Part shown: one piece after another, positions 1 to 64,000 of the stretch | Position numbering within the stretch: the stretch's first letter is position 1 | Layout: every line of letters starts with the position of its first letter | Origin: Chryseobacterium gleum | GTDB lineage: Bacteria > Bacteroidota > Bacteroidia > Flavobacteriales > Flavobacteriaceae | Assembly (NCBI GenBank): GCA_945881885.1 | Contig: CAMCVI010000003.1 | Span: 123,393 to 187,392, forward strand | Direction of reading: 5' to 3' | Length of the DNA: 64,000 nucleotides | Program-made: the position numbers and the translations under genes | The notes under the pieces: generated by a model | The model's input: the letters and a program-made list of their open reading frames with translations, nothing else | Databases searched by the model: none | Told to the model about the DNA's origin: nothing

Positions 1-1062
1 TCCGATAAAATTGACATCGCAAAACTAATGAGTAATTTGCCATTAGAAAATGTAGTTTATTACTTCAACTTACCTTTTCTTTCAACAGAATATGTAAAAT
101 CACTAAATAATTTTGCTACAACTAATTCTTATAATTTCATTATTCAATTAGATCCTGTTGGTCAACTTTGCAAAGATGGAAATTGGTTCGAAAATTTGAA
201 TTCAGACTTTCAAAAACTTAATGAAATTTCCAAAAACTCGAGTCTTCCATTTTTAAAGATTCAATCAGGAATATATCAAAATTCTGGTGCAAATATGGTG
301 CAACAATTGGCTTATACATTGGCTCACGTTAATGAATATTTTAACAGAATTTCAACAATTAATCAACCCATTACTATTGAAGCAGCTATTGGAACCAATT
401 ACTTTTTTGAAATTGCAAAACTTCGAGCTTTACGTTTGCTTTTCAATACATTAGCTGACGAGTACAATTATAATTTTGATTGCCATATCATAGCCACACC
501 TACAAAACGTAACAAAACAATTTACGATTATAATGTAAATATGCTGCGTACTACAACCGAATGTATGTCGGCTATTTTAGGTGGTGCCAATGCAATTTCA
601 AATTTAGCCTATGATGCCATTTACCATAAAGACAACGAGTTTGGCGACAGAATTTCACGAAATCAGTTATTGATATTAAAAGAAGAAAGTTATTTCGATA
701 AAGTTAATAATCCGTCAGATGGCGCGTATTATATTGAATCTTTAACGGAACAATTAGCAGAAAAAGCATTAGAATTATTCAAAGAAATTGAAGCCAATGG
801 TGGTTTTATCACCCAATTATTTGAAGGAACCATCCAAAGAAAAATTTCAGAAAGCACACTAAAAGAACAAGAATTATTTAATTCCGGTAAAGAAATATTA
901 CTAGGAACAAACAAATATCCTAATCCAAACGACAAAATGAAACACGATTTAGAATTGTTTCCTTTCGTAAAAACAAAAGATAGAAAAACGCTAATTATAC
1001 CTATTATCGAAAAGCGATTAGCCGAAAAAGTAGAACAAGAACGTTTGGCTTTAGAAGAATAA
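1..1062 (+). CDS. mutA: Methylmalonyl-CoA mutase small subunit, 5' end outside window
   Basis: The reading frame is open from base 1, so the N-terminus lies upstream and the ATG at 28 is internal. The visible 350 or so residues match the small (non-catalytic) chain of the B12-dependent methylmalonyl-CoA mutase heterodimer, which interconverts succinyl-CoA and (R)-methylmalonyl-CoA in propionate metabolism. Segments such as AAIGTNYFFEIAKLRALR and SDGAYYIESLTEQLAEKAL are typical of the mutase barrel. The B12-binding motif of the large chain is absent, as expected for this subunit. The stop is only three bases before the next gene, so the two are surely one operon. Confidence 0.9.
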   Translation, partial: SDKIDIAKLMSNLPLENVVYYFNLPFLSTEYVKSLNNFATTNSYNFIIQLDPVGQLCKDGNWFENLNSDFQKLNEISKNSSLPFLKIQSGIYQNSGANMVQQLAYTLAHVNEYFNRISTINQPITIEAAIGTNYFFEIAKLRALRLLFNTLADEYNYNFDCHIIATPTKRNKTIYDYNVNMLRTTTECMSAILGGANAISNLAYDAIYHKDNEFGDRISRNQLLILKEESYFDKVNNPSDGAYYIESLTEQLAEKALELFKEIEANGGFITQLFEGTIQRKISESTLKEQELFNSGKEILLGTNKYPNPNDKMKHDLELFPFVKTKDRKTLIIPIIEKRLAEKVEQERLALEE

Positions 1063-1065
1063 ACG

Positions 1066-3189
1066 ATGAGAAAAAACATACAACATATACAATTAGTCAA
1101 AAGTCAAAAGTCGAAAGTTGAAAGTAATCAAACTAACTTTCACACAGCTGAAGACATTGATTTAAAAAAAATCTACTCCAAAGAAGATATTTCAGATTTA
1201 GAACATATTGGATTTGGAGCGGGTTTTGCACCAAATTTACGAGGTCCTTACGGCACAATGTACGTTCGCAGACCATGGACTATTCGTCAATATGCTGGAT
1301 TTTCAACAGCTGAAGAAAGCAATGCATTTTACCGTCGAAATTTAGCCGCGGGACAAAAAGGATTATCTGTTGCTTTTGATTTGGCTACACATCGCGGATA
1401 CGATTCGGATCATTTCAGAGTGCAAGGCGATGTAGGAAAAGCTGGTGTAGCTATTGATTCGGTGGAAGATATGAAAATTCTTTTCGACCAAATTCCGTTA
1501 GACGAAATGTCAGTTTCTATGACTATGAATGGTGCAGTTTTACCAATAATGGCTTTCTATATTGTTGCTGCAGAAGAACAAGGAGTTACACCTAACCAAT
1601 TAGCAGGAACCATCCAAAACGATATTTTAAAGGAATTTATGGTGCGAAATACTTACATATATCCACCAACGCCTTCAATGAAAATTATTGCTGATATTTT
1701 TGAATATACCAGCAATAATATGCCGAAATTTAACTCCATTTCCATTTCTGGTTATCATATGCAAGAAGCAGGTGCAACGGCCGATATTGAATTGGCGTAT
1801 ACACTTGCAGATGGCTTAGAATATATTCGTACCGGATTATCAACAGGTATGAAAATTGATGAATTCGCTCCTCGCCTATCTTTCTTTTGGGCAATTGGAA
1901 TGAATCATTTTATGGAAATCGCTAAAATGCGTGCGGGAAGAATGCTTTGGGCAAAATTACTAAAACAATTTAACCCTAAGGATGAAAAGTCATTAGCATT
2001 ACGTACCCATTGTCAAACATCGGGTTGGAGTTTAACCGAACAAGACCCATTTAATAACGTAGCTCGAACTACAATTGAAGCTGCAGCGGCTGCTTTTGGT
2101 GGCACACAATCATTGCATACCAATGCCTTAGACGAAGCTATTGCTTTACCTACAGATTTTTCAGCAAGAATTGCTCGAAACACGCAAATTTTCTTACAAG
2201 AAGAAACTAAAATTTGTAAAACAGTAGACCCTTGGGCTGGAAGTTATTATGTGGAAAGTTTAACGGCAGAAATTACAGAAAAAGCGTGGGCTTTAATTGA
2301 AGAAGTAGAAGCTTTAGGCGGAATGACAAAAGCCATTGAAGCTGGAATTCCGAAATTGCGAATTGAAGAAGCTGCTGCTCGTAAACAAGCCCGAATTGAT
2401 AGCACACAAGATATTATTGTAGGCGTAAATAAATACCGTTTAGAAAAAGAAGATCCGTTACATATTTTAGATGTTGATAACGATATGGTGCGCAAGCAAC
2501 AAGTAGCTCAATTAGCAGAAATAAAAGCAAAAAGAGATAACGCTAAAGCAGCAAAAAGCATACAAGATTTAACAGAATGTGCTAAAACAGGAAATGGCAA
2601 TTTATTAGCCATTGCGGTTGAGGCAGCAAGAAATAGAGTAACTTTAGGAGAAATTAGTGATGCTTTAGAAGTTGTTTTTGGACGACATAAAGCGCAAATT
2701 AAATCGATAAGTGGAGTGTATAGTAAAGCAATAAAAAATGATGCTAGTTTTGAAAAAGCAAAACAATTAGCCAACAAATTCGCTAAAAAAGAAGGGCGTA
2801 GACCAAGAATTATGATTGCCAAAATGGGTCAAGACGGCCATGACCGTGGCGCAAAAGTAGTAGCAACAGGATATGCCGATGTAGGTTTCGATGTAGATAT
2901 TGGTCCGTTGTTTCAAACGCCAGCAGAAGCTGCGAAACAAGCTGTGGAAAATGATGTACATATTTTAGGTGTTTCATCTTTAGCTGCAGGGCATAAAACT
3001 TTAGTGCCACAAGTAATTGAAGAACTAAAAAAATATGGTCGTGAAGACATTATGGTAATTGTTGGAGGTGTAATTCCAGCACAAGATTATCAATTTTTAT
3101 TCGATGCTGGAGCTGTTGCTGTTTTTGGTCCTGGAACCAAAATTAGTGAAGCCGCAATTAGTATTTTAGAAGTTTTATTGGAAGAATAA
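1066..3189 (+). CDS. scpA: Methylmalonyl-CoA mutase large subunit
   Basis: This 707-residue protein is the catalytic alpha chain of adenosylcobalamin-dependent methylmalonyl-CoA mutase. The substrate barrel fills residues 60-560 ([20 protein letters not shown] near the start). The cobalamin domain follows, with the DxHxxG motif in [20 protein letters not shown] near residue 590 supplying the lower axial histidine. It partners the small subunit directly upstream. The N-terminal 35 residues are unusual: KSQKSKVES is encoded by a simple AAAAGTC-type repeat of a kind otherwise seen between genes here, so the first residues may be recent and dispensable. Confidence 0.96.
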
Positions 3190-3202
3190 AAAAACTAATT
3201 TT

Positions 3203-3284
3203 GTCATTCCGAATTTATTTCGGAATCTATAAGTACAAGTAAATTAACAATTTAAAGAAACTGAAACAAGTTCAGTTTGACAGG
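3203..3284. repeat. Dispersed flavobacterial intergenic repeat
   Basis: This gap holds an 8-bp inverted repeat (attccgaa at 3206-3213, ttcggaat at 3219-3226). It is followed by the motif ctgaaacaagttcag, which recurs near 46803 and in inverted orientation near 42447. No T-tract follows the hairpin, so it reads better as a dispersed repeat than as a classic terminator, although it lies between convergent genes. Confidence 0.6.
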
Positions 3285-3315
3285 AATAAGACTTTTAGAA
3301 AAACTGCTTTTATTT

Positions 3316-4314
3316 CTATTTATTAGCATCTCGTACCAATCTTTTCAAAATTGCCCATTGTTTAAGCGCATCTCTGGCTTCTACTGCTGGATAACCTAAC
3401 ATTGTTTTTCCTGCAGGAATATCGCCCGTTACTCCAGAACCTGCGCCAACTATAGCACCATCACCTATTACAGTATGATCTTTTATAGAAGCGCTTCCAC
3501 CAATAATTACACCATTTCCTAAAGTAACAGAACCTGCCAATCCAGAATTTCCAGCCATAATACAAAATTTACCCAATTTACTATTGTGACCTATTTGTAC
3601 TAAATTATCAATTTTACAACCATCTCCAACAATTGTAGAACTAAACTTACCTCTATCTACGCAAGAATTCGCACCAATTTCTACACCATTTCCAATAATG
3701 ACATTTCCAATTTGTGGAATTTTAACCAATCCTCTTTCTGGATCTGGACGAAAACCAAATCCATCAGCACCAATAGTCGCATTTGGATGAATAATACATT
3801 GACTTCCAATATGGCAACGCTCACGAATAACCGTTCCAGACCAAATGGTGGTTTGATTTCCAATCGTGCTTTCATCTAAAATGGTTACGTTGGGATAAAT
3901 AAGTACGTTTTCTCCTATTTTTACATTGGGTCCTATGTATACGCCTGCTCCTATTTTTGTATAATTTCCGATAGTTGCAGAAACATCAACAACCGCTGTA
4001 GGATGAATATTTACAGCAAAAACAGGGGCTGGTGGAGCGAATAGTTCCAATACTTGCGACATCGCCAAATCAGCGTTTGACACTTTAATAAATGCACGAT
4101 TTTCTCCTGGTTCTATAGAAATATCTTGATTTACAACTGCTACACAAGCAGTTGATGTAGCCCAAAATTTTTCATATTTTTTATTTCCTATAAATGAAAT
4201 TTCAGTGTTCTTTGCTTCTTCTAATTGTTCTGGAGCTGTAATTAGGTTGTTTGTATTACCAACAATTTCTCCTTTTAATACCTGATTTATTTCTTGAATA
4301 GTATATGTTTTCAT
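3316..4314 (-). CDS. lpxD: UDP-3-O-acylglucosamine N-acyltransferase (LpxD family)
   Basis: This 332-residue LpxD-type protein adds the N-linked hydroxyacyl chain to UDP-3-O-acylglucosamine in lipid A synthesis. An N-terminal uridine-binding domain (residues 1-100) is followed by left-handed hexapeptide repeats from about residue 105 to 310. The expected catalytic histidine is in QIGHNSKLG near residue 241. The length is close to the usual 340. It stands alone rather than in an lpx operon. Flavobacteria often carry a second LpxD-like copy, so this could be either the main enzyme or a paralogue. Confidence 0.88.
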   Translation of the reverse strand: MKTYTIQEINQVLKGEIVGNTNNLITAPEQLEEAKNTEISFIGNKKYEKFWATSTACVAVVNQDISIEPGENRAFIKVSNADLAMSQVLELFAPPAPVFAVNIHPTAVVDVSATIGNYTKIGAGVYIGPNVKIGENVLIYPNVTILDESTIGNQTTIWSGTVIRERCHIGSQCIIHPNATIGADGFGFRPDPERGLVKIPQIGNVIIGNGVEIGANSCVDRGKFSSTIVGDGCKIDNLVQIGHNSKLGKFCIMAGNSGLAGSVTLGNGVIIGGSASIKDHTVIGDGAIVGAGSGVTGDIPAGKTMLGYPAVEARDALKQWAILKRLVRDANK

Positions 4315-4445
4315 CTAATCTAATAGTTAATTATTTAATCATAAATATTTTGTACCAATTTACACCAAAACTTATTAATATGAAAATTTTATAAATTTTA
4401 TAGAAGATTTGTGTAGCATAATTTCGAATTTAAAACGACAAAAAA

Positions 4446-5348
4446 TTATTTCCCTCTTGGATGAAAGGTGTGCATTACATCTGCCAAAAATTTTCTGTCT
4501 AAATGCATGTACACTTCTGTAGTCGTAATCGATTCATGACCCAACATCAACTGAATGGAACGTAAATCGGCACCATTTTCTAATAAATGTGTCGCAAAAG
4601 AATGTCGGAAAGTATGGGGCGAAATGGTCTTTTTTAAATCAATTTTTACGGCTAAATCCTTAATAATTGTAAAAACCATCGCGCGCGTAAGTTGTTTTCC
4701 TCTTCGGTTGAGAAACAACGTATCTTCGTGTCCTTTTTGAATAGACAAATGGGTACGAATGAAGTTTTTATAATTTAAAATTAGTTTTTGCGTGGGCAAA
4801 CCTATAGGAACAAAACGTTGTTTGTTTCCTTTTCCTGTAATTTTCAGAAAACCTTCTTCAAAAAACAAGTCCGATATTTTTAACGTAATTAATTCCGAAA
4901 CCCTTAAGCCACAACTATATAAGGTTTCTAACATTACTTTGTTGCGTTCTCCTTCGGTAGAAGTTAAGTTTATGGCTTGAATTAATAAATCTATTTCTGC
5001 TGTAGAAAGTGTATCGGGTAATTTTCTACCTGTTTTTGGGACTTCAATTAATTCAAGTGGGGTATCTTTTCGATAATCTTCAAAAATTAAATAATTAAAA
5101 AAACTCTTTAATCCTGATATTATCCTAGATTGACTTCGCGCATTAACTTGGGTAGAAATGGTATAAATAAATTGTTGTACCTGTTCGTCAGTAATTTTTA
5201 TTGGAGAAACTTCTATGTTGTTTTCTGTCAGAAAACCAACCAATTTTTCAATATCAAAACTATAATTCTGAATCGTATTAAGAGACAATCCACGTTCCAA
5301 ACGCAAAAAATTTTGATATTCTTTTATGTAGGTATTCCAATTTGGCAT
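4446..5348 (-). CDS. xerD: Tyrosine recombinase XerD
   Basis: This is a 300-residue site-specific recombinase of Xer length and layout: an N-terminal SAM-like DNA-binding domain (1-90) and a catalytic domain with Arg in YSCGLRVSEL, His-x-x-Arg in HTFRHSFATHLLENGADLRS, His in LMLGHESITT and the nucleophile in TEVYMHL near residue 280. It is expected to resolve chromosome dimers at dif together with XerC. It is distinct from the island integrase at 60046, which has a different N-terminal domain. Confidence 0.92.
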   Translation of the reverse strand: MPNWNTYIKEYQNFLRLERGLSLNTIQNYSFDIEKLVGFLTENNIEVSPIKITDEQVQQFIYTISTQVNARSQSRIISGLKSFFNYLIFEDYRKDTPLELIEVPKTGRKLPDTLSTAEIDLLIQAINLTSTEGERNKVMLETLYSCGLRVSELITLKISDLFFEEGFLKITGKGNKQRFVPIGLPTQKLILNYKNFIRTHLSIQKGHEDTLFLNRRGKQLTRAMVFTIIKDLAVKIDLKKTISPHTFRHSFATHLLENGADLRSIQLMLGHESITTTEVYMHLDRKFLADVMHTFHPRGK

Positions 5349-5418
5349 TCCAGTTTGAATTTAGGCTAAGATATAGCTTTCCATTTTCTGTTGCAATACA
5401 TATTTAAAATTAAGGCAT

Positions 5419-5447
5419 AAAAAAGCCTTACATTTCTGTAAGGCTTT
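5419..5447 (-). terminator. Rho-independent terminator after tRNA-His
   Basis: The 10-bp stem aaagccttac (5422-5431) pairs with gtaaggcttt (5438-5447) around a 6-base loop. On the minus strand a T-run follows. It begins two bases beyond the 3' end of tRNA-His. Confidence 0.85.
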
Positions 5448-5448
5448 G

Positions 5449-5523
5449 GGTGGAAGACCGGGCTCGAACCGGCGACCCTCGGTACCACAAACCGATGCTC
5501 TAACCAACTGAGCTACAACCACC
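5449..5523 (-). tRNA. tRNA-His (anticodon GTG)
   Basis: On the minus strand the D-arm (GCTC/GAGC), the anticodon arm TCGGT-TTGTGGT-ACCGA with anticodon GTG, and the T-arm with TTCGAGC are all clear. The extra G at position -1 opposite C73 is the identity mark of tRNA-His. The acceptor stem reads GTGGTTG against CTTCCAC, which leaves two adjacent U-U mismatches (5-68 and 6-67). CCA is not encoded. Confidence 0.93.
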
Positions 5524-5588
5524 ATGTATAAATACGGGTGCAAATATAAGACTAAACTTTCTACTTGCAAAGAAAAAAAATAATTATT

Positions 5589-6305
5589 TTACTTCAAATC
5601 CGTTAAACTATTGACGGTCAAATATCTTTCTACGGTGAATCCTTCGGCGAATGCTACACCCACTAAACGTCCTAAATCCATAGCGCGGTATTCAATACTA
5701 TCTAAAAAGTTTTTTGAGGTAATTGGTGTATTCGGTTCGTTGGAATTTGGATTATAAAACTGTGATTTATATGCTTTTACCGCTTTCATTTTAACATACA
5801 TAAAATCGGAAACATCAACTACAAAATCAGGTTCAATAGTTTGCCATTGTATGTAATGATAGACTAATTTTGGTCGGTAATGCGTTTGTTTTTCGCCATT
5901 AAGCTCGGTTTCAATTTTAGTTAAACCGGATAAAAAACAAGCGTCACTAACCAATTTACTTCCTTTTTCGTGGTCGATATGTCTATCTGCAATAGCGTTA
6001 CACAACACAATTTCTGGTTGGTATTTACGAATCATTTTAATGATTTCCAATTGATGTGTTTCATCATTCACAAAAAAACCATCTCTAAAATTCAAGTTTT
6101 CTCTAACTGAAACACCTAAAATTTTAGCCGCTTCTGTAGCTTCTTCCTCTCGGGTTTGCGCAGTGCCACGAGTGCCTAATTCACCACGAGTTAAATCGAT
6201 AATTCCAACTTTTTTTCCTAAAGAAATTTCTTTGGCAAGTGTACCCGAACAACCTAATTCTACATCATCTGGATGCGCACCGAATGCTAATATGTCTAAT
6301 TTCAC
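5589..6305 (-). CDS. bshB1: Bacillithiol biosynthesis deacetylase BshB1
   Basis: This 238-residue protein of the LmbE/PIG-L zinc deacetylase fold removes acetate from N-acetylglucosaminyl-malate, the second step of bacillithiol synthesis. The zinc motif AHPDDVELGCSGT is at residues 10-22 and the distal histidine is in DRHIDHEKG near residue 107. LTRGELGTRGTAQTREEEA is characteristic of the BshB1 branch. It starts 7 bases after the menF stop and lies on the same strand as menF and the thioesterase, so it may be cotranscribed. The spacer holds three copies of a TTTTTAC heptamer. Confidence 0.93.
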   Translation of the reverse strand: MKLDILAFGAHPDDVELGCSGTLAKEISLGKKVGIIDLTRGELGTRGTAQTREEEATEAAKILGVSVRENLNFRDGFFVNDETHQLEIIKMIRKYQPEIVLCNAIADRHIDHEKGSKLVSDACFLSGLTKIETELNGEKQTHYRPKLVYHYIQWQTIEPDFVVDVSDFMYVKMKAVKAYKSQFYNPNSNEPNTPITSKNFLDSIEYRAMDLGRLVGVAFAEGFTVERYLTVNSLTDLK

Positions 6306-6308
6306 AAC

Positions 6309-6329
6309 TTTTTACTTTTTACTTTTTAC
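6309..6329. repeat. Heptamer tandem array tttttac x3
   Basis: Three perfect tttttac units lie between menF and bshB1. The menF stop codon (6312-6314) is inside the array, so the last residues of MenF (KSKK) are repeat-encoded. The same heptamer occurs five times at 21181-21215. Confidence 0.85.
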
Positions 6330-7352
6330 TAAAACATCCCGCATTGTCATGGATTTATTTTCTGTTTCAAGAAACTCCATTTCAGGATTACTATCTTTTG
6401 TAATGCCGCAACCTACATATACATTTACAGCATTATTTAAAACTTCTAAACAGCGTAAATTTACAAATAAATTTGTTTGTTCTTGCATTTGAAATTCGCC
6501 TAAAAATCCGGAATAATATTTTCTATTGTACTTTTCGTTTTCTAAAATAAAATTTCTGGTGACTTCCAATGGCATTCCACAAACTGCGGATGTTGGATGC
6601 AAAGCATTAATTAAATCGTTTTCAGAAATAGCTGATTTTAATTTCCCTGAAATATCTGATTTTAAATGTACTACATTTCCTGCTTTCTGCGTGTATGCTT
6701 TCGAAATTTGTATGTTTTCAACTAAATTTTCTGTGCTTTTTTTTATATAATCGGTAACCAATTGATGCTCTTCAACTTCTTTTTCTTGCCAAATTACGTT
6801 TTCTGAAACAACTTGCGTTCCTGCTAAAGAAACGGTTTCAAAAGTATGGTTATTAATTTTCGTAAATTGTTCTGGTGTGGCGCCCATCCATAATCCCACT
6901 TGAGGATGAAACCACAAATATCGAAAAGCAGTTGGATAGGTTTTTAAAAGTTTTTGATATGATTTTATAACATCTACCGATTGCGAAATTTCAATTTTAC
7001 GAGACATTACCACTTTTTGAAACGTTCCATTTTCAATTTCCGAAACCGCTTTTTGAACTAAATTTTCAAATGATTTTTGAGCGTTTTCATCAAATTTATT
7101 TTCTGTTTTAAAGGTTTGTTCCTCGATTCGAAAACTCATTTCTTGTTGAAAAACCTCGGAATCTGTTAATGGAAAAACAACATTTGTTTCCTTGTAAAAA
7201 CCAGCAAAAACAAATCCATTTTGGTTTTCAAACACGTGTAAAGCGTCATTTTTTTGAAAAACACCTTGTAAAACAACATCATTTGGCTTCGCATACAAAA
7301 CAAAAGGCAATTGATTTTGAAAATAGAAATCGGCTTTATCTAACAAGTTCAT
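6312..7352 (-). CDS. menF: Isochorismate synthase (chorismate-binding enzyme)
   Basis: The protein belongs to the chorismate-utilising family (anthranilate synthase I, isochorismate synthase, salicylate synthase). The C-terminal catalytic domain is clear: EIENGTFQKVVMSRK, HPTSAVCGMPLEV and YVGCGITKDSNPEMEFLET. At 346 residues it is shorter than the E. coli enzyme, which is usual for flavobacterial MenF. The next gene upstream encodes a hotdog thioesterase that could act later in menaquinone synthesis, and the start overlaps that gene's stop by one base (TAATG). This supports MenF over an entC or salicylate role. Confidence 0.85.
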   Translation of the reverse strand: MNLLDKADFYFQNQLPFVLYAKPNDVVLQGVFQKNDALHVFENQNGFVFAGFYKETNVVFPLTDSEVFQQEMSFRIEEQTFKTENKFDENAQKSFENLVQKAVSEIENGTFQKVVMSRKIEISQSVDVIKSYQKLLKTYPTAFRYLWFHPQVGLWMGATPEQFTKINNHTFETVSLAGTQVVSENVIWQEKEVEEHQLVTDYIKKSTENLVENIQISKAYTQKAGNVVHLKSDISGKLKSAISENDLINALHPTSAVCGMPLEVTRNFILENEKYNRKYYSGFLGEFQMQEQTNLFVNLRCLEVLNNAVNVYVGCGITKDSNPEMEFLETENKSMTMRDVLVKSKK

Positions 7353-7777
7353 TATCTGTCTCTTCTTGATAAAATCATGTTTGTCAATTTACAAATTGAA
7401 ATTAATTTGTCGTTTTCGTCCACAATTCTAATTTCCCACAAATGAATACTGGCTCCTTTATGTATAATTTTTGCCGTACAAAAAACAGTGCCTTCTCGTT
7501 TGCTACGTACATGATTGGCACTTATTTCAATACCACGGACTTCCTGTTTTTGTGGATTTATAAACATTAATGAAGCGGCACTTCCCACGCTTTCTGCTAA
7601 AGCCACTGTAGCACCGCCGTGCAACAAACCCATTGGTTGGTGCACTCTTGAATTAACAGGCATTTTAGCTGTTAAGAAATCTTCACCCGCATCAATATAT
7701 TCTATTTCAAGCGTTTCCATTAATGTGTTTTTAGACCATTCTTTACAAAGTGCTAAAAATTTTTCTTTATTAAACAT
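7352..7777 (-). CDS. Hotdog-fold thioesterase (PaaI/MenI-like)
   Basis: This 141-residue single-domain hotdog protein has the PaaI-type signature HQPMGLLHGGATVALAESVGS near residues 46-66, where the Glu serves as catalytic base. It is translationally coupled to menF by a one-base TAATG overlap. The context suggests 1,4-dihydroxy-2-naphthoyl-CoA hydrolysis in menaquinone synthesis (MenI). The family also includes phenylacetyl-CoA pathway esterases, so the substrate is inferred from the neighbour only. Confidence 0.82.
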   Translation of the reverse strand: MFNKEKFLALCKEWSKNTLMETLEIEYIDAGEDFLTAKMPVNSRVHQPMGLLHGGATVALAESVGSAASLMFINPQKQEVRGIEISANHVRSKREGTVFCTAKIIHKGASIHLWEIRIVDENDKLISICKLTNMILSRRDR

Positions 7778-7928
7778 AAATAGTTATTTTTACAAAGTTA
7801 CAAATTTATATTTCTATAAAAATATACCAAAACGAAGATTTTTTCGTTTTAAAAATTGTTGTGACGAATTACCTCGAATTAATTTTTAAAATTTGTAGCT
7901 AATTCATTTCATAAAAATAATTAAATAT

Positions 7929-9476
7929 ATGCGTCAGTTACTATTTTTTATTGGAATAATTGCTGCTTTTTGTTTCACATCTTGCAGAAACGAGCTTGAT
8001 TTTGAATCGAGTATCGGCAACTTGTCTTTTTCCAAAGAAACCGTTTATTTAGATACCGTTTTTACGAATATTGGTTCAAGTACTTATGCTTTAAAAGTGT
8101 ATAACAATAGCAACAAAAACATCTCTATTCCAAAAGTTAGATTGGGAAAAGGGCAAAGTTCCAATTACAGATTAATGGTAGATGGAATACCTGGAAAAGA
8201 GTTTGAAAATGTAGAACTTTTGGCCAAAGACAGTTTGTTTGTTTTTATTGAAATCACCTCAAATATTGCTAATGCCAATCCAACCGATTTTTTATATACC
8301 GATAGAATTGAGTTTGGCGAAACGAATAATTATCAAAAAGTAAAATTGGTTACGTTAATTCAAGATGCTGTTTTTATTTACCCAGAAAGAACCGGTAGTC
8401 CAAATAATTATACCTACGAACAAATTAATTTAGGTACGAACAATGAACCTGCAAACATTACCGGTACCAATTTAAGCGAAACAGATGCCATAAATGGAAA
8501 TGAGCTACATTGGACCAATTCAAAACCCTATGTAATTTACGGTTTTGCAAAAATTCCTGAAACTAAAACACTTATTATTGACCCTGGAACAAGAGTGCAT
8601 TTTCATGCAGATTCTGGATTAATTGTAGCTAAAAACGCCCATTTACAAGTGAATGGAAATTTATCTACAACCGACGATTTAGAAAACGAAGTGATTTTTG
8701 AAGGCGATCGTTTAGAACCTAATTATAGTGATGTACCTGGACAATGGCTAGCGGTATTATTTATGGGAGGCAGCAATCAAAATATTATAAAAAATTTAAC
8801 CATTAAAAATGCAACTGTAGGTATGTTAGTTTCAAATAATGACGGAACAACAACTCCAACTATTGATATGATGAATGTACAAATTTACAATTGTGCCAAT
8901 GTGGGAATTTTAGCCCGAACAGGAAATATTACAGGTAAAAACGTTGTAATTAATAATTGCGGACAAACCAGTTTAGCTTGTACGTACGGCGGAAGTTACG
9001 ATTTTACACATTGTACATTTGCTAATTATTGGAGTTCGCCAAGTCAAACAAGTTTGGTGTTAACTAATGAAAATATAAGCAGCACGGTTCAAACTTCATT
9101 AACACAAGCGAATTTTAAAAACTGTATTTTTTATGGTTCCAGTAATTACGGCATTGCCTTAGAAAAAACAGGAGCCGTTTTTAATTACAAATTTGATAAT
9201 TGCTTGATTAAATTTGTTGATTATAACAACCAAATTAGTGCGAATCCGTTATACCAATTTTCTACTAATACGTCGAAATATGTAGGGTGTATTTTCGCAA
9301 CCAATTCAACAACAAACAAACCTGAATTTAAAAATACAAGCATAAATGATTTCCGCATTAATGAAAATTCCATTTGCAGAAACAATGCCAATTTTGGCTA
9401 TTCATTTCCATTAGATATCTTAGGAACTATTAGAACAAATCCGTCCGATATTGGTGCCTATGAATATTTACCATAA
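7929..9476 (+). CDS. Surface lipoprotein with right-handed beta-helix
   Basis: A type II signal peptide ends with the lipobox FTSC at Cys19. Residues 25-140 look like an Ig-like beta domain. From about residue 200 the chain resembles right-handed parallel beta-helix coils with recurrent short strands and Asn turns (NIIKNLTIKNATVGMLVSNN, NVGILARTGNITGKNVVINN). It closes with DIGAYEYLP, a common ending of bacteroidetal beta-helix proteins. The likely place is the outer membrane. Substrate and role are unknown: polysaccharide binding is possible, but no catalytic residues are evident. Confidence 0.75.
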   Translation: MRQLLFFIGIIAAFCFTSCRNELDFESSIGNLSFSKETVYLDTVFTNIGSSTYALKVYNNSNKNISIPKVRLGKGQSSNYRLMVDGIPGKEFENVELLAKDSLFVFIEITSNIANANPTDFLYTDRIEFGETNNYQKVKLVTLIQDAVFIYPERTGSPNNYTYEQINLGTNNEPANITGTNLSETDAINGNELHWTNSKPYVIYGFAKIPETKTLIIDPGTRVHFHADSGLIVAKNAHLQVNGNLSTTDDLENEVIFEGDRLEPNYSDVPGQWLAVLFMGGSNQNIIKNLTIKNATVGMLVSNNDGTTTPTIDMMNVQIYNCANVGILARTGNITGKNVVINNCGQTSLACTYGGSYDFTHCTFANYWSSPSQTSLVLTNENISSTVQTSLTQANFKNCIFYGSSNYGIALEKTGAVFNYKFDNCLIKFVDYNNQISANPLYQFSTNTSKYVGCIFATNSTTNKPEFKNTSINDFRINENSICRNNANFGYSFPLDILGTIRTNPSDIGAYEYLP

Positions 9477-9487
9477 ATTTAAAATTT

Positions 9488-9515
9488 AGAGCGGTTTTTA
9501 CTGCTCTTTTTTTTT
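9488..9515 (+). terminator. Terminator after beta-helix lipoprotein gene
   Basis: A 7-bp stem (agagcgg at 9488-9494 with ctgctct at 9501-9507, one G-U) is followed by a run of Ts. It lies 12 bases past the stop. Confidence 0.7.
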
Positions 9516-9596
9516 TACTTTAGTAAGAAAGTTTAACTTTGCAATTAGAAACAACTAACACAACTGAAATTAATTCAGTTCAAGCAACTCAACTTT

Positions 9597-12500
9597 ATGA
9601 TTTTTTTCTTTGGAAACCAAAGCAATACCGTTTTTGCAGTTCAGTCTCAATCTGAAATTTCTACCGAAAACATCCAAAAACTAAACTGGTTATTTGGTGA
9701 AACCCAACAAATAAACAACAAAACAATTTCTGAAAATTTTGTAGGACCACGTGCCGCAATGATTACGCCTTGGAGTACCAATGCAGTTGAAATTACTCAA
9801 AATATGGATATTTCAGGAATTATCAGAATTGAAGAATTCCAGAAAATAGCGGCTGATTTTCAAGATTTTGATCCGATGTTGTTTCAAAAATATACAGCAT
9901 TACAACAAGATATTTTTACTATAAATATTGCACCCGAACCTATTTTAGAAATTGACGATATCGCTGCTTATAACAAATCAGAAGGTTTAGCGTTGAACCC
10001 TGAAGAAGTTGACTATTTAAATAATCTAGCAAAAAAATTAGGTAGAAAACTAACCGATTCTGAAATATTTGCCTTTTCACAAGCCAATTCAGAGCATTGT
10101 CGTCATAAAATTTTCAACGGCACTTTTATTGTAGATGGTGAAGAAAAACCAACATCGTTATTCAAATTAATTAGAAAAACATCTGAAACCAATCCAAATG
10201 AAATCGTTTCAGCATATAAAGATAATGTGGCTTTTGTTAAAGGGCCAAAAGTAACTCAGTTTGCACCCAAAAGCGCAGATAAACCTGATTTTTACGAAGA
10301 AAAGGAATTTGTTTCGGTACTTTCATTAAAAGCAGAAACTCATAATTTTCCTACTACTGTTGAACCATTTAATGGTGCAGCAACGGGTTCGGGAGGCGAA
10401 ATTCGTGACCGTTTAGCAGGCGGACAAGGTTCGTTGCCTTTAGCGGGAACAGCCGTTTACATGACATCCTATTCTCGATTAAATGAAGAACGCCCTTGGG
10501 AAAACGAGATGAAAGAAAGAGATTGGTTGTACCAAACGCCAATGAATATTTTAATTAAAGCATCAAACGGAGCATCTGATTTTGGAAATAAATTTGGACA
10601 ACCGTTAATCACGGGTTCTATTTTAACATTTGAACACGAGGAAGCAGCGCGCAAATTAGGTTACGATAAAGTAATCATGCAAGCGGGTGGCATTGGCTAT
10701 GGAAAATTAGACCAAGCCATTAAAAAGAAACCAACTGCAGGTGACAAAATAGTTATTCTGGGTGGTGAAAATTATAGAATTGGAATGGGTGGTGCTGCAG
10801 TATCTTCAGCAGATACAGGTGCTTTTGGTTCAGGAATTGAATTAAATGCCATCCAACGTTCCAATCCAGAAATGCAAAAACGTGCCGCCAATGCCATTCG
10901 TGGTATGGTAGAAAGCGACAACAATCCAATTGTTTCTATTCATGACCACGGTGCCGGTGGACATTTAAATTGTTTATCGGAATTGGTTGAAGAAACAGGT
11001 GGCTTAATTGATTTAGACAAATTACCAATTGGCGACCCTACACTTTCTGCAAAAGAAATCATCGGAAACGAATCGCAAGAAAGAATGGGCTTAGTTATTG
11101 GTCAAAAAGATATCGCAACCTTACAACGCATCGCAGATAGAGAACGTTCGCCAATGTATGAAGTGGGTGATGTAACCAACGACCATCGATTTACTTTTGA
11201 ATCAAAATCGACAGGTTTAAAACCAATGGATTATGCGTTAGAAGATTTCTTTGGAAGTTCGCCAAAAACCATCATGAACGACAAAACAATTACTAGAAAG
11301 TATAGTAATTCGGAATATAATGCCAGTGAAATTCCAACCTATTTAAATCACGTTTTACGATTAGAAGCCGTGGCTTGTAAAGATTGGTTAACCAACAAAG
11401 TAGACCGTTGTGTAGGTGGAAAAGTAGCCAAACAACAATGTGCAGGTCCGTTACAATTGCCTTTAAATAATGTAGGTGTAATGGCTTTAGATTATAAAGG
11501 AAAAGAAGGAATTGCCACTTCTATTGGGCACGCTCCTATTTCGGCTTTAATTGATCCTGTGGCAGGAAGCAGAAATGCTATTGCAGAATCGCTTTCAAAT
11601 TTAGTTTGGGCACCTTTAAAAGACGGTTTAGCATCGATTTCTTTATCGGCAAACTGGATGTGGGCTTGTAAAAACGAAGGTGAAGATGCCCGTTTATATG
11701 AAGCTGTAAAAGGATGTTCTGATTTTGCTATTGAATTGGGAATCAACATTCCTACAGGAAAAGATTCCTTATCAATGAAACAAAAATACCCAAATGACGA
11801 AGTAATTGCACCAGGAACGGTTATTATTTCGGCAGCTGGAAATTGTTCGAATATTTCAAATGTAGTGGAGCCTGTTTTACAACGAAATGGCGGAAATATT
11901 TATTACATCAATTTATCGCAAGATAATTTTAAATTAGGCGGTTCTTCATTTTATCAAACGCAAAATAAAATTGGTACTGAAACGTCAACTATTAAAGACG
12001 CTGCATTCTTCAAGAAAGCATTCAATACCCTACAAGAGTTAATAAAAGACAGAAAAATTAATGCTGGACACGATATTGGAAGTGGTGGTTTGATTACCAC
12101 TTTATTAGAAATGTCATTTGCAGAAGTAGGTTTAGGTGCAACGTATGATTTAACCGTATTAGGTGAAAACGATGCCGTTAAAACATTATTTAATGAAAAT
12201 ATTGGAGTGGTTTTTCAAGCTGATGCTGAAGTTGAAGCTACATTTATAGCTAACGGTATAACGATACATAAAATTGGAACTGTAACTGAAGGTGATGTAG
12301 TTTCTATTACTAATTTTAATGATTCATTTAACTTCTCGATAACTGAAACCAGAAAAACTTGGTTTGAAACGTCTTATTTATTAGATCAAAAACAAACCAA
12401 AAACGGTAAAGCCAAAGAACGCTTTGAGAATTTCGATAAACAAGCATTACAATTTACATTTCCATCGCAATTTGATGGTAAATTACCTGTAATTCCTGCT

Positions 12501-13259
12501 GGTACAAGACCAAAAGCAGCTATTATTCGTGAAAAAGGAAGTAATTCTGAACGAGAAATGGCAAATGCAATGTTCTTAGCAGGATTTGATGTAAAAGACG
12601 TGCACATGACCGATTTAATTTCGGGACGTGAAAACTTAGAAGACATACAATTTATTGGTGCTGTAGGTGGTTTCTCTAATTCAGATGTATTAGGTTCGGC
12701 AAAAGGTTGGGCTGGTGCCTTTTTATACAATGAAAAAGCAAACTCTGCTTTAAAAAACTTCTTTAAAAGAAAAGATACGCTTTCTGTTGGAATTTGTAAC
12801 GGGTGCCAATTAATGATGGAATTAGAACTAATTAATCCTGACCACGAGGTGCACGGAAAAATGAAACACAACGATTCTAACAAACATGAAAGTGGCTTTA
12901 CTTCTGTGAAAATTCAAAAAAACAACTCGGTGATGCTTTCTACTTTAGAAGGTGCTACTTTAGGCGTTTGGATTTCACACGGTGAAGGAAAATTCAATTT
13001 ACCAATGCCTGAAAATCAATATAATATTGTTGCAAAATACGGTTACGAAGGCTATCCAGCCAATCCAAACGGATCGGATTACAATACTGCAATGATGTGC
13101 GACGCTACTGGAAGACATTTGGTTATGATGCCACATATTGAGCGTTCTACGTTCCCGTGGAATTGGGCAAATTACCCAGACAGAAATCAAAAAGATGCCG
13201 TTTCGCCTTGGTTAGAAGCGTTTGTGAATGCTAGAAAATGGATAGATGAGAGAAAATAG
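9597..13259 (+). CDS. purL: Phosphoribosylformylglycinamidine synthase (large form)
   Basis: This 1220-residue single-chain FGAM synthase carries out the fourth step of purine synthesis, converting FGAR, glutamine and ATP to FGAM. It fuses the PurS-like N-terminal region, two AIRS-type halves (FSQANSEHCRHKIF near residue 157; VGGKVAKQQCAGPL) and a C-terminal glutaminase. In the glutaminase, VGICNGCQLMMELE carries the nucleophilic Cys, and SHGEGKF and MMPHIERS complete the triad region. Length fits the long form. A TAACTTTG element at 9534-9541 may be the -7 box, but no convincing -33 box precedes it. The stop is embedded in a GAAAATAGAATATAG-type repeat. Confidence 0.97.
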   Translation: MIFFFGNQSNTVFAVQSQSEISTENIQKLNWLFGETQQINNKTISENFVGPRAAMITPWSTNAVEITQNMDISGIIRIEEFQKIAADFQDFDPMLFQKYTALQQDIFTINIAPEPILEIDDIAAYNKSEGLALNPEEVDYLNNLAKKLGRKLTDSEIFAFSQANSEHCRHKIFNGTFIVDGEEKPTSLFKLIRKTSETNPNEIVSAYKDNVAFVKGPKVTQFAPKSADKPDFYEEKEFVSVLSLKAETHNFPTTVEPFNGAATGSGGEIRDRLAGGQGSLPLAGTAVYMTSYSRLNEERPWENEMKERDWLYQTPMNILIKASNGASDFGNKFGQPLITGSILTFEHEEAARKLGYDKVIMQAGGIGYGKLDQAIKKKPTAGDKIVILGGENYRIGMGGAAVSSADTGAFGSGIELNAIQRSNPEMQKRAANAIRGMVESDNNPIVSIHDHGAGGHLNCLSELVEETGGLIDLDKLPIGDPTLSAKEIIGNESQERMGLVIGQKDIATLQRIADRERSPMYEVGDVTNDHRFTFESKSTGLKPMDYALEDFFGSSPKTIMNDKTITRKYSNSEYNASEIPTYLNHVLRLEAVACKDWLTNKVDRCVGGKVAKQQCAGPLQLPLNNVGVMALDYKGKEGIATSIGHAPISALIDPVAGSRNAIAESLSNLVWAPLKDGLASISLSANWMWACKNEGEDARLYEAVKGCSDFAIELGINIPTGKDSLSMKQKYPNDEVIAPGTVIISAAGNCSNISNVVEPVLQRNGGNIYYINLSQDNFKLGGSSFYQTQNKIGTETSTIKDAAFFKKAFNTLQELIKDRKINAGHDIGSGGLITTLLEMSFAEVGLGATYDLTVLGENDAVKTLFNENIGVVFQADAEVEATFIANGITIHKIGTVTEGDVVSITNFNDSFNFSITETRKTWFETSYLLDQKQTKNGKAKERFENFDKQALQFTFPSQFDGKLPVIPAGTRPKAAIIREKGSNSEREMANAMFLAGFDVKDVHMTDLISGRENLEDIQFIGAVGGFSNSDVLGSAKGWAGAFLYNEKANSALKNFFKRKDTLSVGICNGCQLMMELELINPDHEVHGKMKHNDSNKHESGFTSVKIQKNNSVMLSTLEGATLGVWISHGEGKFNLPMPENQYNIVAKYGYEGYPANPNGSDYNTAMMCDATGRHLVMMPHIERSTFPWNWANYPDRNQKDAVSPWLEAFVNARKWIDERK

Positions 13260-13324
13260 AATATAGATAATAGATTATAGATAAAAGAATATAGATTTAA
13301 AGAAATTCGTTTATTATCAATAAA

Positions 13325-13355
13325 AAAAGGGCTGTTTCAATTAAACAGCCCTTTT
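13325..13355. terminator. Bidirectional terminator between purL and ettA
   Basis: A 13-bp perfect stem (aaaagggctgttt at 13325-13337, aaacagccctttt at 13343-13355) has a 5-base loop, with A- and T-rich flanks on both sides. It sits between convergent genes and can serve both. Confidence 0.9.
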
Positions 13356-13369
13356 ACTTTATATCAAAA

Positions 13370-15061
13370 TTATCTAATTAATTTCTTGTATTTAATTCGG
13401 GTTGGCGTCACATCTTTGCCTAATCGTTTGCGTTTGTTTTCTTCGTATTCTGTAAAACTTCCTTCAAAACTATATACTTGTGACTCGCCTTCAAAAGCTA
13501 AAATATGCGTACAAACTCGGTCTAAAAACCACCTGTCGTGCGATATAATTACCGCACAACCTGCAAAGTTTTCTAAACCTTCTTCTAAGGCACGAAGCGT
13601 GTTTACATCTAAATCATTTGTTGGCTCATCTAATAAAAGTACGTTTCCTTCTTCTTTTAACGTCATAGCTAAATGCAGACGGTTTCTTTCTCCTCCGGAT
13701 AAAGTGGAAACTTTTTTGTTTTGATCACTTCCGCCAAAATTAAAACGAGATAAATAAGCACGAGAATTTACTTGACGGCCACCCATCATAATTAATTCTT
13801 GTCCGTCACAAAAGTTTTCCCAAAGGGTTTTGTTGACATCAATATTCGAGTGCGATTGATCTACATAAGCGATTTTAACCGTTTCACCGATATCAAAAGT
13901 TCCGGCATCTGCTTTTTGTTCGCCCATAATCATCTTGAAAATGGTAGATTTACCTGCTCCATTAGGACCGATAATTCCTACAATTCCAGCTTGTGGCAAT
14001 ACGAAATTTAAATCGTCATATAATAACTTATCACCAAATGCTTTAGCCACATTTTTGGCTTCAATTACATTGGTTCCTAAACGAGGTCCATTAGGAATGT
14101 AGATTTCTAATTTTTCATCTAATGCTTTTTGATCTTCGTTTAATAATTTATCGTAATTCTGTAAACGTGCTTTCTGCTTGGTTTGACGACCTTTTGCACC
14201 TTGACGTACCCAATCTAATTCGCGTTCTAAATTTTTTCTTCTTTTAGAGACTACTTTTTCTTCAAGTGCCATTCTGTTAGATTTTTGTTCTAACCAAGAA
14301 GAGTAATTTCCTTTCCACGGAATACCTTCTCCTCTATCCAATTCTAAAATCCAACCGGCAACATTATCTAAGAAATACCTATCGTGCGTAACGGCAATAA
14401 CCGTTCCTGAATATTGTGCTAAATGTTGTTCTAACCAAAGTACAGATTCGGCATCCAAGTGGTTGGTTGGCTCATCAAGTAATAAAACATCAGGTTGTTG
14501 TAATAATAAACGACACAAAGCCACACGACGTTTTTCTCCACCAGACAATATATTTATTGGTGTTTCAGGATCTGGAGTACGAAGTGCGTCCATAGCAATT
14601 TCTAATTTGGTATCTATTTCCCAAGCACCACAAGCGTCAATTCTATCTTGTAATTCTGCTTGTCGATCCATAAGTTTTTCCATTTTTTCTGGATTCTCAT
14701 AGACTTCAGGCAGACCAAAATCGTCATTAATTTTATTAAATTCTGCTAATAATTCAAACGTTTCAGCAGCGCCTTCACGAACAATGTCAATCACCGTTTT
14801 TGTTTCGTCTAATTGTGGCTCTTGCTCCAAATATCCTACCGTGTAACCTGGTTGAAAAACCACATCGCCTTGATAATTTTTATCAATTCCAGCAATAATT
14901 TTTAACAAAGAGGATTTTCCTGAACCATTTAGTCCCAAAATACCAATTTTAGCTCCGTAAAAGAAGCTTAAATAAATGTTTTTTAATACTTGTTTATCTG
15001 CTCCTGGATAACTTTTACTCAATTTTTGCATTGAGAAAATTACTTTCTTATCGTCTGACAT
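13370..15061 (-). CDS. ettA: Energy-dependent translational throttle protein EttA (ABC-F ATPase)
   Basis: This 563-residue soluble ABC-F protein has two ABC cassettes and no membrane domain. It binds the ribosomal E site and gates entry into elongation according to the ATP/ADP ratio. The first cassette has GLNGSGKSSLLKIIAG and LSGGEKRRVALCR. The second has GPNGAGKSTIFKMIMG and LSGGERNRLHLAMTL, each followed by LLLDEPTNxLD. A charged linker with the arm lies between, near residues 240-320. Length and spacing match EttA rather than other ABC-F types. Confidence 0.93.
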   Translation of the reverse strand: MSDDKKVIFSMQKLSKSYPGADKQVLKNIYLSFFYGAKIGILGLNGSGKSSLLKIIAGIDKNYQGDVVFQPGYTVGYLEQEPQLDETKTVIDIVREGAAETFELLAEFNKINDDFGLPEVYENPEKMEKLMDRQAELQDRIDACGAWEIDTKLEIAMDALRTPDPETPINILSGGEKRRVALCRLLLQQPDVLLLDEPTNHLDAESVLWLEQHLAQYSGTVIAVTHDRYFLDNVAGWILELDRGEGIPWKGNYSSWLEQKSNRMALEEKVVSKRRKNLERELDWVRQGAKGRQTKQKARLQNYDKLLNEDQKALDEKLEIYIPNGPRLGTNVIEAKNVAKAFGDKLLYDDLNFVLPQAGIVGIIGPNGAGKSTIFKMIMGEQKADAGTFDIGETVKIAYVDQSHSNIDVNKTLWENFCDGQELIMMGGRQVNSRAYLSRFNFGGSDQNKKVSTLSGGERNRLHLAMTLKEEGNVLLLDEPTNDLDVNTLRALEEGLENFAGCAVIISHDRWFLDRVCTHILAFEGESQVYSFEGSFTEYEENKRKRLGKDVTPTRIKYKKLIR

Positions 15062-15656
15062 TATAATTTTTATTTATTATTAAGTAATTGATTTTAAATT
15101 ATTTTAAAATTATGAATTTAATAAACATGCTATTTTTACATAAAATGTTGCAACTTATCGTTCCCACTTTTAATAATAATTTATATATATATTTTAGTAT
15201 TCATTATTTATAAAACTTTAAAAACTTGTACAAAGATAGTTTTAAATAAAAAGAATGCAAATGATGATTTTGGAATTCTTAGTTTTCAATCTTTTGATAA
15301 TGTAAAAAAATAAAAAGAGTATAGGTATAAGAGTAACAATTGATGATCTTAAAGATGATTTTAAAGATCTTTTTAATTCTGATTTTAATCTTTTTAATCC
15401 AAAAAATGCCAAACGATATGGAACTTGGTAAAGTTGAAAATATTGTTATTAAAAAATAGATTGTCGTTTATTCAATATTTCATAAATCAAAAACCGCTAA
15501 TCTTACGAAAGGCGGTTTTTTGTGGTTAAAAAACATAAAAAATTAACATAGAAAAGCGCCTCATAACGGTTATTTAACAATTTAACTTTGTTTTTATAAA
15601 ATTTAATTTACATTAAAAAAACACATACAACCTAAATTTAAAAAAATTATTATTTT
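15062..15656. other. 595-base gap with decayed sequence and a terminator
   Basis: No intact gene is seen. From about 15318 a short frame reads SIGIRVTIDDLKDDF and ends at a stop after RYGTW. A second frame overlaps it from an ATG at 15406 (MPNDMELGKVENIVIKK, ending at 15459), as expected of a frameshifted gene relic or a small transcript. A + strand terminator follows at 15489. A TAACTTTG box at 15583-15590 may belong to the PAP2 gene promoter. Confidence 0.5.
15489..15521 (+). terminator. Orphan terminator in the ettA-PAP2 gap
   Basis: A 9-bp stem (aaaaaccgc at 15489-15497, gcggttttt at 15512-15520) has a 14-base loop and a T-run on the + strand. No intact gene precedes it, which suggests a small RNA or the relic described for this gap. 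Confidence 0.65.
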
Positions 15657-16361
15657 ATGAAATTCATGAATTCTGCTTTTAAAATCATACATCAAAATCT
15701 GTTTTTTTATACCATAAATGGTCTTTTATTAATAGCTCTTATTATATTATCTTGCGTTTTTTCTCATAGCCAAGGTTTTATATGGCTCAATCAAACTCAC
15801 ACAAAAGTACTTACTTATTTATTTGAAGGAATTACTTTTTTAGGCGATGGTTGGTTCATAATCTTACTTTCTATCTATTTGTTATTATTTTCTAAAAAAC
15901 ACAATAAATTAGCCTTTATAATTTTGTTATCCTATATTAGTTCTGGAATTTTTTCACAATTACTCAAAAATTGTATTTCATCTCCAAGACCATCAACTTA
16001 TTTTGAAATTCATCATTACAAGTATTATTTAGAGACTTTTGCTAAAAGTAGGATTGGCTACAATAGCTTTCCATCTGGACACACCGCTTCCTTTTTTGCT
16101 TTAGCAACCGTGATTGCAAACTATTTTAGACAAAAACATATCTGCTTTTCAATGATTATTTTGAGTATCGCAGTAGGATATTCCAGAATTTATTTAGGGC
16201 ATCATTTCTTGATAGATGTTATCTTTGGAGCCATTATAGGCGTTTTGTTTGGTTCTTTTTCGGCAGTTTGGGCAAAAAAAATTACAAAGAATTCTTTTTT
16301 AAGAAAAAAAATAAAAAAAATGGAAACGACGAACAACCTTTTTTCCAAATCCTTCTTTTAA
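15657..16361 (+). CDS. PAP2-family membrane phosphatase
   Basis: A polytopic membrane protein of 234 residues carries the PAP2 triad: KNCISSPRPS near residue 105, FPSGHTASF near 141 and SRIYLGHHFLIDVIFG near 185. Such enzymes dephosphorylate lipid phosphates such as undecaprenyl pyrophosphate, phosphatidate or lipid A. The GtrA and GT39 genes that follow at 10- and 2-base gaps point to polyprenyl-phosphate recycling or lipid glycosylation in the inner membrane. An internal ATG four codons in is an alternative start. Confidence 0.85.
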   Translation: MKFMNSAFKIIHQNLFFYTINGLLLIALIILSCVFSHSQGFIWLNQTHTKVLTYLFEGITFLGDGWFIILLSIYLLLFSKKHNKLAFIILLSYISSGIFSQLLKNCISSPRPSTYFEIHHYKYYLETFAKSRIGYNSFPSGHTASFFALATVIANYFRQKHICFSMIILSIAVGYSRIYLGHHFLIDVIFGAIIGVLFGSFSAVWAKKITKNSFLRKKIKKMETTNNLFSKSFF

Positions 16362-16371
16362 CAACTAAGGG

Positions 16372-16749
16372 ATGGATTTTATTCGCTTTGTAAAGTTTGG
16401 ATTTGTTGGTTTTTCTGGGCTAGTTATTGATTTTGGCATCACTTGGATTTTCAAAGAAAAATTAAAAATCAACAAATATCTTGCAAACAGTATTGGTTTT
16501 TTATTTGGGGTAACCAATAATTACTTTCTAAATCGGTATTTTACTTTTCAAAATCATAATCCAAATATTGGTAATCAATTTATTAGTTTTCTTGTAATTG
16601 CCATTATTGGTTTTGCTATAAATACTGGATTTCTATATTTACTTCAAAAAAAGACTAGAATAAATTTTTATATTTGCAAATTCCTTGTTACCTTAATTGT
16701 GTTTTTCTGGAATTTTGGGGCTAATAGTTTTTACACTTTCAAAGTCTAA
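16372..16749 (+). CDS. GtrA-family membrane protein
   Basis: This 125-residue protein has four predicted membrane segments. The opening FIRFVKFGFVGFSGLVIDFG and the NNYFLNRYFTF segment between helices 2 and 3 are typical of GtrA. Members are thought to flip polyprenyl-phosphate-linked sugars across the inner membrane. It sits two bases before a GT39 transferase that would use such a donor, and the pairing supports the role. Confidence 0.85.
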   Translation: MDFIRFVKFGFVGFSGLVIDFGITWIFKEKLKINKYLANSIGFLFGVTNNYFLNRYFTFQNHNPNIGNQFISFLVIAIIGFAINTGFLYLLQKKTRINFYICKFLVTLIVFFWNFGANSFYTFKV

Positions 16750-16751
16750 CT

Positions 16752-18266
16752 ATGTTTTTAAAAAATAAAATTGCAAGTCTAATTTTAGTTGCAACCATCA
16801 TTCGCTGTATTATTGCACTCACAATCGATTTAGGTAACGATGAAGTGTATTATATAAATTATGCGCATCATTTACAGTGGAATTATTTTGACCATCCGCC
16901 AATGGTTTCCCTGTTAATAAAACTCACAACACTTAATTTAGGAATCACAAGTGATTTTTTTATCCGATTAGGTTCCATAATTTTGGCGGCTGTTAACACC
17001 TATTTAATTTATTCGATTACCAAAAAAATTAAGAATGAAAAAAGCGGTTTTATTGCTGCATTACTATTTACATCTTCTATTTATTCGAGTATTATTGCAG
17101 GAATTTTTATAATGCCCGATGCACCTCAGCTCTTTTTTTGGATATGCTGTATCTATTTTCAAATAAATATTATCACTTCAAGTGAAGATTCAAAAAAAGT
17201 AAACCAAAATTTACTGTTTTTTGGGATTTGTACTGGTTTGTGCATTATGAGTAAGGTTCACGGTGTTTTCCTTTGGTTTGGATTTGGACTATATATTTTA
17301 TTTTACGATCAAAAAAAACTCTTGAATCCATACTTATATCTTGCTGTTTTACTGAGTATTTTGATAGTATCTCCCATATTATTCTGGAATATTGATAATG
17401 ATTTTATTACCTACTCTTTTCATAGCAATCGGGTTACTATAAATCATGGTATTAACATTGATAGTTTTCTGAGAGAATTTCTCGGTGAAGCAATGTATAA
17501 CAATCCTATAAATTATTTTTTAATAGGAACAGCTTTAGTTGCTGTTTGGAAAAACAAAATCTATCTAAAAGTCATTTATACAAGATTATTACTTTTACAA
17601 AGTTTACCACTAATACTAGTATTACTATCCGTTTCGCTTTTTAGAGACACTCTTCCACATTGGTCTGGACCTGGATTTATAGCTTTAATAATTCTTACAG
17701 CTTGTTACTTGTCTGACATTAAAACAAAATTAAGTAAAGTTGTTTTTTATGCCATTTATTTAATAGTTGCCGTTAGTTTCATAGGGATTTTGGCTATTAA
17801 TTTTTATCCCGGCACTATTGGATCAAAAAACGAAGATACTTTAGGTCAAGGAGATGTGACCTTGGATATGTATGATTGGGATTTTTTTAAAACAGAATTT
17901 AATAAAATTCATGAGAAAAATATTGTCGAGAAAAGAATTTCAACCAACTTTATCATTAACAATAAATGGTTTCCTGGCTCCCATATTGACAATTATATTG
18001 CACAACCTCTGGGGCTAAATTTTGTAGCTCTGGGAACACTAGGCGATATTCACACTTATGATTGGCTAAATAAATATAGACCGTCACTAAAAAAAGGAGA
18101 CAACGCTTACTTCATCACTGTTTCTAACAATTTTAGCAATCCTAATGAAATTTATACAAAAAAATTTAAGAAAGTAAACACCCCTACAATTATCAAACAA
18201 TATAGAAATAATAAACCAACACGAAACATGTTGGTTTATTTAATGGAAGACTATAAAGGAGAATGA
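16752..18266 (+). CDS. GT39-family membrane glycosyltransferase
   Basis: This 504-residue integral membrane protein resembles ArnT/PMT-type transferases. The first periplasmic loop has the acidic pair in DLGNDEVYYINYAHHLQWNY (near residue 30), followed by the HPPMVS motif. About ten hydrophobic segments follow, and the last 130 residues form a soluble periplasmic domain. Such enzymes transfer a sugar from a polyprenyl-phosphate donor to lipid A, protein or another acceptor. With GtrA and PAP2 upstream it completes a small glycosylation operon; the acceptor cannot be told from sequence. Confidence 0.82.
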   Translation: MFLKNKIASLILVATIIRCIIALTIDLGNDEVYYINYAHHLQWNYFDHPPMVSLLIKLTTLNLGITSDFFIRLGSIILAAVNTYLIYSITKKIKNEKSGFIAALLFTSSIYSSIIAGIFIMPDAPQLFFWICCIYFQINIITSSEDSKKVNQNLLFFGICTGLCIMSKVHGVFLWFGFGLYILFYDQKKLLNPYLYLAVLLSILIVSPILFWNIDNDFITYSFHSNRVTINHGINIDSFLREFLGEAMYNNPINYFLIGTALVAVWKNKIYLKVIYTRLLLLQSLPLILVLLSVSLFRDTLPHWSGPGFIALIILTACYLSDIKTKLSKVVFYAIYLIVAVSFIGILAINFYPGTIGSKNEDTLGQGDVTLDMYDWDFFKTEFNKIHEKNIVEKRISTNFIINNKWFPGSHIDNYIAQPLGLNFVALGTLGDIHTYDWLNKYRPSLKKGDNAYFITVSNNFSNPNEIYTKKFKKVNTPTIIKQYRNNKPTRNMLVYLMEDYKGE

Positions 18267-18361
18267 TTTTCAATCTAATTCGTACTCTAATCGTATCGTA
18301 ATTTTAGCAGTTTTATTTTTATAATCGTCGTAAATCTTAAATCAAACTTCGTAATTTAGAA

Positions 18362-18538
18362 TTACATTCTTCCTTTTAAAGCATTGAATACCCATGCGTT
18401 AGCGAAAAATCCTACCCCAACGGCGGCAAATCCCCAACCTGCAACATCATCATATTTGTATATGGCTAAACCCATTATTAATAAACCCATAATAATCATA
18501 ATTCCGGTAGCCCAAGCTAAAACTGTATTTTTATTCAT
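18362..18538 (-). CDS. 58-residue small membrane protein
   Basis: The ATG at 18538 opens a 58-residue frame with two hydrophobic helices: TVLAWATGIMIIMGLLIMGL (residues 5-24) and GWGFAAVGVGFFANAWVFNA (35-54), joined by the polar loop AIYKYDDVA. It is lysine-tipped at both ends. I believe it matches the small conserved flavobacterial membrane proteins annotated as the CAL67264 family, but that name is from memory. It fills the space between the GT39 gene and holA. Function unknown. Confidence 0.75.
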   Translation of the reverse strand: MNKNTVLAWATGIMIIMGLLIMGLAIYKYDDVAGWGFAAVGVGFFANAWVFNALKGRM

Positions 18539-18619
18539 TTTCTAATTTTTTTAAACTTTTTTGGAATGCAAATATCGTGATTTTTTATATTTTTTTCGGC
18601 AAGGATTGCTCCTATTTAT

Positions 18620-19621
18620 TTAGTTGAAAATTTTATAAACCAACTCTTTCAAAATATCCGCTTCCTTCATCGAACCGGAACCTACGCCTTTACTTTTTAC
18701 ATCCATATCACGAATAATTTCAATAATTTGACTCACTTTTCGCATCGGATAATATTTACTTGCTGTGGCGTATTCGTCCATAAAAAAAGGGTTAACGCCA
18801 AGTGCTTTTGCTGCATTAAACTTCGATTTGTCTTTCAATCCGTGGTATTGTAATAATTGGGAAAAAAATGTAAACATCTGCCCGCTTATTAAAACTATTG
18901 GATTATCTTTCGGATTGGCAGCAAAATTATGAATAATGGCATAAGCTTTTTGCTGATTTCTTGTTGCTAATGCCGATTTAAGTTCAAACACATTATAATC
19001 TTTACTAAAACCAATGTTTTCTTCAATGTTTTTTGGCGTAAAAATATGACCAACAGGAAAAACAATTTTAAGTTTTTCGAGTTCGTTGTTAATTTTAGAC
19101 AAATCTGTTCCTAAAAATTCGGATAACATGGCGGCTGCTTTTGGCTCTATGCCATATTGCTGGCCTTTTAACACATTTACAATCCAATCTGGAACTTGGT
19201 TGTCGTATAATTTTTTACTTTCAAACCAAACACCTTTGTCTTTTATAGTTTTAAATATTTTTTTTCTACCGTCTGGCTTGTCTCTGTAAGCAAAAACCAA
19301 AATAGTAGTCGGTTGTGGATGCAAGGCATACGCCTCAAACTGTTCAAATGTCTTAGATAAGTTTTGTGCTTCTTTGACTATAACCACCTGATAATCTGAC
19401 ATCATTGGGAAACGTTTTGCTGTTGACACAATTTCTTCTACAGTAGTATCTCTACCATATAACACTACTTGATTAAAGGATTTTTCGTCTTCAGTAAGGA
19501 CCGATTTTTCTATTAAATCTGAAATTCTATCTATATAATAGGTTTCTTCCCCACATAAAAAATAAATAGGTTTGTAATTTTTAGATTTAATATCGTTAAC
19601 TATTTTAATTATTTCTGTCAA
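18620..19621 (-). CDS. holA: DNA polymerase III delta subunit
   Basis: This 333-residue protein has the three-domain layout of HolA, the clamp-loader subunit that opens the beta sliding clamp. The N-terminus IVNDIKSKNYKPIYFLCGEE shows the degenerate nucleotide-binding domain, and IKDKGVWFESKKLYDNQVPDWI and FELKSALATRNQQKAYAI lie in the middle and C-terminal regions. It is divergent from the HsdR-N-like gene 54 bases away, an arrangement I recall as conserved in flavobacteria. Confidence 0.9.
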   Translation of the reverse strand: MTEIIKIVNDIKSKNYKPIYFLCGEETYYIDRISDLIEKSVLTEDEKSFNQVVLYGRDTTVEEIVSTAKRFPMMSDYQVVIVKEAQNLSKTFEQFEAYALHPQPTTILVFAYRDKPDGRKKIFKTIKDKGVWFESKKLYDNQVPDWIVNVLKGQQYGIEPKAAAMLSEFLGTDLSKINNELEKLKIVFPVGHIFTPKNIEENIGFSKDYNVFELKSALATRNQQKAYAIIHNFAANPKDNPIVLISGQMFTFFSQLLQYHGLKDKSKFNAAKALGVNPFFMDEYATASKYYPMRKVSQIIEIIRDMDVKSKGVGSGSMKEADILKELVYKIFN

Positions 19622-19675
19622 AATATGTTGATTTGATAATTTGTTTATTCGTTGATTTGATTATACATTCGCAAC

Positions 19676-20119
19676 ATGCAAAAGTTACATTTTCCATCGT
19701 ATTCCTTTCGGTTCAAAAATAGTGAAAATAAAGTTGCTATTTTTGATGAAATTAGAAAAAAATTTGTGTTGCTAACACCAGAAGAATGGGTTAGGCAACA
19801 TACCATTCAGTATTTAATACAAGAATGCCGTTATCCAAAATCGCTTATAAACGTTGAAAAACAAGTAAAAATTAACGGTATGAACAAGCGATATGATATT
19901 GTAATTTTCAATTCAGATGGTAGTATATTTTTGATTGTAGAATGCAAACAACCTGATGTAGCCATTTCACAAAACACCTTTGATCAAATTGCACGCTATA
20001 ATTTTACACTGAAAGCCACATATTTAATGGTTACTAACGGAATAAATCATTATTTTTGTCAAATGGATTTTGAAAATGAAAAATATACCTTTTTAAAGGA
20101 ATTGCCTAAATATAAATAA
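19676..20119 (+). CDS. HsdR N-terminal-like nuclease-fold protein
   Basis: A 147-residue protein resembles the N-terminal domain of type I restriction HsdR subunits, a PD-(D/E)xK fold. RYDIVIFNSDG (Asp near residue 84) and LIVECKQPD (Glu-x-Lys near residue 98) fit the catalytic pattern, and TPEEWVRQHTIQYLIQE matches the leading helices. No helicase, HsdM or HsdS is nearby, and the gene sits beside holA, so it is probably a solitary housekeeping or repair protein rather than a restriction enzyme. Confidence 0.82.
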   Translation: MQKLHFPSYSFRFKNSENKVAIFDEIRKKFVLLTPEEWVRQHTIQYLIQECRYPKSLINVEKQVKINGMNKRYDIVIFNSDGSIFLIVECKQPDVAISQNTFDQIARYNFTLKATYLMVTNGINHYFCQMDFENEKYTFLKELPKYK

Positions 20120-20158
20120 TAAAGAAAATCTAAAAATCCAATAATCTAAGTAGTCTGA

Positions 20159-21169
20159 ATGAAAACAGCCGTAGTTATCTTAAATTGGAATGGTGCCAAA
20201 TTATTGCAGCAATTTTTGCCTTCCGTAATTCAGTTTTCGGATAATGCTACAATTTATGTAGCGGATAATGCGTCTACAGATACTTCAATTGATGTATTGA
20301 AAACCGAATTCCCATCTATAAAAATCATCAAAAATACAGGTAATTATGGCTTTGCAACTGGATATAATGAAGCCCTAAAAGAGGTGGAAGAACCTTATTA
20401 CGCTCTTGTAAATTCAGATATTGAAGTAACTGAAAATTGGTTGCAACCCATCGAGGCTATTTTTGACAAGCAACCAAAAACAGCCATCATACAACCTAAA
20501 ATATTAGATTTTAAAAAGAAAACACATTTTGAATATGCGGGAGCCGCTGGTGGATTTATAGATAAATTTGGTTTTCCTTTTTGTAAAGGTCGAATTTTTA
20601 ATACTCTTGAAGAAGATTTAGGACAATACGACACCGAAACAGAAATTTTTTGGGCAACAGGCGCCTGTTTTTTTATTAGAAAAGAAGTTTTTAAATTGCT
20701 AAATGGATTTGATGGTGATTTTTTTGCACACCAAGAAGAACTTGATTTGTGTTGGCGAGCAAACAACTTAGGGTATATAGTAAAATACTGCCCCAATTCA
20801 GTCGTATTTCATGTGGGTGGTGCTACTTTGAATGAAGCCAATCCCAAGAAAACTTTTTTGAATTTTAGAAATTCGTTGTTGATGTTGACCAAAAATCTTC
20901 CTAAAGATAAAGTAATGCCAATTCTTTTTATTCGACTAATTTTAGACGGAATTGCAGGTATTCAGTTCTTTTTTCAAGGAAAAATTTCACATGTTTTTGC
21001 CATATTAAAAGCCCATTTCCATTTTTATCATCTATTAGGAAGAAATCTTAAAAAAAGAAACCAAACTCAAAGAACAGATTATTATTATACAAAATCTATA
21101 GTTTGGAGTTACTTTGTTCAGAGAAAGAGATCTTTTAATAGAATATTGAAAATAGAAAATAGAATATAG
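20159..21169 (+). CDS. GT2-family glycosyltransferase
   Basis: This is a 336-residue GT-A fold transferase. VVILNWNGAKLLQQFLPSV at the start, the nucleotide-binding YVADNASTDTSID, the LVNSDIEV acidic motif near residue 85 and HQEELDLCWRANNLGY near 195 place it with rhamnosyl-transferase-like GT2 enzymes. The C-terminal 90 residues are basic and amphipathic, consistent with membrane attachment. Likely role is surface polysaccharide or O-antigen synthesis; donor and acceptor are unknown. The last residues (KIENRI) and the stop are encoded by a GAAAATAGAATATAG repeat. Confidence 0.88.
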   Translation: MKTAVVILNWNGAKLLQQFLPSVIQFSDNATIYVADNASTDTSIDVLKTEFPSIKIIKNTGNYGFATGYNEALKEVEEPYYALVNSDIEVTENWLQPIEAIFDKQPKTAIIQPKILDFKKKTHFEYAGAAGGFIDKFGFPFCKGRIFNTLEEDLGQYDTETEIFWATGACFFIRKEVFKLLNGFDGDFFAHQEELDLCWRANNLGYIVKYCPNSVVFHVGGATLNEANPKKTFLNFRNSLLMLTKNLPKDKVMPILFIRLILDGIAGIQFFFQGKISHVFAILKAHFHFYHLLGRNLKKRNQTQRTDYYYTKSIVWSYFVQRKRSFNRILKIENRI

Positions 21170-21180
21170 ACTTTTCCCTT

Positions 21181-21215
21181 TTTACTTTTTACTTTTTACT
21201 TTTTACTTTTTACTT
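21181..21215. repeat. Heptamer tandem array tttttac x5
   Basis: Five perfect tttttac units start 12 bases past the GT2 stop codon. The same unit is present three times at 6309-6329. Confidence 0.9.
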
Positions 21216-21247
21216 AAAAAAAACATAAATTTTATCATGCAACCTAC

Positions 21248-21276
21248 TTTGGTATGATTTTTTCTATATAACTTTG
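21248..21276 (+). promoter_or_regulatory. Bacteroidetes-type promoter of the OmpA gene
   Basis: TTTG at 21248-21251, a 17-base spacer and TAACTTTG at 21269-21276 match the TTTG/TAnnTTTG consensus of the primary Bacteroidetes sigma factor. It ends 16 bases before the start codon. Confidence 0.8.
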
Positions 21277-21292
21277 TAAAAAATATATTTCA

Positions 21293-22147
21293 ATGAAAAA
21301 AATTTTAATTTTAGCTGCAATTCTTCCTTTTGCGCTTTCGTCATGTGTATCTAAAAAGAAATTTGCTATGCTTGAAGCTAAAGAAAAAGCTACGCAAGAT
21401 TTACTAAATTCTACAACTGTAAAATTAAATATGTGTTTGTCTGAAAAAGAAAAATTAAATGCAGACTATGGCAATTTAGCTTCTCAGCTAGAGTATTTAA
21501 AGAAAACCAATTCTGATTTACTATCGTTTTCAAAAGAAATGAGTGTTTTATCTGCAAAAGGTGCTGAAAATTTAGAAAAATCTTTAGAAAGTTTAAAAGA
21601 AAAAGATTTAAAAATTACCCGTTTACAAGATGCTTTAACCAAGAAAGACAGTGTAACGTTAGCGTTAGTAACTAGTTTAAAACGTGAAGTAGGTATGGAC
21701 GATCCAGACATTAATATTAATGTAGAAAAAGGTGTGGTAATGATTTCTATAGCCGACAATTTATTGTTTAAATCTGGAAGTTATGAAGTAAACGCTAAAG
21801 CCAAAAACGTATTGGCTAAAGTAGCTAAAGTAATCAATAGTAAACCTGATTTTGAATGTATGGTAGAAGGACACACCGATAATGTACCGTTTAAAAGCGA
21901 CGTTTTACTTGACAATTGGGATTTATCTGTAAAACGATCTACAGCTATTGTACGTGTGTTACATAAAGACTTGGGTGTAAATCCAAAACAATTAATACCA
22001 GCAGGTAGAAGTTCTTATGTGCCATTAGTGGACAACAACACACCAGCAAACAAAGCGAAAAACCGCAGAACTCGCATTATTATTATGCCAAAAATTGACC
22101 AGTTTTACGACATGTTAGAAAAAGAAATGAAAAACTTAGGAAAGTAA
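21293..22147 (+). CDS. OmpA-family peptidoglycan-binding lipoprotein
   Basis: A lipoprotein signal ends at LSSC (Cys18). Residues 30-125 are a long charged coiled coil. The C-terminal OmpA domain (about 140-275) has VEGHTDNVPF near residue 197 and NRRTRIIIMP, the motifs that bind diaminopimelate in peptidoglycan. The protein probably tethers the outer membrane to the cell wall. A strong promoter precedes it and a terminator follows, so it is monocistronic. Confidence 0.9.
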   Translation: MKKILILAAILPFALSSCVSKKKFAMLEAKEKATQDLLNSTTVKLNMCLSEKEKLNADYGNLASQLEYLKKTNSDLLSFSKEMSVLSAKGAENLEKSLESLKEKDLKITRLQDALTKKDSVTLALVTSLKREVGMDDPDININVEKGVVMISIADNLLFKSGSYEVNAKAKNVLAKVAKVINSKPDFECMVEGHTDNVPFKSDVLLDNWDLSVKRSTAIVRVLHKDLGVNPKQLIPAGRSSYVPLVDNNTPANKAKNRRTRIIIMPKIDQFYDMLEKEMKNLGK

Positions 22148-22166
22148 TTTTCCACAACATACAAAA

Positions 22167-22195
22167 AAAAGCGACTATTTAGTCGCTTTTTTTTT
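22167..22195 (+). terminator. Terminator after OmpA gene
   Basis: A 10-bp stem (aaaagcgact at 22167-22176, agtcgctttt at 22181-22190) with a 4-base loop runs into a T9 tract. Confidence 0.92.
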
Positions 22196-22197
22196 GC

Positions 22198-22689
22198 TTT
22201 ATACTTTCCAAAAAAAACACAATCATTATAAAAAAAATTAAACGCCATTTTTTTATAAAATTGAAAATATTACGCTAAAATCAAAATTTGATGTCTATCC
22301 TAAATAGGCAAGTTTTGATTATAAATAATAATTTTTAGTAGTGAAATTATTAAAAATTAAACCAGAAAGTAAAAAATACCAAAAAATGTTTTTTCAAAAA
22401 CTTGAAATAGTTATCAAAAATTGTAAAACGACAAAAACGATTTTTTCAACAACATTTTTATATCCTAATTTAACCTCATTAAAATGAATCCTTGTGAAAA
22501 ATTTCTTCTCATTACATTTTTATTTTGAGAATTACTTTACTCATAAATCAGTCCAAAAAAAAAAATTAATTACAATAATGAGTTTTTATTTGGCAATCAT
22601 TTTATTAAAAAATAGAAAAATTATAAAAACAAATAATTAACCCGTAAGCCGAAAAGGGAAATTAAAATTGGCGTAAAAATTTAGAAATT
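22198..22689. other. AT-rich gap at the left edge of the accessory region
   Basis: No gene is seen in about 490 bases. There is one 12-bp near-perfect inverted repeat (aatcaaaatttg near 22279, caagttttgatt near 22310). Near 22642 lies gtaagccgaaaaggg, a member of the leader motif that recurs before several genes downstream. The stretch marks the change from core genome to the cassette-like row. Confidence 0.5.
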
Positions 22690-23256
22690 ATGAGAGTACG
22701 TTTAGAATTAAATCAATTGAATATTGATCGTCCGAAAAAAAGATGGGATATCTATTTTGTTGTTGTGGCAGAGCACCCAACCGACCCAGAAAAAATGGTT
22801 TTAGCGACTGTTCCTGTTGATCCAGTCAAGATGGTACCTAGTCAAAACAACGAAGTTAATTTTGATGATGGAACACCTAACAGTGAAGGTCTGTTATTGT
22901 TAAGAAGAGCAATGCCAGCATCTAAAGAGTTAAATGTTCACTTCTACGTACGACATTCTAGATCAAGTGTCAGAACTGTTGGCGAAGTTTTGAAAGACAT
23001 TCAAACAGAAATTGGTAACGACGCCATGGGAACCATTTCGGATATTCTTGGTACAACAAATCCTTGGCTCATAATTGCCAAAGCTGCATTGCCATTAATA
23101 GGTAAAATTTTAACCAAAGTACCAGACCGTGACATGGGCTTTATTTCAATGTTTGAAAGATTTGGTAATGAGTTTGAAGACGATGGAAACATTGATAGAC
23201 AAAAAACAGGCGCTTTTTCAACTGTTGTGTACACCTGGGCAATTGATGAAGACTAA
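22690..23256 (+). CDS. Unrecognised protein, possible beta-sandwich with amphipathic insert
   Basis: I do not recognise this 188-residue protein. Residues 1-90 alternate strands (MRVRLELNQLNI, WDIYFVVVAEHP, ELNVHFYVRHS), as in a C2-like beta sandwich. Residues 95-145 are amphipathic to hydrophobic helices (TISDILGTTNPWLIIAKAAL, PLIGKILTKVP) that could touch a membrane. Strands return at the C-terminus (AFSTVVYTWAIDED). There is no signal peptide. The gene lies 28 bases before an M15-type peptidase, which suggests a functional pair. Export or lytic roles are guesses. Confidence 0.6.
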   Translation: MRVRLELNQLNIDRPKKRWDIYFVVVAEHPTDPEKMVLATVPVDPVKMVPSQNNEVNFDDGTPNSEGLLLLRRAMPASKELNVHFYVRHSRSSVRTVGEVLKDIQTEIGNDAMGTISDILGTTNPWLIIAKAALPLIGKILTKVPDRDMGFISMFERFGNEFEDDGNIDRQKTGAFSTVVYTWAIDED

Positions 23257-23284
23257 AAAACAATAACCAAAAAAAACCTAAACT

Positions 23285-23750
23285 ATGATAGCAACATCTG
23301 AACTATTTAGAAAATACGGCGTACCAACTGAGAATGGTTCGCCCTACCTAACCACAATTATTGCCTTATCCCATGACACTAGCTTGGGACAGGAGCGTAA
23401 AAATAAACACCATTAAGTGCCACAAACTTATTGCCGAGGATTTAAAAAAAGTATTTAACGCCATTTTGGAACAATACGGCCTACTAAAAATAGAACAATT
23501 GGGCATAGACATTTATGGCGGTTGTTTTAGCTACCGCAAAATGCGAGGCGGCAACGACTGGAGCCGACACGCCTGGGGCGTAGCCATAGATTTAGATCCA
23601 GAACGTAACCTAATACACGAAACCAAAGCCACAGCACGTTTTACCCGACAAGAATACAGAACCATGATAGCCATTTTTTATCGACACGGTTTTGTATCAC
23701 TGGGCAAAGAAAAAAATTACGACTGGATGCACTTTGAAATAGCAAAATAA
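23285..23750 (+). pseudogene. M15-type peptidoglycan peptidase, frameshifted near 23355
   Basis: The ATG at 23285 opens SELFRKYGVPTENGSPYLTT, which runs out of frame near 23351-23365. The frame starting about 23352 continues with LPYPMTLAWDRSVKINTIKC to 23750. Together they give about 155 residues of a VanY/endolysin-like M15 metallopeptidase, with the zinc ligands in SRHAWGVAIDLDP and DWMHFE. The second frame alone has only a TTG start and lacks the N-terminus. Either a recent one-base indel has broken the gene or the short frame is used. No signal peptide is visible. Confidence 0.72.
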
Positions 23751-23798
23751 ACAACCGTAAGCCGAAACAGAAGTTTGGAAACCTAAATTAATGTAAAA

Positions 23799-24059
23799 AT
23801 GAAAAAGATACCTATTACACACGAAGACAAAGAGTACCAAATAGAAGTGGTACTTGTAGAGTCCTATTCATCTGGCTATTTTAAAATTGAATGGGAAAAT
23901 AAAAAGCTACAAAAAATTCAAAAATCTCCCATTTACATGGAATACAGATGTGGAAGTGGTATGGTATTGCCGCCCGCAAGAAACGTAAAAGAACTGACCT
24001 TTTTTACAAGCATCGCGCAAGGTATATTTTTAGATTATTTTAATAACCAAACGGTGTAG
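23799..24059 (+). CDS. Unrecognised 86-residue protein
   Basis: This small soluble protein has a predicted beta-rich start (DKEYQIEVVLVESYSSGYFK) and no signal peptide, membrane segment or known motif. Its ATG follows a leader containing gtaagccgaaa, the same motif that precedes the gene at 22690. It may be cargo of the cassette-like row rather than a partner of the peptidase. Function unknown. Confidence 0.6.
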   Translation: MKKIPITHEDKEYQIEVVLVESYSSGYFKIEWENKKLQKIQKSPIYMEYRCGSGMVLPPARNVKELTFFTSIAQGIFLDYFNNQTV

Positions 24060-24151
24060 ATTACATAGTACCTCGCAATGACTAGGGTTGCAAAACCAAT
24101 AGATTTTAAAAAACATAAATAATTATTAACCCCAAATTAAAACCAAAAACA

Positions 24152-24796
24152 ATGGAAACAATTAAAGACATATTACAAGTCATTTTCTTCATTAGCGGAC
24201 CCATAGTTGCCTATTTTGCCTTCAAAGTATTGGGTCAAATTAATGAATCGAAAAAACAAGAAAAAGGAACAAAACTAAGCCAAATAATAAGTTCGAAAAG
24301 AGAATCATACAAAATGGCGGCGGTACAATGCGCGTATTTTACCACAACAATAGTACCGCTTATTGACAACCTAGACAAAGCGGTTAAAGCCAACGGTATT
24401 TCCTATTTTGAAAAATCAGAAGTTCATTTTGTTTCAAATATTATAAAAGTGAAACCCTTTTATAAAGACAATGAGGAAAAAAACAAAGTGTTCAGCTTGC
24501 CAAATTTAGAATTATTTAATGCTCTTGAAAGCTTTTCGATGTATTTCGCCTCTGGTGTAGCCGCCGAAAAAATAGGGTATTTAACTATCGGTACTACCTA
24601 TTGCAATGCTGTTGGTAAATACGCGCCACTTTTGGCAACACTATCAGACGGAAGGCACTTTAACAACACCTTATACCTTTATAAAATTTGGAATACCAGA
24701 CATGAAAAGGAGCTACAAGAAAAAGAAAAGAGAAAAAGCAACAAAAAGTTAAACGTTTATAAAAAAATATATATCGATTCAGTTGTAGCGGAATAA
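24152..24796 (+). CDS. Unrecognised membrane-anchored protein, 214 residues
   Basis: One N-terminal membrane segment (ILQVIFFISGPIVAYFAFKV, residues 8-27) is followed by a cytoplasmic, mostly helical domain and a very basic tail (KEKRKSNKKLNVYKK). The layout resembles small DUF4760-like proteins, but I cannot assign a family. It is preceded by a piece of the dispersed tacctcgcaatgac repeat near 24068. Function unknown. Confidence 0.62.
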   Translation: METIKDILQVIFFISGPIVAYFAFKVLGQINESKKQEKGTKLSQIISSKRESYKMAAVQCAYFTTTIVPLIDNLDKAVKANGISYFEKSEVHFVSNIIKVKPFYKDNEEKNKVFSLPNLELFNALESFSMYFASGVAAEKIGYLTIGTTYCNAVGKYAPLLATLSDGRHFNNTLYLYKIWNTRHEKELQEKEKRKSNKKLNVYKKIYIDSVVAE

Positions 24797-24810
24797 ACCC
24801 CATTACAAAA

Positions 24811-24842
24811 AACAGGGCAGCCGAAAACTGGAGAGAGTAGGC
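24811..24842. repeat. Leader element, 32-nt copy A
   Basis: This element (core gggcagccgaaaactgg then agagagtaggc) lies 23 bases before the ATG at 24865. It is identical over 32 bases to 27203-27234, with a diverged copy at 26614-26646. Confidence 0.85.
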
Positions 24843-24864
24843 AGAATAAATACAAACAAAAATT

Positions 24865-26607
24865 ATGAAATTAAAATTAAAATTAACATTAATACTGGTT
24901 TTTGCCCTATTAATTAATGGTTTTTCCCAAAGAAATCCGAATAATAATTTGGTGGGTGTACAGCAATTAGATTCAAGATTTAATTTTTCAATAGAAAAAC
25001 GCTGGTCTGATATTTCAGACGCAGAAGAGTATTTCTTTTATGTAAAGAATAATACAGCTGATGAGTACAAACTTGTAATCGAAGTTGATTTAACCCTAAA
25101 TTGTTATGATGTCACTCCCTATAAATTAGGTTATAATAAAGCCGTTTATTTGAAACCTAATGGAGAGTTTACTCCCAAAGACGATTATGTACATATTTAC
25201 ATGATTACTTCTGACAGAGAAAAACAGAAAAATTGTTTAATAAAAGAAGGAAACACATCAACTTTATATAAATCGCACACATGGCAAATATTAAGTATCG
25301 AAAATTTAACTTTAAAAAAAGCTAATGAAGCCAAGGAAAAATTGCAGAAAGAAGCTTTAGCCAATCAAAAAAAAATTGATGATGAAAATAAGTTAAAAGA
25401 AGCAGCGGCTGAAAAAAAAGCAAAAGAAGTTGCTGATAAAAAGAAGCTAGATGATGAAAATAAGTTAAAGGCATCAACCGCTGCAAAAGACATCCAAAAA
25501 GGTTCGGAAAAGGTTGTTGACAATACTCAGCAATCTAATGATAACAACAAAACATCAACACAGGAAGAAAGCAAAAGAATAAAAGAACAAGAAATTGAGG
25601 ATGCTAAAGCGGCAAAACGCCAAGCTGAAAAGGAGAGAATAGCTGAAGCCGAAAGAAAACGTATAGAAGAGCAAGCTGCAAATCAGAAAAGACAAAAAGA
25701 ATATGATGCTTGGAAAACAGCTGCGCAAGAAGAAAGAAACAAGGTTGATGCCGCTGCTATGGCAACTTCTCTAGGTCTTTTTACGCTTGTTGGTGGCTTT
25801 ATTTATGAAGGCATGGGAAATGTTAACCCTGATTTTGTTTACAAAGAGCCCGTAAACAAATTTACCCCTAAAATGTTTATTTGTAACAATTTTGGGTTTT
25901 CGTTCTCTGGCGATCCCGTTTTGTTTAAAAGTGATAGAACGACTTTGGTTGGTGGAAAACCGATTTCAGAAAAAGAATTAACTGGTGAAACTGCCTATTA
26001 TTTAAATATTAATGCAGAATCTAGAATTGGCGCAGGAAATAATTTTTATAATTTTTATGGAATTATTGGAGCTAAATTTGGTCTAGTTCCTACTTTTAAT
26101 GGTACGCAATTTAGCATTTTCGGTGGTGGAGGTATAGACGCTGGAATAAAAAATGTGAAGTTGTTTGGCCAATATAAAAATAATTTTTCTGACACTAAAG
26201 GTTTAACTTCATCTGATGTAGAAGAGTATGGAGAAGCTAACTATGACATATCGTCGAACGAGTTTAACTATGGCTTAAAATTTACATTTGGAGGTAAGGC
26301 GGAAGACAATTATAGACGATCGCATATTTCCCTTGGTTTGATTAATAAATCGTTTTCATTTGATGGAAGCGGACTTCAATATTACTATAATCCAGATACA
26401 AATTCTGCACAAAATAATGAGAACCTTTTGATAAAAGGATACAGTTTTGAATGGAAAAAAGACCACACATTCTCTTTTTATATCCGTTATTATGAAGAGT
26501 ATAACTACATAGGCGAAACTAGCAGAACAACTGCAATTGGTTCGTCACTTAGTATACCAGCAAGTATGTTCGAAATTGGATTTGTACGTTCATTAGATTT
26601 TTTTTAA
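24865..26607 (+). CDS. Unrecognised secreted protein with coiled coil and beta-rich C-terminus
   Basis: A signal peptide (residues 1-21, ending INGFSQ) is followed by a beta domain (25-145). A long Lys/Glu/Ala-rich coiled coil follows (150-300, with repeats such as KKIDDENKLKEAAAEKKAKE). The C-terminal 270 residues alternate aromatic and polar strands (FYNFYGIIGAKFGLVPTF, HTFSFYIRYYEEYNYIG) and end in Phe (FVRSLDFF), as an outer-membrane barrel would. The parts suggest an envelope-spanning protein: periplasmic rod plus outer-membrane barrel. No family is recognised. Confidence 0.65.
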   Translation: MKLKLKLTLILVFALLINGFSQRNPNNNLVGVQQLDSRFNFSIEKRWSDISDAEEYFFYVKNNTADEYKLVIEVDLTLNCYDVTPYKLGYNKAVYLKPNGEFTPKDDYVHIYMITSDREKQKNCLIKEGNTSTLYKSHTWQILSIENLTLKKANEAKEKLQKEALANQKKIDDENKLKEAAAEKKAKEVADKKKLDDENKLKASTAAKDIQKGSEKVVDNTQQSNDNNKTSTQEESKRIKEQEIEDAKAAKRQAEKERIAEAERKRIEEQAANQKRQKEYDAWKTAAQEERNKVDAAAMATSLGLFTLVGGFIYEGMGNVNPDFVYKEPVNKFTPKMFICNNFGFSFSGDPVLFKSDRTTLVGGKPISEKELTGETAYYLNINAESRIGAGNNFYNFYGIIGAKFGLVPTFNGTQFSIFGGGGIDAGIKNVKLFGQYKNNFSDTKGLTSSDVEEYGEANYDISSNEFNYGLKFTFGGKAEDNYRRSHISLGLINKSFSFDGSGLQYYYNPDTNSAQNNENLLIKGYSFEWKKDHTFSFYIRYYEEYNYIGETSRTTAIGSSLSIPASMFEIGFVRSLDFF

Positions 26608-26613
26608 ACAAAA

Positions 26614-26646
26614 AACAGGGCAGCTGAAAACTGATAAAGAGTAAGC
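26614..26646. repeat. Leader element, diverged copy B
   Basis: This copy reads aacagggcagctgaaaactg then ataaagagtaagc, differing at a few positions from the copies at 24811 and 27203. It lies 23 bases before the ATG at 26669, the same spacing as copy A has to its gene. Confidence 0.75.
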
Positions 26647-26668
26647 AAAATTTTAAAAAATTATAAAA

Positions 26669-27115
26669 ATGAAATTACTACAAAAAACAATTACATACTT
26701 TTTACTTCTTTTATTGACATCAACTTTTGTTAACTGCTCTAAAGAAGAAAATACTCCAGAACCAAGTGTTGATAATGTGGCTTTGTTGCTAGCAAAATCA
26801 TGGAAAATATCCTCAACAGTTATGATTACTACTAATGGAAATATCAACCAATCCATTCCCAATTGTAGGTTAGATAATTTGTGGGAATATAATCCCTCAC
26901 GGCAATTTTATCTCTATCCAGGCGTAAATAAATGTAGCGCAACTGAAGTTACACAAATAGGAAACTGGGAATTGGTAAATGACAATAAAGGACTTAAAAT
27001 AACACTTGCAGGTGGTTCCTATACTGATGAAATAGTTTTTCTTGATGCTACTAAATTACAACTAAAATATGTTACGGGAACTGCAGCTTATATTGACACT
27101 TTTATACCTAATTAA
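26669..27115 (+). CDS. Small lipocalin-like lipoprotein
   Basis: A type II signal peptide ends at FVNC (Cys23). The mature part of about 125 residues begins with a linker, then LLAKSWKISSTVMITTNG and GNWELVNDNKGLKITLAGGS, the strand pattern of bacteroidetal lipocalin-like domains. Two further cysteines could form a disulfide. Likely attached to an envelope membrane. Ligand unknown. Confidence 0.68.
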   Translation: MKLLQKTITYFLLLLLTSTFVNCSKEENTPEPSVDNVALLLAKSWKISSTVMITTNGNINQSIPNCRLDNLWEYNPSRQFYLYPGVNKCSATEVTQIGNWELVNDNKGLKITLAGGSYTDEIVFLDATKLQLKYVTGTAAYIDTFIPN

Positions 27116-27202
27116 GATTATTTGCAAAGCCTATTATCCCCCGATCCCTCGCGAAATGCAAATCGACGAAGTCAATACTTTCGCGTGGTAATGGGATAAT
27201 AC

Positions 27203-27234
27203 AACAGGGCAGCCGAAAACTGGAGAGAGTAGGC
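27203..27234. repeat. Leader element, 32-nt copy C
   Basis: Identical over 32 bases to 24811-24842. Unlike copies A and B it is not followed by an intact gene: an inverted repeat element starts 13 bases later. It looks like a leader that lost its gene. Confidence 0.85.
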
Positions 27235-27246
27235 TGGATAATCAAA

Positions 27247-27277
27247 CCACGCGAAGGGATTCGCGCGGCAGCGGGGG
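27247..27277 (-). repeat. Inverted copy of the GC-rich island repeat
   Basis: The reverse complement reads ccccgctgccgcgcgaat then cccttcgcgtgg, nearly identical to the start of the direct copies at 27390 and 29216. With the copy at 27390 it forms an inverted pair about 140 bases apart. Confidence 0.75.
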
Positions 27278-27389
27278 GTTTTGTATGCTGTAGCATGGGA
27301 CACCATAAATTCTTAACTAAACAATTAATATCATGGAAGAAGACTAAAAAAAATTATTTTATGGAGAAGATGCAGCACAGAAACTAAAT

Positions 27390-27472
27390 CCCCGCTCCCG
27401 CGCGAATCCTTTCGAGTGGTAATGGGAGGTCGCTAAGTACCTCGCAATGAAGTTTAAAAAATTAATTAACCA
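27390..27472 (+). repeat. 83-bp direct repeat, upstream copy
   Basis: This copy matches 29216-29298 with four mismatches and no gaps. It runs from ccccgctcccgcgcgaatcc through ctaagtacctcgcaatga to attaattaacca. Each copy is followed by the start of a gene coding MKV(V/A)GIIAL. The two copies bracket the DGR module. Confidence 0.9.
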
Positions 27473-27476
27473 AATT

Positions 27477-27533
27477 ATGAAAGTAGTAGGAATTATCGCC
27501 TTGTTATGCCTCATTGTAAAGACGACAGCGTAA
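27477..27533 (+). pseudogene. 18-codon stub of the MKVxGIIAL membrane protein
   Basis: The frame MKVVGIIALLCLIVKTTA shares its first nine residues (one change) and its 5' leader with the intact gene at 29315, then diverges and stops. It is the truncated upstream duplicate of that gene's start. Confidence 0.7.
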
Positions 27534-27606
27534 ACATAAACCGACAGACAGAAAAAAAAGGAATTTATATTGCAAAACGAAAATAATAACAATTAAAATA
27601 AAAAAA

Positions 27607-28086
27607 ATGAAACACAAAAAAGTAAATCTCAGTGCTTTGTTGTTAGGCCTCGGACTAGCAGCGCAGTCACAACAAGCAACTACCGCCACAGGCGGTAATG
27701 CTTCGGGTAGCGGAGGAACCGTTGCTTACTCGGTAGGGCAAATTGTTTATACAACCAACACAGGAACCACAGGTTCGGTAGCACAAGGCGTGCAACAACC
27801 CTACGAAATTTCTATTGTGCTGGGTATAGACAATCATTCCATTAATTTAGGATTATCAGCTTACCCCAACCCAACTACCAATTATTTAACGCTAAATGTG
27901 GGCAACTTTGAACTTTCAACTTTGAACTTTCAACTCTATGACATAAGCGGAAAATTAATTGAAAGGCGAAAAATAATAAGCATTAGCGAAACCATTGCAA
28001 TGGAAAACTTACCTACTGCCACCTATTTTTTAAAAGTAACCAACAATAACAAAGAAGTAAAAACATTTAAAATCATTAAAAACTAA
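27607..28086 (+). CDS. Secreted protein with type IX secretion C-terminal domain
   Basis: This 159-residue exported protein has an N-terminal signal (LSALLLGLGLAAQS) and a Gly/Ser/Thr-rich middle (TGGNASGSGGTVAYSVGQIV). A type A T9SS sorting domain follows from about residue 80 (LSAYPNPTTNYLTLNVGNFE, ending TYFLKVTNNNKEVKTFKIIKN). NFELSTLNFQL in that domain is encoded by an aactttgaactttcaac simple repeat. It lies 5 bases before the DGR-like target gene. Such small T9SS proteins accompany bacteroidetal DGR targets, so a shared surface role is likely. Confidence 0.85.
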   Translation: MKHKKVNLSALLLGLGLAAQSQQATTATGGNASGSGGTVAYSVGQIVYTTNTGTTGSVAQGVQQPYEISIVLGIDNHSINLGLSAYPNPTTNYLTLNVGNFELSTLNFQLYDISGKLIERRKIISISETIAMENLPTATYFLKVTNNNKEVKTFKIIKN

Positions 28087-28091
28087 AAAAT

Positions 28092-28958
28092 ATGAAAAAT
28101 ATTTATTCAATTTTAGCAGGGCTATTATTAACGGTAAGCGTATTTGCCCAAGCCCCACAAAAAATGAGTTACCAAGCCGTAATTCGTAACAGTAGTAATG
28201 CATTAATAACCTCTGCGCCTGTTGGAATGAAAATTAGCATATTGCAAGGTTCATCAACCGGTACGGCTGTATATGTAGAAACGCAAACAACAAGCACCAA
28301 CGCCAATGGTTTGGCAAGTTTAGAAATTGGAACAGGCACTGCTGTCACTGGAACATTTGCTGCTATTAACTGGGCGGCAGGACCTTATTTTATTAAAACA
28401 GAAACCGACCCAACAGGCGGAACCGCATACACCATAGCAGGTACAAACGAATTAATGAGTGTGCCTTATGCCTTGTTTAGTGCAAACGCAGGTGTTGGTG
28501 GCTTTACTCACTACCTAGGCGAACCTTATCTTGGGGGAATAATTTTTTACCTATATAAAGGCAGCGATGGTTTAGAACACGGGCTTATAGTAGCCCTTAC
28601 CGAAAGCACAGCTGCTTGGCAAACATCACCTACATTAGTAAACGCAAACCGTACCGAAGATGGCGCGTACAATACTACTTTAATGACGGGAAGCCCAGCT
28701 GCAACATATATCACATCATTAGGTGCAGGTTGGTATCTACCTAGTATTGATGAGTTAGGCTTATTGTATTACAACCGTTACAGTGCTCAAAAAGGCTTAA
28801 GAGCTGGTAGCCACACTCTACTTTCAAATACAGCTCAGTATTGGAGCAGTACCGAGTATAACGCATCGGTTGCGTACAATTTCTTCTTCTACAGTGGTTA
28901 CGCCTACGACAATGTTAAGGCAAGTACCTGCACCGTGCGTGGAGTACGGGCTTTTTAA
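28092..28958 (+). CDS. Secreted DUF1566/C-type-lectin-fold protein, probable DGR target
   Basis: A signal peptide (1-19, SVFAQA) is followed by an N-terminal beta domain (KMSYQAVIRNSSNALITSAP to about residue 140). Residues 145-288 form a DUF1566-type C-type-lectin fold: GGIIFYLYKGSDGLEHGLIV, GAGWYLPSIDELGLLY, QYWSSTEYNASVAYNF and the ending VRGVRAF. That ending is the usual site of diversification in DGR targets. In the last 40 codons the presumed variable positions are mostly aromatic or small residues on NNC/NNT codons, as expected from mutated AAC/AAT. A hairpin and an avd gene follow directly. Confidence 0.85.
   Translation: MKNIYSILAGLLLTVSVFAQAPQKMSYQAVIRNSSNALITSAPVGMKISILQGSSTGTAVYVETQTTSTNANGLASLEIGTGTAVTGTFAAINWAAGPYFIKTETDPTGGTAYTIAGTNELMSVPYALFSANAGVGGFTHYLGEPYLGGIIFYLYKGSDGLEHGLIVALTESTAAWQTSPTLVNANRTEDGAYNTTLMTGSPAATYITSLGAGWYLPSIDELGLLYYNRYSAQKGLRAGSHTLLSNTAQYWSSTEYNASVAYNFFFYSGYAYDNVKASTCTVRGVRAF
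28838..28955 (+). other. Probable DGR variable repeat (VR)
   Basis: This is the 3' end of the target gene from cagtattggagcagtacc to the codons before the stop. Fixed scaffold residues (YWSST, VRGVRAF) alternate with positions held by Tyr, Phe, Ser, Asp and Cys on TAC, TTC, AGT, GAC and TGC codons. The boundaries are estimates because no template repeat is in the window for comparison. Confidence 0.65.
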
Positions 28959-28983
28959 CAATTTATCTATTTAACCATTTAAG

Positions 28984-29004
28984 ATATACCGCTTCGCGGT
29001 ATAT
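28984..29004. promoter_or_regulatory. Hairpin/cruciform downstream of VR
   Basis: A perfect 9-bp stem atataccgc (28984-28992) and gcggtatat (28996-29004) with a 3-base loop lies 25 bases past the target stop. Other DGRs carry a short-stem hairpin at this place that promotes target recognition. It lacks a proper T-run and so is a poor terminator (TTTTATTTTTT follows only loosely). Confidence 0.75.
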
Positions 29005-29021
29005 TTTATTTTTTGAGAATT

Positions 29022-29276
29022 ATGGCTTTGTATTACGATTTACCAGTTTTTAAAGAGGTGTATAAGTTAATACTTATTTTGTTTGAGGTTACAAAAGACT
29101 TCCCAAAAGAGTACAAATACACTCTTGGGCACGATATAAAGCGTGATGGTATAAACTTGGTGCGTAGTATTTACAGAGCTAATAAAGCAAAAAATAAGGT
29201 AGAATATTTAGAAGCCCCCGCTCCCGCGCGAATCCTTTCGCGTGGTAATGGGAGTTCGCTAAGTACCTCGCAATGA
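29022..29276 (+). pseudogene. avd: Avd accessory protein of a DGR, C-terminally truncated
   Basis: From the ATG at 29022, residues 1-64 (ALYYDLPVFKEVYKLILILF, HDIKRDGINLVRSIYRANKA) match the four-helix-bundle Avd/S23 family that partners the DGR reverse transcriptase. Full-length members are near 120 residues. After EYLE the frame enters the GC-rich repeat at 29213-29216, and its last 20 or so residues (APAPARILSRGNGSSLSTSQ) are repeat-encoded. Helices 3 and 4 are lost, so it is almost certainly inactive. No reverse transcriptase follows. Confidence 0.82.
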
Positions 29277-29298
29277 CATTTAAAAAATTAATTAACCA
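29216..29298 (+). repeat. 83-bp direct repeat, downstream copy
   Basis: The partner of 27390-27472. It truncates avd on its left and supplies the leader of the gene at 29315 on its right. Confidence 0.9.
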
Positions 29299-29314
29299 TT
29301 AAAAACACATAATT

Positions 29315-29551
29315 ATGAAAGTAGCAGGAATCATCGCCTTAGTTATTGGAAAATTTAGCATAATTTTGAGTGTTGCCAGTTGTTCTGACCCAAAATATAG
29401 TAACACCATTTTTTTTATCAACATCGCTTTTGGATTTGCATGTTTGGTCTTAGGTGATTATTTATTAAATCAATCCTTTAGAATAAAAAAAGCTGTAAAC
29501 AATGAAGAAAATGAAAAGAAGTCGCGTAAAAAATTAATCAAAATCCCCTAA
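29315..29551 (+). CDS. Small two-helix membrane protein
   Basis: This 78-residue protein has two hydrophobic helices (VAGIIALVIGKFSIILSVAS and FFINIAFGFACLVLGDYLL) and a basic tail (KKSRKKLIKIP). It is not a lipoprotein of the standard form, although SCSD lies between the helices. It is the intact version of the stub at 27477. It may be cotranscribed with the gene 10 bases downstream. Function unknown. Confidence 0.65.
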   Translation: MKVAGIIALVIGKFSIILSVASCSDPKYSNTIFFINIAFGFACLVLGDYLLNQSFRIKKAVNNEENEKKSRKKLIKIP

Positions 29552-29561
29552 AATACTACAC

Positions 29562-29867
29562 ATGAAAAAGTGCGAAAAATGCCATACCCCTTTATCATTC
29601 AAGATTGTTTTTATAGCTTTCTGGAAAGGATATATCAACTTTGCTTGTACGAATTGCGGTGCAAAATACAGTTTCATATTCAAAGACAGAATTATTGGCG
29701 GTTTAGTTGTTGGGATTTCAACTTTTATTTCAAGTTTTATTATGAATAGTATTAAATTTGGGTTCCTATTAAAAGTAAGTATAGCAGCTGCCACATTGGG
29801 CGTCTCGGCTATCATTTTGAGCGCATTGAGCACTTCCCTATTTTCATTTGAACGGGAGGAGGAATGA
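29562..29867 (+). CDS. Small zinc-ribbon membrane protein
   Basis: A 101-residue protein opens with CEKC (Cys4, Cys7) and has CTNC at 29-32, a treble or ribbon zinc site. Two membrane helices follow (IIGGLVVGISTFISSFIMNS; LKVSIAAATLGVSAIILSAL). The CxxC-x21-CxxC layout resembles the small family named cxxc_20_cxxc, but that match is from memory. It probably sits in the inner membrane with the ribbon in the cytoplasm. Function unknown. Confidence 0.68.
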   Translation: MKKCEKCHTPLSFKIVFIAFWKGYINFACTNCGAKYSFIFKDRIIGGLVVGISTFISSFIMNSIKFGFLLKVSIAAATLGVSAIILSALSTSLFSFEREEE

Positions 29868-29891
29868 AGCGTGGTCTTTGCGAGGCAAACT

Positions 29892-29915
29892 GTCTTTGCG
29901 AGGCACGAAGCAATC
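29892..29915 (+). repeat. Left 24-bp inverted repeat of the GIY-YIG unit
   Basis: gtctttgcgaggcacgaagc followed by aatc. It is a perfect reverse complement of 30235-30258. A partial direct copy of its start (gtctttgcgaggca) lies just before, at 29874-29887. Confidence 0.9.
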
Positions 29916-29931
29916 CCTAACACGATAAAAC

Positions 29932-30234
29932 ATGAAACCAGGATTCATATACATCATTACAAACAAGAACAATACCACATTATACGTTGGTGTCACATCA
30001 AATTTGCCACAACGGATAGTGCAACACAAAGAAAAGACCTATAAAAATTCTTTTTCAGCACGGTACAATTTGAATAAATTAGTTTATTACGAACAATTTC
30101 AAATGATTGGTGATGCCATAGGAAGAGAAAAACAACTAAAAGCAGGCTCAAGAGCAAAAAAAATAGAATTGATTACGACACTTAATCCCAATTGGGAAGA
30201 TTTGTACGAGGACATTAAAAATATCATGACGTGA
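29932..30234 (+). CDS. Small GIY-YIG nuclease-domain protein
   Basis: This 100-residue single-domain protein has the GIY-YIG pattern in GFIYIITNKNNTTLYVGVTS (residues 3-22), the conserved Arg in LPQRIVQHK and the Glu in YYEQFQ near 60. The YhbQ/URI-like solo family has unclear cell roles. The gene exactly fills a unit whose ends are perfect 24-bp inverted repeats, with the stop codon abutting the right repeat. This suggests a small mobile or formerly mobile unit. Confidence 0.88.
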   Translation: MKPGFIYIITNKNNTTLYVGVTSNLPQRIVQHKEKTYKNSFSARYNLNKLVYYEQFQMIGDAIGREKQLKAGSRAKKIELITTLNPNWEDLYEDIKNIMT

Positions 30235-30258
30235 GATTGCTTCGTGCCTCGCAAAGAC
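30235..30258 (-). repeat. Right 24-bp inverted repeat of the GIY-YIG unit
   Basis: A perfect reverse complement of 29892-29915, beginning at the base after the GIY-YIG stop codon. Confidence 0.9.
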
Positions 30259-30280
30259 CTACTCAAATACAATTTAGATT

Positions 30281-30637
30281 ATGAACATACAACTTATAAA
30301 AACAGCAACCGATTACAATCAAGCATTGAAAAGACTTGAAATAATCTTTGATGCAAAAAGAGGAACAGAAGATGGAGATGAATTGGAAATATTAGGCATG
30401 TTAATTGACCAATATGAAAACGAACATTTTCCAATTGAATTACCAGATCCAATTGAAGCCATAAAATTCAGAATGGAACAAATGGGATATAATCAAAATG
30501 ATTTGGCTAAAATACTAGGATTTAAAAGCCGTGCAAGTGAAATTTTGAGTCGAAAAAGAAAATTATCGTTAGAAATGATTAGACAAATACATGTTGGATT
30601 AAATATTCCAACTGATGTTTTAATTCAAACCTATTAA
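30281..30637 (+). CDS. HigA-like XRE antitoxin without toxin
   Basis: This 118-residue protein matches the HigA2-type antitoxin layout: an N-terminal dimer region with ALKRLEIIFDAKRGTEDGDE, then an XRE helix-turn-helix (GYNQNDLAKILGFKSRASEI, LSRKRKLSLEMIRQIHVGLN). HigB toxins of this type are normally encoded just upstream, but here the GIY-YIG unit stands there and no toxin is found. It is either an orphan regulator or the survivor of a disrupted pair. Confidence 0.85.
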   Translation: MNIQLIKTATDYNQALKRLEIIFDAKRGTEDGDELEILGMLIDQYENEHFPIELPDPIEAIKFRMEQMGYNQNDLAKILGFKSRASEILSRKRKLSLEMIRQIHVGLNIPTDVLIQTY

Positions 30638-30698
30638 AAAATTGGGTTTCACTGCTACTATTCAACCCATAAAGCGTTAAACAAAAAGTAAAATCATA

Positions 30699-31736
30699 CT
30701 ATTTAAAATACTTTTTTCGCAACCAAAAAGCCACTTGTACCAAAATAATCAAGGCGGGCACTTCCACTAACGGTCCTATCACACCTGCAAAAGCTTGGCC
30801 GCTATTGATACCAAAAACTCCAATAGAAACCGCAATGGCCAACTCAAAATTATTACCCGAAGCCGTAAACGACAACGCCACCGCATCACGGTAATTGGCA
30901 CCAATTTTTTTAGACACAAAAAACATCAAGAAAAACATAATTGCGAAGAATATCACTAATGGAAGGGCTATTCTTAAAACGTCTAAAGGTAAATCTACAA
31001 TCATTTCCCCTTTTAAGCTGAACATAATTACGATAGTAAAAAGCAAAGCAATTAAAGTTATGGGCGATACAAAAGGAATAAACTTTTGATTGAAGAAAGT
31101 CTCACCAATATATTTTTTTATAGCAAACCGACTAACCATTGCCAAAGCAAAAGGAATCCCCAGATAAATACCAACAGTTTTTGCAATTTCTACAATGGTT
31201 ATATTTAATTGCAAACCTTTAATGCCAAACAACGGCAACATAATCTCAAGATAAAAATAAGCATACAAACTAAAAAAGAAAACTTGCAACAAACTATTAA
31301 TGCCAATTAAACCAGCAGTTAATTCGCGATTGCCTTCTGCCAATTCGTTCCAAACGATTACCATGGCAATGCAAGGTGCTAAACCAATAATAATCAAACC
31401 TGTCATGTATTCTGGATAATCTTGTAGGAAAAAAGTAGCCAATAAAAACATTAAAAAGGGTCCAACTATCCAAGTAATAAAAAACGAAGCGGTTAGCAAT
31501 TTTGGTTTATCAAACATTTTAGGCACTTGCGAAAAATCGATTTTAGTTAAAGGCGGATACATCATCAAAATCAGACCAATTGCCAAAGGAATATTAGTTG
31601 TTCCAGAAGAAAACGAATTGATAAAACTAGCAGCATTTGGAATAAAATAACCAATGGAAACACCAATTAGCATCGCTAAAAATATCCAAAGTGTTAAAAA
31701 TCGGTCTAAAAATCCTAATCTTTTTTTCATAATCAT
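30699..31736 (-). CDS. acr3: ACR3-family arsenite efflux transporter
   Basis: This 345-residue protein has ten predicted membrane helices. GLAPCIAMVIVWNELAEG carries the conserved Cys of ACR3 permeases near residue 121, and SFTASGNNFELAIAVSIGVF is the second signature. It extrudes As(III) from the cell. It is the last gene of a three-gene arsenic operon: its start codon lies one base past the stop of the reductase/phosphatase gene. Confidence 0.93.
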   Translation of the reverse strand: MIMKKRLGFLDRFLTLWIFLAMLIGVSIGYFIPNAASFINSFSSGTTNIPLAIGLILMMYPPLTKIDFSQVPKMFDKPKLLTASFFITWIVGPFLMFLLATFFLQDYPEYMTGLIIIGLAPCIAMVIVWNELAEGNRELTAGLIGINSLLQVFFFSLYAYFYLEIMLPLFGIKGLQLNITIVEIAKTVGIYLGIPFALAMVSRFAIKKYIGETFFNQKFIPFVSPITLIALLFTIVIMFSLKGEMIVDLPLDVLRIALPLVIFFAIMFFLMFFVSKKIGANYRDAVALSFTASGNNFELAIAVSIGVFGINSGQAFAGVIGPLVEVPALIILVQVAFWLRKKYFK

Positions 31737-32345
31737 TTATTTTATTTGATTGAAAACATAATACATTTCGCTTGCAATTTGTAAACTTCTTTCGGTATAT
31801 TTTTCGTTCATTTCTGGTGTTCCGTCAAAAGCTTTTGGGTCGTTATATTTGATTGGAAATCGCGCTTCGGCACCAAAAACCATTGGGCAACCTTCGTCTG
31901 CATTATTGCAAGTCATTATGGCTCCAAAATTGTTTTTAGGATTAAAATCATCGAAATACGTTTTTGAAAAACATACTATTGCAGGTTGATTGTCATCGAA
32001 TTTTACTTCATAAATTGGGTTTTCTGTATCTGAAATTTTTTGAATGTCAAATCCTTGATTCGTTAAAGTTTCACCCACTTTTGGAAACATAGCTGTAGCT
32101 TCCGTTCCACCTGAATAGCAAAATACATTATGAATTTGGAAATGAAAAGCCATCGTTTGTGCCCAAATTTGCGACAAATGACTTCTTCTGGAATTGTGCG
32201 TACAAATAAAATTCAAACGAATTTCTTCTTGGTGATTGACTTTGTTTTGAATGTAATCAATTAGTGGTTGTAATACTGCTTGTCTTTCAATTGAAACTGG
32301 AATTTCTTTGACAATTGCAATGGTTTTTGATAAATTATTGAACAT
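31737..32345 (-). CDS. arsC: Low-molecular-weight phosphatase-fold arsenate reductase-like protein
   Basis: This 202-residue protein has the LMW phosphatase signature in FICTHNSRRSHLSQIWAQ near residue 47 (Cys-x4-Arg-type loop, CTHNSRR). The usual second cysteine pair of thioredoxin-coupled ArsC is represented by MTCNNADEGCP near residue 145. It is longer than classical ArsC (about 135 residues), as in the bacteroidetal form. It lies between arsR and acr3, so reduction of arsenate to arsenite for export is the likely job. Confidence 0.85.
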   Translation of the reverse strand: MFNNLSKTIAIVKEIPVSIERQAVLQPLIDYIQNKVNHQEEIRLNFICTHNSRRSHLSQIWAQTMAFHFQIHNVFCYSGGTEATAMFPKVGETLTNQGFDIQKISDTENPIYEVKFDDNQPAIVCFSKTYFDDFNPKNNFGAIMTCNNADEGCPMVFGAEARFPIKYNDPKAFDGTPEMNEKYTERSLQIASEMYYVFNQIK

Positions 32346-32363
32346 GTTTTCAGCAATTTAAAA

Positions 32364-32687
32364 TTAACAACATTTGGCATCTAATTTAATGTACATGCCC
32401 ATAAAATAACGCCCAATGGATTCAAATACGTCTTTGTTCAAACAATAACAAATAGATTTTCCTTCAATAGTACCTTGAATGATGTTGGCGTTTTTTAATT
32501 CTTTTAAATGTTGAGAAATGGTAGGTTGTGCCAATGGTAATTCGTTTACAATATCGCCACAAATACAAGAATCGACCTTTAATAAATATTGAATTATGGC
32601 TACTCGTGCCGGATTTGCCATGGCTTTAAACAAGTTGGCCATATCGTTTTGTTCTGTTGTAAAAGATTCAGATTTGGTAATTCCCAT
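32364..32687 (-). CDS. arsR: ArsR-family metalloid-responsive repressor
   Basis: I place the start at the ATG of MGITKSES (32687), giving 107 residues. A longer frame would read through the likely operator. The winged helix (LPLAQPTISQHLKELKNANI) is preceded by the metalloid site VDSCICGDIV and followed by SICYCLN. The last two residues are Cys-Cys, which may also bind As(III). It should repress this operon until arsenite binds. Confidence 0.9.
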   Translation of the reverse strand: MGITKSESFTTEQNDMANLFKAMANPARVAIIQYLLKVDSCICGDIVNELPLAQPTISQHLKELKNANIIQGTIEGKSICYCLNKDVFESIGRYFMGMYIKLDAKCC

Positions 32688-32703
32688 TGTATCATATTTA
32701 TAG

Positions 32704-32719
32704 ATTGCAATATTACGAT
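32704..32719. promoter_or_regulatory. Candidate ArsR operator
   Basis: attgcaat followed by attacgat forms an imperfect 16-bp palindrome (6 of 8 pairs) 17 bases upstream of the arsR start. Its position and AT-rich form suit autoregulation. Confidence 0.5.
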
Positions 32720-32777
32720 ATATAAGTAAATAAAAAAATGTTTCGTAATAAAACAGAAACATTTTAGGTGAATTTAT

Positions 32778-33842
32778 TTAAAACCAATTTTTTCTTTTGA
32801 AATAAACAATCATGGAAACGAACAAAAGAAACATACCGGCTACAACATAAAAATAGCCGTATTTCCAATGTAACTCTGGCATGTTATCAAAGTTCATTCC
32901 GTAAACCCCTACAATAAAAGTTAACGGCATGAAAAACACAGAAACCACAGTTAAGGTTTTCATGACTTCATTCATTTTATGACTTTGCAACGAAAAATAA
33001 AACGAAGAAGCACTTTCCAACGAACTCAAATCGGCATCCACTTGATCTAATAATTCTAAACATTTTTGATGCAAACGAGAGAAAAAGGTGTAGTTTTCAA
33101 CTGTAATCACATTAAAAACATCATCCTCTTTCATGCTTTTTATCGAGTATAAAGAATCTCGAAGTGGCACTATAGAACGACGTAAAAAGTTTAAATTATC
33201 TCTATGGCGTTCAATTTCTTCTAGTATTTTTGGATTGGGTTTGGTTTTGATTAAATCAATAACGGCGTCAATTTTTTGCTCTTCGCTTTCTATGGTTATA
33301 TAAAAGTTTTCCATAACGGCGTCTAAAAGCAAATAGAGTAAATAATCTACTTTTCTATCTCTAACAATTCCTGCATGTTGACGCATTCTTTCTCGTATAT
33401 GAAGGAAGAAATCGCTCTTTTTCTCTTGAAAGGAAAATAACAATCCGTCTCGTAAAATAAAACTAATCTGCTCAACATCAATACCATTAGATTCAGGTAA
33501 TAACGATTTTATATTAAAAAACAAGGTATGGTTGTGCTCCTCAACTTTTGAACGTTTGAGAATGTTTAAAATGTCACCTAAAATAAAATCATCTATTTTA
33601 AATTTTATGCCAATTTCTTTTATCAAAGCAACATCAGACAATCCGTGTAAATTGATCCAATTGTTTTTTGTGTAATCTAAATGTTTATTTAATTGAGATA
33701 ATTTTATATCCTCAAATTCTGATAATTCCTCAGAATTGTACACAAATAGTTGCATTTCAGGTGTTGCTTTTTCATGTTTACCTGTATACTCTATTAGAGT
33801 AGGTATAACTTTTCGACCTTTTTTGTATAATAGTTTTCGCAC
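32778..33842 (-). CDS. corA: CorA-family magnesium/cobalt transporter
   Basis: This 354-residue protein has a large cytoplasmic N-terminal funnel (1-290) with long helices and two C-terminal membrane segments. The selectivity motif YGMNF stands at the end of the first segment (FFMPLTFIVGVYGMNFDNMP). The two-base overlap-free gap to the ars operon and separate function suggest an independent transcript. It forms a pentameric Mg2+ channel in the inner membrane. Confidence 0.93.
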   Translation of the reverse strand: MRKLLYKKGRKVIPTLIEYTGKHEKATPEMQLFVYNSEELSEFEDIKLSQLNKHLDYTKNNWINLHGLSDVALIKEIGIKFKIDDFILGDILNILKRSKVEEHNHTLFFNIKSLLPESNGIDVEQISFILRDGLLFSFQEKKSDFFLHIRERMRQHAGIVRDRKVDYLLYLLLDAVMENFYITIESEEQKIDAVIDLIKTKPNPKILEEIERHRDNLNFLRRSIVPLRDSLYSIKSMKEDDVFNVITVENYTFFSRLHQKCLELLDQVDADLSSLESASSFYFSLQSHKMNEVMKTLTVVSVFFMPLTFIVGVYGMNFDNMPELHWKYGYFYVVAGMFLLFVSMIVYFKRKNWF

Positions 33843-33890
33843 TTTGTATTAAATAAGTATTTTTACCTTTTACAAATATAACTATTTCTT

Positions 33891-35129
33891 ATGCAAACCA
33901 TAATTATAAATATAAAACAATTGCTACAAGTTAGACCAACTTCAATTAAAAAAGTTTCAGGATCTGAAATGGCGCATTTACCCATTTTAGAAAACGCCTA
34001 TTTACTTTTGGAAAATGATTTTATCTCAGATTTTGGTTTGATGGAAAATTGTCCAGAAATAAAAAATGCAACAATAATTGATGCAACTGGAAAGATTGTG
34101 ATGCCAAGTTTTTGCGATAGTCACACGCACATAGTGTATGCCGGAAACAGAAGTAGCGAATTTGTAGATAGAATAAATGGCTTGTCCTACGAAGAAATTG
34201 CCAATCGTGGTGGTGGAATATTAAATTCGGCTAAAACATTAAATGAAACTTCAGAAGAAGAGATTTACAACCAATCGAAAAAGCGTTTGGAAGAAGTCAT
34301 TTCGCAAGGCACAGGAGCTGTTGAAATTAAATCTGGTTACGGATTAACCTTAGAAGGCGAATTAAAAATGCTTCGCGTTATAAAAAAATTAAAAGAGTCT
34401 TACCCAATAGCTATAAAAGCAACTTTCCTTGGTGCACATGCTTTTCCATCGGAATACAAAGAAAATCATACAGGTTATATTGATTTGATAATTAATGAAA
34501 TGTTGCCAAAAATCGCCCAAGAAAATTTAGCCGATTACATAGATGCCTTTTTAGAAACGGGTTATTTTAGTGTTTCTGAAACCATCCAAATTATAGAAGC
34601 AGGTAAAAAATATGGTTTAAAACCAAAAATTCACGTAAATCAGTTTACAGCCATAAACGGAATAAAAGCTTGTGTAGAAAACGGTGCTTTAAGTGTTGAC
34701 CATTTAGAAATTGTTACGGATGAAGACATTGAAGTTTTAAAAAATACTGATTGTATGCCAGTGGCTTTACCAAGTTGTTCGTATTTCATTTCGATTCCTT
34801 ACACACCAGCACGACAAATGTTGAAAGCAGGTTTACCTTTAGCATTAGCTTCCGATTTTAACCCAGGCACTTCACCTTCAGGAAATATGCATTTTGTAGT
34901 TGCTACGGCTTGTATCAAAATGAAAATGACTCCAGAAGAAGCCATAAATGCAGCAACAATAAACGGCGCGTATGCTATGGATTTAAGCGAGTCGCACGGA
35001 AGTATTACAAAAGGTAAAAAAGCCAATTTGATTATAACAAAACCTTTACATAGTTTTTATGAAATTCCGTATTGTTTTGCTACGAATTTGATTGATAGTG
35101 TTTGGTTGGATGGAGAAATATTTAATTAA
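33891..35129 (+). CDS. hutI: Imidazolonepropionase
   Basis: This 412-residue amidohydrolase-fold enzyme opens the imidazolone ring to N-formimino-glutamate in histidine degradation. The metal site DSHTHIVYAGNRSSEF lies near residue 76, IKSGYGLTLEGELKML and LGAHAFPSEYK near 145-190, HVNQF near 246 and ASDFNPGTSPSGNMH near 320. No hutH, hutU or hutG is adjacent, so the pathway is scattered here. Confidence 0.95.
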   Translation: MQTIIINIKQLLQVRPTSIKKVSGSEMAHLPILENAYLLLENDFISDFGLMENCPEIKNATIIDATGKIVMPSFCDSHTHIVYAGNRSSEFVDRINGLSYEEIANRGGGILNSAKTLNETSEEEIYNQSKKRLEEVISQGTGAVEIKSGYGLTLEGELKMLRVIKKLKESYPIAIKATFLGAHAFPSEYKENHTGYIDLIINEMLPKIAQENLADYIDAFLETGYFSVSETIQIIEAGKKYGLKPKIHVNQFTAINGIKACVENGALSVDHLEIVTDEDIEVLKNTDCMPVALPSCSYFISIPYTPARQMLKAGLPLALASDFNPGTSPSGNMHFVVATACIKMKMTPEEAINAATINGAYAMDLSESHGSITKGKKANLIITKPLHSFYEIPYCFATNLIDSVWLDGEIFN

Positions 35130-35219
35130 TAGGTACGCAGATTTAAAGGATTTAACAGATGGAAACTAAGCAAAAACTTTGCGAGCCTTGCGGAGAACCT
35201 TGCGTCTTTGCGGTAAAAT
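35130..35219. repeat. Dispersed intergenic repeats between hutI and the pseudouridine synthase
   Basis: Contains aggtacgcagatttaa, which recurs at 42394 downstream of tpiA, and ctttgcg-based units (tttgcgagccttgcggag, cttgcgtctttgcgg) related to 41010-41048. Confidence 0.6.
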
Positions 35220-36890
35220 CTAAAACTCAGCTTCCACTAAAATTTCCATAATTTCTTTAGTAACTGGATGCTCAAACTGAATATATTCGGCATGAAGATG
35301 CAGCCTATTTGCTTTAGTTCCATATAAGTCATCGCCAACAATAGGCGTATGTAATCCTAAAATATGAGATGCATGAACGCGTAATTGGTGAGTTCTTCCA
35401 GTAATGGGATGAAAATGCACTTTCGTTTTTCCGTTTTTAACTTCGATGGTTTTCCACTTAGTTTGTGCGGGTTTGCCGTGTTCGTAACATACCAATTGTC
35501 TTGGTCTGTCGGCTAAATCAACTCGCAAAGGCAAATCAATATAACCGTGAGATTTTTCCAACAAACCATCTAAAAGTGCCACATAACGTTTCTTAATAGT
35601 TCTATTTATAAACTGACTTTGCAATTGTACAGCAGTAATTTCATTTTTGGCGATAAGCATAATTCCAGAAGTTGACATGTCTAATCGATGTACAATTAGC
35701 GGACCTGTGGCATCCGGATATTTTTCTTTAATTCGTTCATAAACCGAATCTGAAATGGTTTTTCCTGGAACCGATAAAAACTCGGTAGGCTTATTGATTA
35801 CTAACATTACTTCATCTTCGTACACAATTTCAATATCTTTTCCTTCCGCATGATTCATAATAAACGGATTTTCTTCCATTTCTAAATCTTTTAGCATGTG
35901 TCCCATCAAAATGGGTTCGCATTTACTTTTGCATGACGGATAAAATTGCTTGTGTTGGCGCACTTCAGAATTTGGCGATTGTCCCCACCAAAATTCAGCC
36001 ATACAAATAGGTTTTAAATGATGTTGAAAAGCATAATGCAATAACTTTGGCGCGGCACATTCACCGGCTCCAGCAGGCGGATTGTTGTTAAAAATTTCGG
36101 CTAAACTTTTCTTTTCTTGGTATTGATTGAAAAAGGAATAATTTGAAAATAATTTTTGTTGTAATTCTGCCGATTTTACTTTTCTTTCTTCTTTTAATTG
36201 ATTGATTTCATTAGTAAACACGGCTACTTTTTCTTCTAAAGCTTGTAAAGTCAATTTCCAATATTTTGTCATTTTTTTCAACAAAATACTTTCTTGCTTA
36301 CTTTCTTCGGCTAGTTGTATATTAAATTCAAATAATTCTTCTTGTGTTAAAGTGGTTTCTATTTGAATTCTTCTTTCATCACGAATTATTTTTTGTGATT
36401 TAATTCTGACTTTCTGATTTTGTAATTCGGTTGCAGCTTGAATATTGGTGTTCTTGAAATTTTCTAATTCCTTTAAATAATTATCAGAATTTTCTAAAAT
36501 TTCAATTTTTCGATTGTAGGCATTTAGCAATGCTTCTTCTTTACGAAAAAAGCTATTTTCGGTTAACATATCAAAAACAGTTGGCACAAAATACTCATGG
36601 TGATTTTCATTAGCCAATTTCCCAGAAAATGCCCATAAATAGCCTAATTCGCCCTTTTTATTTTGGCAAACCAATACACCAAACATTTTACTAATAACCA
36701 AACCTTTTTGAGCGGTATTTAGCCCAAAATTATGATCAAAATTAGTTTGCGTTGCTAAGTAATTTTGCAATTCTAACGCTGCCATTTCACTCAATTTATT
36801 TGGTTGATAATAAAACGGAAACGTAAATTTTTCAGGTAACGAAATTCCTGAAATGTCGGTTAGAAAAGGTTGGAAAAATTGGTTTTGCAT
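35220..36890 (-). CDS. RluA-family pseudouridine synthase with long N-terminal extension
   Basis: I choose the ATG of MQNQFFQPF (36890); a longer frame adds 19 unlikely residues. The C-terminal 210 residues are a RluA catalytic domain with the Asp nucleophile in LIVHRLDMSTSGIMLIAKN. The first 340 residues are an extension with a coiled coil (ELQNQKVRIKSQKIIRDERR onward) and a Cys-containing segment (NNPPAGAGECAAPKLLHYAF). This two-part form of about 550 residues occurs in flavobacteria. It modifies uridine in rRNA or tRNA; the exact target is not clear. Confidence 0.88.
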   Translation of the reverse strand: MQNQFFQPFLTDISGISLPEKFTFPFYYQPNKLSEMAALELQNYLATQTNFDHNFGLNTAQKGLVISKMFGVLVCQNKKGELGYLWAFSGKLANENHHEYFVPTVFDMLTENSFFRKEEALLNAYNRKIEILENSDNYLKELENFKNTNIQAATELQNQKVRIKSQKIIRDERRIQIETTLTQEELFEFNIQLAEESKQESILLKKMTKYWKLTLQALEEKVAVFTNEINQLKEERKVKSAELQQKLFSNYSFFNQYQEKKSLAEIFNNNPPAGAGECAAPKLLHYAFQHHLKPICMAEFWWGQSPNSEVRQHKQFYPSCKSKCEPILMGHMLKDLEMEENPFIMNHAEGKDIEIVYEDEVMLVINKPTEFLSVPGKTISDSVYERIKEKYPDATGPLIVHRLDMSTSGIMLIAKNEITAVQLQSQFINRTIKKRYVALLDGLLEKSHGYIDLPLRVDLADRPRQLVCYEHGKPAQTKWKTIEVKNGKTKVHFHPITGRTHQLRVHASHILGLHTPIVGDDLYGTKANRLHLHAEYIQFEHPVTKEIMEILVEAEF

Positions 36891-37053
36891 TCGGCAAAGA
36901 TAACATTTTAAAAATTCCAAAAATGCAAGATCAAATTTCAAAAACATGCAGGAAATTTATTTAAAATCTTAAAACATAAAAAAAACCTTCAAACATTTTT
37001 TTTTACTACTTGCTTATTTTATTTTTGCGATATATAAAAAACCAAAACGAGAA

Positions 37054-37770
37054 ATGGGAAGAGCGTTTGAATTCAGAAAAGGAAGAAAAATGAAGCGTTG
37101 GTCTGCAATGGCTAAAGCATTTACCAGAATTGGTAAAGATATTGTAATGGCGGTTAAAGAAGGAGGGCCAAATCCGGAAGCTAACTCGCGTTTAAGAGCT
37201 GTTATACAAAACTCTAAGGCCGTAAATATGCCTAAAGAAAACGTAGAGCGCGCTATTAAAAAAGCAACAGATAAAGACACAGCAAACTATAAAGAAATAT
37301 TATTTGAAGGATATGCGCCACACGGCATTGCCATTTTAATAGAAACGGCTTCTGATAATAATAACAGAACGGTTGCAAATATTAGAAGTTATTTCAATAA
37401 ATGCAACGGGACAATGGGCACGCAAGGATCGGTGGAATTTATGTTTGACCATACTTGTAATTTCAGAATTCCAGCTGCCGGACAAGACATTGATGAATTA
37501 GAATTAGAAATGATTGATTTTGGTGTAGAAGAAATTTTCGCAGATGATGAAGACGGAATTTTAATGTACGCCCCTTTTGAAAGTTTCGGAGCCATTCAGA
37601 AAGAATTAGAATCAAGAGGTTTAGAAATTTTATCCTCAGGATTTGATAGAATTCCGCAAGTAACCAAAGAATTAGCACCAGAGCAAATAGCTGATGTAGA
37701 AAAATTATTAGAAAAAATTGAAGAAGACGACGACGTAATGAACGTGTTTCATACTATGTTGGAGAATTAG
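37054..37770 (+). CDS. yebC: YebC/PmpR-family protein
   Basis: This 238-residue protein of the TACO1/YebC family begins MGRAFEFRKGRKMKRWSAMA, the bacteroidetal variant of the usual start. NSRLRAVIQNSKAVNMPKEN is the conserved helical core, and DDDVMNVFHTMLEN ends it. Members act as transcription regulators or aid translation of polyproline stretches at the ribosome. The stop codon is the first unit of a TTAGATAG tandem array. Confidence 0.92.
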   Translation: MGRAFEFRKGRKMKRWSAMAKAFTRIGKDIVMAVKEGGPNPEANSRLRAVIQNSKAVNMPKENVERAIKKATDKDTANYKEILFEGYAPHGIAILIETASDNNNRTVANIRSYFNKCNGTMGTQGSVEFMFDHTCNFRIPAAGQDIDELELEMIDFGVEEIFADDEDGILMYAPFESFGAIQKELESRGLEILSSGFDRIPQVTKELAPEQIADVEKLLEKIEEDDDVMNVFHTMLEN

Positions 37771-37813
37771 ACAATTAGATTATTAGATAGTTAGATAGTT
37801 AGATAGTTAGATA
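37766..37813. repeat. 8-bp tandem array ttagatag
   Basis: Three perfect ttagatag units and a partial (37783-37813) follow degenerate units that begin at the yebC stop codon. The array lies between yebC and rlmH. Confidence 0.88.
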
Positions 37814-37826
37814 ATTGGCACATTAA

Positions 37827-38300
37827 CTATTTATGATGATACGGTTCGTTGTTCAAAATGGTAAAACCTCTATAAATTTGTTCAATTACAAATAAACGCA
37901 CCATTTGATGCGAAAAAGTCATTTGAGATAAAGCGACTTTTCCTTGTGCTTTTTGATAGACTTCATCCGAAAATCCGTAAGGTCCACCAATTACAAATAC
38001 TAACGTTTTAATTCCGGAGTTCATTTTCTTTTGTAAAAAATCAGAAAATCCAAAACTATTAAATTCCTTTCCGTTTTCGTCCAATAAAATTAATTGATCG
38101 GTTGGTATCAATTTTTCTAAAATGAGTTGCCCTTCTTTTGTTTTTTGTTCCGATTCCGATAAATTTTTTACGTTTTTGATATCAGGAATCACTTCCAAAT
38201 CGAACTTAATGTAAAATCTCAATCGCTTGGTATATTCTTCAATTAAAGCGTTTAGATTTATATTATCTGTTTTCCCTATGACGATAAGTTTTATGTTCAT
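37827..38300 (-). CDS. rlmH: 23S rRNA (pseudouridine1915-N3)-methyltransferase
   Basis: Starting at MNIKLIVIGKT (38300) the protein has 157 residues, close to E. coli RlmH at 155. A longer frame adds six residues with no support. It is a SPOUT-fold enzyme: LILLDENGKEFNSFGFS, FVIGGPYGFSDEVY (the knotted SAM site) and the ending LNNEPYHHK are all typical. It methylates pseudouridine 1915 in helix 69 of 23S rRNA as a dimer. Confidence 0.95.
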   Translation of the reverse strand: MNIKLIVIGKTDNINLNALIEEYTKRLRFYIKFDLEVIPDIKNVKNLSESEQKTKEGQLILEKLIPTDQLILLDENGKEFNSFGFSDFLQKKMNSGIKTLVFVIGGPYGFSDEVYQKAQGKVALSQMTFSHQMVRLFVIEQIYRGFTILNNEPYHHK

Positions 38301-38382
38301 TTTGAGATTTTTAAACACAAAGAAAATAGTTACAATGTGTTAGTTTTTATAAAATATATATACTTTTTTATAATACAATCAA

Positions 38383-38438
38383 TTATCTAATTGTCTAATT
38401 GTCTAATTATCTAATAATCTAACTATCTAATAATCTGA
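38383..38438. repeat. 8-bp array, seven units, inverse orientation to the yebC array
   Basis: Seven contiguous 8-mers (ttatctaa, ttgtctaa twice, ttatctaa, taatctaa, ctatctaa, taatctga) are the reverse complement family of ttagatag. The folP stop codon lies inside. Confidence 0.88.
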
Positions 38439-39246
38439 ATAAAGAAACACATTCCACCGCTTCTTTTACATCGTGAACTCTTAAAATATTGGCACCTTTT
38501 TGTAAACAAAATGCATGTAAAAAAGTTGTTCCGTTTAAGGCATGTTCTGGCGAAGTTTCTAATGTTTTATAAATCATTGATTTTCTTGAAATGCCAGCTA
38601 AAATTGGTAAATCGTGAAATTGAAGTAGTTCTAAATTTTGAAGTAATTCGTAATTCTGTTCCAGAGTTTTAGCAAATCCGAAGCCAGGATCGATAATGAT
38701 GTCATTTAATCCAAAACTCCTCGCTTTCGCAACTCGTTCAGAAAAATAAAAATTCATTTCTTTAAGTAAATCGTCATAGTTAGCTAAACTTTGCATGGTT
38801 TTGGGCGTGCCTTTCATATGCATCATAATATACGGAACTTGCAATTTCGCCACCGTTTCTAACATTTTTTCATCTAACAAACCAGCAGAAATATCATTAA
38901 TTAAAGCCGCACCATGTTCAATAGCTTGTTTGGCAACTTCACTTCTAAAAGTATCAATAGAAAGTAAAATATCTGGGAATTTCTCCACTAATAATTTTAC
39001 AATTGGTACTACTCTATTTAACTCTTCAGTTTCGGAAACAAATTCAGCACCAGGTTTACTAGAATAACCTCCTAAATCAATAAAAGTAGCACCATCACGC
39101 AACATTCTATCTACTTGAAGTACAATTTCATTTGAATTTGTAAGTTTTCCACCATCAAAAAAAGAATCTGGCGTCACGTTTACAATCCCCATTACTTTGG
39201 GTGTTGATAAATTGACGAGTGTTCCTTTACAGTTTATTGTTGACAT
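38419..39246 (-). CDS. folP: Dihydropteroate synthase
   Basis: This 275-residue TIM-barrel enzyme joins para-aminobenzoate to hydroxymethyl-dihydropterin diphosphate in folate synthesis, and is the sulfonamide target. MGIVNVTPDSFFDGGK near residue 19, LGGYSSKPGAE, INDISAG and DPGFGFAKTLEQNYELL mark the substrate loops. Its C-terminal residues and stop are encoded in the 8-bp array, so the tail may vary between strains. Confidence 0.95.
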   Translation of the reverse strand: MSTINCKGTLVNLSTPKVMGIVNVTPDSFFDGGKLTNSNEIVLQVDRMLRDGATFIDLGGYSSKPGAEFVSETEELNRVVPIVKLLVEKFPDILLSIDTFRSEVAKQAIEHGAALINDISAGLLDEKMLETVAKLQVPYIMMHMKGTPKTMQSLANYDDLLKEMNFYFSERVAKARSFGLNDIIIDPGFGFAKTLEQNYELLQNLELLQFHDLPILAGISRKSMIYKTLETSPEHALNGTTFLHAFCLQKGANILRVHDVKEAVECVSLFRLLDS

Positions 39247-39293
39247 CGTATTTTTTACTTATATTTGAAGTTTGATACAAATATAAAATAATA

Positions 39294-39833
39294 ATGAGCA
39301 ATACCTCACAACAATACGACAAAGTTATAGCAGTTTGCAGAGAATTATTTACAAAAAAAGCGCATGATTATGGTACAGCATGGCGTGTTTTGCGTTTGCC
39401 TTCATTAACCGATCAAATATTTATTAAAGCCCAACGGATAAGAAGTTTACAAGAAAACGACGTAAGAAAAGTAGATGAAGATGAAACGTCAGAATTTATT
39501 GGTATTATCAATTATTGCGTGATGGCTTTAATTCAAATGGATAAAGGAATTGCTTCTCAACCGGATTTATCAGCCGATGAAGCGATAAAATTATTCAATC
39601 ATAAAATTGAAATCACGAAGGAATTAATGGAAGATAAAAATCATGATTATGGAGAAGCTTGGCGTGATATGCGTGTGAGTTCACTAACGGATTTAATTAT
39701 TCAAAAATTATTACGCGTGAAACAAATTGAAGACAATGAAGGAAAAACTTTGGTTTCTGAGGGCATTGATGCCAATTATCAAGACATGATTAATTATTCG
39801 GTTTTTGCTTTAATTTTAATGGGGAAATTTTAA
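39294..39833 (+). CDS. DUF1599-domain protein with internal duplication
   Basis: This 179-residue protein has two related halves: KKAHDYGTAWRVLRLPSLTD (about 20-40) and DKNHDYGEAWRDMRVSSLTD (about 115-135). Each half is followed by an acidic helix ending in a YxVxALIxM segment. It is the DUF1599 family of Bacteroidota; the HDYG motif suggests a metal or nucleotide site similar to MazG-type all-alpha folds. Function unproved. It is divergent from folP and may share its promoter region. Confidence 0.82.
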   Translation: MSNTSQQYDKVIAVCRELFTKKAHDYGTAWRVLRLPSLTDQIFIKAQRIRSLQENDVRKVDEDETSEFIGIINYCVMALIQMDKGIASQPDLSADEAIKLFNHKIEITKELMEDKNHDYGEAWRDMRVSSLTDLIIQKLLRVKQIEDNEGKTLVSEGIDANYQDMINYSVFALILMGKF

Positions 39834-39893
39834 TAACATCTCATTAACACAATCTATCAAAAAGCCTTTTTACATTTGTTAAAACACATTGAA

Positions 39894-40964
39894 ATGAACA
39901 AAAAAAATATTTCTTGGAGTATTAGAATAGTAGTTGCATTACTATTTTTAGTTTCAGCAATAGCGAAATTATATCCGTCACCTTATTTTGCAATTTCTAC
40001 TTTTGAAGTCAAACAATTGTATACCTTAGGATTCTCAGAAACTCTTGCCCCTTATTTTTCAAGAATTTTAATTGGAATCGAATTTGCGCTTGGCTTTTTA
40101 TTACTTAATAATCATTTCTTAAAACGCATTACTATTCCTGCAACAATTGGTTTGTTGAGTGTTTTTATCATTCATTTGAGTTATGTTACTTTTTTAAGTG
40201 GCGGTAATTCAGGAAATTGTGGTTGCTTTGGCGAATTAATTCCGATGACACCAATTGAAGCCATTATTAAAAATATCATCGCAGTTGGATTATTAATTTG
40301 GCTTTGGAAAATTTCAGAAAACGATAAAAAATCGAATATTTGGATGTTAACCAGTATCACTTTAAGTTGCATATTAGGCTTATTTATGTTGGCTCCAATG
40401 AAAGCTAGTTCTACATCAATTTCAAATAGCAATAACAATACCAATAACAATATTTCAACTGATACTATTATCAAATTGAATGATTCAGTAAAAACAGAGG
40501 AAATAAAAACCACCGATTCATCCAAAATAAAAACAGAGAAAGTGGTTGAAGCAATTAAAAAAGAAGTAGGTCCAAAACAAGCGGTTTCTGGTTATTCCGA
40601 TTTGTATGCAGATATCGACAAAGGTCAAAAAATATTGTGCTTTTTTGTTCCAGGTTGCGATCATTGTAAAGATGCTGCAAAAGATTTAAACGCTTTACAA
40701 AAAAAATACAAAGATTTTCCAGAAGTAAAAATTGTATTTATGGATGAAGAACCGGAAAAAATTCCAGATTTCTTTAAATATGCAGGAAAACAATTTCCAT
40801 ATAAAGTGATAGACATTATTCCTTTTTGGACAAAACTAGGCACCGGAAAAGACACGCCTGGAGTAATTTACATTCACAACGGAAACGTAATTAAATTTTA
40901 TGACGGAATTGCCGAAAAAGCATTTAACAGTAAAGCAATAGAAAAAGTAATTTACAAAAAATAA
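39894..40964 (+). CDS. DoxX-type membrane protein fused to thioredoxin domain (BT_3928 family)
   Basis: From ATG 39894 the protein has 356 residues. Four membrane helices of the DoxX/MauE type fill residues 1-170, a Ser/Asn/Thr-rich linker runs to about 225, and a periplasmic thioredoxin-like domain ends the chain. The redox motif is CDHC in FFVPGCDHCKDAAKDLNALQ. The fusion suggests a membrane thiol oxidoreductase. The secreted thioredoxin gene 101 bases downstream is likely a partner. A TACATTTG box lies at 39871-39878. Confidence 0.85.
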   Translation: MNKKNISWSIRIVVALLFLVSAIAKLYPSPYFAISTFEVKQLYTLGFSETLAPYFSRILIGIEFALGFLLLNNHFLKRITIPATIGLLSVFIIHLSYVTFLSGGNSGNCGCFGELIPMTPIEAIIKNIIAVGLLIWLWKISENDKKSNIWMLTSITLSCILGLFMLAPMKASSTSISNSNNNTNNNISTDTIIKLNDSVKTEEIKTTDSSKIKTEKVVEAIKKEVGPKQAVSGYSDLYADIDKGQKILCFFVPGCDHCKDAAKDLNALQKKYKDFPEVKIVFMDEEPEKIPDFFKYAGKQFPYKVIDIIPFWTKLGTGKDTPGVIYIHNGNVIKFYDGIAEKAFNSKAIEKVIYKK

Positions 40965-41065
40965 TTACACTGAGAAACACGAAATTTTAACAGAGAAACA
41001 CAAAATATTTTTGCGAATCTTTGCTTAACTTTGCGAATCTTTGTGAAACAACTAAACAAAATATC

Positions 41066-41557
41066 ATGAAAAAAATCATTGCAACATTAGCATTAGGACT
41101 TGGATTAACATCTTGCCAAGCGCAAACTGAATTTTCAACAGAAAGTTTAAACGCAATATTAATCGACACGGAAAATCAAGCGATTTCTTTTGAAGAAATT
41201 TTAAAGCAAAACAAAGGCAAAACCGTGGTTATCGAAGTTTGGGCATCTTGGTGTTCAGATTGCATAAAAAGCATGCCTCAAGTGAAGGATTTAAAAGAAA
41301 AATTTCCAGAAGTTACTTTTGTAAATTTATCTTGCGACAAAACTTTTGAAGCTTGGAAAAGCGGCATTGAAAAACACGAGGTAACTGGCGAAAATTATCT
41401 TATTAAAGACGGAATGAAAGGCGAATTTGGAACTTCAATAAAACTAGATTGGATACCTCGTTTTATAGTAATCAACAAAGAAGGAAAAATTGTTTTATTC
41501 CGCGCCATCGAAAAAGATTTTAATAAAATCATTGAAAGTATAGAAACTATTAAATAA
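41066..41557 (+). CDS. TlpA-like thioredoxin-family lipoprotein
   Basis: I use the ATG at 41066 (MKKIIATLALGLGLTSCQ), which gives a lipobox LTSC at Cys17. Upstream codons belong to a tttgcgaatc repeat. The 163-residue protein has the redox motif CSDC in EVWASWCSDCIKSMPQVKDL and the cis-Pro in DWIPRFIVIN. It would reduce envelope disulfides, and it follows the DoxX-thioredoxin fusion gene. Confidence 0.85.
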   Translation: MKKIIATLALGLGLTSCQAQTEFSTESLNAILIDTENQAISFEEILKQNKGKTVVIEVWASWCSDCIKSMPQVKDLKEKFPEVTFVNLSCDKTFEAWKSGIEKHEVTGENYLIKDGMKGEFGTSIKLDWIPRFIVINKEGKIVLFRAIEKDFNKIIESIETIK

Positions 41558-41632
41558 CAATTTCAATAGCAATAAAAATAACAATAACAATTTTCAATTT
41601 TAATTATTGAAATGGCAATTTGTACTTAAATT

Positions 41633-42382
41633 ATGAGAAAAAACATCGTAGCCGGTAACTGGAAAATGAACAAAACCTTACCGCAAGCCATTGAATTAAT
41701 CAATGAAATTAAAAACAACAAACCAAATAATACAGCAGAAGTTATTTTAGCAACTCCTTTCCCGTATTTAGCAAAAGCCGTTGAATTAGTTGCCGGTTCT
41801 AACATTAAAATCGCGGCGCAAAATATGCATCAAGCAGAAGGTGGCGCTTTTACAGGTGAAGTTTCCGCATCAATGTTAACCAGTATTAGAATTTACACTG
41901 TCATTTTAGGTCACAGTGAAAGAAGGGCTTATTTTCATGAAAATGATTCCTTATTAGCCAACAAAGTAGATACTGCTTTGAAACATGAAATGACTGTGAT
42001 TTTTTGCTTTGGCGAAGAATTAAAAGACAGACAAAACGACAATCATTTTAATATTGTAGAATACCAACTACGTGATGGTTTGTTTCATATTTCAAAAGAA
42101 AATTGGAAAAATATTGTTTTAGCTTACGAACCTGTTTGGGCAATTGGAACTGGCGAAACCGCCTCTCCAGAACAAGCACAAGAAATGCATTTATTTGTTA
42201 GAAATTTAGTAGATAAAGTATTTGGAAGTGTAATTGCAAAAAATGTTTCCATCCTTTACGGTGGAAGTGTAAAACCAGACAACGCCAAAGAAATTTTTTC
42301 TAAACCAGATGTTGATGGCGGATTAATTGGCGGCGCTGCATTAAACGCCAACGATTTTTTCGGAATTATTTCTGGTTTTTGA
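41633..42382 (+). CDS. tpiA: Triosephosphate isomerase
   Basis: This 249-residue TIM barrel interconverts dihydroxyacetone phosphate and glyceraldehyde 3-phosphate. The catalytic residues are visible: Lys in GNWKMN, His in ILGHSERR near 94, and Glu in AYEPVWAIGTGETASPEQ near 165, with loop 6 after it. ILYGGSVKPDNAKEIF closes the phosphate site. Confidence 0.97.
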   Translation: MRKNIVAGNWKMNKTLPQAIELINEIKNNKPNNTAEVILATPFPYLAKAVELVAGSNIKIAAQNMHQAEGGAFTGEVSASMLTSIRIYTVILGHSERRAYFHENDSLLANKVDTALKHEMTVIFCFGEELKDRQNDNHFNIVEYQLRDGLFHISKENWKNIVLAYEPVWAIGTGETASPEQAQEMHLFVRNLVDKVFGSVIAKNVSILYGGSVKPDNAKEIFSKPDVDGGLIGGAALNANDFFGIISGF

Positions 42383-42536
42383 TTTGTTTAATAATAGGTA
42401 CGCAGATTTAACGGATAAAACAGATTAACAAAGATTTTTTATTTCAGTTGTCACTCTGAACTTGTTTCAGTGTCTGCTGTCTATTTTCTAAAATCTATAT
42501 TCTATTCTCTATATTCTATTCTCTATATTCTATTCT
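42383..42536. repeat. Composite repeat region with 14-bp tandem array
   Basis: It contains aggtacgcagatttaa (also near 35131), an inverted ctgaaacaagttcag-type element near 42447, and three perfect copies of ctatattctattct at 42495-42536 plus a partial. The stop codon of the downstream minus-strand phosphatase lies inside the array. Confidence 0.85.
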
Positions 42537-43102
42537 CTATTCTCCCTTTTCACATAACCATTCAAAAAATCGCCTTTAGGTTTTCCTAAATCGAAAGAAC
42601 TAAATTTAGTTAGAAAACGGGTTTCTTTTCTAGCATCATCTCTGTCCCAATTTTCATATTCTATACGATAAATGGCAGAATACATTTCGGCACGACCTAC
42701 ACCATGAAAACAATGAATTAGTACTGGATAATTGGCTTTATTGTCCATCACTTTAAAAAAAGCTTCTAAATTTTCTGGCTTTGGCACTTGATCGGATCCT
42801 ATATTGAAATAATTCAATCCTTTAATTTTAGCAGCAGCCTCTTTTTCTGCAATAAGTTCTACTGGAATTTCTGGATTATTCACATCGTCACCGGTTCCTG
42901 GAAAACGCAAATCGATGATGCTTTTAATTTTGTGCTCTTTCACAAAATCGGCAATATCTTCTGGTGGAATCACGCCACTTTTAAAAACTTTTCCTACGGA
43001 AATTACTTTGAAATTATGATTTATTTTATAATCGTAAAAATAACTCTTTGCCCAAAAAATGGCAGCAATTACTAAAACTGAAACTAATATTTTCTTTTTC
43101 AT
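42530..43102 (-). CDS. Membrane-anchored dual-specificity phosphatase-like protein
   Basis: One N-terminal membrane segment (ILVSVLVIAAIFWAKSYF) anchors a 160-residue periplasmic domain. The Cys-x5-Arg signature is in VLIHCFHGVGRAEMYSAIYR near residue 130, and IKSIIDLRFPGTGDD supplies the general-acid region. The family acts on phosphoprotein or phospholipid head groups; substrate unknown. The C-terminal residues KRENRE are encoded by the tandem array. Confidence 0.82.
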   Translation of the reverse strand: MKKKILVSVLVIAAIFWAKSYFYDYKINHNFKVISVGKVFKSGVIPPEDIADFVKEHKIKSIIDLRFPGTGDDVNNPEIPVELIAEKEAAAKIKGLNYFNIGSDQVPKPENLEAFFKVMDNKANYPVLIHCFHGVGRAEMYSAIYRIEYENWDRDDARKETRFLTKFSSFDLGKPKGDFLNGYVKRENRE

Positions 43103-43261
43103 TTTACTAAACTTAAATCACTTTTTACCTAAAGAGCCCTTTTTATAAATAATTTAATTAATGTGTGATTGTTGCAAAATTAATACTATTCGAAGTTTTT
43201 CGGTTAATTTTTTTATAAAGTTACAATTTTTTTATAAATTGCAGTTTAAAAACTATTTCTT

Positions 43262-45037
43262 ATGCAAAATGTAACACGACTTTTTGATTTTCCTTACTAT
43301 CAGTTAGAAAATTACAACTTACCAGATGCTTTGGTAACCAAATACGGTAATGACTGGATTAAAACTTCTACTCAAGAATATTTAAATAAAGCCAATGCTT
43401 TATCGAGAGCTTTATTAAACATTGGAGTAGAAAAAAACGATAAAATAGCTATCATTTCTTCAAATAACAGAACGGAATGGCATATTTCAGATATTGGGAT
43501 CCTGCAAACTGGAGCACAAAACGTTCCAATGTATCCAACTATCTCAGCTGAAGATTATGAATATATTTTAAATCATTCTGAAGCAAAATATTGTTTTGTT
43601 TCAGACCAAGAAGTATATGATAAATTAAAAGCAGTTCAGGCCAATATTCCTTTATTGAAAGATATTTATTCGTTTAACGAAATTTCTGGTTGTAAAAAAT
43701 GGAGCGAACTTTTAGAAATGGGTTCCGATTCTTCAACTCAAAATGAAGTAGAAGTTCGTAAAAGTGAAGTTTTACCTTCTGATTTGGCAACTATAATTTA
43801 TACTTCTGGAACTACAGGCAGACCAAAAGGCGTTATGCTTTCTCATGACAATATCGTTTCTGATGTTTTAAATTCTGACAAAAGAATGCCGCTAAGAAAA
43901 GGAAGTACGCGTGCTTTGAGCTTCTTACCGATTTGCCATATTTTCGAAAGAATGTTAACTTATCTGTATCAATATGGTGGAATATCCATTTATTTTGCGG
44001 AAAGTATTGAAAAAATATCTGACAATTTAAAAGAAGTACATCCGCACGTCATGTCAGTTGTACCACGACTTTTAGAAAAAGTGTACGATAAAATTTACGC
44101 AAAAGGTGCTGATTTAACAGGAATTAAAAAAAGATTATTCTTTTGGGCATTAGATTTGGGTATGAATTACAAACCTTACAACGCAAATGGTGCTTTTTAT
44201 AATTTCCAACTAGGCATTGCCCGAAAATTAATTTTCTCTAAATGGCAAGAAGGTTTGGGTGGCGAACTGGAAATGTTAGTTTCTGGAAGTGCGGCATTAC
44301 AAACACGTTTAACCAAAGTATTTACAGCAGCCGGAATTCCGGTTATGGAAGGATACGGATTAACTGAAACGTCTCCAGTAATTTCTGTAAACGATATGCG
44401 AAATGGCGGATTCCGAGTTGGAACTGTTGGTAGAGTAATTGAAAACGTAGAAGTTAAAATTGCAGAAGATGGCGAAATTCTTTGTAAAGGTCCAAACGTA
44501 ATGATGGGTTATTATAAAGATGAAGCACAAACCGCAGAAGTAATTAAAAATGGTTATTTCCACACGGGCGATATTGGTGAAATTGATGCTGATGGCTTTT
44601 TGAAAATTACAGATCGTAAAAAAGAAATGTTTAAAACGTCTGGTGGAAAATATGTTGCGCCACAAGTATTAGAAAATTCATTCAAACAATCTCGTTTTAT
44701 TGAGCAAATTATGGTTATAGGCGATGGCGAAAAAATGCCTGCTGCTTTTATCCAACCGGCATTTGATTTTGTAAAAGAATGGGCAATCAGACATAGTATT
44801 GATTTAGGAAATTCAAATGAAGACCTTTGTAACAATCCAAAAGTCATTGCACGTATTCAAGAAGATATTGATGAAGCCAACAAAAAATTTGGTAATTGGG
44901 AACAAGTAAAACGTTTTGAATTAACACCCGATTTATGGTCAATTGACGCAGGACATTTAACGCCAACTATGAAATTGAAACGTAAAATTATCAAAGAGAA
45001 ATACCAAACGCTTTACGATAAAATTTACAACTCTTAA
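43262..45037 (+). CDS. fadD: Long-chain acyl-CoA synthetase (AMP-dependent)
   Basis: This 591-residue adenylate-forming enzyme activates fatty acids with ATP and CoA. The P-loop IIYTSGTTGRPKGVMLSHDN is near residue 180, MEGYGLTETSPVIS near 362, and the hinge FHTGDIGEIDADGFLKITDR near 437 with the catalytic Lys near the C-terminus (TPTMKLKRK). Length and the late insert fit the ACSL-like long-chain group. It is cotranscribed with the hydrolase one base downstream. Confidence 0.92.
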   Translation: MQNVTRLFDFPYYQLENYNLPDALVTKYGNDWIKTSTQEYLNKANALSRALLNIGVEKNDKIAIISSNNRTEWHISDIGILQTGAQNVPMYPTISAEDYEYILNHSEAKYCFVSDQEVYDKLKAVQANIPLLKDIYSFNEISGCKKWSELLEMGSDSSTQNEVEVRKSEVLPSDLATIIYTSGTTGRPKGVMLSHDNIVSDVLNSDKRMPLRKGSTRALSFLPICHIFERMLTYLYQYGGISIYFAESIEKISDNLKEVHPHVMSVVPRLLEKVYDKIYAKGADLTGIKKRLFFWALDLGMNYKPYNANGAFYNFQLGIARKLIFSKWQEGLGGELEMLVSGSAALQTRLTKVFTAAGIPVMEGYGLTETSPVISVNDMRNGGFRVGTVGRVIENVEVKIAEDGEILCKGPNVMMGYYKDEAQTAEVIKNGYFHTGDIGEIDADGFLKITDRKKEMFKTSGGKYVAPQVLENSFKQSRFIEQIMVIGDGEKMPAAFIQPAFDFVKEWAIRHSIDLGNSNEDLCNNPKVIARIQEDIDEANKKFGNWEQVKRFELTPDLWSIDAGHLTPTMKLKRKIIKEKYQTLYDKIYNS

Positions 45038-45038
45038 T

Positions 45039-46067
45039 ATGAAAAAATATATTTTCATTACGTTAATCTTCGCTTTTTTTTCTTGTAAAAAGAGCGAAGA
45101 TTTTTCGTTACAGCGCTACCATTCTTTTGACTCAAAAGCAGACCAATACACAGGTGGCATTAAAATGATTCCTATAAAAACACCAAAAGGCACTTTTAAA
45201 GTTTGGACAAAACGATTTGGGAACAACCCGAAAATAAAAGTATTGCTTTTACACGGCGGACCTGGCTTAACGCACGAATTATACGAATCTTTTGAAGGTT
45301 ATTTTCCAAAAGAAGGCATAGAATTTATTTATTACGACCAATTGGGTTCGTATTACTCAAACCAGCCAAAAGACAAATCGCTATGGACAAATGAACGCTT
45401 TGTAGAAGAAGTGGAACAAGTACGCATAGCACTTGGTTTAAACAAAGATAATTTTTACGTTTTAGGGCAATCTTGGGGTGGAATTTTAGCGATGGATTAT
45501 GCCTTGAAATATCAGAAAAATTTAAAAGGATTGATTATTTCTAATATGGTTTCTAGTATTCCGTCATATAATAAATATGCACAGGAAGTATTAGGTCCGC
45601 AGATGAAAAAAGAAGTGTACCAAGAAATTATGCAATTAGAAAAAAATAATGATTTTGCCAATCCAAGATATACCGAATTGCTTTTTGAACATTATTACAC
45701 CCAACACATTTTAAGAAAACCTCAAAATGAATGGCCTGAATCCATTACCAGATGTTTCAAACACATTAATTCTGAGGTTTATATTTCCATGCAAGGATAT
45801 AGCGAATTTGGCATAACCGGTGACGCCTATATTAAAAACTGGGATATTTCCAAACGATTAAAAGAGTTGACCGTTCCTACCTTAACCATAGGTGCAAAAT
45901 ACGACACTATGGATCCTGAACATATGAAATGGATGGCGAAACAAGTGCAAAACGGACGCTTTTTATTTTGTAAAAACGGCAGCCATTTATCACAATACGA
46001 CGACCAAGAAACGTATTTTACAGGTGTAATTCAGTTTTTAAAGGATGTGGATGAGAAGAAGTTTTAA
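45039..46067 (+). CDS. Proline iminopeptidase-family alpha/beta hydrolase lipoprotein
   Basis: This 342-residue protein has a lipobox FFSC (Cys16), so it is envelope attached. The oxyanion motif LLHGGPGLTHE near residue 75, the nucleophile elbow GQSWGG near 145 and C-terminal His in NGSHLSQYDD near 322 match S33 prolyl aminopeptidases. These release N-terminal proline from peptides, although some family members are esterases. Confidence 0.87.
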   Translation: MKKYIFITLIFAFFSCKKSEDFSLQRYHSFDSKADQYTGGIKMIPIKTPKGTFKVWTKRFGNNPKIKVLLLHGGPGLTHELYESFEGYFPKEGIEFIYYDQLGSYYSNQPKDKSLWTNERFVEEVEQVRIALGLNKDNFYVLGQSWGGILAMDYALKYQKNLKGLIISNMVSSIPSYNKYAQEVLGPQMKKEVYQEIMQLEKNNDFANPRYTELLFEHYYTQHILRKPQNEWPESITRCFKHINSEVYISMQGYSEFGITGDAYIKNWDISKRLKELTVPTLTIGAKYDTMDPEHMKWMAKQVQNGRFLFCKNGSHLSQYDDQETYFTGVIQFLKDVDEKKF

Positions 46068-46151
46068 CTTTAACAAAAAATAATCAGTACTGAAGTTCGC
46101 AAACTAGCTAAGCGCCGGAACGTTAAAACCAAGTTTTAAACCTTATAAATT

Positions 46152-46781
46152 ATGAATATAAAACTTTCTTTTATTACTCTATTATATTCTATATTATCCT
46201 TTTCACAAAACTTTGAAGGAGAAATAATTTATAGAAATATTTGCAAAAGCAATAACGAAGAATGGAAGATCGAGTATTGCCAAATGATAACTGACTCAAT
46301 CGAGAATTTTCAATACAAAAATGGGAATTATAAATACAGTGTTCCAAATAATCAAACTTGGACAATCTTTAAAAAAGATGAAAATAAAGTTTATAGAAAG
46401 ACTAAAAAAGGTAAAATATTTTGGAGTGATGCAAATTCTAACAATGACAGTATTACTAAAATTACCTTAAATAAAAAAGCTCTAAAAGTCCTAGATTATG
46501 ATTGTGATGAATTAATTATTGAATCGATTGGTGGTAGTATTCAAAAATATTATTTTAGTTCAAAATTATCAATAAATCCTAAATTTTATAAAAATCATAA
46601 AAATGGGAATCTCAATAGCATTACTTCAATTACAAAATCTATTCCACTGAAGACAATTTTTATTTTTGAAGTTCAAGGGTTGATATTAGAAAGTACCGCT
46701 ATTAAAATAAATAAAAGAAAAATTGAAGATAATGTTTTTTTAATTCCAAAGAATTTAGAATTACAAGAAGGGAAATACTGA
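46152..46781 (+). CDS. GLPGLI-family secreted protein
   Basis: A signal peptide (1-19, ILSFSQ) is followed by NFEGEIIYRNICKS, the typical opening of the GLPGLI family of Bacteroidota. The family motif is degenerate here (FIFEVQGLILESTAIKINKR near residue 177 stands where GLPGLI normally lies). Full length of 209 residues is within the normal range. It is probably periplasmic or surface exposed; function unknown. Confidence 0.8.
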   Translation: MNIKLSFITLLYSILSFSQNFEGEIIYRNICKSNNEEWKIEYCQMITDSIENFQYKNGNYKYSVPNNQTWTIFKKDENKVYRKTKKGKIFWSDANSNNDSITKITLNKKALKVLDYDCDELIIESIGGSIQKYYFSSKLSINPKFYKNHKNGNLNSITSITKSIPLKTIFIFEVQGLILESTAIKINKRKIEDNVFLIPKNLELQEGKY

Positions 46782-46802
46782 GACTTCGCAAAATTCTCAT
46801 AC

Positions 46803-46835
46803 TTTGATTAAACGAGATACTGAAACAAGTTCAGC
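46803..46835. repeat. Dispersed ctgaaacaagttcag repeat
   Basis: The motif actgaaacaagttcag followed by catgac repeats the sequence near 3258 and, inverted, near 42447. It lies between convergent genes. Confidence 0.6.
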
Positions 46836-46911
46836 ATGACAAAACGAATAAAATAATTGTTCTGTAGAAGTCACCCTTCACCCAAAACCCTATACCCTAA
46901 ACCCAGCAAAC

Positions 46912-47391
46912 CTAATGCTCCTCGTCTTTTCCTAAAACTTTGGTGTCTACAGGAATGGCAGGTTGAAACATAAGTGTTTGTTTATAGTACAAATAAAAAC
47001 CTTTATTGGTTCGGAATTCGAAGTTTTGAAATTTGAAGTTTTGGTCGTCACTTTCTCTTTTAAAAACAATGGATTCTTTAGAATCTGGCAAGAAAACTTC
47101 CGCAATTAAGCTGTCTTCATCCACAAAAAAGAAGGCGTTTTTTCTTCTGGCAAGCGAATCTCTTTCTATTGAAGTTAAACGATAGCCTTCTTCAAAAACA
47201 CGCACACATTTTTTAGTCATATTCGACCATTTGTACCCTGCTTTTAAATCGCACCCATTTTCGTTTTTATCGTCGTTGACTTGGTTTTTCACAATAGAAT
47301 CCATTTCCATCTTATCTTTTGGTGGATTTTTTAAAATATAATCGCATGAAAATAACGACGTCAACAATAAAATATATAAAAATTTCTTCAT
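46912..47391 (-). CDS. Unrecognised lipoprotein, 159 residues
   Basis: The lipobox SLFSC places the lipidated Cys at residue 16. The mature chain has a two-cysteine knot-like segment CDLKAGYKWSNMTKKCVRVF (48-67), then a beta-rich domain (VDEDSLIAEVFLPDSKESIV). The stop of the neighbouring 162-residue gene is three bases ahead, so both belong to one operon. Function unknown. Confidence 0.7.
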   Translation of the reverse strand: MKKFLYILLLTSLFSCDYILKNPPKDKMEMDSIVKNQVNDDKNENGCDLKAGYKWSNMTKKCVRVFEEGYRLTSIERDSLARRKNAFFFVDEDSLIAEVFLPDSKESIVFKRESDDQNFKFQNFEFRTNKGFYLYYKQTLMFQPAIPVDTKVLGKDEEH

Positions 47392-47393
47392 GT

Positions 47394-47882
47394 TTATTTT
47401 AGCGTTTCTTGATAAATTAATGTTTCTACGGTTTCAAATTCGGTAGGTTTATCCACATTATGAAAATATTTTATCAATACTTCACCCCAAACTTTACCAT
47501 CAGAAAAATTAGCAATAATCCATCTATGATTTAAAATTTTAATGTTATTTATCAAAAAAGGATTGTCTCCAATTTGATCGTAAGAAACATATTTATTTCC
47601 TTTTTTATCTGCATTAAAAGCGGTCAAATCTTCTTTAACTTTAGTTTGTAATGCTTTTATATCGTATTCAAAATAATACTCTTGTGCGTTTTCATTATTT
47701 GCTAAAGAAAAGTTATCATTATCCAATAATGTTGCTATAGAATCTTTGGCTTTTTTTAATTCTTTCTTACTAATGGTAGACACCTCTTCACTTCTTTTCA
47801 AAATATTAGAAGCATTAACTATTTGAAAAATATTAATTAATATTGAAAATACTAATCCGTAAAGCAATAAACTTTTTTTCAT
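47394..47882 (-). CDS. Unrecognised exported protein, 162 residues
   Basis: One N-terminal hydrophobic segment (LLLYGLVFSILINIFQIVNA) acts as signal or anchor, followed by a charged helix (KKELKKAKDSIATLLDN) and an alpha/beta domain (NHRWIIANFSDGKVWGEVLI) of the kind common in flavobacterial hydrolase-annotated proteins. It lies between the MBL hydrolase and a lipoprotein gene with 2- to 9-base gaps, so a three-gene operon is likely. No catalytic motif is evident. Confidence 0.7.
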   Translation of the reverse strand: MKKSLLLYGLVFSILINIFQIVNASNILKRSEEVSTISKKELKKAKDSIATLLDNDNFSLANNENAQEYYFEYDIKALQTKVKEDLTAFNADKKGNKYVSYDQIGDNPFLINNIKILNHRWIIANFSDGKVWGEVLIKYFHNVDKPTEFETVETLIYQETLK

Positions 47883-47891
47883 TTTTTATAT

Positions 47892-48659
47892 TTATTTTAA
47901 TTCTATTTCTAAATTATCGTAAGCCAAAAAAACGTTGTTTGGCAATTGTTTTTGTACGTCTTCATGCAAACCTAAAATATGACTAATATGCGTCAAATAC
48001 GCTTTTTTAGGTTGCACCAAATTTATAAAATTTAAAGCTTCTTCAACGTTAAAATGGGTATTATGTGGTTCAAAACGTAACGCATTGATAACCAAAACCT
48101 CAACATCTTTAAGTTTTTCTAATTCTGCATCCTCAATGGTTTTTACATCTGTTAAATATACAAAATCTTTTATTCTGTACCCAAAAACTTGTAAATTTCC
48201 ATGCATGGCATTTATTGGAATTACTGTCTGATTTTTAATAATTATATTTTCATTATTTACCACTTCAATTGGCAAAACAGAGGGCGCACCTGGATATTTA
48301 TTTGCTTTTTCAAAGATATAATCAAATCGTCTGGCTAAATTTTGCAACACGCGCGAATGTCCATAAACCGGAATATCGCCTTGTTTAAAATAAAACGGAC
48401 GAATATCATCTAAACCCGCTGTATGATCGGCGTGTTCATGAGTAAAAAGCAACGCATCAATGTGCGAACAGCCGCTGGTAAGCATTTGTTGGCGAAAATC
48501 AGGGCCACAATCAATAACTATTGAAAAATCTTCATCGTGAATCCAAACAGCAACGCGCAATCGTTTGTCTTTTACATCATCACTTAAACACACAAAATGG
48601 GTACTTCCAATTACTGGAATGCCTTGCGAAGTGCCTGTACCTAAGAAATGAATTTTCAT
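47892..48659 (-). CDS. Metallo-beta-lactamase-fold hydrolase (PhnP/RNase Z-like)
   Basis: This 255-residue protein carries the MBL metal motif LLFTHEHADHTAGLDDIRPF near residue 75 and further ligands in IDCGPDFRQQ and LTHISHILG near 222. The opening LGTGTSQGIPVIGS is typical of the PhnP-like cyclic phosphodiesterase branch. No phosphonate genes are near. A phosphodiesterase role is likely; the substrate is unknown. Confidence 0.87.
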   Translation of the reverse strand: MKIHFLGTGTSQGIPVIGSTHFVCLSDDVKDKRLRVAVWIHDEDFSIVIDCGPDFRQQMLTSGCSHIDALLFTHEHADHTAGLDDIRPFYFKQGDIPVYGHSRVLQNLARRFDYIFEKANKYPGAPSVLPIEVVNNENIIIKNQTVIPINAMHGNLQVFGYRIKDFVYLTDVKTIEDAELEKLKDVEVLVINALRFEPHNTHFNVEEALNFINLVQPKKAYLTHISHILGLHEDVQKQLPNNVFLAYDNLEIELK

Positions 48660-48773
48660 CTATAATTATATATAACTTTAAGTAAGCTTGTAATATTGCT
48701 TTTTTGGTATGAATTAATATAGCCAAGTTGTTTGTAAGAGCAATTTCTTTTTTACAAAAATAACAAAATACTC

Positions 48774-48802
48774 TTGTTAAAACCTATAATTTATTAACTT
48801 TG
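48774..48802 (+). promoter_or_regulatory. Bacteroidetes-type promoter of the 486-residue gene
   Basis: TTG at 48774-48776, an 18-base spacer and TAACTTTG at 48795-48802 match the consensus and end 37 bases before the start codon. Confidence 0.75.
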
Positions 48803-48839
48803 CATAGTAATTTAATTTGCCTAAAACACATTTGAATAA

Positions 48840-50300
48840 ATGACAACTGAAATCACATTAAGAGGAGATAAAGTAATTGAACAAATTCCTTCTACTAAGG
48901 ACAAAGCACTCCGTATTAATTTAAACGATAACATTTACGGAACCTTTGCTGAAATTGGCGCAGGACAAGAAACGGTGAGGCATTTTTTCAGAGCTGGAGC
49001 ATCATCTGGAACTATTGCGAAAGCGATGTCTGCCTACGATAAAGATTTTAGTGATGCCATTTACGGAATTGAAGAAGACGGTAGATATGTTACAGAAAGC
49101 AGATTAAGAAAAATGCTTACCCATGAAACACAACTTATTGAAGATAGATTAGGTCGTGAAAAACATCCAAATAAAATGTTTTTTAGTTATGCCAATACAG
49201 TAGCCACTATTGATTTTGCAAAACAATTTAAAGGACACGGCTGGGTAGGAATCAAATTTCAAGTAGAACCAGACCAAGCGTATAATGAAATCTTAATTCA
49301 CATTCGTTTTAAAGAAAATGATGCGCGTTTGCAACAAGAAACCTTAGGTATTTTGGGCGTAAACTTAATTTATGGTGCCTTTTACAAACACAATGATGCC
49401 AAAAAATTATTGCGTTATTTATACGACCATTTAGAAAAAGACCAAATTGAAATTGATACTATTAATTTCTCAGGTCCAAGTTTTGCAGATGTAGATAACA
49501 GATTGATGAGTTTGCAATTGGTAAAATACGGTTTTACAGATGCGGTAATGTTCAATCCTGAAGGAAAAAACATTTTGCCTGCAGCAGTTTTATACAAAAA
49601 AAACATCTTAGCGTTACGTGGTAGTTTCCGACCTGTAACTAAAGTAAATATGGACATGTATAAGCAATCTTACGAGATGTTTATACAAGAAAATAAAGTA
49701 AGTAAAGAAAATACTTTTGTGGTTTTTGAAATCACGCTTTCTAACTTAAAAGCAGAAGGTGAAATTGATGAAAGAGATTTCTTAGATAGAGCAGAACTTT
49801 TATGTGCTTTAGGTCAAACCGTAATGATTTCTAATTTTCAAGAATATTATAAAGTTTTAGAATACTTTTCATCTTTTACAAAATCACGAACTGCATTAGC
49901 AATGGGTGTGAGTAATTTGGTAGAAATTTTTGATGAAAAATACTACCGTCATATGTCTGGTGGAATTTTAGAAGCATTTGGAAAATTATTTTACAGAGAT
50001 TTAAAAGTATATTTATATCCGATGAAAGACCCTGAAACGGGTGAAATTATTACTTCTGAAAACTTAAAAGTACATCCGAGAATGAAAGAATTGTATAAGT
50101 TCTTTAAATACAATGGTAAAGTTACCGACATTGAAACTTACGATGCAAAAACATTAGATATTTTCTCCAGAAAAATATTAAAAATGTTGTCTAAAGGCGA
50201 ATCAGGTTGGGAAGAAATGCTTCCAGACGGCACTGCAGAAATCATTAAAAAAGATCATTTATTTGGCTACGAAAAAGAAAAAGAATTAGCTAAGTCATAA
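48840..50300 (+). CDS. Conserved Bacteroidota protein of unknown function, 486 residues
   Basis: This soluble protein has no signal peptide or membrane segment. Sequences such as GTFAEIGAGQETVRHFFRAG (near residue 35), NLIYGAFYKHNDAKKLLRYL and FYRDLKVYLYPMKDPETGEI are highly conserved in flavobacteria as I remember them, but I cannot assign a fold or reaction. Database labels for the family are inconsistent. It has its own promoter and terminator and so is monocistronic. Its compact, strongly conserved character suggests a housekeeping role. Confidence 0.7.
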   Translation: MTTEITLRGDKVIEQIPSTKDKALRINLNDNIYGTFAEIGAGQETVRHFFRAGASSGTIAKAMSAYDKDFSDAIYGIEEDGRYVTESRLRKMLTHETQLIEDRLGREKHPNKMFFSYANTVATIDFAKQFKGHGWVGIKFQVEPDQAYNEILIHIRFKENDARLQQETLGILGVNLIYGAFYKHNDAKKLLRYLYDHLEKDQIEIDTINFSGPSFADVDNRLMSLQLVKYGFTDAVMFNPEGKNILPAAVLYKKNILALRGSFRPVTKVNMDMYKQSYEMFIQENKVSKENTFVVFEITLSNLKAEGEIDERDFLDRAELLCALGQTVMISNFQEYYKVLEYFSSFTKSRTALAMGVSNLVEIFDEKYYRHMSGGILEAFGKLFYRDLKVYLYPMKDPETGEIITSENLKVHPRMKELYKFFKYNGKVTDIETYDAKTLDIFSRKILKMLSKGESGWEEMLPDGTAEIIKKDHLFGYEKEKELAKS

Positions 50301-50303
50301 ACT

Positions 50304-50338
50304 AAAAAATCCCAAATTCTAAGAATTTGGGATTTTTT
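50304..50338. terminator. Bidirectional terminator between the 486-residue gene and lpdA
   Basis: A 17-bp perfect stem (50304-50320 with 50322-50338, core atcccaaattct) has a 1-base formal loop and A/T flanks on both sides. It serves convergent genes. Confidence 0.92.
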
Positions 50339-50376
50339 GTATTTGGAATTTGGAATTTGATTTTTGGAATTTAAAT

Positions 50377-51780
50377 TTATACGTGCAAAGCTCTATTACC
50401 AGTTGCTGCCAAAGCAGCTTCTTTAATGGCTTCTGCAAAAGTAGGATGGGCATGTGACATTCTTGAAATATCTTCTGCGCTGGCTCTAAATTCCATTGCG
50501 GTTACAGCTTCAGCAATTAAATCCGCACAACGCGCACCAATCATATGAACCCCTAAAACCTCATCTGTTTTGGCATCGGCTAAGATTTTCACAAATCCGT
50601 CTGTGTCGCCTCCTGCTCTTGCTCTTCCTAATGCTTTGAATGGGAAACTTCCCGCTTTAAAATCAATGCCTTCTGCTTTTAATTGTTCTTCTGTTTTTCC
50701 AACAGCCGCAACTTCTGGCCAAGTATATACTACACCAGGAATTAAATTATAATTGATATGTGGTTTTTGTCCAGCTAAAATTTCTGCAACCATTACGCCT
50801 TCTTCTTCTGCTTTGTGTGCCAACATTGCACCACGAACTACATCGCCAATTGCATAAATATTAGAAACTGAAGTTTGCAAATGATCGTTTACTTCAATTT
50901 GACCTCTATCTGAGATTTTTACACCTGCTTTTTCTGCTTGTAAACCATCTGTAAAAGGACGACGACCTACAGAAACTAATGCATAATCTCCTTCTAAAGA
51001 AATGATTTCTCCTTTTGCGTTTTCCGCTTTTACGGTTACCACATCTCCTGCTCTATCTACAGATTGCACTTTATGCGACGTGTAAAACTTCATGCCTTGT
51101 TTTTTAAAGACTTTTGTTAATTCTTTAGATAAAGAAGCATCCATTCCTGGAATAATTCTATCCATATATTCTACTACAGAAACTTGAGCGCCTAAACGAA
51201 GGTATACTTGTCCTAATTCAATTCCAATTACTCCACCACCAATAATTACTAAGTGTTTTGGCACTTCTTTTAATTTTAAAGCTTCCGTTGAAGTAATAAT
51301 TCTGTCTTTATCTAATTTGATAAAAGGCAAGTTTGAAGGTTTAGAACCTGTAGCAATAATGATATTTTTTGATTCAATGATTTCAGAAGAACCATCTGCT
51401 TTTGTTACTTTAACGGAAGTCGCACTTTCAAAAGCACCTAATCCTTCAAAAACTGTAACTTTATTTTTGTCCATTAAATATTTTACACCACCAGAAGTTT
51501 GGTCTACAACTGCTTGTTTTCTGGCAATCATTTTTTCTAAATTGACTTTTACTTCACCCGAAACTTCAATGCCGTGGTCTGCAAAGTGTTGCAATTCTTC
51601 GTAATGATGTGAGGAAGCCAATAATGCTTTTGATGGAATACAACCTACATTTAGGCAAGTTCCGCCAAGTGTGGCGTATTTTTCAATAATTGCTGTTTTA
51701 AATCCTAATTGGGCGCAACGAATTGCTGCTACATATCCTCCAGGTCCAGAACCAATAATGGTTACATCAAATTGACTCAT
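50377..51780 (-). CDS. lpdA: Dihydrolipoyl dehydrogenase
   Basis: This 467-residue flavoprotein reoxidises lipoamide in 2-oxo-acid dehydrogenase complexes and the glycine cleavage system. An FAD motif GSGPGGYVAAIRCAQLG is near residue 10, the redox disulfide GGTCLNVGCIPSKALL near 40-55, an NAD site IIGGGVIGIELGQVYLRLGA near 185, and the interface His-Glu in AHPTFAEAIKEAAL near 448. No E1 or E2 gene is adjacent. Confidence 0.96.
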   Translation of the reverse strand: MSQFDVTIIGSGPGGYVAAIRCAQLGFKTAIIEKYATLGGTCLNVGCIPSKALLASSHHYEELQHFADHGIEVSGEVKVNLEKMIARKQAVVDQTSGGVKYLMDKNKVTVFEGLGAFESATSVKVTKADGSSEIIESKNIIIATGSKPSNLPFIKLDKDRIITSTEALKLKEVPKHLVIIGGGVIGIELGQVYLRLGAQVSVVEYMDRIIPGMDASLSKELTKVFKKQGMKFYTSHKVQSVDRAGDVVTVKAENAKGEIISLEGDYALVSVGRRPFTDGLQAEKAGVKISDRGQIEVNDHLQTSVSNIYAIGDVVRGAMLAHKAEEEGVMVAEILAGQKPHINYNLIPGVVYTWPEVAAVGKTEEQLKAEGIDFKAGSFPFKALGRARAGGDTDGFVKILADAKTDEVLGVHMIGARCADLIAEAVTAMEFRASAEDISRMSHAHPTFAEAIKEAALAATGNRALHV

Positions 51781-51880
51781 AAATATATTTTATAAAATGT
51801 TATAGTATGTTTTTAAAGTGCAAAAGTAAAGTTTTTTAAATAAATATGTGTTGCTATTTTTCGAAAAAACTTTAATAATT

Positions 51881-52336
51881 TTAATTCAACACAAATGAAG
51901 TAGAATTTTTTACTTCACCAATCATAAAAGTACTATGCGTACTACCAATATGTTGCAAAGTGGTTAACTTAGTAACCATAAATTCTCTATATTCTTCCAT
52001 ATCTTTAACGCAAATTTTCAGAATATAATCGTAGTCGCCACTTACGTGAAAACATTCTAAAACCTCGGTTAGCGTAACTACTTCCTTTTCAAATTCGGAA
52101 ATTAAGTCTCTTGAATGTTTAATTAATTTAACGTGACAAAACACTACAAATCCTTTGTTTATCTTAGTTTTATCTAAAATGGTAGCGTATTTACTAATAA
52201 TGCCTTCACGTTCCAATTTTTTTATCCGTTCATACACTGCAGTTACAGATAAGTTTAATTTACTAGACAATTCTTTAGTTGTTTTTTTAGCATCAATTTG
52301 CATCAATTCCAATAATTTTTTATCAATTGCATCCAT
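51881..52336 (-). CDS. Lrp/AsnC-family transcriptional regulator
   Basis: This 151-residue protein has an N-terminal helix-turn-helix (TKELSSKLNLSVTAVYERIK, 19-38) and a C-terminal RAM domain (ECFHVSGDYDYILKICVKDM near 96). Lrp regulators sense amino acids. It is divergent from a Cys/Met-metabolism PLP lyase, as in methionine-lyase regulator pairs, so that gene is the likely target. Three direct repeats lie between the genes. Confidence 0.92.
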   Translation of the reverse strand: MDAIDKKLLELMQIDAKKTTKELSSKLNLSVTAVYERIKKLEREGIISKYATILDKTKINKGFVVFCHVKLIKHSRDLISEFEKEVVTLTEVLECFHVSGDYDYILKICVKDMEEYREFMVTKLTTLQHIGSTHSTFMIGEVKNSTSFVLN

Positions 52337-52381
52337 GTGAATAGTAATTTATTTGGCTAATGTACGAAAAAAAGAAAAAAT

Positions 52382-52486
52382 ATAGATAAATAAACCATTA
52401 TTTAATAAATTAATAGATAAATAAACTAAATATTTAAGGTATTGTTGAAATATTGATTTATTATATTCAATTTTGATAGATAAAAC
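52382..52486. promoter_or_regulatory. Three phased direct repeats between lrp and the PLP lyase
   Basis: atagataaataaac occurs at 52382-52395 and 52413-52426, and atagataaaac at 52476-52486. Starts are 31 and 63 bases apart, close to three and six helical turns, so all copies face the same side of the DNA. This fits cooperative binding of the divergent Lrp-type regulator. Confidence 0.6.
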
Positions 52487-52495
52487 TAAATAATC

Positions 52496-53698
52496 ATGAA
52501 ACAATTTAATCCAGCCGATAACATACAAGATTTACAGTATTTTGGCGAATTTGGAGGTGTAAATCCTTCTATATCCGATTCCTCTACTTATACGTTTCTT
52601 TCTGCAAAAACCATGTTTGATACCTTTGAAGGTAACGCTGAAGGGTGTTATTTGTATTCCCGACATTCTTCGCCAAGTAATTTATATTTAGACAAAGCAT
52701 TAGCAGCAATGGAAGGCACTGAAACTGCCAATGTTTCTGCTTCTGGTATGGGCGCCATTACGCCAACAATTTTACAACTTTGCGGACAAGGTGACCACGT
52801 GGTTTCAAGTAGAACCATTTATGGCGGAACCTATGCCTTTTTGAAAAATTTCACACCAAGATTTGGTATAAAAACTACTTTTGTAGACATTACTAAATTA
52901 GACCTTGTAGCAGCTGCCATAAAACCAACAACCAAAGTTTTGTATTGCGAAACAGTCAGTAATCCCTTATTGGAAGTAGCCGATATTGCTGCTTTGGCTA
53001 AGATTGCAAAAAAGCACAACCTTAAATTAGTGGTTGACAATACGTTTTCGCCTTTATCTGTATCGCCAGCAAAGTTAGGTGCCGATATTGTGATACACTC
53101 CTTAACAAAATACATCAACGGAAGTTCAGATACAGTAGGCGGCGTAACGTGTGCGAGTCAAGAATTCATAAACGATTTAAAAAACGTAAATTCTGGAGCG
53201 AGTATGTTGTTAGGTCCTACTATGGACAGTTTGCGTTCGGCATCGGTAATGAAAAACTTAAGAACACTTCATATCCGAATGAAACAACATAGTCATAATG
53301 CGATGTACTTAGCTAATAAATTTGAAGCAGACGGCATCAAAACCGTTTATCCAGGATTGGCAAGTCATCCAAGTCATACTATATACAAAAATATGATTAA
53401 CCCAGAATATGGTTTTGGCGGTATGATGACTATTGACGTAGGAAGTTTAGAAAAGGCCAATGCCTTAATGGAATTAATGCAAGAAAGAAATTTAGGTTAT
53501 TTAGCGGTAAGTTTAGGATTTTACAAAACGCTATTTAGCGCACCTGGGACATCCACTTCTTCTGAAATTCCTTTAGATGAACAAGCAGCAATGGGTTTAA
53601 CTGATGGATTAATCCGTTTTTCAATTGGATTAGATAACGATATTGAAAGAACCTATCAAAGTATGCATGCTTGTATGAAAGAATTACATATTCTTTAA
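52496..53698 (+). CDS. Cys/Met-metabolism PLP enzyme, probable methionine gamma-lyase
   Basis: This 400-residue fold-type I PLP enzyme has the cofactor lysine in IVIHSLTKYINGSSDTVGGV near residue 205, the YSRHSSPSNLYLDKALAAME substrate loop near 54 and GMGAITPTILQLCGQGDHVV near 85. The family covers cystathionine gamma-synthase, cystathionine lyases and methionine gamma-lyase. A divergent Lrp regulator favours methionine (or homocysteine) degradation. The exact reaction is not certain. Confidence 0.85.
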   Translation: MKQFNPADNIQDLQYFGEFGGVNPSISDSSTYTFLSAKTMFDTFEGNAEGCYLYSRHSSPSNLYLDKALAAMEGTETANVSASGMGAITPTILQLCGQGDHVVSSRTIYGGTYAFLKNFTPRFGIKTTFVDITKLDLVAAAIKPTTKVLYCETVSNPLLEVADIAALAKIAKKHNLKLVVDNTFSPLSVSPAKLGADIVIHSLTKYINGSSDTVGGVTCASQEFINDLKNVNSGASMLLGPTMDSLRSASVMKNLRTLHIRMKQHSHNAMYLANKFEADGIKTVYPGLASHPSHTIYKNMINPEYGFGGMMTIDVGSLEKANALMELMQERNLGYLAVSLGFYKTLFSAPGTSTSSEIPLDEQAAMGLTDGLIRFSIGLDNDIERTYQSMHACMKELHIL

Positions 53699-53716
53699 AA
53701 GAATTATTTATAATTT

Positions 53717-53753
53717 AAAATCCGTTCCGATTATTTCGGGACGGATTTTTTTT
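53717..53753 (+). terminator. Terminator after PLP lyase
   Basis: aaaatccgttccga (53717-53730) pairs with tcgggacggatttt (53736-53749, one G-U), followed by Ts. Its stem sequence closely resembles that of the terminator at 54294, on the other side of the toxin-antitoxin pair. Confidence 0.88.
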
Positions 53754-53780
53754 GTAATTTTGTTATATAAATTTTCTAAT

Positions 53781-53990
53781 ATGAGTACAATTAAACTTAA
53801 ACAAGAACTTCATGACATCATTAACAACGGTGATGATAAGTTTGTACAATTATTTCACGACATGGCAACATCTTATTTCGTTCAAACTAAAAAAGATAAA
53901 ATGATAGATGAATCTGAAAAAGATATTGAATCTGGAAACATTTATGCACAAGAAGAAGTCAAAAAAATGATTGCTAATTGGAAAGAATAA
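53781..53990 (+). CDS. Antitoxin of a RelE/ParE-type pair
   Basis: Using the ATG at 53781, the protein has 69 residues: a helical N-terminal part (KLKQELHDIINNGDDKFVQL) and an acidic tail (DESEKDIESGNIYAQEEVKK) ending in MIANWKE. This is the usual layout of the short flavobacterial antitoxins that precede RelE/ParE toxins. It overlaps the toxin gene by 13 bases, so the two are translationally coupled. Confidence 0.8.
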   Translation: MSTIKLKQELHDIINNGDDKFVQLFHDMATSYFVQTKKDKMIDESEKDIESGNIYAQEEVKKMIANWKE

Positions 53991-54295
53991 ATAAACCTAT
54001 TTATTGGACTGACAGAGCGGTAAACGATTTAGAAAAAGTAACACGATTTAATATTAAATTGTTTGGTTTTAATAAGTCGATTGAAATTGCAACTGAAATT
54101 CAAGAAGCAACTGAAATCCTAGCATTTCATGAATTTAATAAAATTGGTTCAATAGATGAAGATTTTACACACCTAAAATTTGAATACCGAAAGTTAATAC
54201 ATCATCATTGCAAAATAACTTATAGAGAAGGAAAAGAAAAAATTTACATTAACAGAATTTTTGACACAAGACAAAATCCCGCTAAAAACAAATAA
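53978..54295 (+). CDS. RelE/ParE-superfamily toxin
   Basis: This 105-residue protein has the ParE/RelE fold pattern: a leading helix pair (WTDRAVNDLEKVTRFNIKLF), then strands with HLKFEYRKLIHHHCKITYR and the closing IYINRIFDTRQNPAK. The start must be the TTG at 53978, inside the antitoxin gene, because no ATG occurs early in the frame. The toxin could be a gyrase poison or a ribosome-dependent mRNase; the sequence does not decide. Confidence 0.85.
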   Translation: MERINKPIYWTDRAVNDLEKVTRFNIKLFGFNKSIEIATEIQEATEILAFHEFNKIGSIDEDFTHLKFEYRKLIHHHCKITYREGKEKIYINRIFDTRQNPAKNK

Positions 54296-54325
54296 ATCCG
54301 TCCAGATTAAATCAGGACGGATTTT
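54294..54325 (+). terminator. Terminator after the toxin-antitoxin pair
   Basis: aaatccgtcc (54294-54303) pairs with ggacggattt (54315-54324). It overlaps the end of the toxin stop codon and is a near copy of the stem at 53717. Confidence 0.8.
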
Positions 54326-54343
54326 GTATTTATATTATGACGT

Positions 54344-55804
54344 TTAAGACAATTTACTAATAAACTTCGAATACGGATCTTTAAATTGAAAACCATCTTC
54401 GGTTCTTTCCTTTGATAATTTGTTGTATTCTACCAAAGCCCAAAGGATAAATTCTTTAAGAAAATATTTATCTGAAATGGGAATTTCTGGTTGGTATTTT
54501 TGAATTAAATTTTCCAATGGTTGCACTTCATCTAGGGTATTTCTGTAAACTTCATCGGAGCAATCATCCGTTAATTCAAAACCTGATTCGTTGAAAAACC
54601 ATTCTGTAATTTCGCTGTATGGCGTGGTTACATCTTGTTTTTCTAGCTTCTCGATTTTAGGAAAATAAGCGGGTAAAAAAGTATGAATCGCATTGGCAAT
54701 TAAATATTGTGCCACTACGCCAGCGCCTTCTTGTTCGCCTTCATAAACCAATTCTACTTTTCCAGTTATGGCTGGAATAATTCCTAAAAAGTCAGACAAA
54801 CGAACCGTTGTTGTTGCTTCTCCGTTTTGCAAGGCTCTGCGTTCGGCAGTACTAATTAAATTCTCAAATGCAGTAATACTCATACGAGCTGAAACGCCAC
54901 TTTTAGCATCAATATATTCGGATTCTCTGGCTTCAAAACCTACTTGTTCCAACAAATCTTTTGCTAAATTAGGCACATGGACTAAAGACGATTGGTCTAA
55001 GTCTAACTTAGCTTCTTGGGTAGTAATAATTTTAGCAATTTCAATAGTTTCTGGATAATGCGTTAAAATTTGCGAACCAATTCTGTCTTTTAAAGGTGTT
55101 ACAATACTACCTCGATTGGTATAATCTTCTGGATTTGCGGTAAAAATAAATTGCAAATCTAAAGGCATTCTTAATTTAAATCCACGGATTTGAATATCGC
55201 CTTCTTGTAAAATATTGAATAAGGCTACTTGAATACGCGCTTGTAAATCGGGTAATTCATTAATTACAAAAATACATCTGTTGGCACGTGGAATCATTCC
55301 GAAATGAATCACGCGTTCGTCTGCATAAGATAATTTTAAATTGGCTGCTTTTATTGGATCTACATCACCAATTAAATCGGCAACTGTAACATCAGGTGTG
55401 GCTAATTTTTCGAAAAAACGTTCGCTTCTATGTAACCAAGAAATAGGCGTGTCGTTTCCTTTTTCAGCAATCAAATCTATAGCAAAACGCGAAATTGGAT
55501 TTAGAGGATCGTCATTAATTTCAGAACCGGTAACAAACGGAATGTATTCGTCTAAAAGTTCGACCATTTTTCGAGCCAAACGTGTTTTTGCTTGTCCGCG
55601 CAATCCTAATAAATTAATATTGTGGCGTGATAAAATAGCGCGTTCCAACTCGGGAATTACAGAATTTTCAAAACCATGAACGCCTGTAAAAGTTGGTTGT
55701 TTGGCTATTAGTTTGTTTCTTAAATTAGTTCGTAATTCATCTTTGATATTCTTTGATTGATAACCTGATTGTATCAATTCTCCTAATGTTTTTATATGTG
55801 TCAT
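54344..55804 (-). CDS. MoxR/ChlI-like AAA+ ATPase
   Basis: This 486-residue AAA+ protein has a Walker A in LLGLRGQAKTRLARKMVEL near residue 72, a Walker B-type CIFVINELPDLQARIQVALF near 180 and a sensor segment FIFTANPEDYTNRGSIVTPL near 215. The annotation magnesium chelatase is common for this family, but there are no chlorophyll genes. It pairs with the VWA protein next upstream, a standard MoxR-VWA chaperone arrangement for metal insertion or complex assembly. Confidence 0.85.
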   Translation of the reverse strand: MTHIKTLGELIQSGYQSKNIKDELRTNLRNKLIAKQPTFTGVHGFENSVIPELERAILSRHNINLLGLRGQAKTRLARKMVELLDEYIPFVTGSEINDDPLNPISRFAIDLIAEKGNDTPISWLHRSERFFEKLATPDVTVADLIGDVDPIKAANLKLSYADERVIHFGMIPRANRCIFVINELPDLQARIQVALFNILQEGDIQIRGFKLRMPLDLQFIFTANPEDYTNRGSIVTPLKDRIGSQILTHYPETIEIAKIITTQEAKLDLDQSSLVHVPNLAKDLLEQVGFEARESEYIDAKSGVSARMSITAFENLISTAERRALQNGEATTTVRLSDFLGIIPAITGKVELVYEGEQEGAGVVAQYLIANAIHTFLPAYFPKIEKLEKQDVTTPYSEITEWFFNESGFELTDDCSDEVYRNTLDEVQPLENLIQKYQPEIPISDKYFLKEFILWALVEYNKLSKERTEDGFQFKDPYSKFISKLS

Positions 55805-55866
55805 ACTATTTTTTTAAACGCTATTTAGCTACTGCTATTTATTTAATTTCTTTGATTTGATACTAC

Positions 55867-56973
55867 TTATTTCAATTTCTTTTTTCTATTGGCTTCATAA
55901 TCTTGGAAAATCATTTCTCCTAATCCACTTAAACCTGTATAAAATGCTTTTCCTTGATTGGCTTCTGTAAATTTATCTACAAATTTTTGCAAATACGGAT
56001 CGTTAGCAATCATAAAAGTGGTAATCGGAATGTGTAACTTTCTAGCTTGGGCAGCTTGTGTATAACATTTTTCAACAATGTATTCGTCTAATCCGTTGCT
56101 ATTCATGTAATACGAGCCATCTTTTTCACGAACACAGCTTGGTTTTCCATCGGTAATCATGAAAATTTGTTTGTTGGTATTTCGTTTTCTGCGCAGCATG
56201 TCCATTGCCAATTGCAAACCTGCAACAGTATTGGTATGATAAGGTCCAACTTTCAGGAAAGGCAATTCTTTTATAGAAATAGGCCAAGCATCGTTTCCAA
56301 AAACTAAAATATCAATAGTATCTTTAGGATAACGAGTTGTGATGAGTTCCGCTAAAGCCATGGCAACTTTTTTGGCAGGCGTAATTCGGTCTTCACCATA
56401 CAAAATCATACTATGAGAAATGTCTATCATTAAAACAGTACTCATTTGCGATTTGTAGTGCGTGTCTTCAATTACCAAATCATTTTCAGTAAGTTGGAAC
56501 TCGCCTATTCCATTATTAATTTGCGCATTTTTCAAACTTTCAGTTAGCGAAATTCTATCTAAGGCATCTCCAAAATTATAGCTTCTAAGTTCACCTGTAA
56601 GTTCATCGCCGCCGCCAATTTGTTTCGTTTTGTGATTGCCACTACCCGATTTGTTTAAATTACCAAATATTTGATCTAAAGCGGCTTGACGAATAAGTCG
56701 TTCCGTTTTTGAAGTAATAGTAACCTCGCCGGGTCCATCTCCCGTAATTTCTTCGCGAATGAATCCTTTTTTCTTTAAATCTTCGATAAAATCCTCTATT
56801 GTATATTCTGGAGTGGTTAATTTGTATTCGGCATCAAGCTCGCGTAACCAAGATATGGCCTCGTCAAAATCACCCGAAGTGTGGACAATTAATTCTTTAA
56901 AAACACCAAAAAGCACTTCAAACGGTGACTTAAATGGCTTTTCATACGTTTTAAAATAAAACCCTTTTTTCAT
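55867..56973 (-). CDS. VWA-domain protein partnered with the MoxR ATPase
   Basis: This 368-residue protein has a C-terminal von Willebrand A domain from about residue 175. The MIDAS site is complete: DISHSMILYGEDRITPAKKV, then threonine in HTNTVAG and Asp in MITDGKPSC. The N-terminal 150 residues are helical and acidic. It is transcribed just ahead of the MoxR ATPase and presumably recruits substrate to it. Cytoplasmic, with no signal peptide. Confidence 0.88.
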   Translation of the reverse strand: MKKGFYFKTYEKPFKSPFEVLFGVFKELIVHTSGDFDEAISWLRELDAEYKLTTPEYTIEDFIEDLKKKGFIREEITGDGPGEVTITSKTERLIRQAALDQIFGNLNKSGSGNHKTKQIGGGDELTGELRSYNFGDALDRISLTESLKNAQINNGIGEFQLTENDLVIEDTHYKSQMSTVLMIDISHSMILYGEDRITPAKKVAMALAELITTRYPKDTIDILVFGNDAWPISIKELPFLKVGPYHTNTVAGLQLAMDMLRRKRNTNKQIFMITDGKPSCVREKDGSYYMNSNGLDEYIVEKCYTQAAQARKLHIPITTFMIANDPYLQKFVDKFTEANQGKAFYTGLSGLGEMIFQDYEANRKKKLK

Positions 56974-57035
56974 GAAATAAAGTTACAAGGTTAGTTTTAA
57001 ATGACAAGAAAACGAATGCTAATTTTTAGTTAAAT

Positions 57036-57419
57036 CTAATAAAACTTCCCATCCACATAATACCAATTGTTTTGAAATAAGATAAACGTTGATTTTTCGT
57101 GATGTATTTGTGGGATTTTATTCTGGTCTAAATAGTAGGCTTTGAATTCCACTGTGTTTTCAGTATGGTTTATGATTTCTAATTTTTGCCACGTATTTAG
57201 TTGTGCCCATGCTAAAATATCTGATTTGTTGGTATATTTTTTTTGAGACACGTGTGTGGTTTTGTACAAATATTCCGAATCGTTTAAATAAAATGCTGTA
57301 AATCTGGCACGCATAAGTTTTTCGGCAGTAGACACAATTATATCGCCTTGAATATATGGCAAACAACATTCTTGAAGGCTAATAAGGGAGCCGCAGGGGC
57401 AAAGTTTAGTGTTTTCCAT
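57036..57419 (-). CDS. YchJ-family protein with SEC-C motif
   Basis: This 127-residue protein opens with the zinc-binding SEC-C motif (KLCPCGSLISLQECCLPYIQ) and continues with the YchJ domain (RARFTAFYLNDSEYLYKTTH). The fold is NTF2-like. Function unproved. Its start overlaps the preceding gene by 14 bases, which places it last in a four-gene overlapped operon. Confidence 0.87.
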   Translation of the reverse strand: MENTKLCPCGSLISLQECCLPYIQGDIIVSTAEKLMRARFTAFYLNDSEYLYKTTHVSQKKYTNKSDILAWAQLNTWQKLEIINHTENTVEFKAYYLDQNKIPQIHHEKSTFILFQNNWYYVDGKFY

Positions 57420-57630
57420 TTTGAATTTTAGGTGCTAAATGTTTTAGCAAAACCTGGTATTTACTTAATTCAATTAAATGGTTGTCTGAAACCACTTCAT
57501 CAATTAAATTATCCACTTCCTCACTAACTTTAAACAGCAAAACTTGTGCGGTTCCCCACTCTTTTTTGGCTATTAAATCAATAATTGTTTGAACTTTTGG
57601 TTTTAAATTAACTACTTGTTGAGAATGCAT
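57406..57630 (-). CDS. Unrecognised 74-residue protein
   Basis: A small, mostly helical protein (VQTIIDLIAKKEWGTAQVLL; LLKHLAPKIQNGKH) without signal or membrane segment. The start codon overlaps the stop of the 48-residue gene by one base (TAATG), and its own 3' end overlaps the YchJ gene by 14 bases. Function unknown. Confidence 0.7.
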   Translation of the reverse strand: MHSQQVVNLKPKVQTIIDLIAKKEWGTAQVLLFKVSEEVDNLIDEVVSDNHLIELSKYQVLLKHLAPKIQNGKH

Positions 57631-57776
57631 TAGTTATTTTTAAGCGATTGCTTGTATTGTTCTAATATCGAGGCTTTTTTAGCTGCTGAAGTTTGCTTTG
57701 TTTTTTGAATTTTCTTCATATGATTGTCCAACTGCTTTTTATGTTTGTCTTTATTTATGGCATTATTTCTTCCCAT
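57630..57776 (-). CDS. 48-residue lysine-rich small protein
   Basis: The ATG at 57776 opens MGRNNAINKDKHKKQLDNHM, and the chain ends KASILEQYKQSLKNN. It is about one quarter lysine and predicted helical, so it may bind nucleic acid. It overlaps the preceding gene by 14 bases and the following gene by one, and this strict packing supports it as a real gene. Confidence 0.65.
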   Translation of the reverse strand: MGRNNAINKDKHKKQLDNHMKKIQKTKQTSAAKKASILEQYKQSLKNN

Positions 57777-58311
57777 GTTGCAAAATTTTCTTCAAATTTA
57801 CGAAACTTTCATTGGTATTACTTAATTCTACAAGCATTTTCCTTCTAATTTCTTCAAAATCACCAAAAACTAAGTGTTTTGCCCATGAATTTGATTGCAA
57901 AACGTTTTTTATTTCTTTAATTCTTTTTGAAGTGTCGGAGGCATTTCTTAGCAATTGATTGGTATAATTTGGATGGTTTTTATGATTAAAATAAACTTCG
58001 CTTTTGGCTTCATCTATCTCAATAAAAAACAATTTTTCAGCTTCGTTATTTGAATAAAAATCAGTCCAATGCGCAAAGCCTACAATTTCTGTTTGATTTT
58101 TATAATCGGAATTCGTAACCAAACGCCACCTGCAATTTGAGGCTCTTCCCCAATGATTGGATTTTCTGAAAACACCTATATCTGAAAAAAAATATTCACT
58201 CCCAGAAGCGCTTTTGAAACCCAATTTTAAATCTAAAACAGCATCCTTTTCCACTTGTTGAAACAAGCAAAACGTATATTTGTGAAAATTGAATTTGTTG
58301 TAATTATTCAT
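57763..58311 (-). CDS. Unrecognised 182-residue protein
   Basis: A soluble alpha/beta protein. FAHWTDFYSNNEAEKLFFIE and VYFNHKNHPNYTNQLLRNAS are its most distinctive parts, and an aromatic-rich start (NNYNKFNFHKYTFCLFQQVE) may be a beta sheet. No known motif. It is first in a set of four overlapping genes ending with the YchJ gene. The label hypothetical is all I can support. Confidence 0.65.
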   Translation of the reverse strand: MNNYNKFNFHKYTFCLFQQVEKDAVLDLKLGFKSASGSEYFFSDIGVFRKSNHWGRASNCRWRLVTNSDYKNQTEIVGFAHWTDFYSNNEAEKLFFIEIDEAKSEVYFNHKNHPNYTNQLLRNASDTSKRIKEIKNVLQSNSWAKHLVFGDFEEIRRKMLVELSNTNESFVNLKKILQHGKK

Positions 58312-58441
58312 TTTGTAAAGATAGCATTATCTGTATAGTATTTTTTCAAAACGATTATATTAATACTAAAAAAAATATTACATTTGCATCAATAAATTAA
58401 AAAAAAACGAATTTTCAACATCACAATTTAGAAAAAAAACA

Positions 58442-59182
58442 ATGAAACAATTAGTACTATTATTTGCTGCATTAACATTGGTTTCTTGCAACAAATTTAA
58501 AATTGAAGGAACAGCAAAAGGAATTAAAGATGGCACAAAAGTATTTTTAGAAGGTGCTAACGAAACGGGTCCAGTTGCAATGGATACTGTAGAAGTAAAA
58601 GCAGGAAAGTTTTTATTTGAAGGCAAAAACGAACTTCCAGAAATTGGAATTGTAAGTATTGAAGGTGTTATTGATCCTCAATATCAATCTAAAAAAGCAC
58701 TTCCTTTAATTATTCAAAGTGGGACAATAACTATTGACTTTGACACAAAAGACATTCAGAAATCTAGAATTTCAGGAACAACTGATAATGATTTATTTCA
58801 AAAATATACTGATGAATCTGTAATTATTAACAAACCAATTGTTGATTTTCAGAAAAATAACAATGAGGCAATGAAAAAAGCCATGGAAACTAATGATGTA
58901 GCTGTGCAACAGCAACTAAATCAAGAATATGGCAAACTTGCTCAGTCTATTTCAGCAAAGATGGATACTAAATCTAAGGATTTTATGAAAAACAATCCAA
59001 GTTCTATTTTGTCAATGCTTTTTCTAGAAAACTATGTTAGTAGAGGAATGTTGCAAGGCAAAGAAGCTAAAGAGGCGTTTGAAAAATTAGACAAAAAATT
59101 ACAAGGTACAAAAAGTGGTAAAGCAGTAAAAAAAGCGTTAGATGCGCAATTGAAAGTAGCCGCTCCTGAAAAAAAAAAATAA
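58442..59182 (+). pseudogene. DUF4369-type N-terminal half of a TlpA-family reductase
   Basis: This frame codes a lipobox LVSC (Cys16), then a DUF4369-like beta domain (NKFKIEGTAKGIKDGTKVFL) and a helical linker, and ends after PEKKK inside an A11 run (59169-59179). The thioredoxin half continues in the -1 frame. One extra A would restore a single protein of about 384 residues. If the run is correct, a truncated lipoprotein is made unless slippage occurs. Confidence 0.8.
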
Positions 59183-59595
59183 CTAAAGCGCCTGATTTTT
59201 CAGCTAAAACACCTGCTGGAAAAACCGTTTCTTTAAAAGAATCGCTGGGTAAGGTTACTATAATTGATTTTTGGGCTTCTTGGTGTGGACCATGCCGTGC
59301 AGAAAATCCGAATGTAGTTGCCATTTATAATGAATTGCATAGTAAAGGGTTAAATATTATTGGCGTTTCTTTAGATGAAGATGCTTCAAAATGGAAAGCA
59401 GCTATTGCCAAAGATAAATTAAGTTGGACTCAGGTTTCTAATTTAAAAGGTTGGGAAGATCCTGTTGCAACTGCATATGAAGTAGATCAAATTCCGGCCA
59501 CATTTATTTTAGATGCAAAAGGAAACATAGTAGCCAAAAACTTAAGCGGCGAAGAATTAAAAGCAAAAATTAAAGAAATATTAGGTGTAAAATAG
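59179..59595 (+). pseudogene. Thioredoxin (TlpA) C-terminal half, out of frame
   Basis: The -1 frame relative to 58442 reads ITKAPDFSAKTPAGKTVSLK, then IIDFWASWCGPCRAENPNVV with the CGPC redox motif, and closes with IPATFILDAKGNIVAKNLSG. It has no good start codon at its beginning; the first ATG (59335) would omit the active site. It is the expected second half of the DUF4369-TlpA envelope reductase. Confidence 0.85.
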
Positions 59596-59616
59596 CACCT
59601 AAAATTATATAAATCC

Positions 59617-59653
59617 ATCCCATTTTGTATTCTAAAACAAAATGGGATTTTTT
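59617..59653 (+). terminator. Terminator after the TlpA gene
   Basis: A 12-bp perfect stem atcccattttgt (59617-59628) and acaaaatgggat (59637-59648) has an 8-base loop and a T-run. Confidence 0.9.
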
Positions 59654-59707
59654 ATGTTTTTAGTTTCCAGAAAGTTATAAAACATTATAGATATTACCCA
59701 AAATAAG

Positions 59708-59738
59708 TTTGCCACAATAAAAAACAATTCTATATTTG
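59708..59738 (+). promoter_or_regulatory. Promoter of tRNA-Tyr
   Basis: TTTG at 59708-59711, a 19-base spacer and TATATTTG at 59731-59738 fit the Bacteroidetes consensus, 18 bases before the mature 5' end. Confidence 0.78.
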
Positions 59739-59756
59739 CAATCGAATACTGGCCTT

Positions 59757-59837
59757 GGGGAGATACTCAAGCGGCCAACGAGGGCAGACTGTAAATCTGC
59801 TGTGAAAACTTCGCAGGTTCGAATCCTGCTCTCCCCA
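59757..59837 (+). tRNA. tRNA-Tyr (anticodon GTA)
   Basis: The acceptor stem GGGGAGA/TCTCCCC, D-stem CTC/GAG, anticodon arm GCAGA-CTGTAAA-TCTGC with GTA, an extended variable arm and T-arm GCAGG-TTCGAAT-CCTGC are all present. It has the long variable region of a type II tRNA. A terminator follows at once. The integrase gene 208 bases downstream makes the 3' end of this tRNA a candidate attachment site. Confidence 0.95.
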
Positions 59838-59839
59838 CA

Positions 59840-59868
59840 AAAGCACTTCTAACGAGGTGCTTTTTTTT
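59840..59868 (+). terminator. Terminator after tRNA-Tyr
   Basis: aaagcac (59840-59846) pairs with gtgcttt (59857-59863), then a T-run. The 10-base loop partly pairs within itself. Confidence 0.8.
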
Positions 59869-59903
59869 ATAGTTTTTAGTACTATCTCTAAAACTACTTT
59901 CAT

Positions 59904-59947
59904 ACACTATCTATACACTATCTATGGAGTATCTATACACCATCTAT
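59904..59947. repeat. Four 11-bp iterons between tRNA-Tyr and integrase
   Basis: Units acactatctat (59904-59914), acactatctat (59915-59925), ggagtatctat (59926-59936) and acaccatctat (59937-59947) share tatctat/catctat at an exact 11-bp period, about one helical turn. They lie 98 bases before the integrase start and may be its arm-binding sites. Confidence 0.85.
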
Positions 59948-60045
59948 GAAGAAGCGCTGTTTTAGAACACAAAAAAAACTGAAAGATCCAGAAGCATGAA
60001 TTTTTGAGAATTATTTTTATATTTGTTACATAAAGCAACTAAAAT

Positions 60046-61089
60046 ATGAAATGGAACGCCAAAATAATCAGCCACAAAGGAACGCCAAGAATTGCTATTT
60101 TTTTTGAAAAAGATGCCACGTTAATAAGCCGAATAAAAACTTTTGAAGATGCACTTTGGAGTGCTTCTAAACGCTACTGGCATTTACCTGATACAGAACA
60201 AAACCGCTTGCACTTTAAACTTCCTTTAGCACCTACTTTATTACCTAATACGGAAGGTATTGCTAGTATTGAAACCTTTAAACGCTACTTGTTATCAAAA
60301 AGATATAGCCCAAATACTATTAATACTTATAGTGAAGCCTTAAAATCGTTTTTAATCTTTTGCAATACCAAAGCAATTAAAGACATTACAAATAATGATG
60401 TTATTTTATATAATAACAACTTTATTTTAAAGCATAATTTATCGTCGTCCTATCAAAACCAGATAGTAAATGCAATCAAACTATATTTTAAAATTGTAAA
60501 AGAAACCGCAATTGAAATTGACAAAATTCATCGTCCTAGAACAGAAAAAGCATTGCCTAATGTTTTGAGCAAAGAAGAGGTCAAACAAATTATTACTGCT
60601 CCTACTAATTTAAAACACAAAACAATGTTAAGTTTAATTTACTCTTGCGGCTTACGATGTGGTGAATTATTAGCATTACAACCACATCATATAGATTCTA
60701 AAAGAAATATAGTTTTATTAAAAAATTCAAAAGGCAAAAAGGATAGAATTGTCCCGCTAAGTCTTAAAATATTAGAGTTATTACGAGAATATTATAAAGT
60801 TTACAAACCCAAAAAGTATTTGTTTGAGGGGCAAAAAGAAGGCGCACCTTATGATGCCAGAAGTATACAACTAGTATTGAAACAAGCTCTACATAAAACA
60901 GGAATAAAAAAGCCTGCCACGCTACATTGGTTGCGACACAGTTATGCTACTCATCTGCTAGAAAGTGGAACAGATTTAAGATATATCCAGGAACTATTAG
61001 GGCATAATAGTAGTAAAACAACGGAAATTTACACACACGTGAGCACAAAAAATATTCAGCAAATTAAAAGCCCATTTGATGATTTGTAA
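60046..61089 (+). CDS. Tyrosine-type integrase of a tRNA-Tyr island
   Basis: This 347-residue recombinase has an N-terminal domain unlike XerC/D (RIKTFEDALWSASKRYWHLP, residues 30-49), a SAM-like core-binding domain (80-175) and a catalytic domain. The catalytic residues are Arg in YSCGLRCGELLAL, His-x-x-Arg in LHWLRHSYATHLLESGTDLR, His in LLGHNSSKTT and Tyr in EIYTHVS. It lacks the extra helix of integron IntI. Its position after a tRNA and before a non-core helicase suggests integration of a mobile island. A distal attachment site is not in the window. Confidence 0.88.
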   Translation: MKWNAKIISHKGTPRIAIFFEKDATLISRIKTFEDALWSASKRYWHLPDTEQNRLHFKLPLAPTLLPNTEGIASIETFKRYLLSKRYSPNTINTYSEALKSFLIFCNTKAIKDITNNDVILYNNNFILKHNLSSSYQNQIVNAIKLYFKIVKETAIEIDKIHRPRTEKALPNVLSKEEVKQIITAPTNLKHKTMLSLIYSCGLRCGELLALQPHHIDSKRNIVLLKNSKGKKDRIVPLSLKILELLREYYKVYKPKKYLFEGQKEGAPYDARSIQLVLKQALHKTGIKKPATLHWLRHSYATHLLESGTDLRYIQELLGHNSSKTTEIYTHVSTKNIQQIKSPFDDL

Positions 61090-61493
61090 GAAAAAAATAT
61101 TATATTTGATTTAAATAAAAAAGCGAAACAAAACTTCGCATATCTACCCAAATATAGGTGTATATACGAAGTTTTATATCGCATATATACAAGTTATAGG
61201 CAAGCGTAAAGACCGACACAACAACCATTAAACTGATAGACAATTATCGAAACATTTGGACGACATATGAACTTTACAGCGGACTTTTTTCCGACACAAC
61301 AGCCCAACGCTTCGTGTTTTATTTTTTTTTCCGACCCGCATTTTTTAAAAACAATTTTAGCCAGTCGCACAAGTGGCACATTTGGTTTTGCCCCTACACA
61401 CAAGGCTGACGCTTGGGCAAAACCAAAAGAGCCACTTTTTGCCACCGCACCAATAATAATCCGTATTTTAACGACCTAATAATTTAAACATAT
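61090..61493. other. Hairpin-rich non-coding stretch after the integrase
   Basis: No gene is supported. Near 61132-61174 an imperfect 16-bp stem is framed by acttcg and cgaagt. At 61372-61393 and 61415-61436 a 22-base imperfect stem has a perfect inner 13 bp (tttggttttgccc, gggcaaaaccaaa). The composition is richer in G and C than the flanks. Open frames here are low-complexity and I treat them as chance. Confidence 0.6.
61372..61436. repeat. Long imperfect hairpin upstream of the helicase
   Basis: Arms 61372-61393 and 61415-61436 start and end with agtggc and gccact. The inner 13 bp are perfect and a few outer positions mismatch. The 21-base loop contains ctgacgctt. Such folded elements are common beside mobile genes in Bacteroidota. 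Confidence 0.75.
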
Positions 61494-62871
61494 ATGTCAA
61501 CAAAGTTTTTTACTAATAGCGAAGAGAACACCTTAATCAAAAAGTTTGAAGGGGTTTTTACTCATAATCCCAACATACAATACTTTGACGCTTTAGTAGG
61601 CTACTTTAGGGCATCAGGTTATTTCCGCATCAGACCCTTTTTAGACAAAGTTCCAAACATTAGAATTTTAGTAGGCATTAACATTGACAAGATGCTTGCA
61701 GATGCTCAAAAGGAAGGACTTGAATTTTTTAAAAATCACGAAAAGACAAAAGAAGATTTCATCAAGAAAATTCAGGAAGACATTGAAAAAGCCAATTATG
61801 ACAAAGATACCGAGAAAGGAATATTACAATTTATTGATGACTTGATTGAAAAGAAAATTCAAATCAAAGCACATCCTGAAAAGAAGATTCATGCTAAAGT
61901 TTATATTTTAAGACCTGAACCTTTTAATTCTAATACTCCTGCAATAGCAATAACAGGTTCTTCAAATCTAACAGATGCAGGTCTTGGTGGTGGTGATTTT
62001 TACAATTATGAATTTAATGTTCAACTAAACGATTATGATGAAGTTAAATTTGCAACGGACGAATTTGAAAAATTGTGGGCTGAATCGGTAGACATTCTAC
62101 CAGTTGACATTCAGAACATTAAAAAGGAAACTTATCTGAACGAAGAAATAACTCCTTTTGAACTTTACATAAAATTATTGACTGAATATTTTGGTAAAAA
62201 CATCGACTATGATCCAGATTCAATAGGCGACCTTCCACAAAATTTCAAAAAACTTTCATACCAAATTGATGCTGTAAATGAAGGTTTCAATATGCTGTTA
62301 AAGCATAATGGATTTTTATTAGCAGATGTTGTGGGTTTAGGGAAAACAGTTATTGCCGCAATGGTGGCTAAAAAGTTTTTAATGCAAAATGGTAGGGATA
62401 ATACCAAAATATTAATTGTTTATCCTCCTGCTGTTGAAAAGAACTGGAAAAATACATTTAAAGATTTTCAATTAGACAAATACACGAAGTTCATCACGAA
62501 TGGTAGTTTAGAAAAAATTTTAGAAGGACATGAGGACTACTGGAGCAAGGAAGATTATGATTTGATAATTGTTGATGAAGCTCATAAGTTTCGTAATTAC
62601 CTCACAGGTGCTTTTCAAAATTTGCAATTAATTTGTAAAAGCCCTAGAGTAAATAAAGGTTTAGTTGAAGGATTACAGAAAAAAGTTATTTTAGTATCTG
62701 CAACACCTTTAAATAATAGACCCGATGATATTTTCTATCAGATTCAAATGTTTCAGGATGCTAGACAATCTACCCTTCCAATAACAAATTTGACATCGTT
62801 TTTTTCACCATTGATGGAAGAATACAAAAACTTAAAACGTTTTGATGCTGTAAATCGTCAGCAAAAAGTGT
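61494..62871 (+). pseudogene. PLD-SNF2 helicase, truncated by IS3 insertion
   Basis: The first 210 residues carry a phospholipase D-like site (KIHAKVYILRPEP; AITGSSNLTDAGL). A SNF2-type helicase core follows: LSYQIDAVNEGFNMLLKHNG, Walker A LADVVGLGKTV, LIIVDEAHKFRN and VILVSATPLNNRPDD. The frame then runs into the IS end near 62869 and stops at a codon supplied by the IS (62874-62876). The second helicase domain and the C-terminus are missing; full-length relatives run to about 1000 residues. Such proteins occur in restriction and phage-defence loci. A longer ORF end at 62876 includes the IS-derived stop. Confidence 0.82.
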
Positions 62872-62928
62872 ACTGATTTAGTCAAAAACTAAGAGAGTGT
62901 TTTCAAAAATTATTAAATTTGAATTATT

Positions 62929-63282
62929 ATGAAAACACCAAGAAAACAAACAACAGAAAATTACATTAAAGAGATTCGAAGAAACACCAGAAGAATCTTT
63001 AGTTCAGAACAGAAAATACAAATCGTTATGGAAGCATTACGAGCTGAAATGTCTGTTGCAGAATTATGTAGGAAGTATTCCATTAATGAATCCCAGTTTT
63101 ATAAGTGGAATAAAGAATTTTTAGAAGCGGGTAAGAAAAGATTATCAGGTGACACAACAAGAGAAGCTACTAGCGATGAAGTAACAGAACTCAAGAAAGA
63201 GAATCAACGTTTAAAAGTCATGGTTGCCGATTTAGTTTTACGCTATGATATCGTAAAAAAAAGCTTGGAAATGCTGGATTAA
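62929..63282 (+). CDS. IS3-family OrfA
   Basis: This 117-residue protein has an N-terminal helix-turn-helix (MSVAELCRKYSINESQFYKW near residue 41) and a leucine-zipper-like C-terminus (ELKKENQRLKVMVADLVLRY), the standard OrfA form that binds the terminal repeats. An A8G run (63255-63263) read as GTA AAA AAA AGC can shift ribosomes by -1 into orfB. Confidence 0.93.
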   Translation: MKTPRKQTTENYIKEIRRNTRRIFSSEQKIQIVMEALRAEMSVAELCRKYSINESQFYKWNKEFLEAGKKRLSGDTTREATSDEVTELKKENQRLKVMVADLVLRYDIVKKSLEMLD

Positions 63283-63302
63283 CTGACAAATTCAAGAAAT
63301 AC

Positions 63303-64000
63303 ATGCGACTTACTATATCCGAAAAACAAGAAATCATTCACATGGTTGTTCGATCTGAAATTGGAGTAAACAGAACGCTTCGGGAGATTGGAATTAACAA
63401 GAGTACTTTTTACAATTGGTATCATGCTTATAGCGAAAATGGTATTGAAGGTTTGCTTCCATCCAAACGAGTGTCAAACAGACAATGGAACTGTATACCT
63501 CAAGAGCAAAAGAATTTAGTTGTAAAATTAGCTTTGGATTATCCTGATTTATCTTCTCGTGAATTAGCTTATAAAATGACCGATGAACAACAAATATTCA
63601 TATCAGAATCAAGTGTTTACAGAATTTTAAAGTCAAGAGGTTTAATTACAGCTCCAGCTCATATTTTTCTGAGTGCGGGAAATGAATTTACAGACAAAAC
63701 AGGCTTTGTTCATCAAATGTGGCAAACGGATTTTACCTATTTTAAAATATTGGGATGGGGATGGTATTATTTAAGTACGGTTTTAGACGATTACAGCAGG
63801 TACATTGTGCACTGGGAACTTTGTTCAAATATGAAAGCCGATGATGTGAAAAGAACCGTGGATACTGCGATTCAAAAAGCTAAATTAATTACCAAACAAA
63901 AACCAAAGTTACTATCGGATAATGGCTCGTGTTATATTGCAAGTGAACTAAAATCATATTTAAAAGACAATTATCAAATGCAGCAAGTGCATGGCAGACC
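63303..64000 (+). CDS. IS3-family OrfB transposase, 3' end outside window
   Basis: From the ATG at 63303 (MRLTISEKQEIIHMVVRSE) the frame is open to the window end. It is in the -1 frame to orfA with no stop between 63263 and 63303, so an OrfAB fusion is possible. The catalytic core shows the first Asp in HQMWQTDFTYFKI and the second in LLSDNGSCYIAS; the Glu lies outside the window. Confidence 0.92.
   Translation, partial: MRLTISEKQEIIHMVVRSEIGVNRTLREIGINKSTFYNWYHAYSENGIEGLLPSKRVSNRQWNCIPQEQKNLVVKLALDYPDLSSRELAYKMTDEQQIFISESSVYRILKSRGLITAPAHIFLSAGNEFTDKTGFVHQMWQTDFTYFKILGWGWYYLSTVLDDYSRYIVHWELCSNMKADDVKRTVDTAIQKAKLITKQKPKLLSDNGSCYIASELKSYLKDNYQMQQVHGR

What the first reader, a model, noticed from the sequence alone, without database searches (positions are those of the whole stretch)
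27607..29276. Decayed diversity-generating retroelement in a cassette-like island
Seen: a small T9SS protein, a secreted DUF1566 target ending VRGVRAF, a hairpin, and an avd gene in that order. Known: DGR loci of Bacteroidota carry a lectin-fold target, Avd, a template repeat and a reverse transcriptase. Here the reverse transcriptase and template repeat are absent and avd is cut. Inference: the target was diversified in the past and is now frozen, or is still mutated in trans by a DGR elsewhere in the genome.
Basis: partly seen in the sequence, partly recalled or inferred. Interest (0 to 1): 0.8.

Follow-up and report, generated by a model that had tools for sequence, protein, structure and literature searches.

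The report
Frozen mutation machine in gene cassette
A secreted lectin-like bacterial gene that was likely once rewritten by a mutation-making retroelement now stands without that machinery, and relatives in other bacteria carry such retroelements, one of them complete, inside integron-like gene cassettes, which is likely how this one arrived.

Summary
Window 27503-29215 carries a T9SS partner gene, an Lcl_C-like target, a hairpin and the first 66 codons of avd. Searches of the 99.46%-complete genome found no reverse transcriptase and no second VR-like sequence. Relatives with the same gene order go on to TR and RT, with TR/VR mismatches almost only at template adenines (21/21, 15/16, 14/14, 24/30, 30/33, 30/33). 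The target is most likely a frozen DGR product. Its hairpin loop is TTC, against GNA in all 11 relatives with that hairpin; a comparable loop change nearly abolished homing in phage BPP-1.

Beyond the finding: homology to relatives starts exactly at G|TTATGCC (57/57 and 56/57 identical after it, chance before it). In relatives this is the left end of an integron-like cassette. attC-like palindromes flank decayed DGRs (L016, L017) and a complete DGR (L040, 3.5 kb); 20 of 25 neighbouring site pairs have exactly complementary cassette ends. A homologue of the array-heading integrase lies at window 60046-61089; it lacks about 42 residues of the IntI-specific region. Not shown: recombination itself, or any attC-like site in the window.

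The parts
27390..27502 (+). Left direct repeat and 5' piece of a cut host gene (X'), left flank of the cassette
   Evidence: Repeat pair D1/D7; homology to L016, L017 and L047 stops at its right edge
27503..27510 (+). Cassette left boundary, G|TTATGCC
   Evidence: 57/57 and 56/57 identical after it to L016 and L017, 11/40 and 8/40 before it; L047 40/57 and 15/40
27607..28086 (+). Small T9SS-sorted partner protein, 159 aa
   Evidence: Por_Secre_tail; also precedes the target in complete DGRs
28092..28958 (+). Secreted Lcl_C-like DGR target, 288 aa, open reading frame
   Evidence: PF07603 30.6 bits, below cutoff; low-confidence model, best PDB match Legionella Lcl C-terminal domain
28839..28955 (+). 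Variable repeat (VR), frozen
   Evidence: Lines up with VRs of complete DGRs; codon-position signature; hypervariable among homologues
28984..29004 (+). Hairpin after the VR, loop TTC in place of GNA
   Evidence: role of such hairpins from PMC3240598 (passages)
29022..29214 (+). 5' fragment of avd, 66 codons
   Evidence: bAvd; 98% identical to intact avd of L016 over 66 residues
29216..29298 (+). Right direct repeat, joined to the cut avd
   Evidence: homology to L016 ends here
29315..29551 (+). Full copy of host gene X, whose start resembles X'
59757..59838 (+). tRNA-Tyr before the integrase
60046..61089 (+). XerA-type integrase, 347 aa, homologue of the integrase heading the cassette array in L205
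   Evidence: 40% identity over 376 columns; NF040815 224.3 bits, cutoff 220; TIGR02249 199.3, cutoff 265
61130..61200 (+). attI-like stretch: 9-bp inverted repeat and a possible first-cassette start, G of GTTATAGG at 61193
   Evidence: by analogy with L205 and L207, the partner site is not in the contig

Best explanation
The island is a DGR remnant that keeps the T9SS partner gene, the target gene and the first 66 codons of avd, with no reverse transcriptase or template repeat found in the genome, and it likely arrived as an integron-like gene cassette whose left end is still exact. Shown: gene order and homology to complete DGRs, truncation of avd, a reversed hairpin loop, a VR that differs from its closest relatives mainly at codon positions 1 and 2, and a homology boundary at G|TTATGCC shared by four genomes with four different left flanks. 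Inferred: the target was diversified by adenine-directed retrohoming in the past; a deletion removed the rest of avd, TR, RT and the right attachment site; the target is now fixed and kept because the frozen variant is useful; a XerA-type integrase moved the cassette.
For: Complete relatives with the same order and adenine-directed TR/VR differences. No RT, TR or second VR-like copy in the own genome, while PF00078 does find an RT in each of the five genomes of full-length DGR loci. Graded decay in relatives: L016 has intact avd and a TR stub, L017, L021, L062, L080 have avd pieces, all five genomes without RT; in the genus the two intact avd loci have RT and the four broken ones have no intact RT. 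Codon-position signature against L016, L017, L018, L020. Hairpin loop GNA in 11 of 11 relatives with that hairpin, TTC in the window. Exact left boundary. attC-like sites 44 hits against 0 in shuffles, 20 of 25 neighbouring pairs with exactly complementary ends; complete DGR between two such sites in L040; decayed DGR between them in L016, and with matching ends in L017. Integrase homologue in the window.
Against: No attC-like site in the window or in 290 kb of this genome; the right end is lost, so the cassette reading rests on the left end. The L016 DGR cassette itself fails the end test (1 of 5). The codon-position test is not significant against L019 and L021, and the adenine-column test against two distant TRs is weak (P 0.16 and 0.047). 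A 13% shared-motif-type background exists: the start motif also occurs on the reverse strand in 4 of 77 stretches. The direct repeat on both sides is unexplained. The integrase lies 31 kb away from the cassette.
Confidence: 0.66

Rival explanations
1. The DGR remnant and frozen target are real, but it reached this site by ordinary illegitimate or homologous recombination; the exact left end is microhomology (GTTAT) with host gene X, not integrase action.
For: Gene X has GTTAT at the matching place; a direct repeat flanks the island; no attC-like site found here.
Against: The same boundary base is met with four different left flanks, and in L016 it is the edge of an attC-like site.
Confidence: 0.2
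2. The target is still diversified in trans by a DGR elsewhere in the genome or in other cells of the population; the local avd is dispensable.
For: Trans activity is argued for some loci of another bacterium (PMC10907252, section 8); 34 contigs leave small gaps.
Against: No RT or TR-like copy found; hairpin loop reversed; same-species proteins P0001 (4 contigs) and P0002 differ in the VR by one residue.
Confidence: 0.08
3. An ordinary Lcl_C-type secreted protein that was never a DGR target; the avd hit is an unrelated IVP-like helix bundle.
For: The Lcl_C hit is below its cutoff; many loci with such targets show no avd or RT nearby; the genome has six true IVP genes.
Against: Avd scores; synteny with complete DGRs; VR signature.
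Confidence: 0.03
4. Assembly artefact: the right junction at 29215 joins two places wrongly and the real locus is a complete DGR.
For: The junction lies in a repeated sequence.
Against: No RT or TR on any contig; the same protein comes from 4 contigs, and a one-residue variant from another, though their independence is unknown.
Confidence: 0.03

Closest known systems
Diversity-generating retroelements (prototype phage BPP-1; hairpin work in PMC3240598, passages read)
   Same: Target with 3' VR, hairpin after it, avd; complete relatives have TR and RT with adenine-directed differences
   Different: Here TR and RT are gone, avd is cut, hairpin loop reversed
Degenerate DGR loci of Thiohalocapsa PB-PSB1 (PMC10907252, passages and section 8 read)
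   Same: DGR loci with machinery missing or pseudogenised
   Different: That genome has intact DGRs that can act in trans; here none was found, and the unit is cassette-bounded
Leftover DGR targets in Treponema denticola isolates without RT and TR (PMC4891356, passages read)
   Same: Targets outlive the retroelement
   Different: Other phylum; no cassette boundary described in the passages I saw
Integron gene cassettes and attC sites (PMC9024848 and PMC8618304, passages read; general features recalled)
   Same: Palindromic sites between genes, complementary cassette ends, G|TT boundary, integrase followed by a first cassette
   Different: Integrase of XerA type lacking about 42 residues of the IntI-specific region; sites of about 105-147 bp without the canonical RYYYAAC/GTTRRRY boxes
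Group II introns in integrons (PMC7923331, search listing only)
   Same: A retroelement found with cassette arrays
   Different: Another retroelement class; not a mutagenic system carried as a cassette's own content

Membership tests
Functional DGR | Reverse transcriptase of DGR type | tested here: not met
   0 hits in G000
Functional DGR | Template repeat matching the VR except at adenines | tested here: not met
   Only the VR itself matches
Functional DGR | Intact Avd | tested here: not met
   66 codons only
Decayed DGR locus | Same gene order as complete DGRs | tested here: met
Decayed DGR locus | VR with signs of past adenine-directed change | tested here: met
   Codon positions 1 and 2 favoured against L016, L017, L018, L020; not significant for L019, L021. 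Direct test against distant TRs weak
Integron-like gene cassette (window copy) | Exact left boundary at G|TT | tested here: met
Integron-like gene cassette (window copy) | attC-like site at the right end with complementary cassette ends | tested here: not met
   Right end lost; no site in the window or 290 kb of the genome
Integron-like gene cassette (complete DGR in L040) | attC-like sites on both sides and complementary ends | tested here: met
Integron (IntI type) | Integrase passing the integron-integrase model with the IntI-specific insert | tested here: not met
   TIGR02249 199.3 bits, cutoff 265; about 42 residues short against IntI4
Integron (IntI type) | Integrase-catalysed attI x attC recombination | not testable with these tools
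23S rRNA intervening-sequence protein | PF05635 above cutoff and best family | tested here: not met
   20.5 bits for the fragment, 26.0 for the intact relative, cutoff 33.8
C-type-lectin-fold target (Lcl_C) | Fold | tested here: inconclusive
   Model mean pLDDT 57; best PDB match Lcl C-terminal domain, E 4.8e-5, TM by target length 0.52

The most novel reading that the evidence does not exclude
Bacteroidota have an integron-like system, run by a XerA-type integrase without the IntI insert, that shuffles whole diversity-generating retroelements and their frozen lectin-like targets as gene cassettes. Diversification and dispersal are coupled: a DGR makes variants in one host, cassettes carry them off, and the machinery is shed while the chosen variant stays, as at this locus.
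Probability: 0.45. Interest if true: 0.88.

Novelty: new variant of a known kind. Interest (0 to 1): 0.74.

Why it matters
How DGRs spread between distant bacteria, and what becomes of their targets, is open. A complete DGR inside an integron-like cassette with exact ends (L040), and decayed versions of such cassettes in other genomes, give a testable route for both. In the sampled genus the avd loci split cleanly, two intact with RT and four broken without an intact RT, so frozen targets can be compared with active ones. A cassette system with a non-IntI integrase could be missed by searches that require IntI.

Tried and rejected
Adenine-column test of the window VR against two distant TRs: too diverged, weak; replaced by the codon-position test, reported with its negatives. 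Search for an empty site in 398 genomes of the genus: the listed hits are to the GIY-YIG and HTH parts singly, no empty site seen. Plasmid source: one weak partial match. Phage source: DGR RT matches in 107 phage records, all under 60% identity. Rfam: no family at the locus. Structure: low confidence, used only as a hint. Idea that avd breakpoints share one hotspot: the alignment shows different breakpoints, dropped. The RT in L019's genome (L157) reads as another RT type in another neighbourhood (by eye). A first attC-like scan required TAAC/GTTA; the wider scan replaced it.

Papers, what I saw: passages only: PMC8144416, PMC7517822, PMC3240598, PMC4891356, PMC9024848, PMC8618304; passages and section 8: PMC10907252; looked up, none of my terms found: PMC6642488, PMC8352920; all others search listings only.

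Full report
WHAT IS THERE. Window 27503-29215 holds a 159-aa T9SS protein, a 288-aa secreted protein with an Lcl_C-like end, a hairpin, and 66 codons of avd. The genome is 2.03 Mb in 34 contigs, 99.46% complete. It gave no RVT_1 hit, no hit to a DGR RT, and no second VR-like sequence with up to 3 mismatches. PF00078 finds an RT in each of the five genomes of full-length DGR loci, so the search works.

THE AVD CALL. The fragment fits bAvd (35.5 bits) better than 23S IVP (20.5), both below cutoff. Six real IVP genes lie elsewhere in the genome. The intact 117-aa copy in L016 passes bAvd at 76.3 and fails IVP, and hits the Avd families of NCBI (69.2, cutoff 80) and PHROGs.

COMPLETE RELATIVES. 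Of 80 loci found in named genomes, five have target, avd and RT over its length (L022, L025, L040, L059, L087); a sixth, L070, has avd, TR and a cut RT. L059 may itself be decaying: its avd matches in two pieces and its RT reads with one internal TGA. In all six a TR lies between avd and RT. Mismatches at template adenines are 21 of 21 (L022), 15 of 16 (L025), 14 of 14 (L040), 24 of 30 (L059), 30 of 33 (L087) and 30 of 33 (L070). L153 (G179) has the same coordinates as L070's record and is not counted again.

STAGES OF LOSS. L016 keeps intact avd and only a short 5' stub of a TR. L017, L021, L062 and L080 keep 5' pieces of avd. None of these five genomes gave an RT; they are MAGs or drafts of unknown completeness. 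In the sampled genus (398 genomes) avd is found in 7, one of them (G096) a distant 26% match; the DGR RT is found in 2. Those two have intact avd. The other four (window, G001, G179, G374) have cut or stop-bearing avd; G179 has a 5' piece of RT and G374 a 3' piece.

THE FROZEN VR. Identity to L016 is 91% in the T9SS gene, 86% and 81% in the target before the VR, 73% in the VR core, 95% in avd. Changes in the gene body sit mostly at third codon positions; in the VR they sit more at positions 1 and 2 (window versus L016: 30/19/70 against 9/9/4, P 8e-4; L017 2.9e-5; L018 1.8e-4; L020 2e-3; not significant for L019, 0.097, and L021, 0.26, the six pairs with the window out of 21 computed). The direct test against distant TRs is weak: adenine columns 21 of 47 against 19 of 73 other columns for L025 (P 0.047), 19 of 44 against 22 of 76 for L022 (P 0.16). 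In the protein search (best 120 of 6512 listed) the VR is less like the window's than the body is in 118 of 118 others. Over 67 distinct VRs some positions never or hardly change while others take 11 to 14 residues. P0001 (the window's protein, 4 contigs) and P0002 (1 contig) share the whole protein except one residue, which lies in the VR (Y to H). In both TRs the matching codon is TTC, so this would be a change at a non-adenine base. Whether these contigs are independent strains is unknown.

THE HAIRPIN. Eleven of 20 other loci examined have a GC-rich hairpin with a three-base loop after the target, and in all 11 the sense loop is GNA (L070 has a further, unrelated match with loop AAG); L151 and L152 have a GTAA loop and L021 a degenerate stem, by eye; six have none. 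The window alone has TTC. In BPP-1 the loop sequence is critical, and GAAA to CTTT dropped homing to near background (PMC3240598, passages). That the same holds in Bacteroidota is inference.

THE CASSETTE BOUNDARY. Homology between window and L016 begins at base 27503: 57 of 57 identical after it, 11 of 40 before it; with L017 56 of 57 and 8 of 40; with L047 40 of 57 (ungapped) and 15 of 40. In L016 the boundary is the right edge of a 147-bp imperfect palindrome. The 22 fetched stretches of that genome hold 14 full-length copies of it (96.6-100% identical) and two partial ones. These, and a shorter form of about 105 bp, share ends nnnnTAACA and CAAACGTTAnnnn (20 aligned). DNA folds: z -5.6 and -9.4 in that genome, -3.0, -3.0, -2.6, -2.4, -2.8 for sites in L040 (two), L017, L091 and L083.

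THE SITE SCAN. A general scan gave 44 hits (41 distinct, since L016 repeats L196) in 2.14 M strand-bases and none in 1.07 Mb of shuffled sequence. It covered the loci up to L095 longer than 3 kb (the 80 loci and the own-genome loci that long), five from the genus, 9 of the 22 stretches of G061 (those with BLAST copies), and the window. Where two sites follow each other, start and end of the cassette are complementary beyond GTT in 5 of 5 places for 20 of 25 pairs; total 113 against a shuffled mean of 75.9 and maximum of 92 in 10,000. The five exceptions (L017, L071, L196, L201, L209) include L016's DGR cassette (in L196, 1 of 5), whose end equals that of another target-bearing cassette in L205 (TGCAACTAAC); I read it as a hybrid.

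DGRS AS CASSETTES. L040 carries a complete DGR (T9SS, target, avd, TR, RT) between two attC-like sites, start GTTAGCATT, end AATGCTAAC, 3.5 kb. L022's RT is followed by the same end sequence and a similar palindrome, seen by eye. L017 holds a decayed DGR with start GTTATGCCT and end AGGCATAAC; its left site is cut by the contig end. A scanned site lies within 900 bases upstream of the target in 6 of 80 loci (L016, L040, L071, L083, L091, L095). The motif GTTAnnnnTCA[GT] is there in 15 of 77 against 4 of 77 on the reverse strand and 2.6 in shuffles. So most targets in the set show no cassette sign.

THE INTEGRASE. In L205 an integrase gene is followed by a first-cassette start that pairs with the end before the first attC-like site; in L207 the same follows the end of an integrase gene cut by the contig start. 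The window has a homologue (40% over 376 columns) at 60046-61089, after tRNA-Tyr, followed by a 9-bp inverted repeat and GTTATAGG. It passes NF040815 (224.3, cutoff 220; named site-specific tyrosine recombinase/integron integrase) and fails TIGR02249 (199.3, cutoff 265); the L205 integrase is below both cutoffs (194.0 and 180.4). Against IntI4, residues 183-247 face only 252-274 of the window protein, about 42 residues short. Further on lie an interrupted ORF, an IS-like pair of ORFs (by eye) and the contig end, so an array, if any, cannot be read. No attC-like site appears in 290 kb of this genome.

HOW IT MOST LIKELY WORKS. Step 1 (shown in relatives): a DGR with a secreted lectin-like target sits in a cassette. 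Step 2 (inferred): an integrase moved a cassette of the GTTATGCC class into this lineage. Step 3 (a state shown, an event inferred): avd's 3' part, TR, RT and the right end were lost, and the hairpin loop reversed. Step 4 (inferred): the last VR variant stays fixed in an open reading frame and is secreted with its T9SS partner. The direct repeat on both sides, with a cut gene X' on the left and full gene X on the right, is not explained.

KNOWN OR NEW. Degenerate DGR loci and leftover targets are reported (PMC10907252; PMC4891356). Integrons are reported in Bacteroidota, rarely (PMC9024848; PMC8618304; passages). I saw no report of a DGR in an integron cassette in the listings; these list only top hits of an open-licence library.

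Noticed in passing
L205 14727-17211 (G061:C42): Another T9SS protein plus a 447-aa protein with the target's N-terminal domain forms a well-formed cassette (start GTTAGTTGCA, end TGCAACTAAC) in the array headed by the integrase.
   Followed up: partly
L201 1441-3406 (G061:C22): A second DGR-type target (372 aa, ends VRAVRAF) with a T9SS partner lies between two attC-like sites in the same genome.
   Followed up: partly
window 61494-64000: A helicase-like ORF stops at 62876 and is followed by two ORFs that look like an IS transposase pair (by eye) up to the contig end.
   Followed up: no
window 29892-30258: A GIY-YIG gene is flanked by perfect 24-nt inverted repeats; parts of this stretch match in many genomes of the genus.
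   Followed up: no
proteins P0077-P0120: Many listed homologues share nearly one and the same VR (DASYAFRYSFLDG), as if one frozen variant had spread widely.
   Followed up: no
L151, L152 (G144, G311): The two intact DGRs of the genus sample serve another kind of target (ends SVRCLRD), with a GTAA hairpin loop.
   Followed up: no
window 27246-27420: Long palindrome (27246-27276 with 27390-27420) and other local repeats left of the cassette; not attC-like by the scan, origin unknown.
   Followed up: no
L025 3982-4057: Rfam group II intron match just after the RT of this complete DGR, at the contig end.
   Followed up: no
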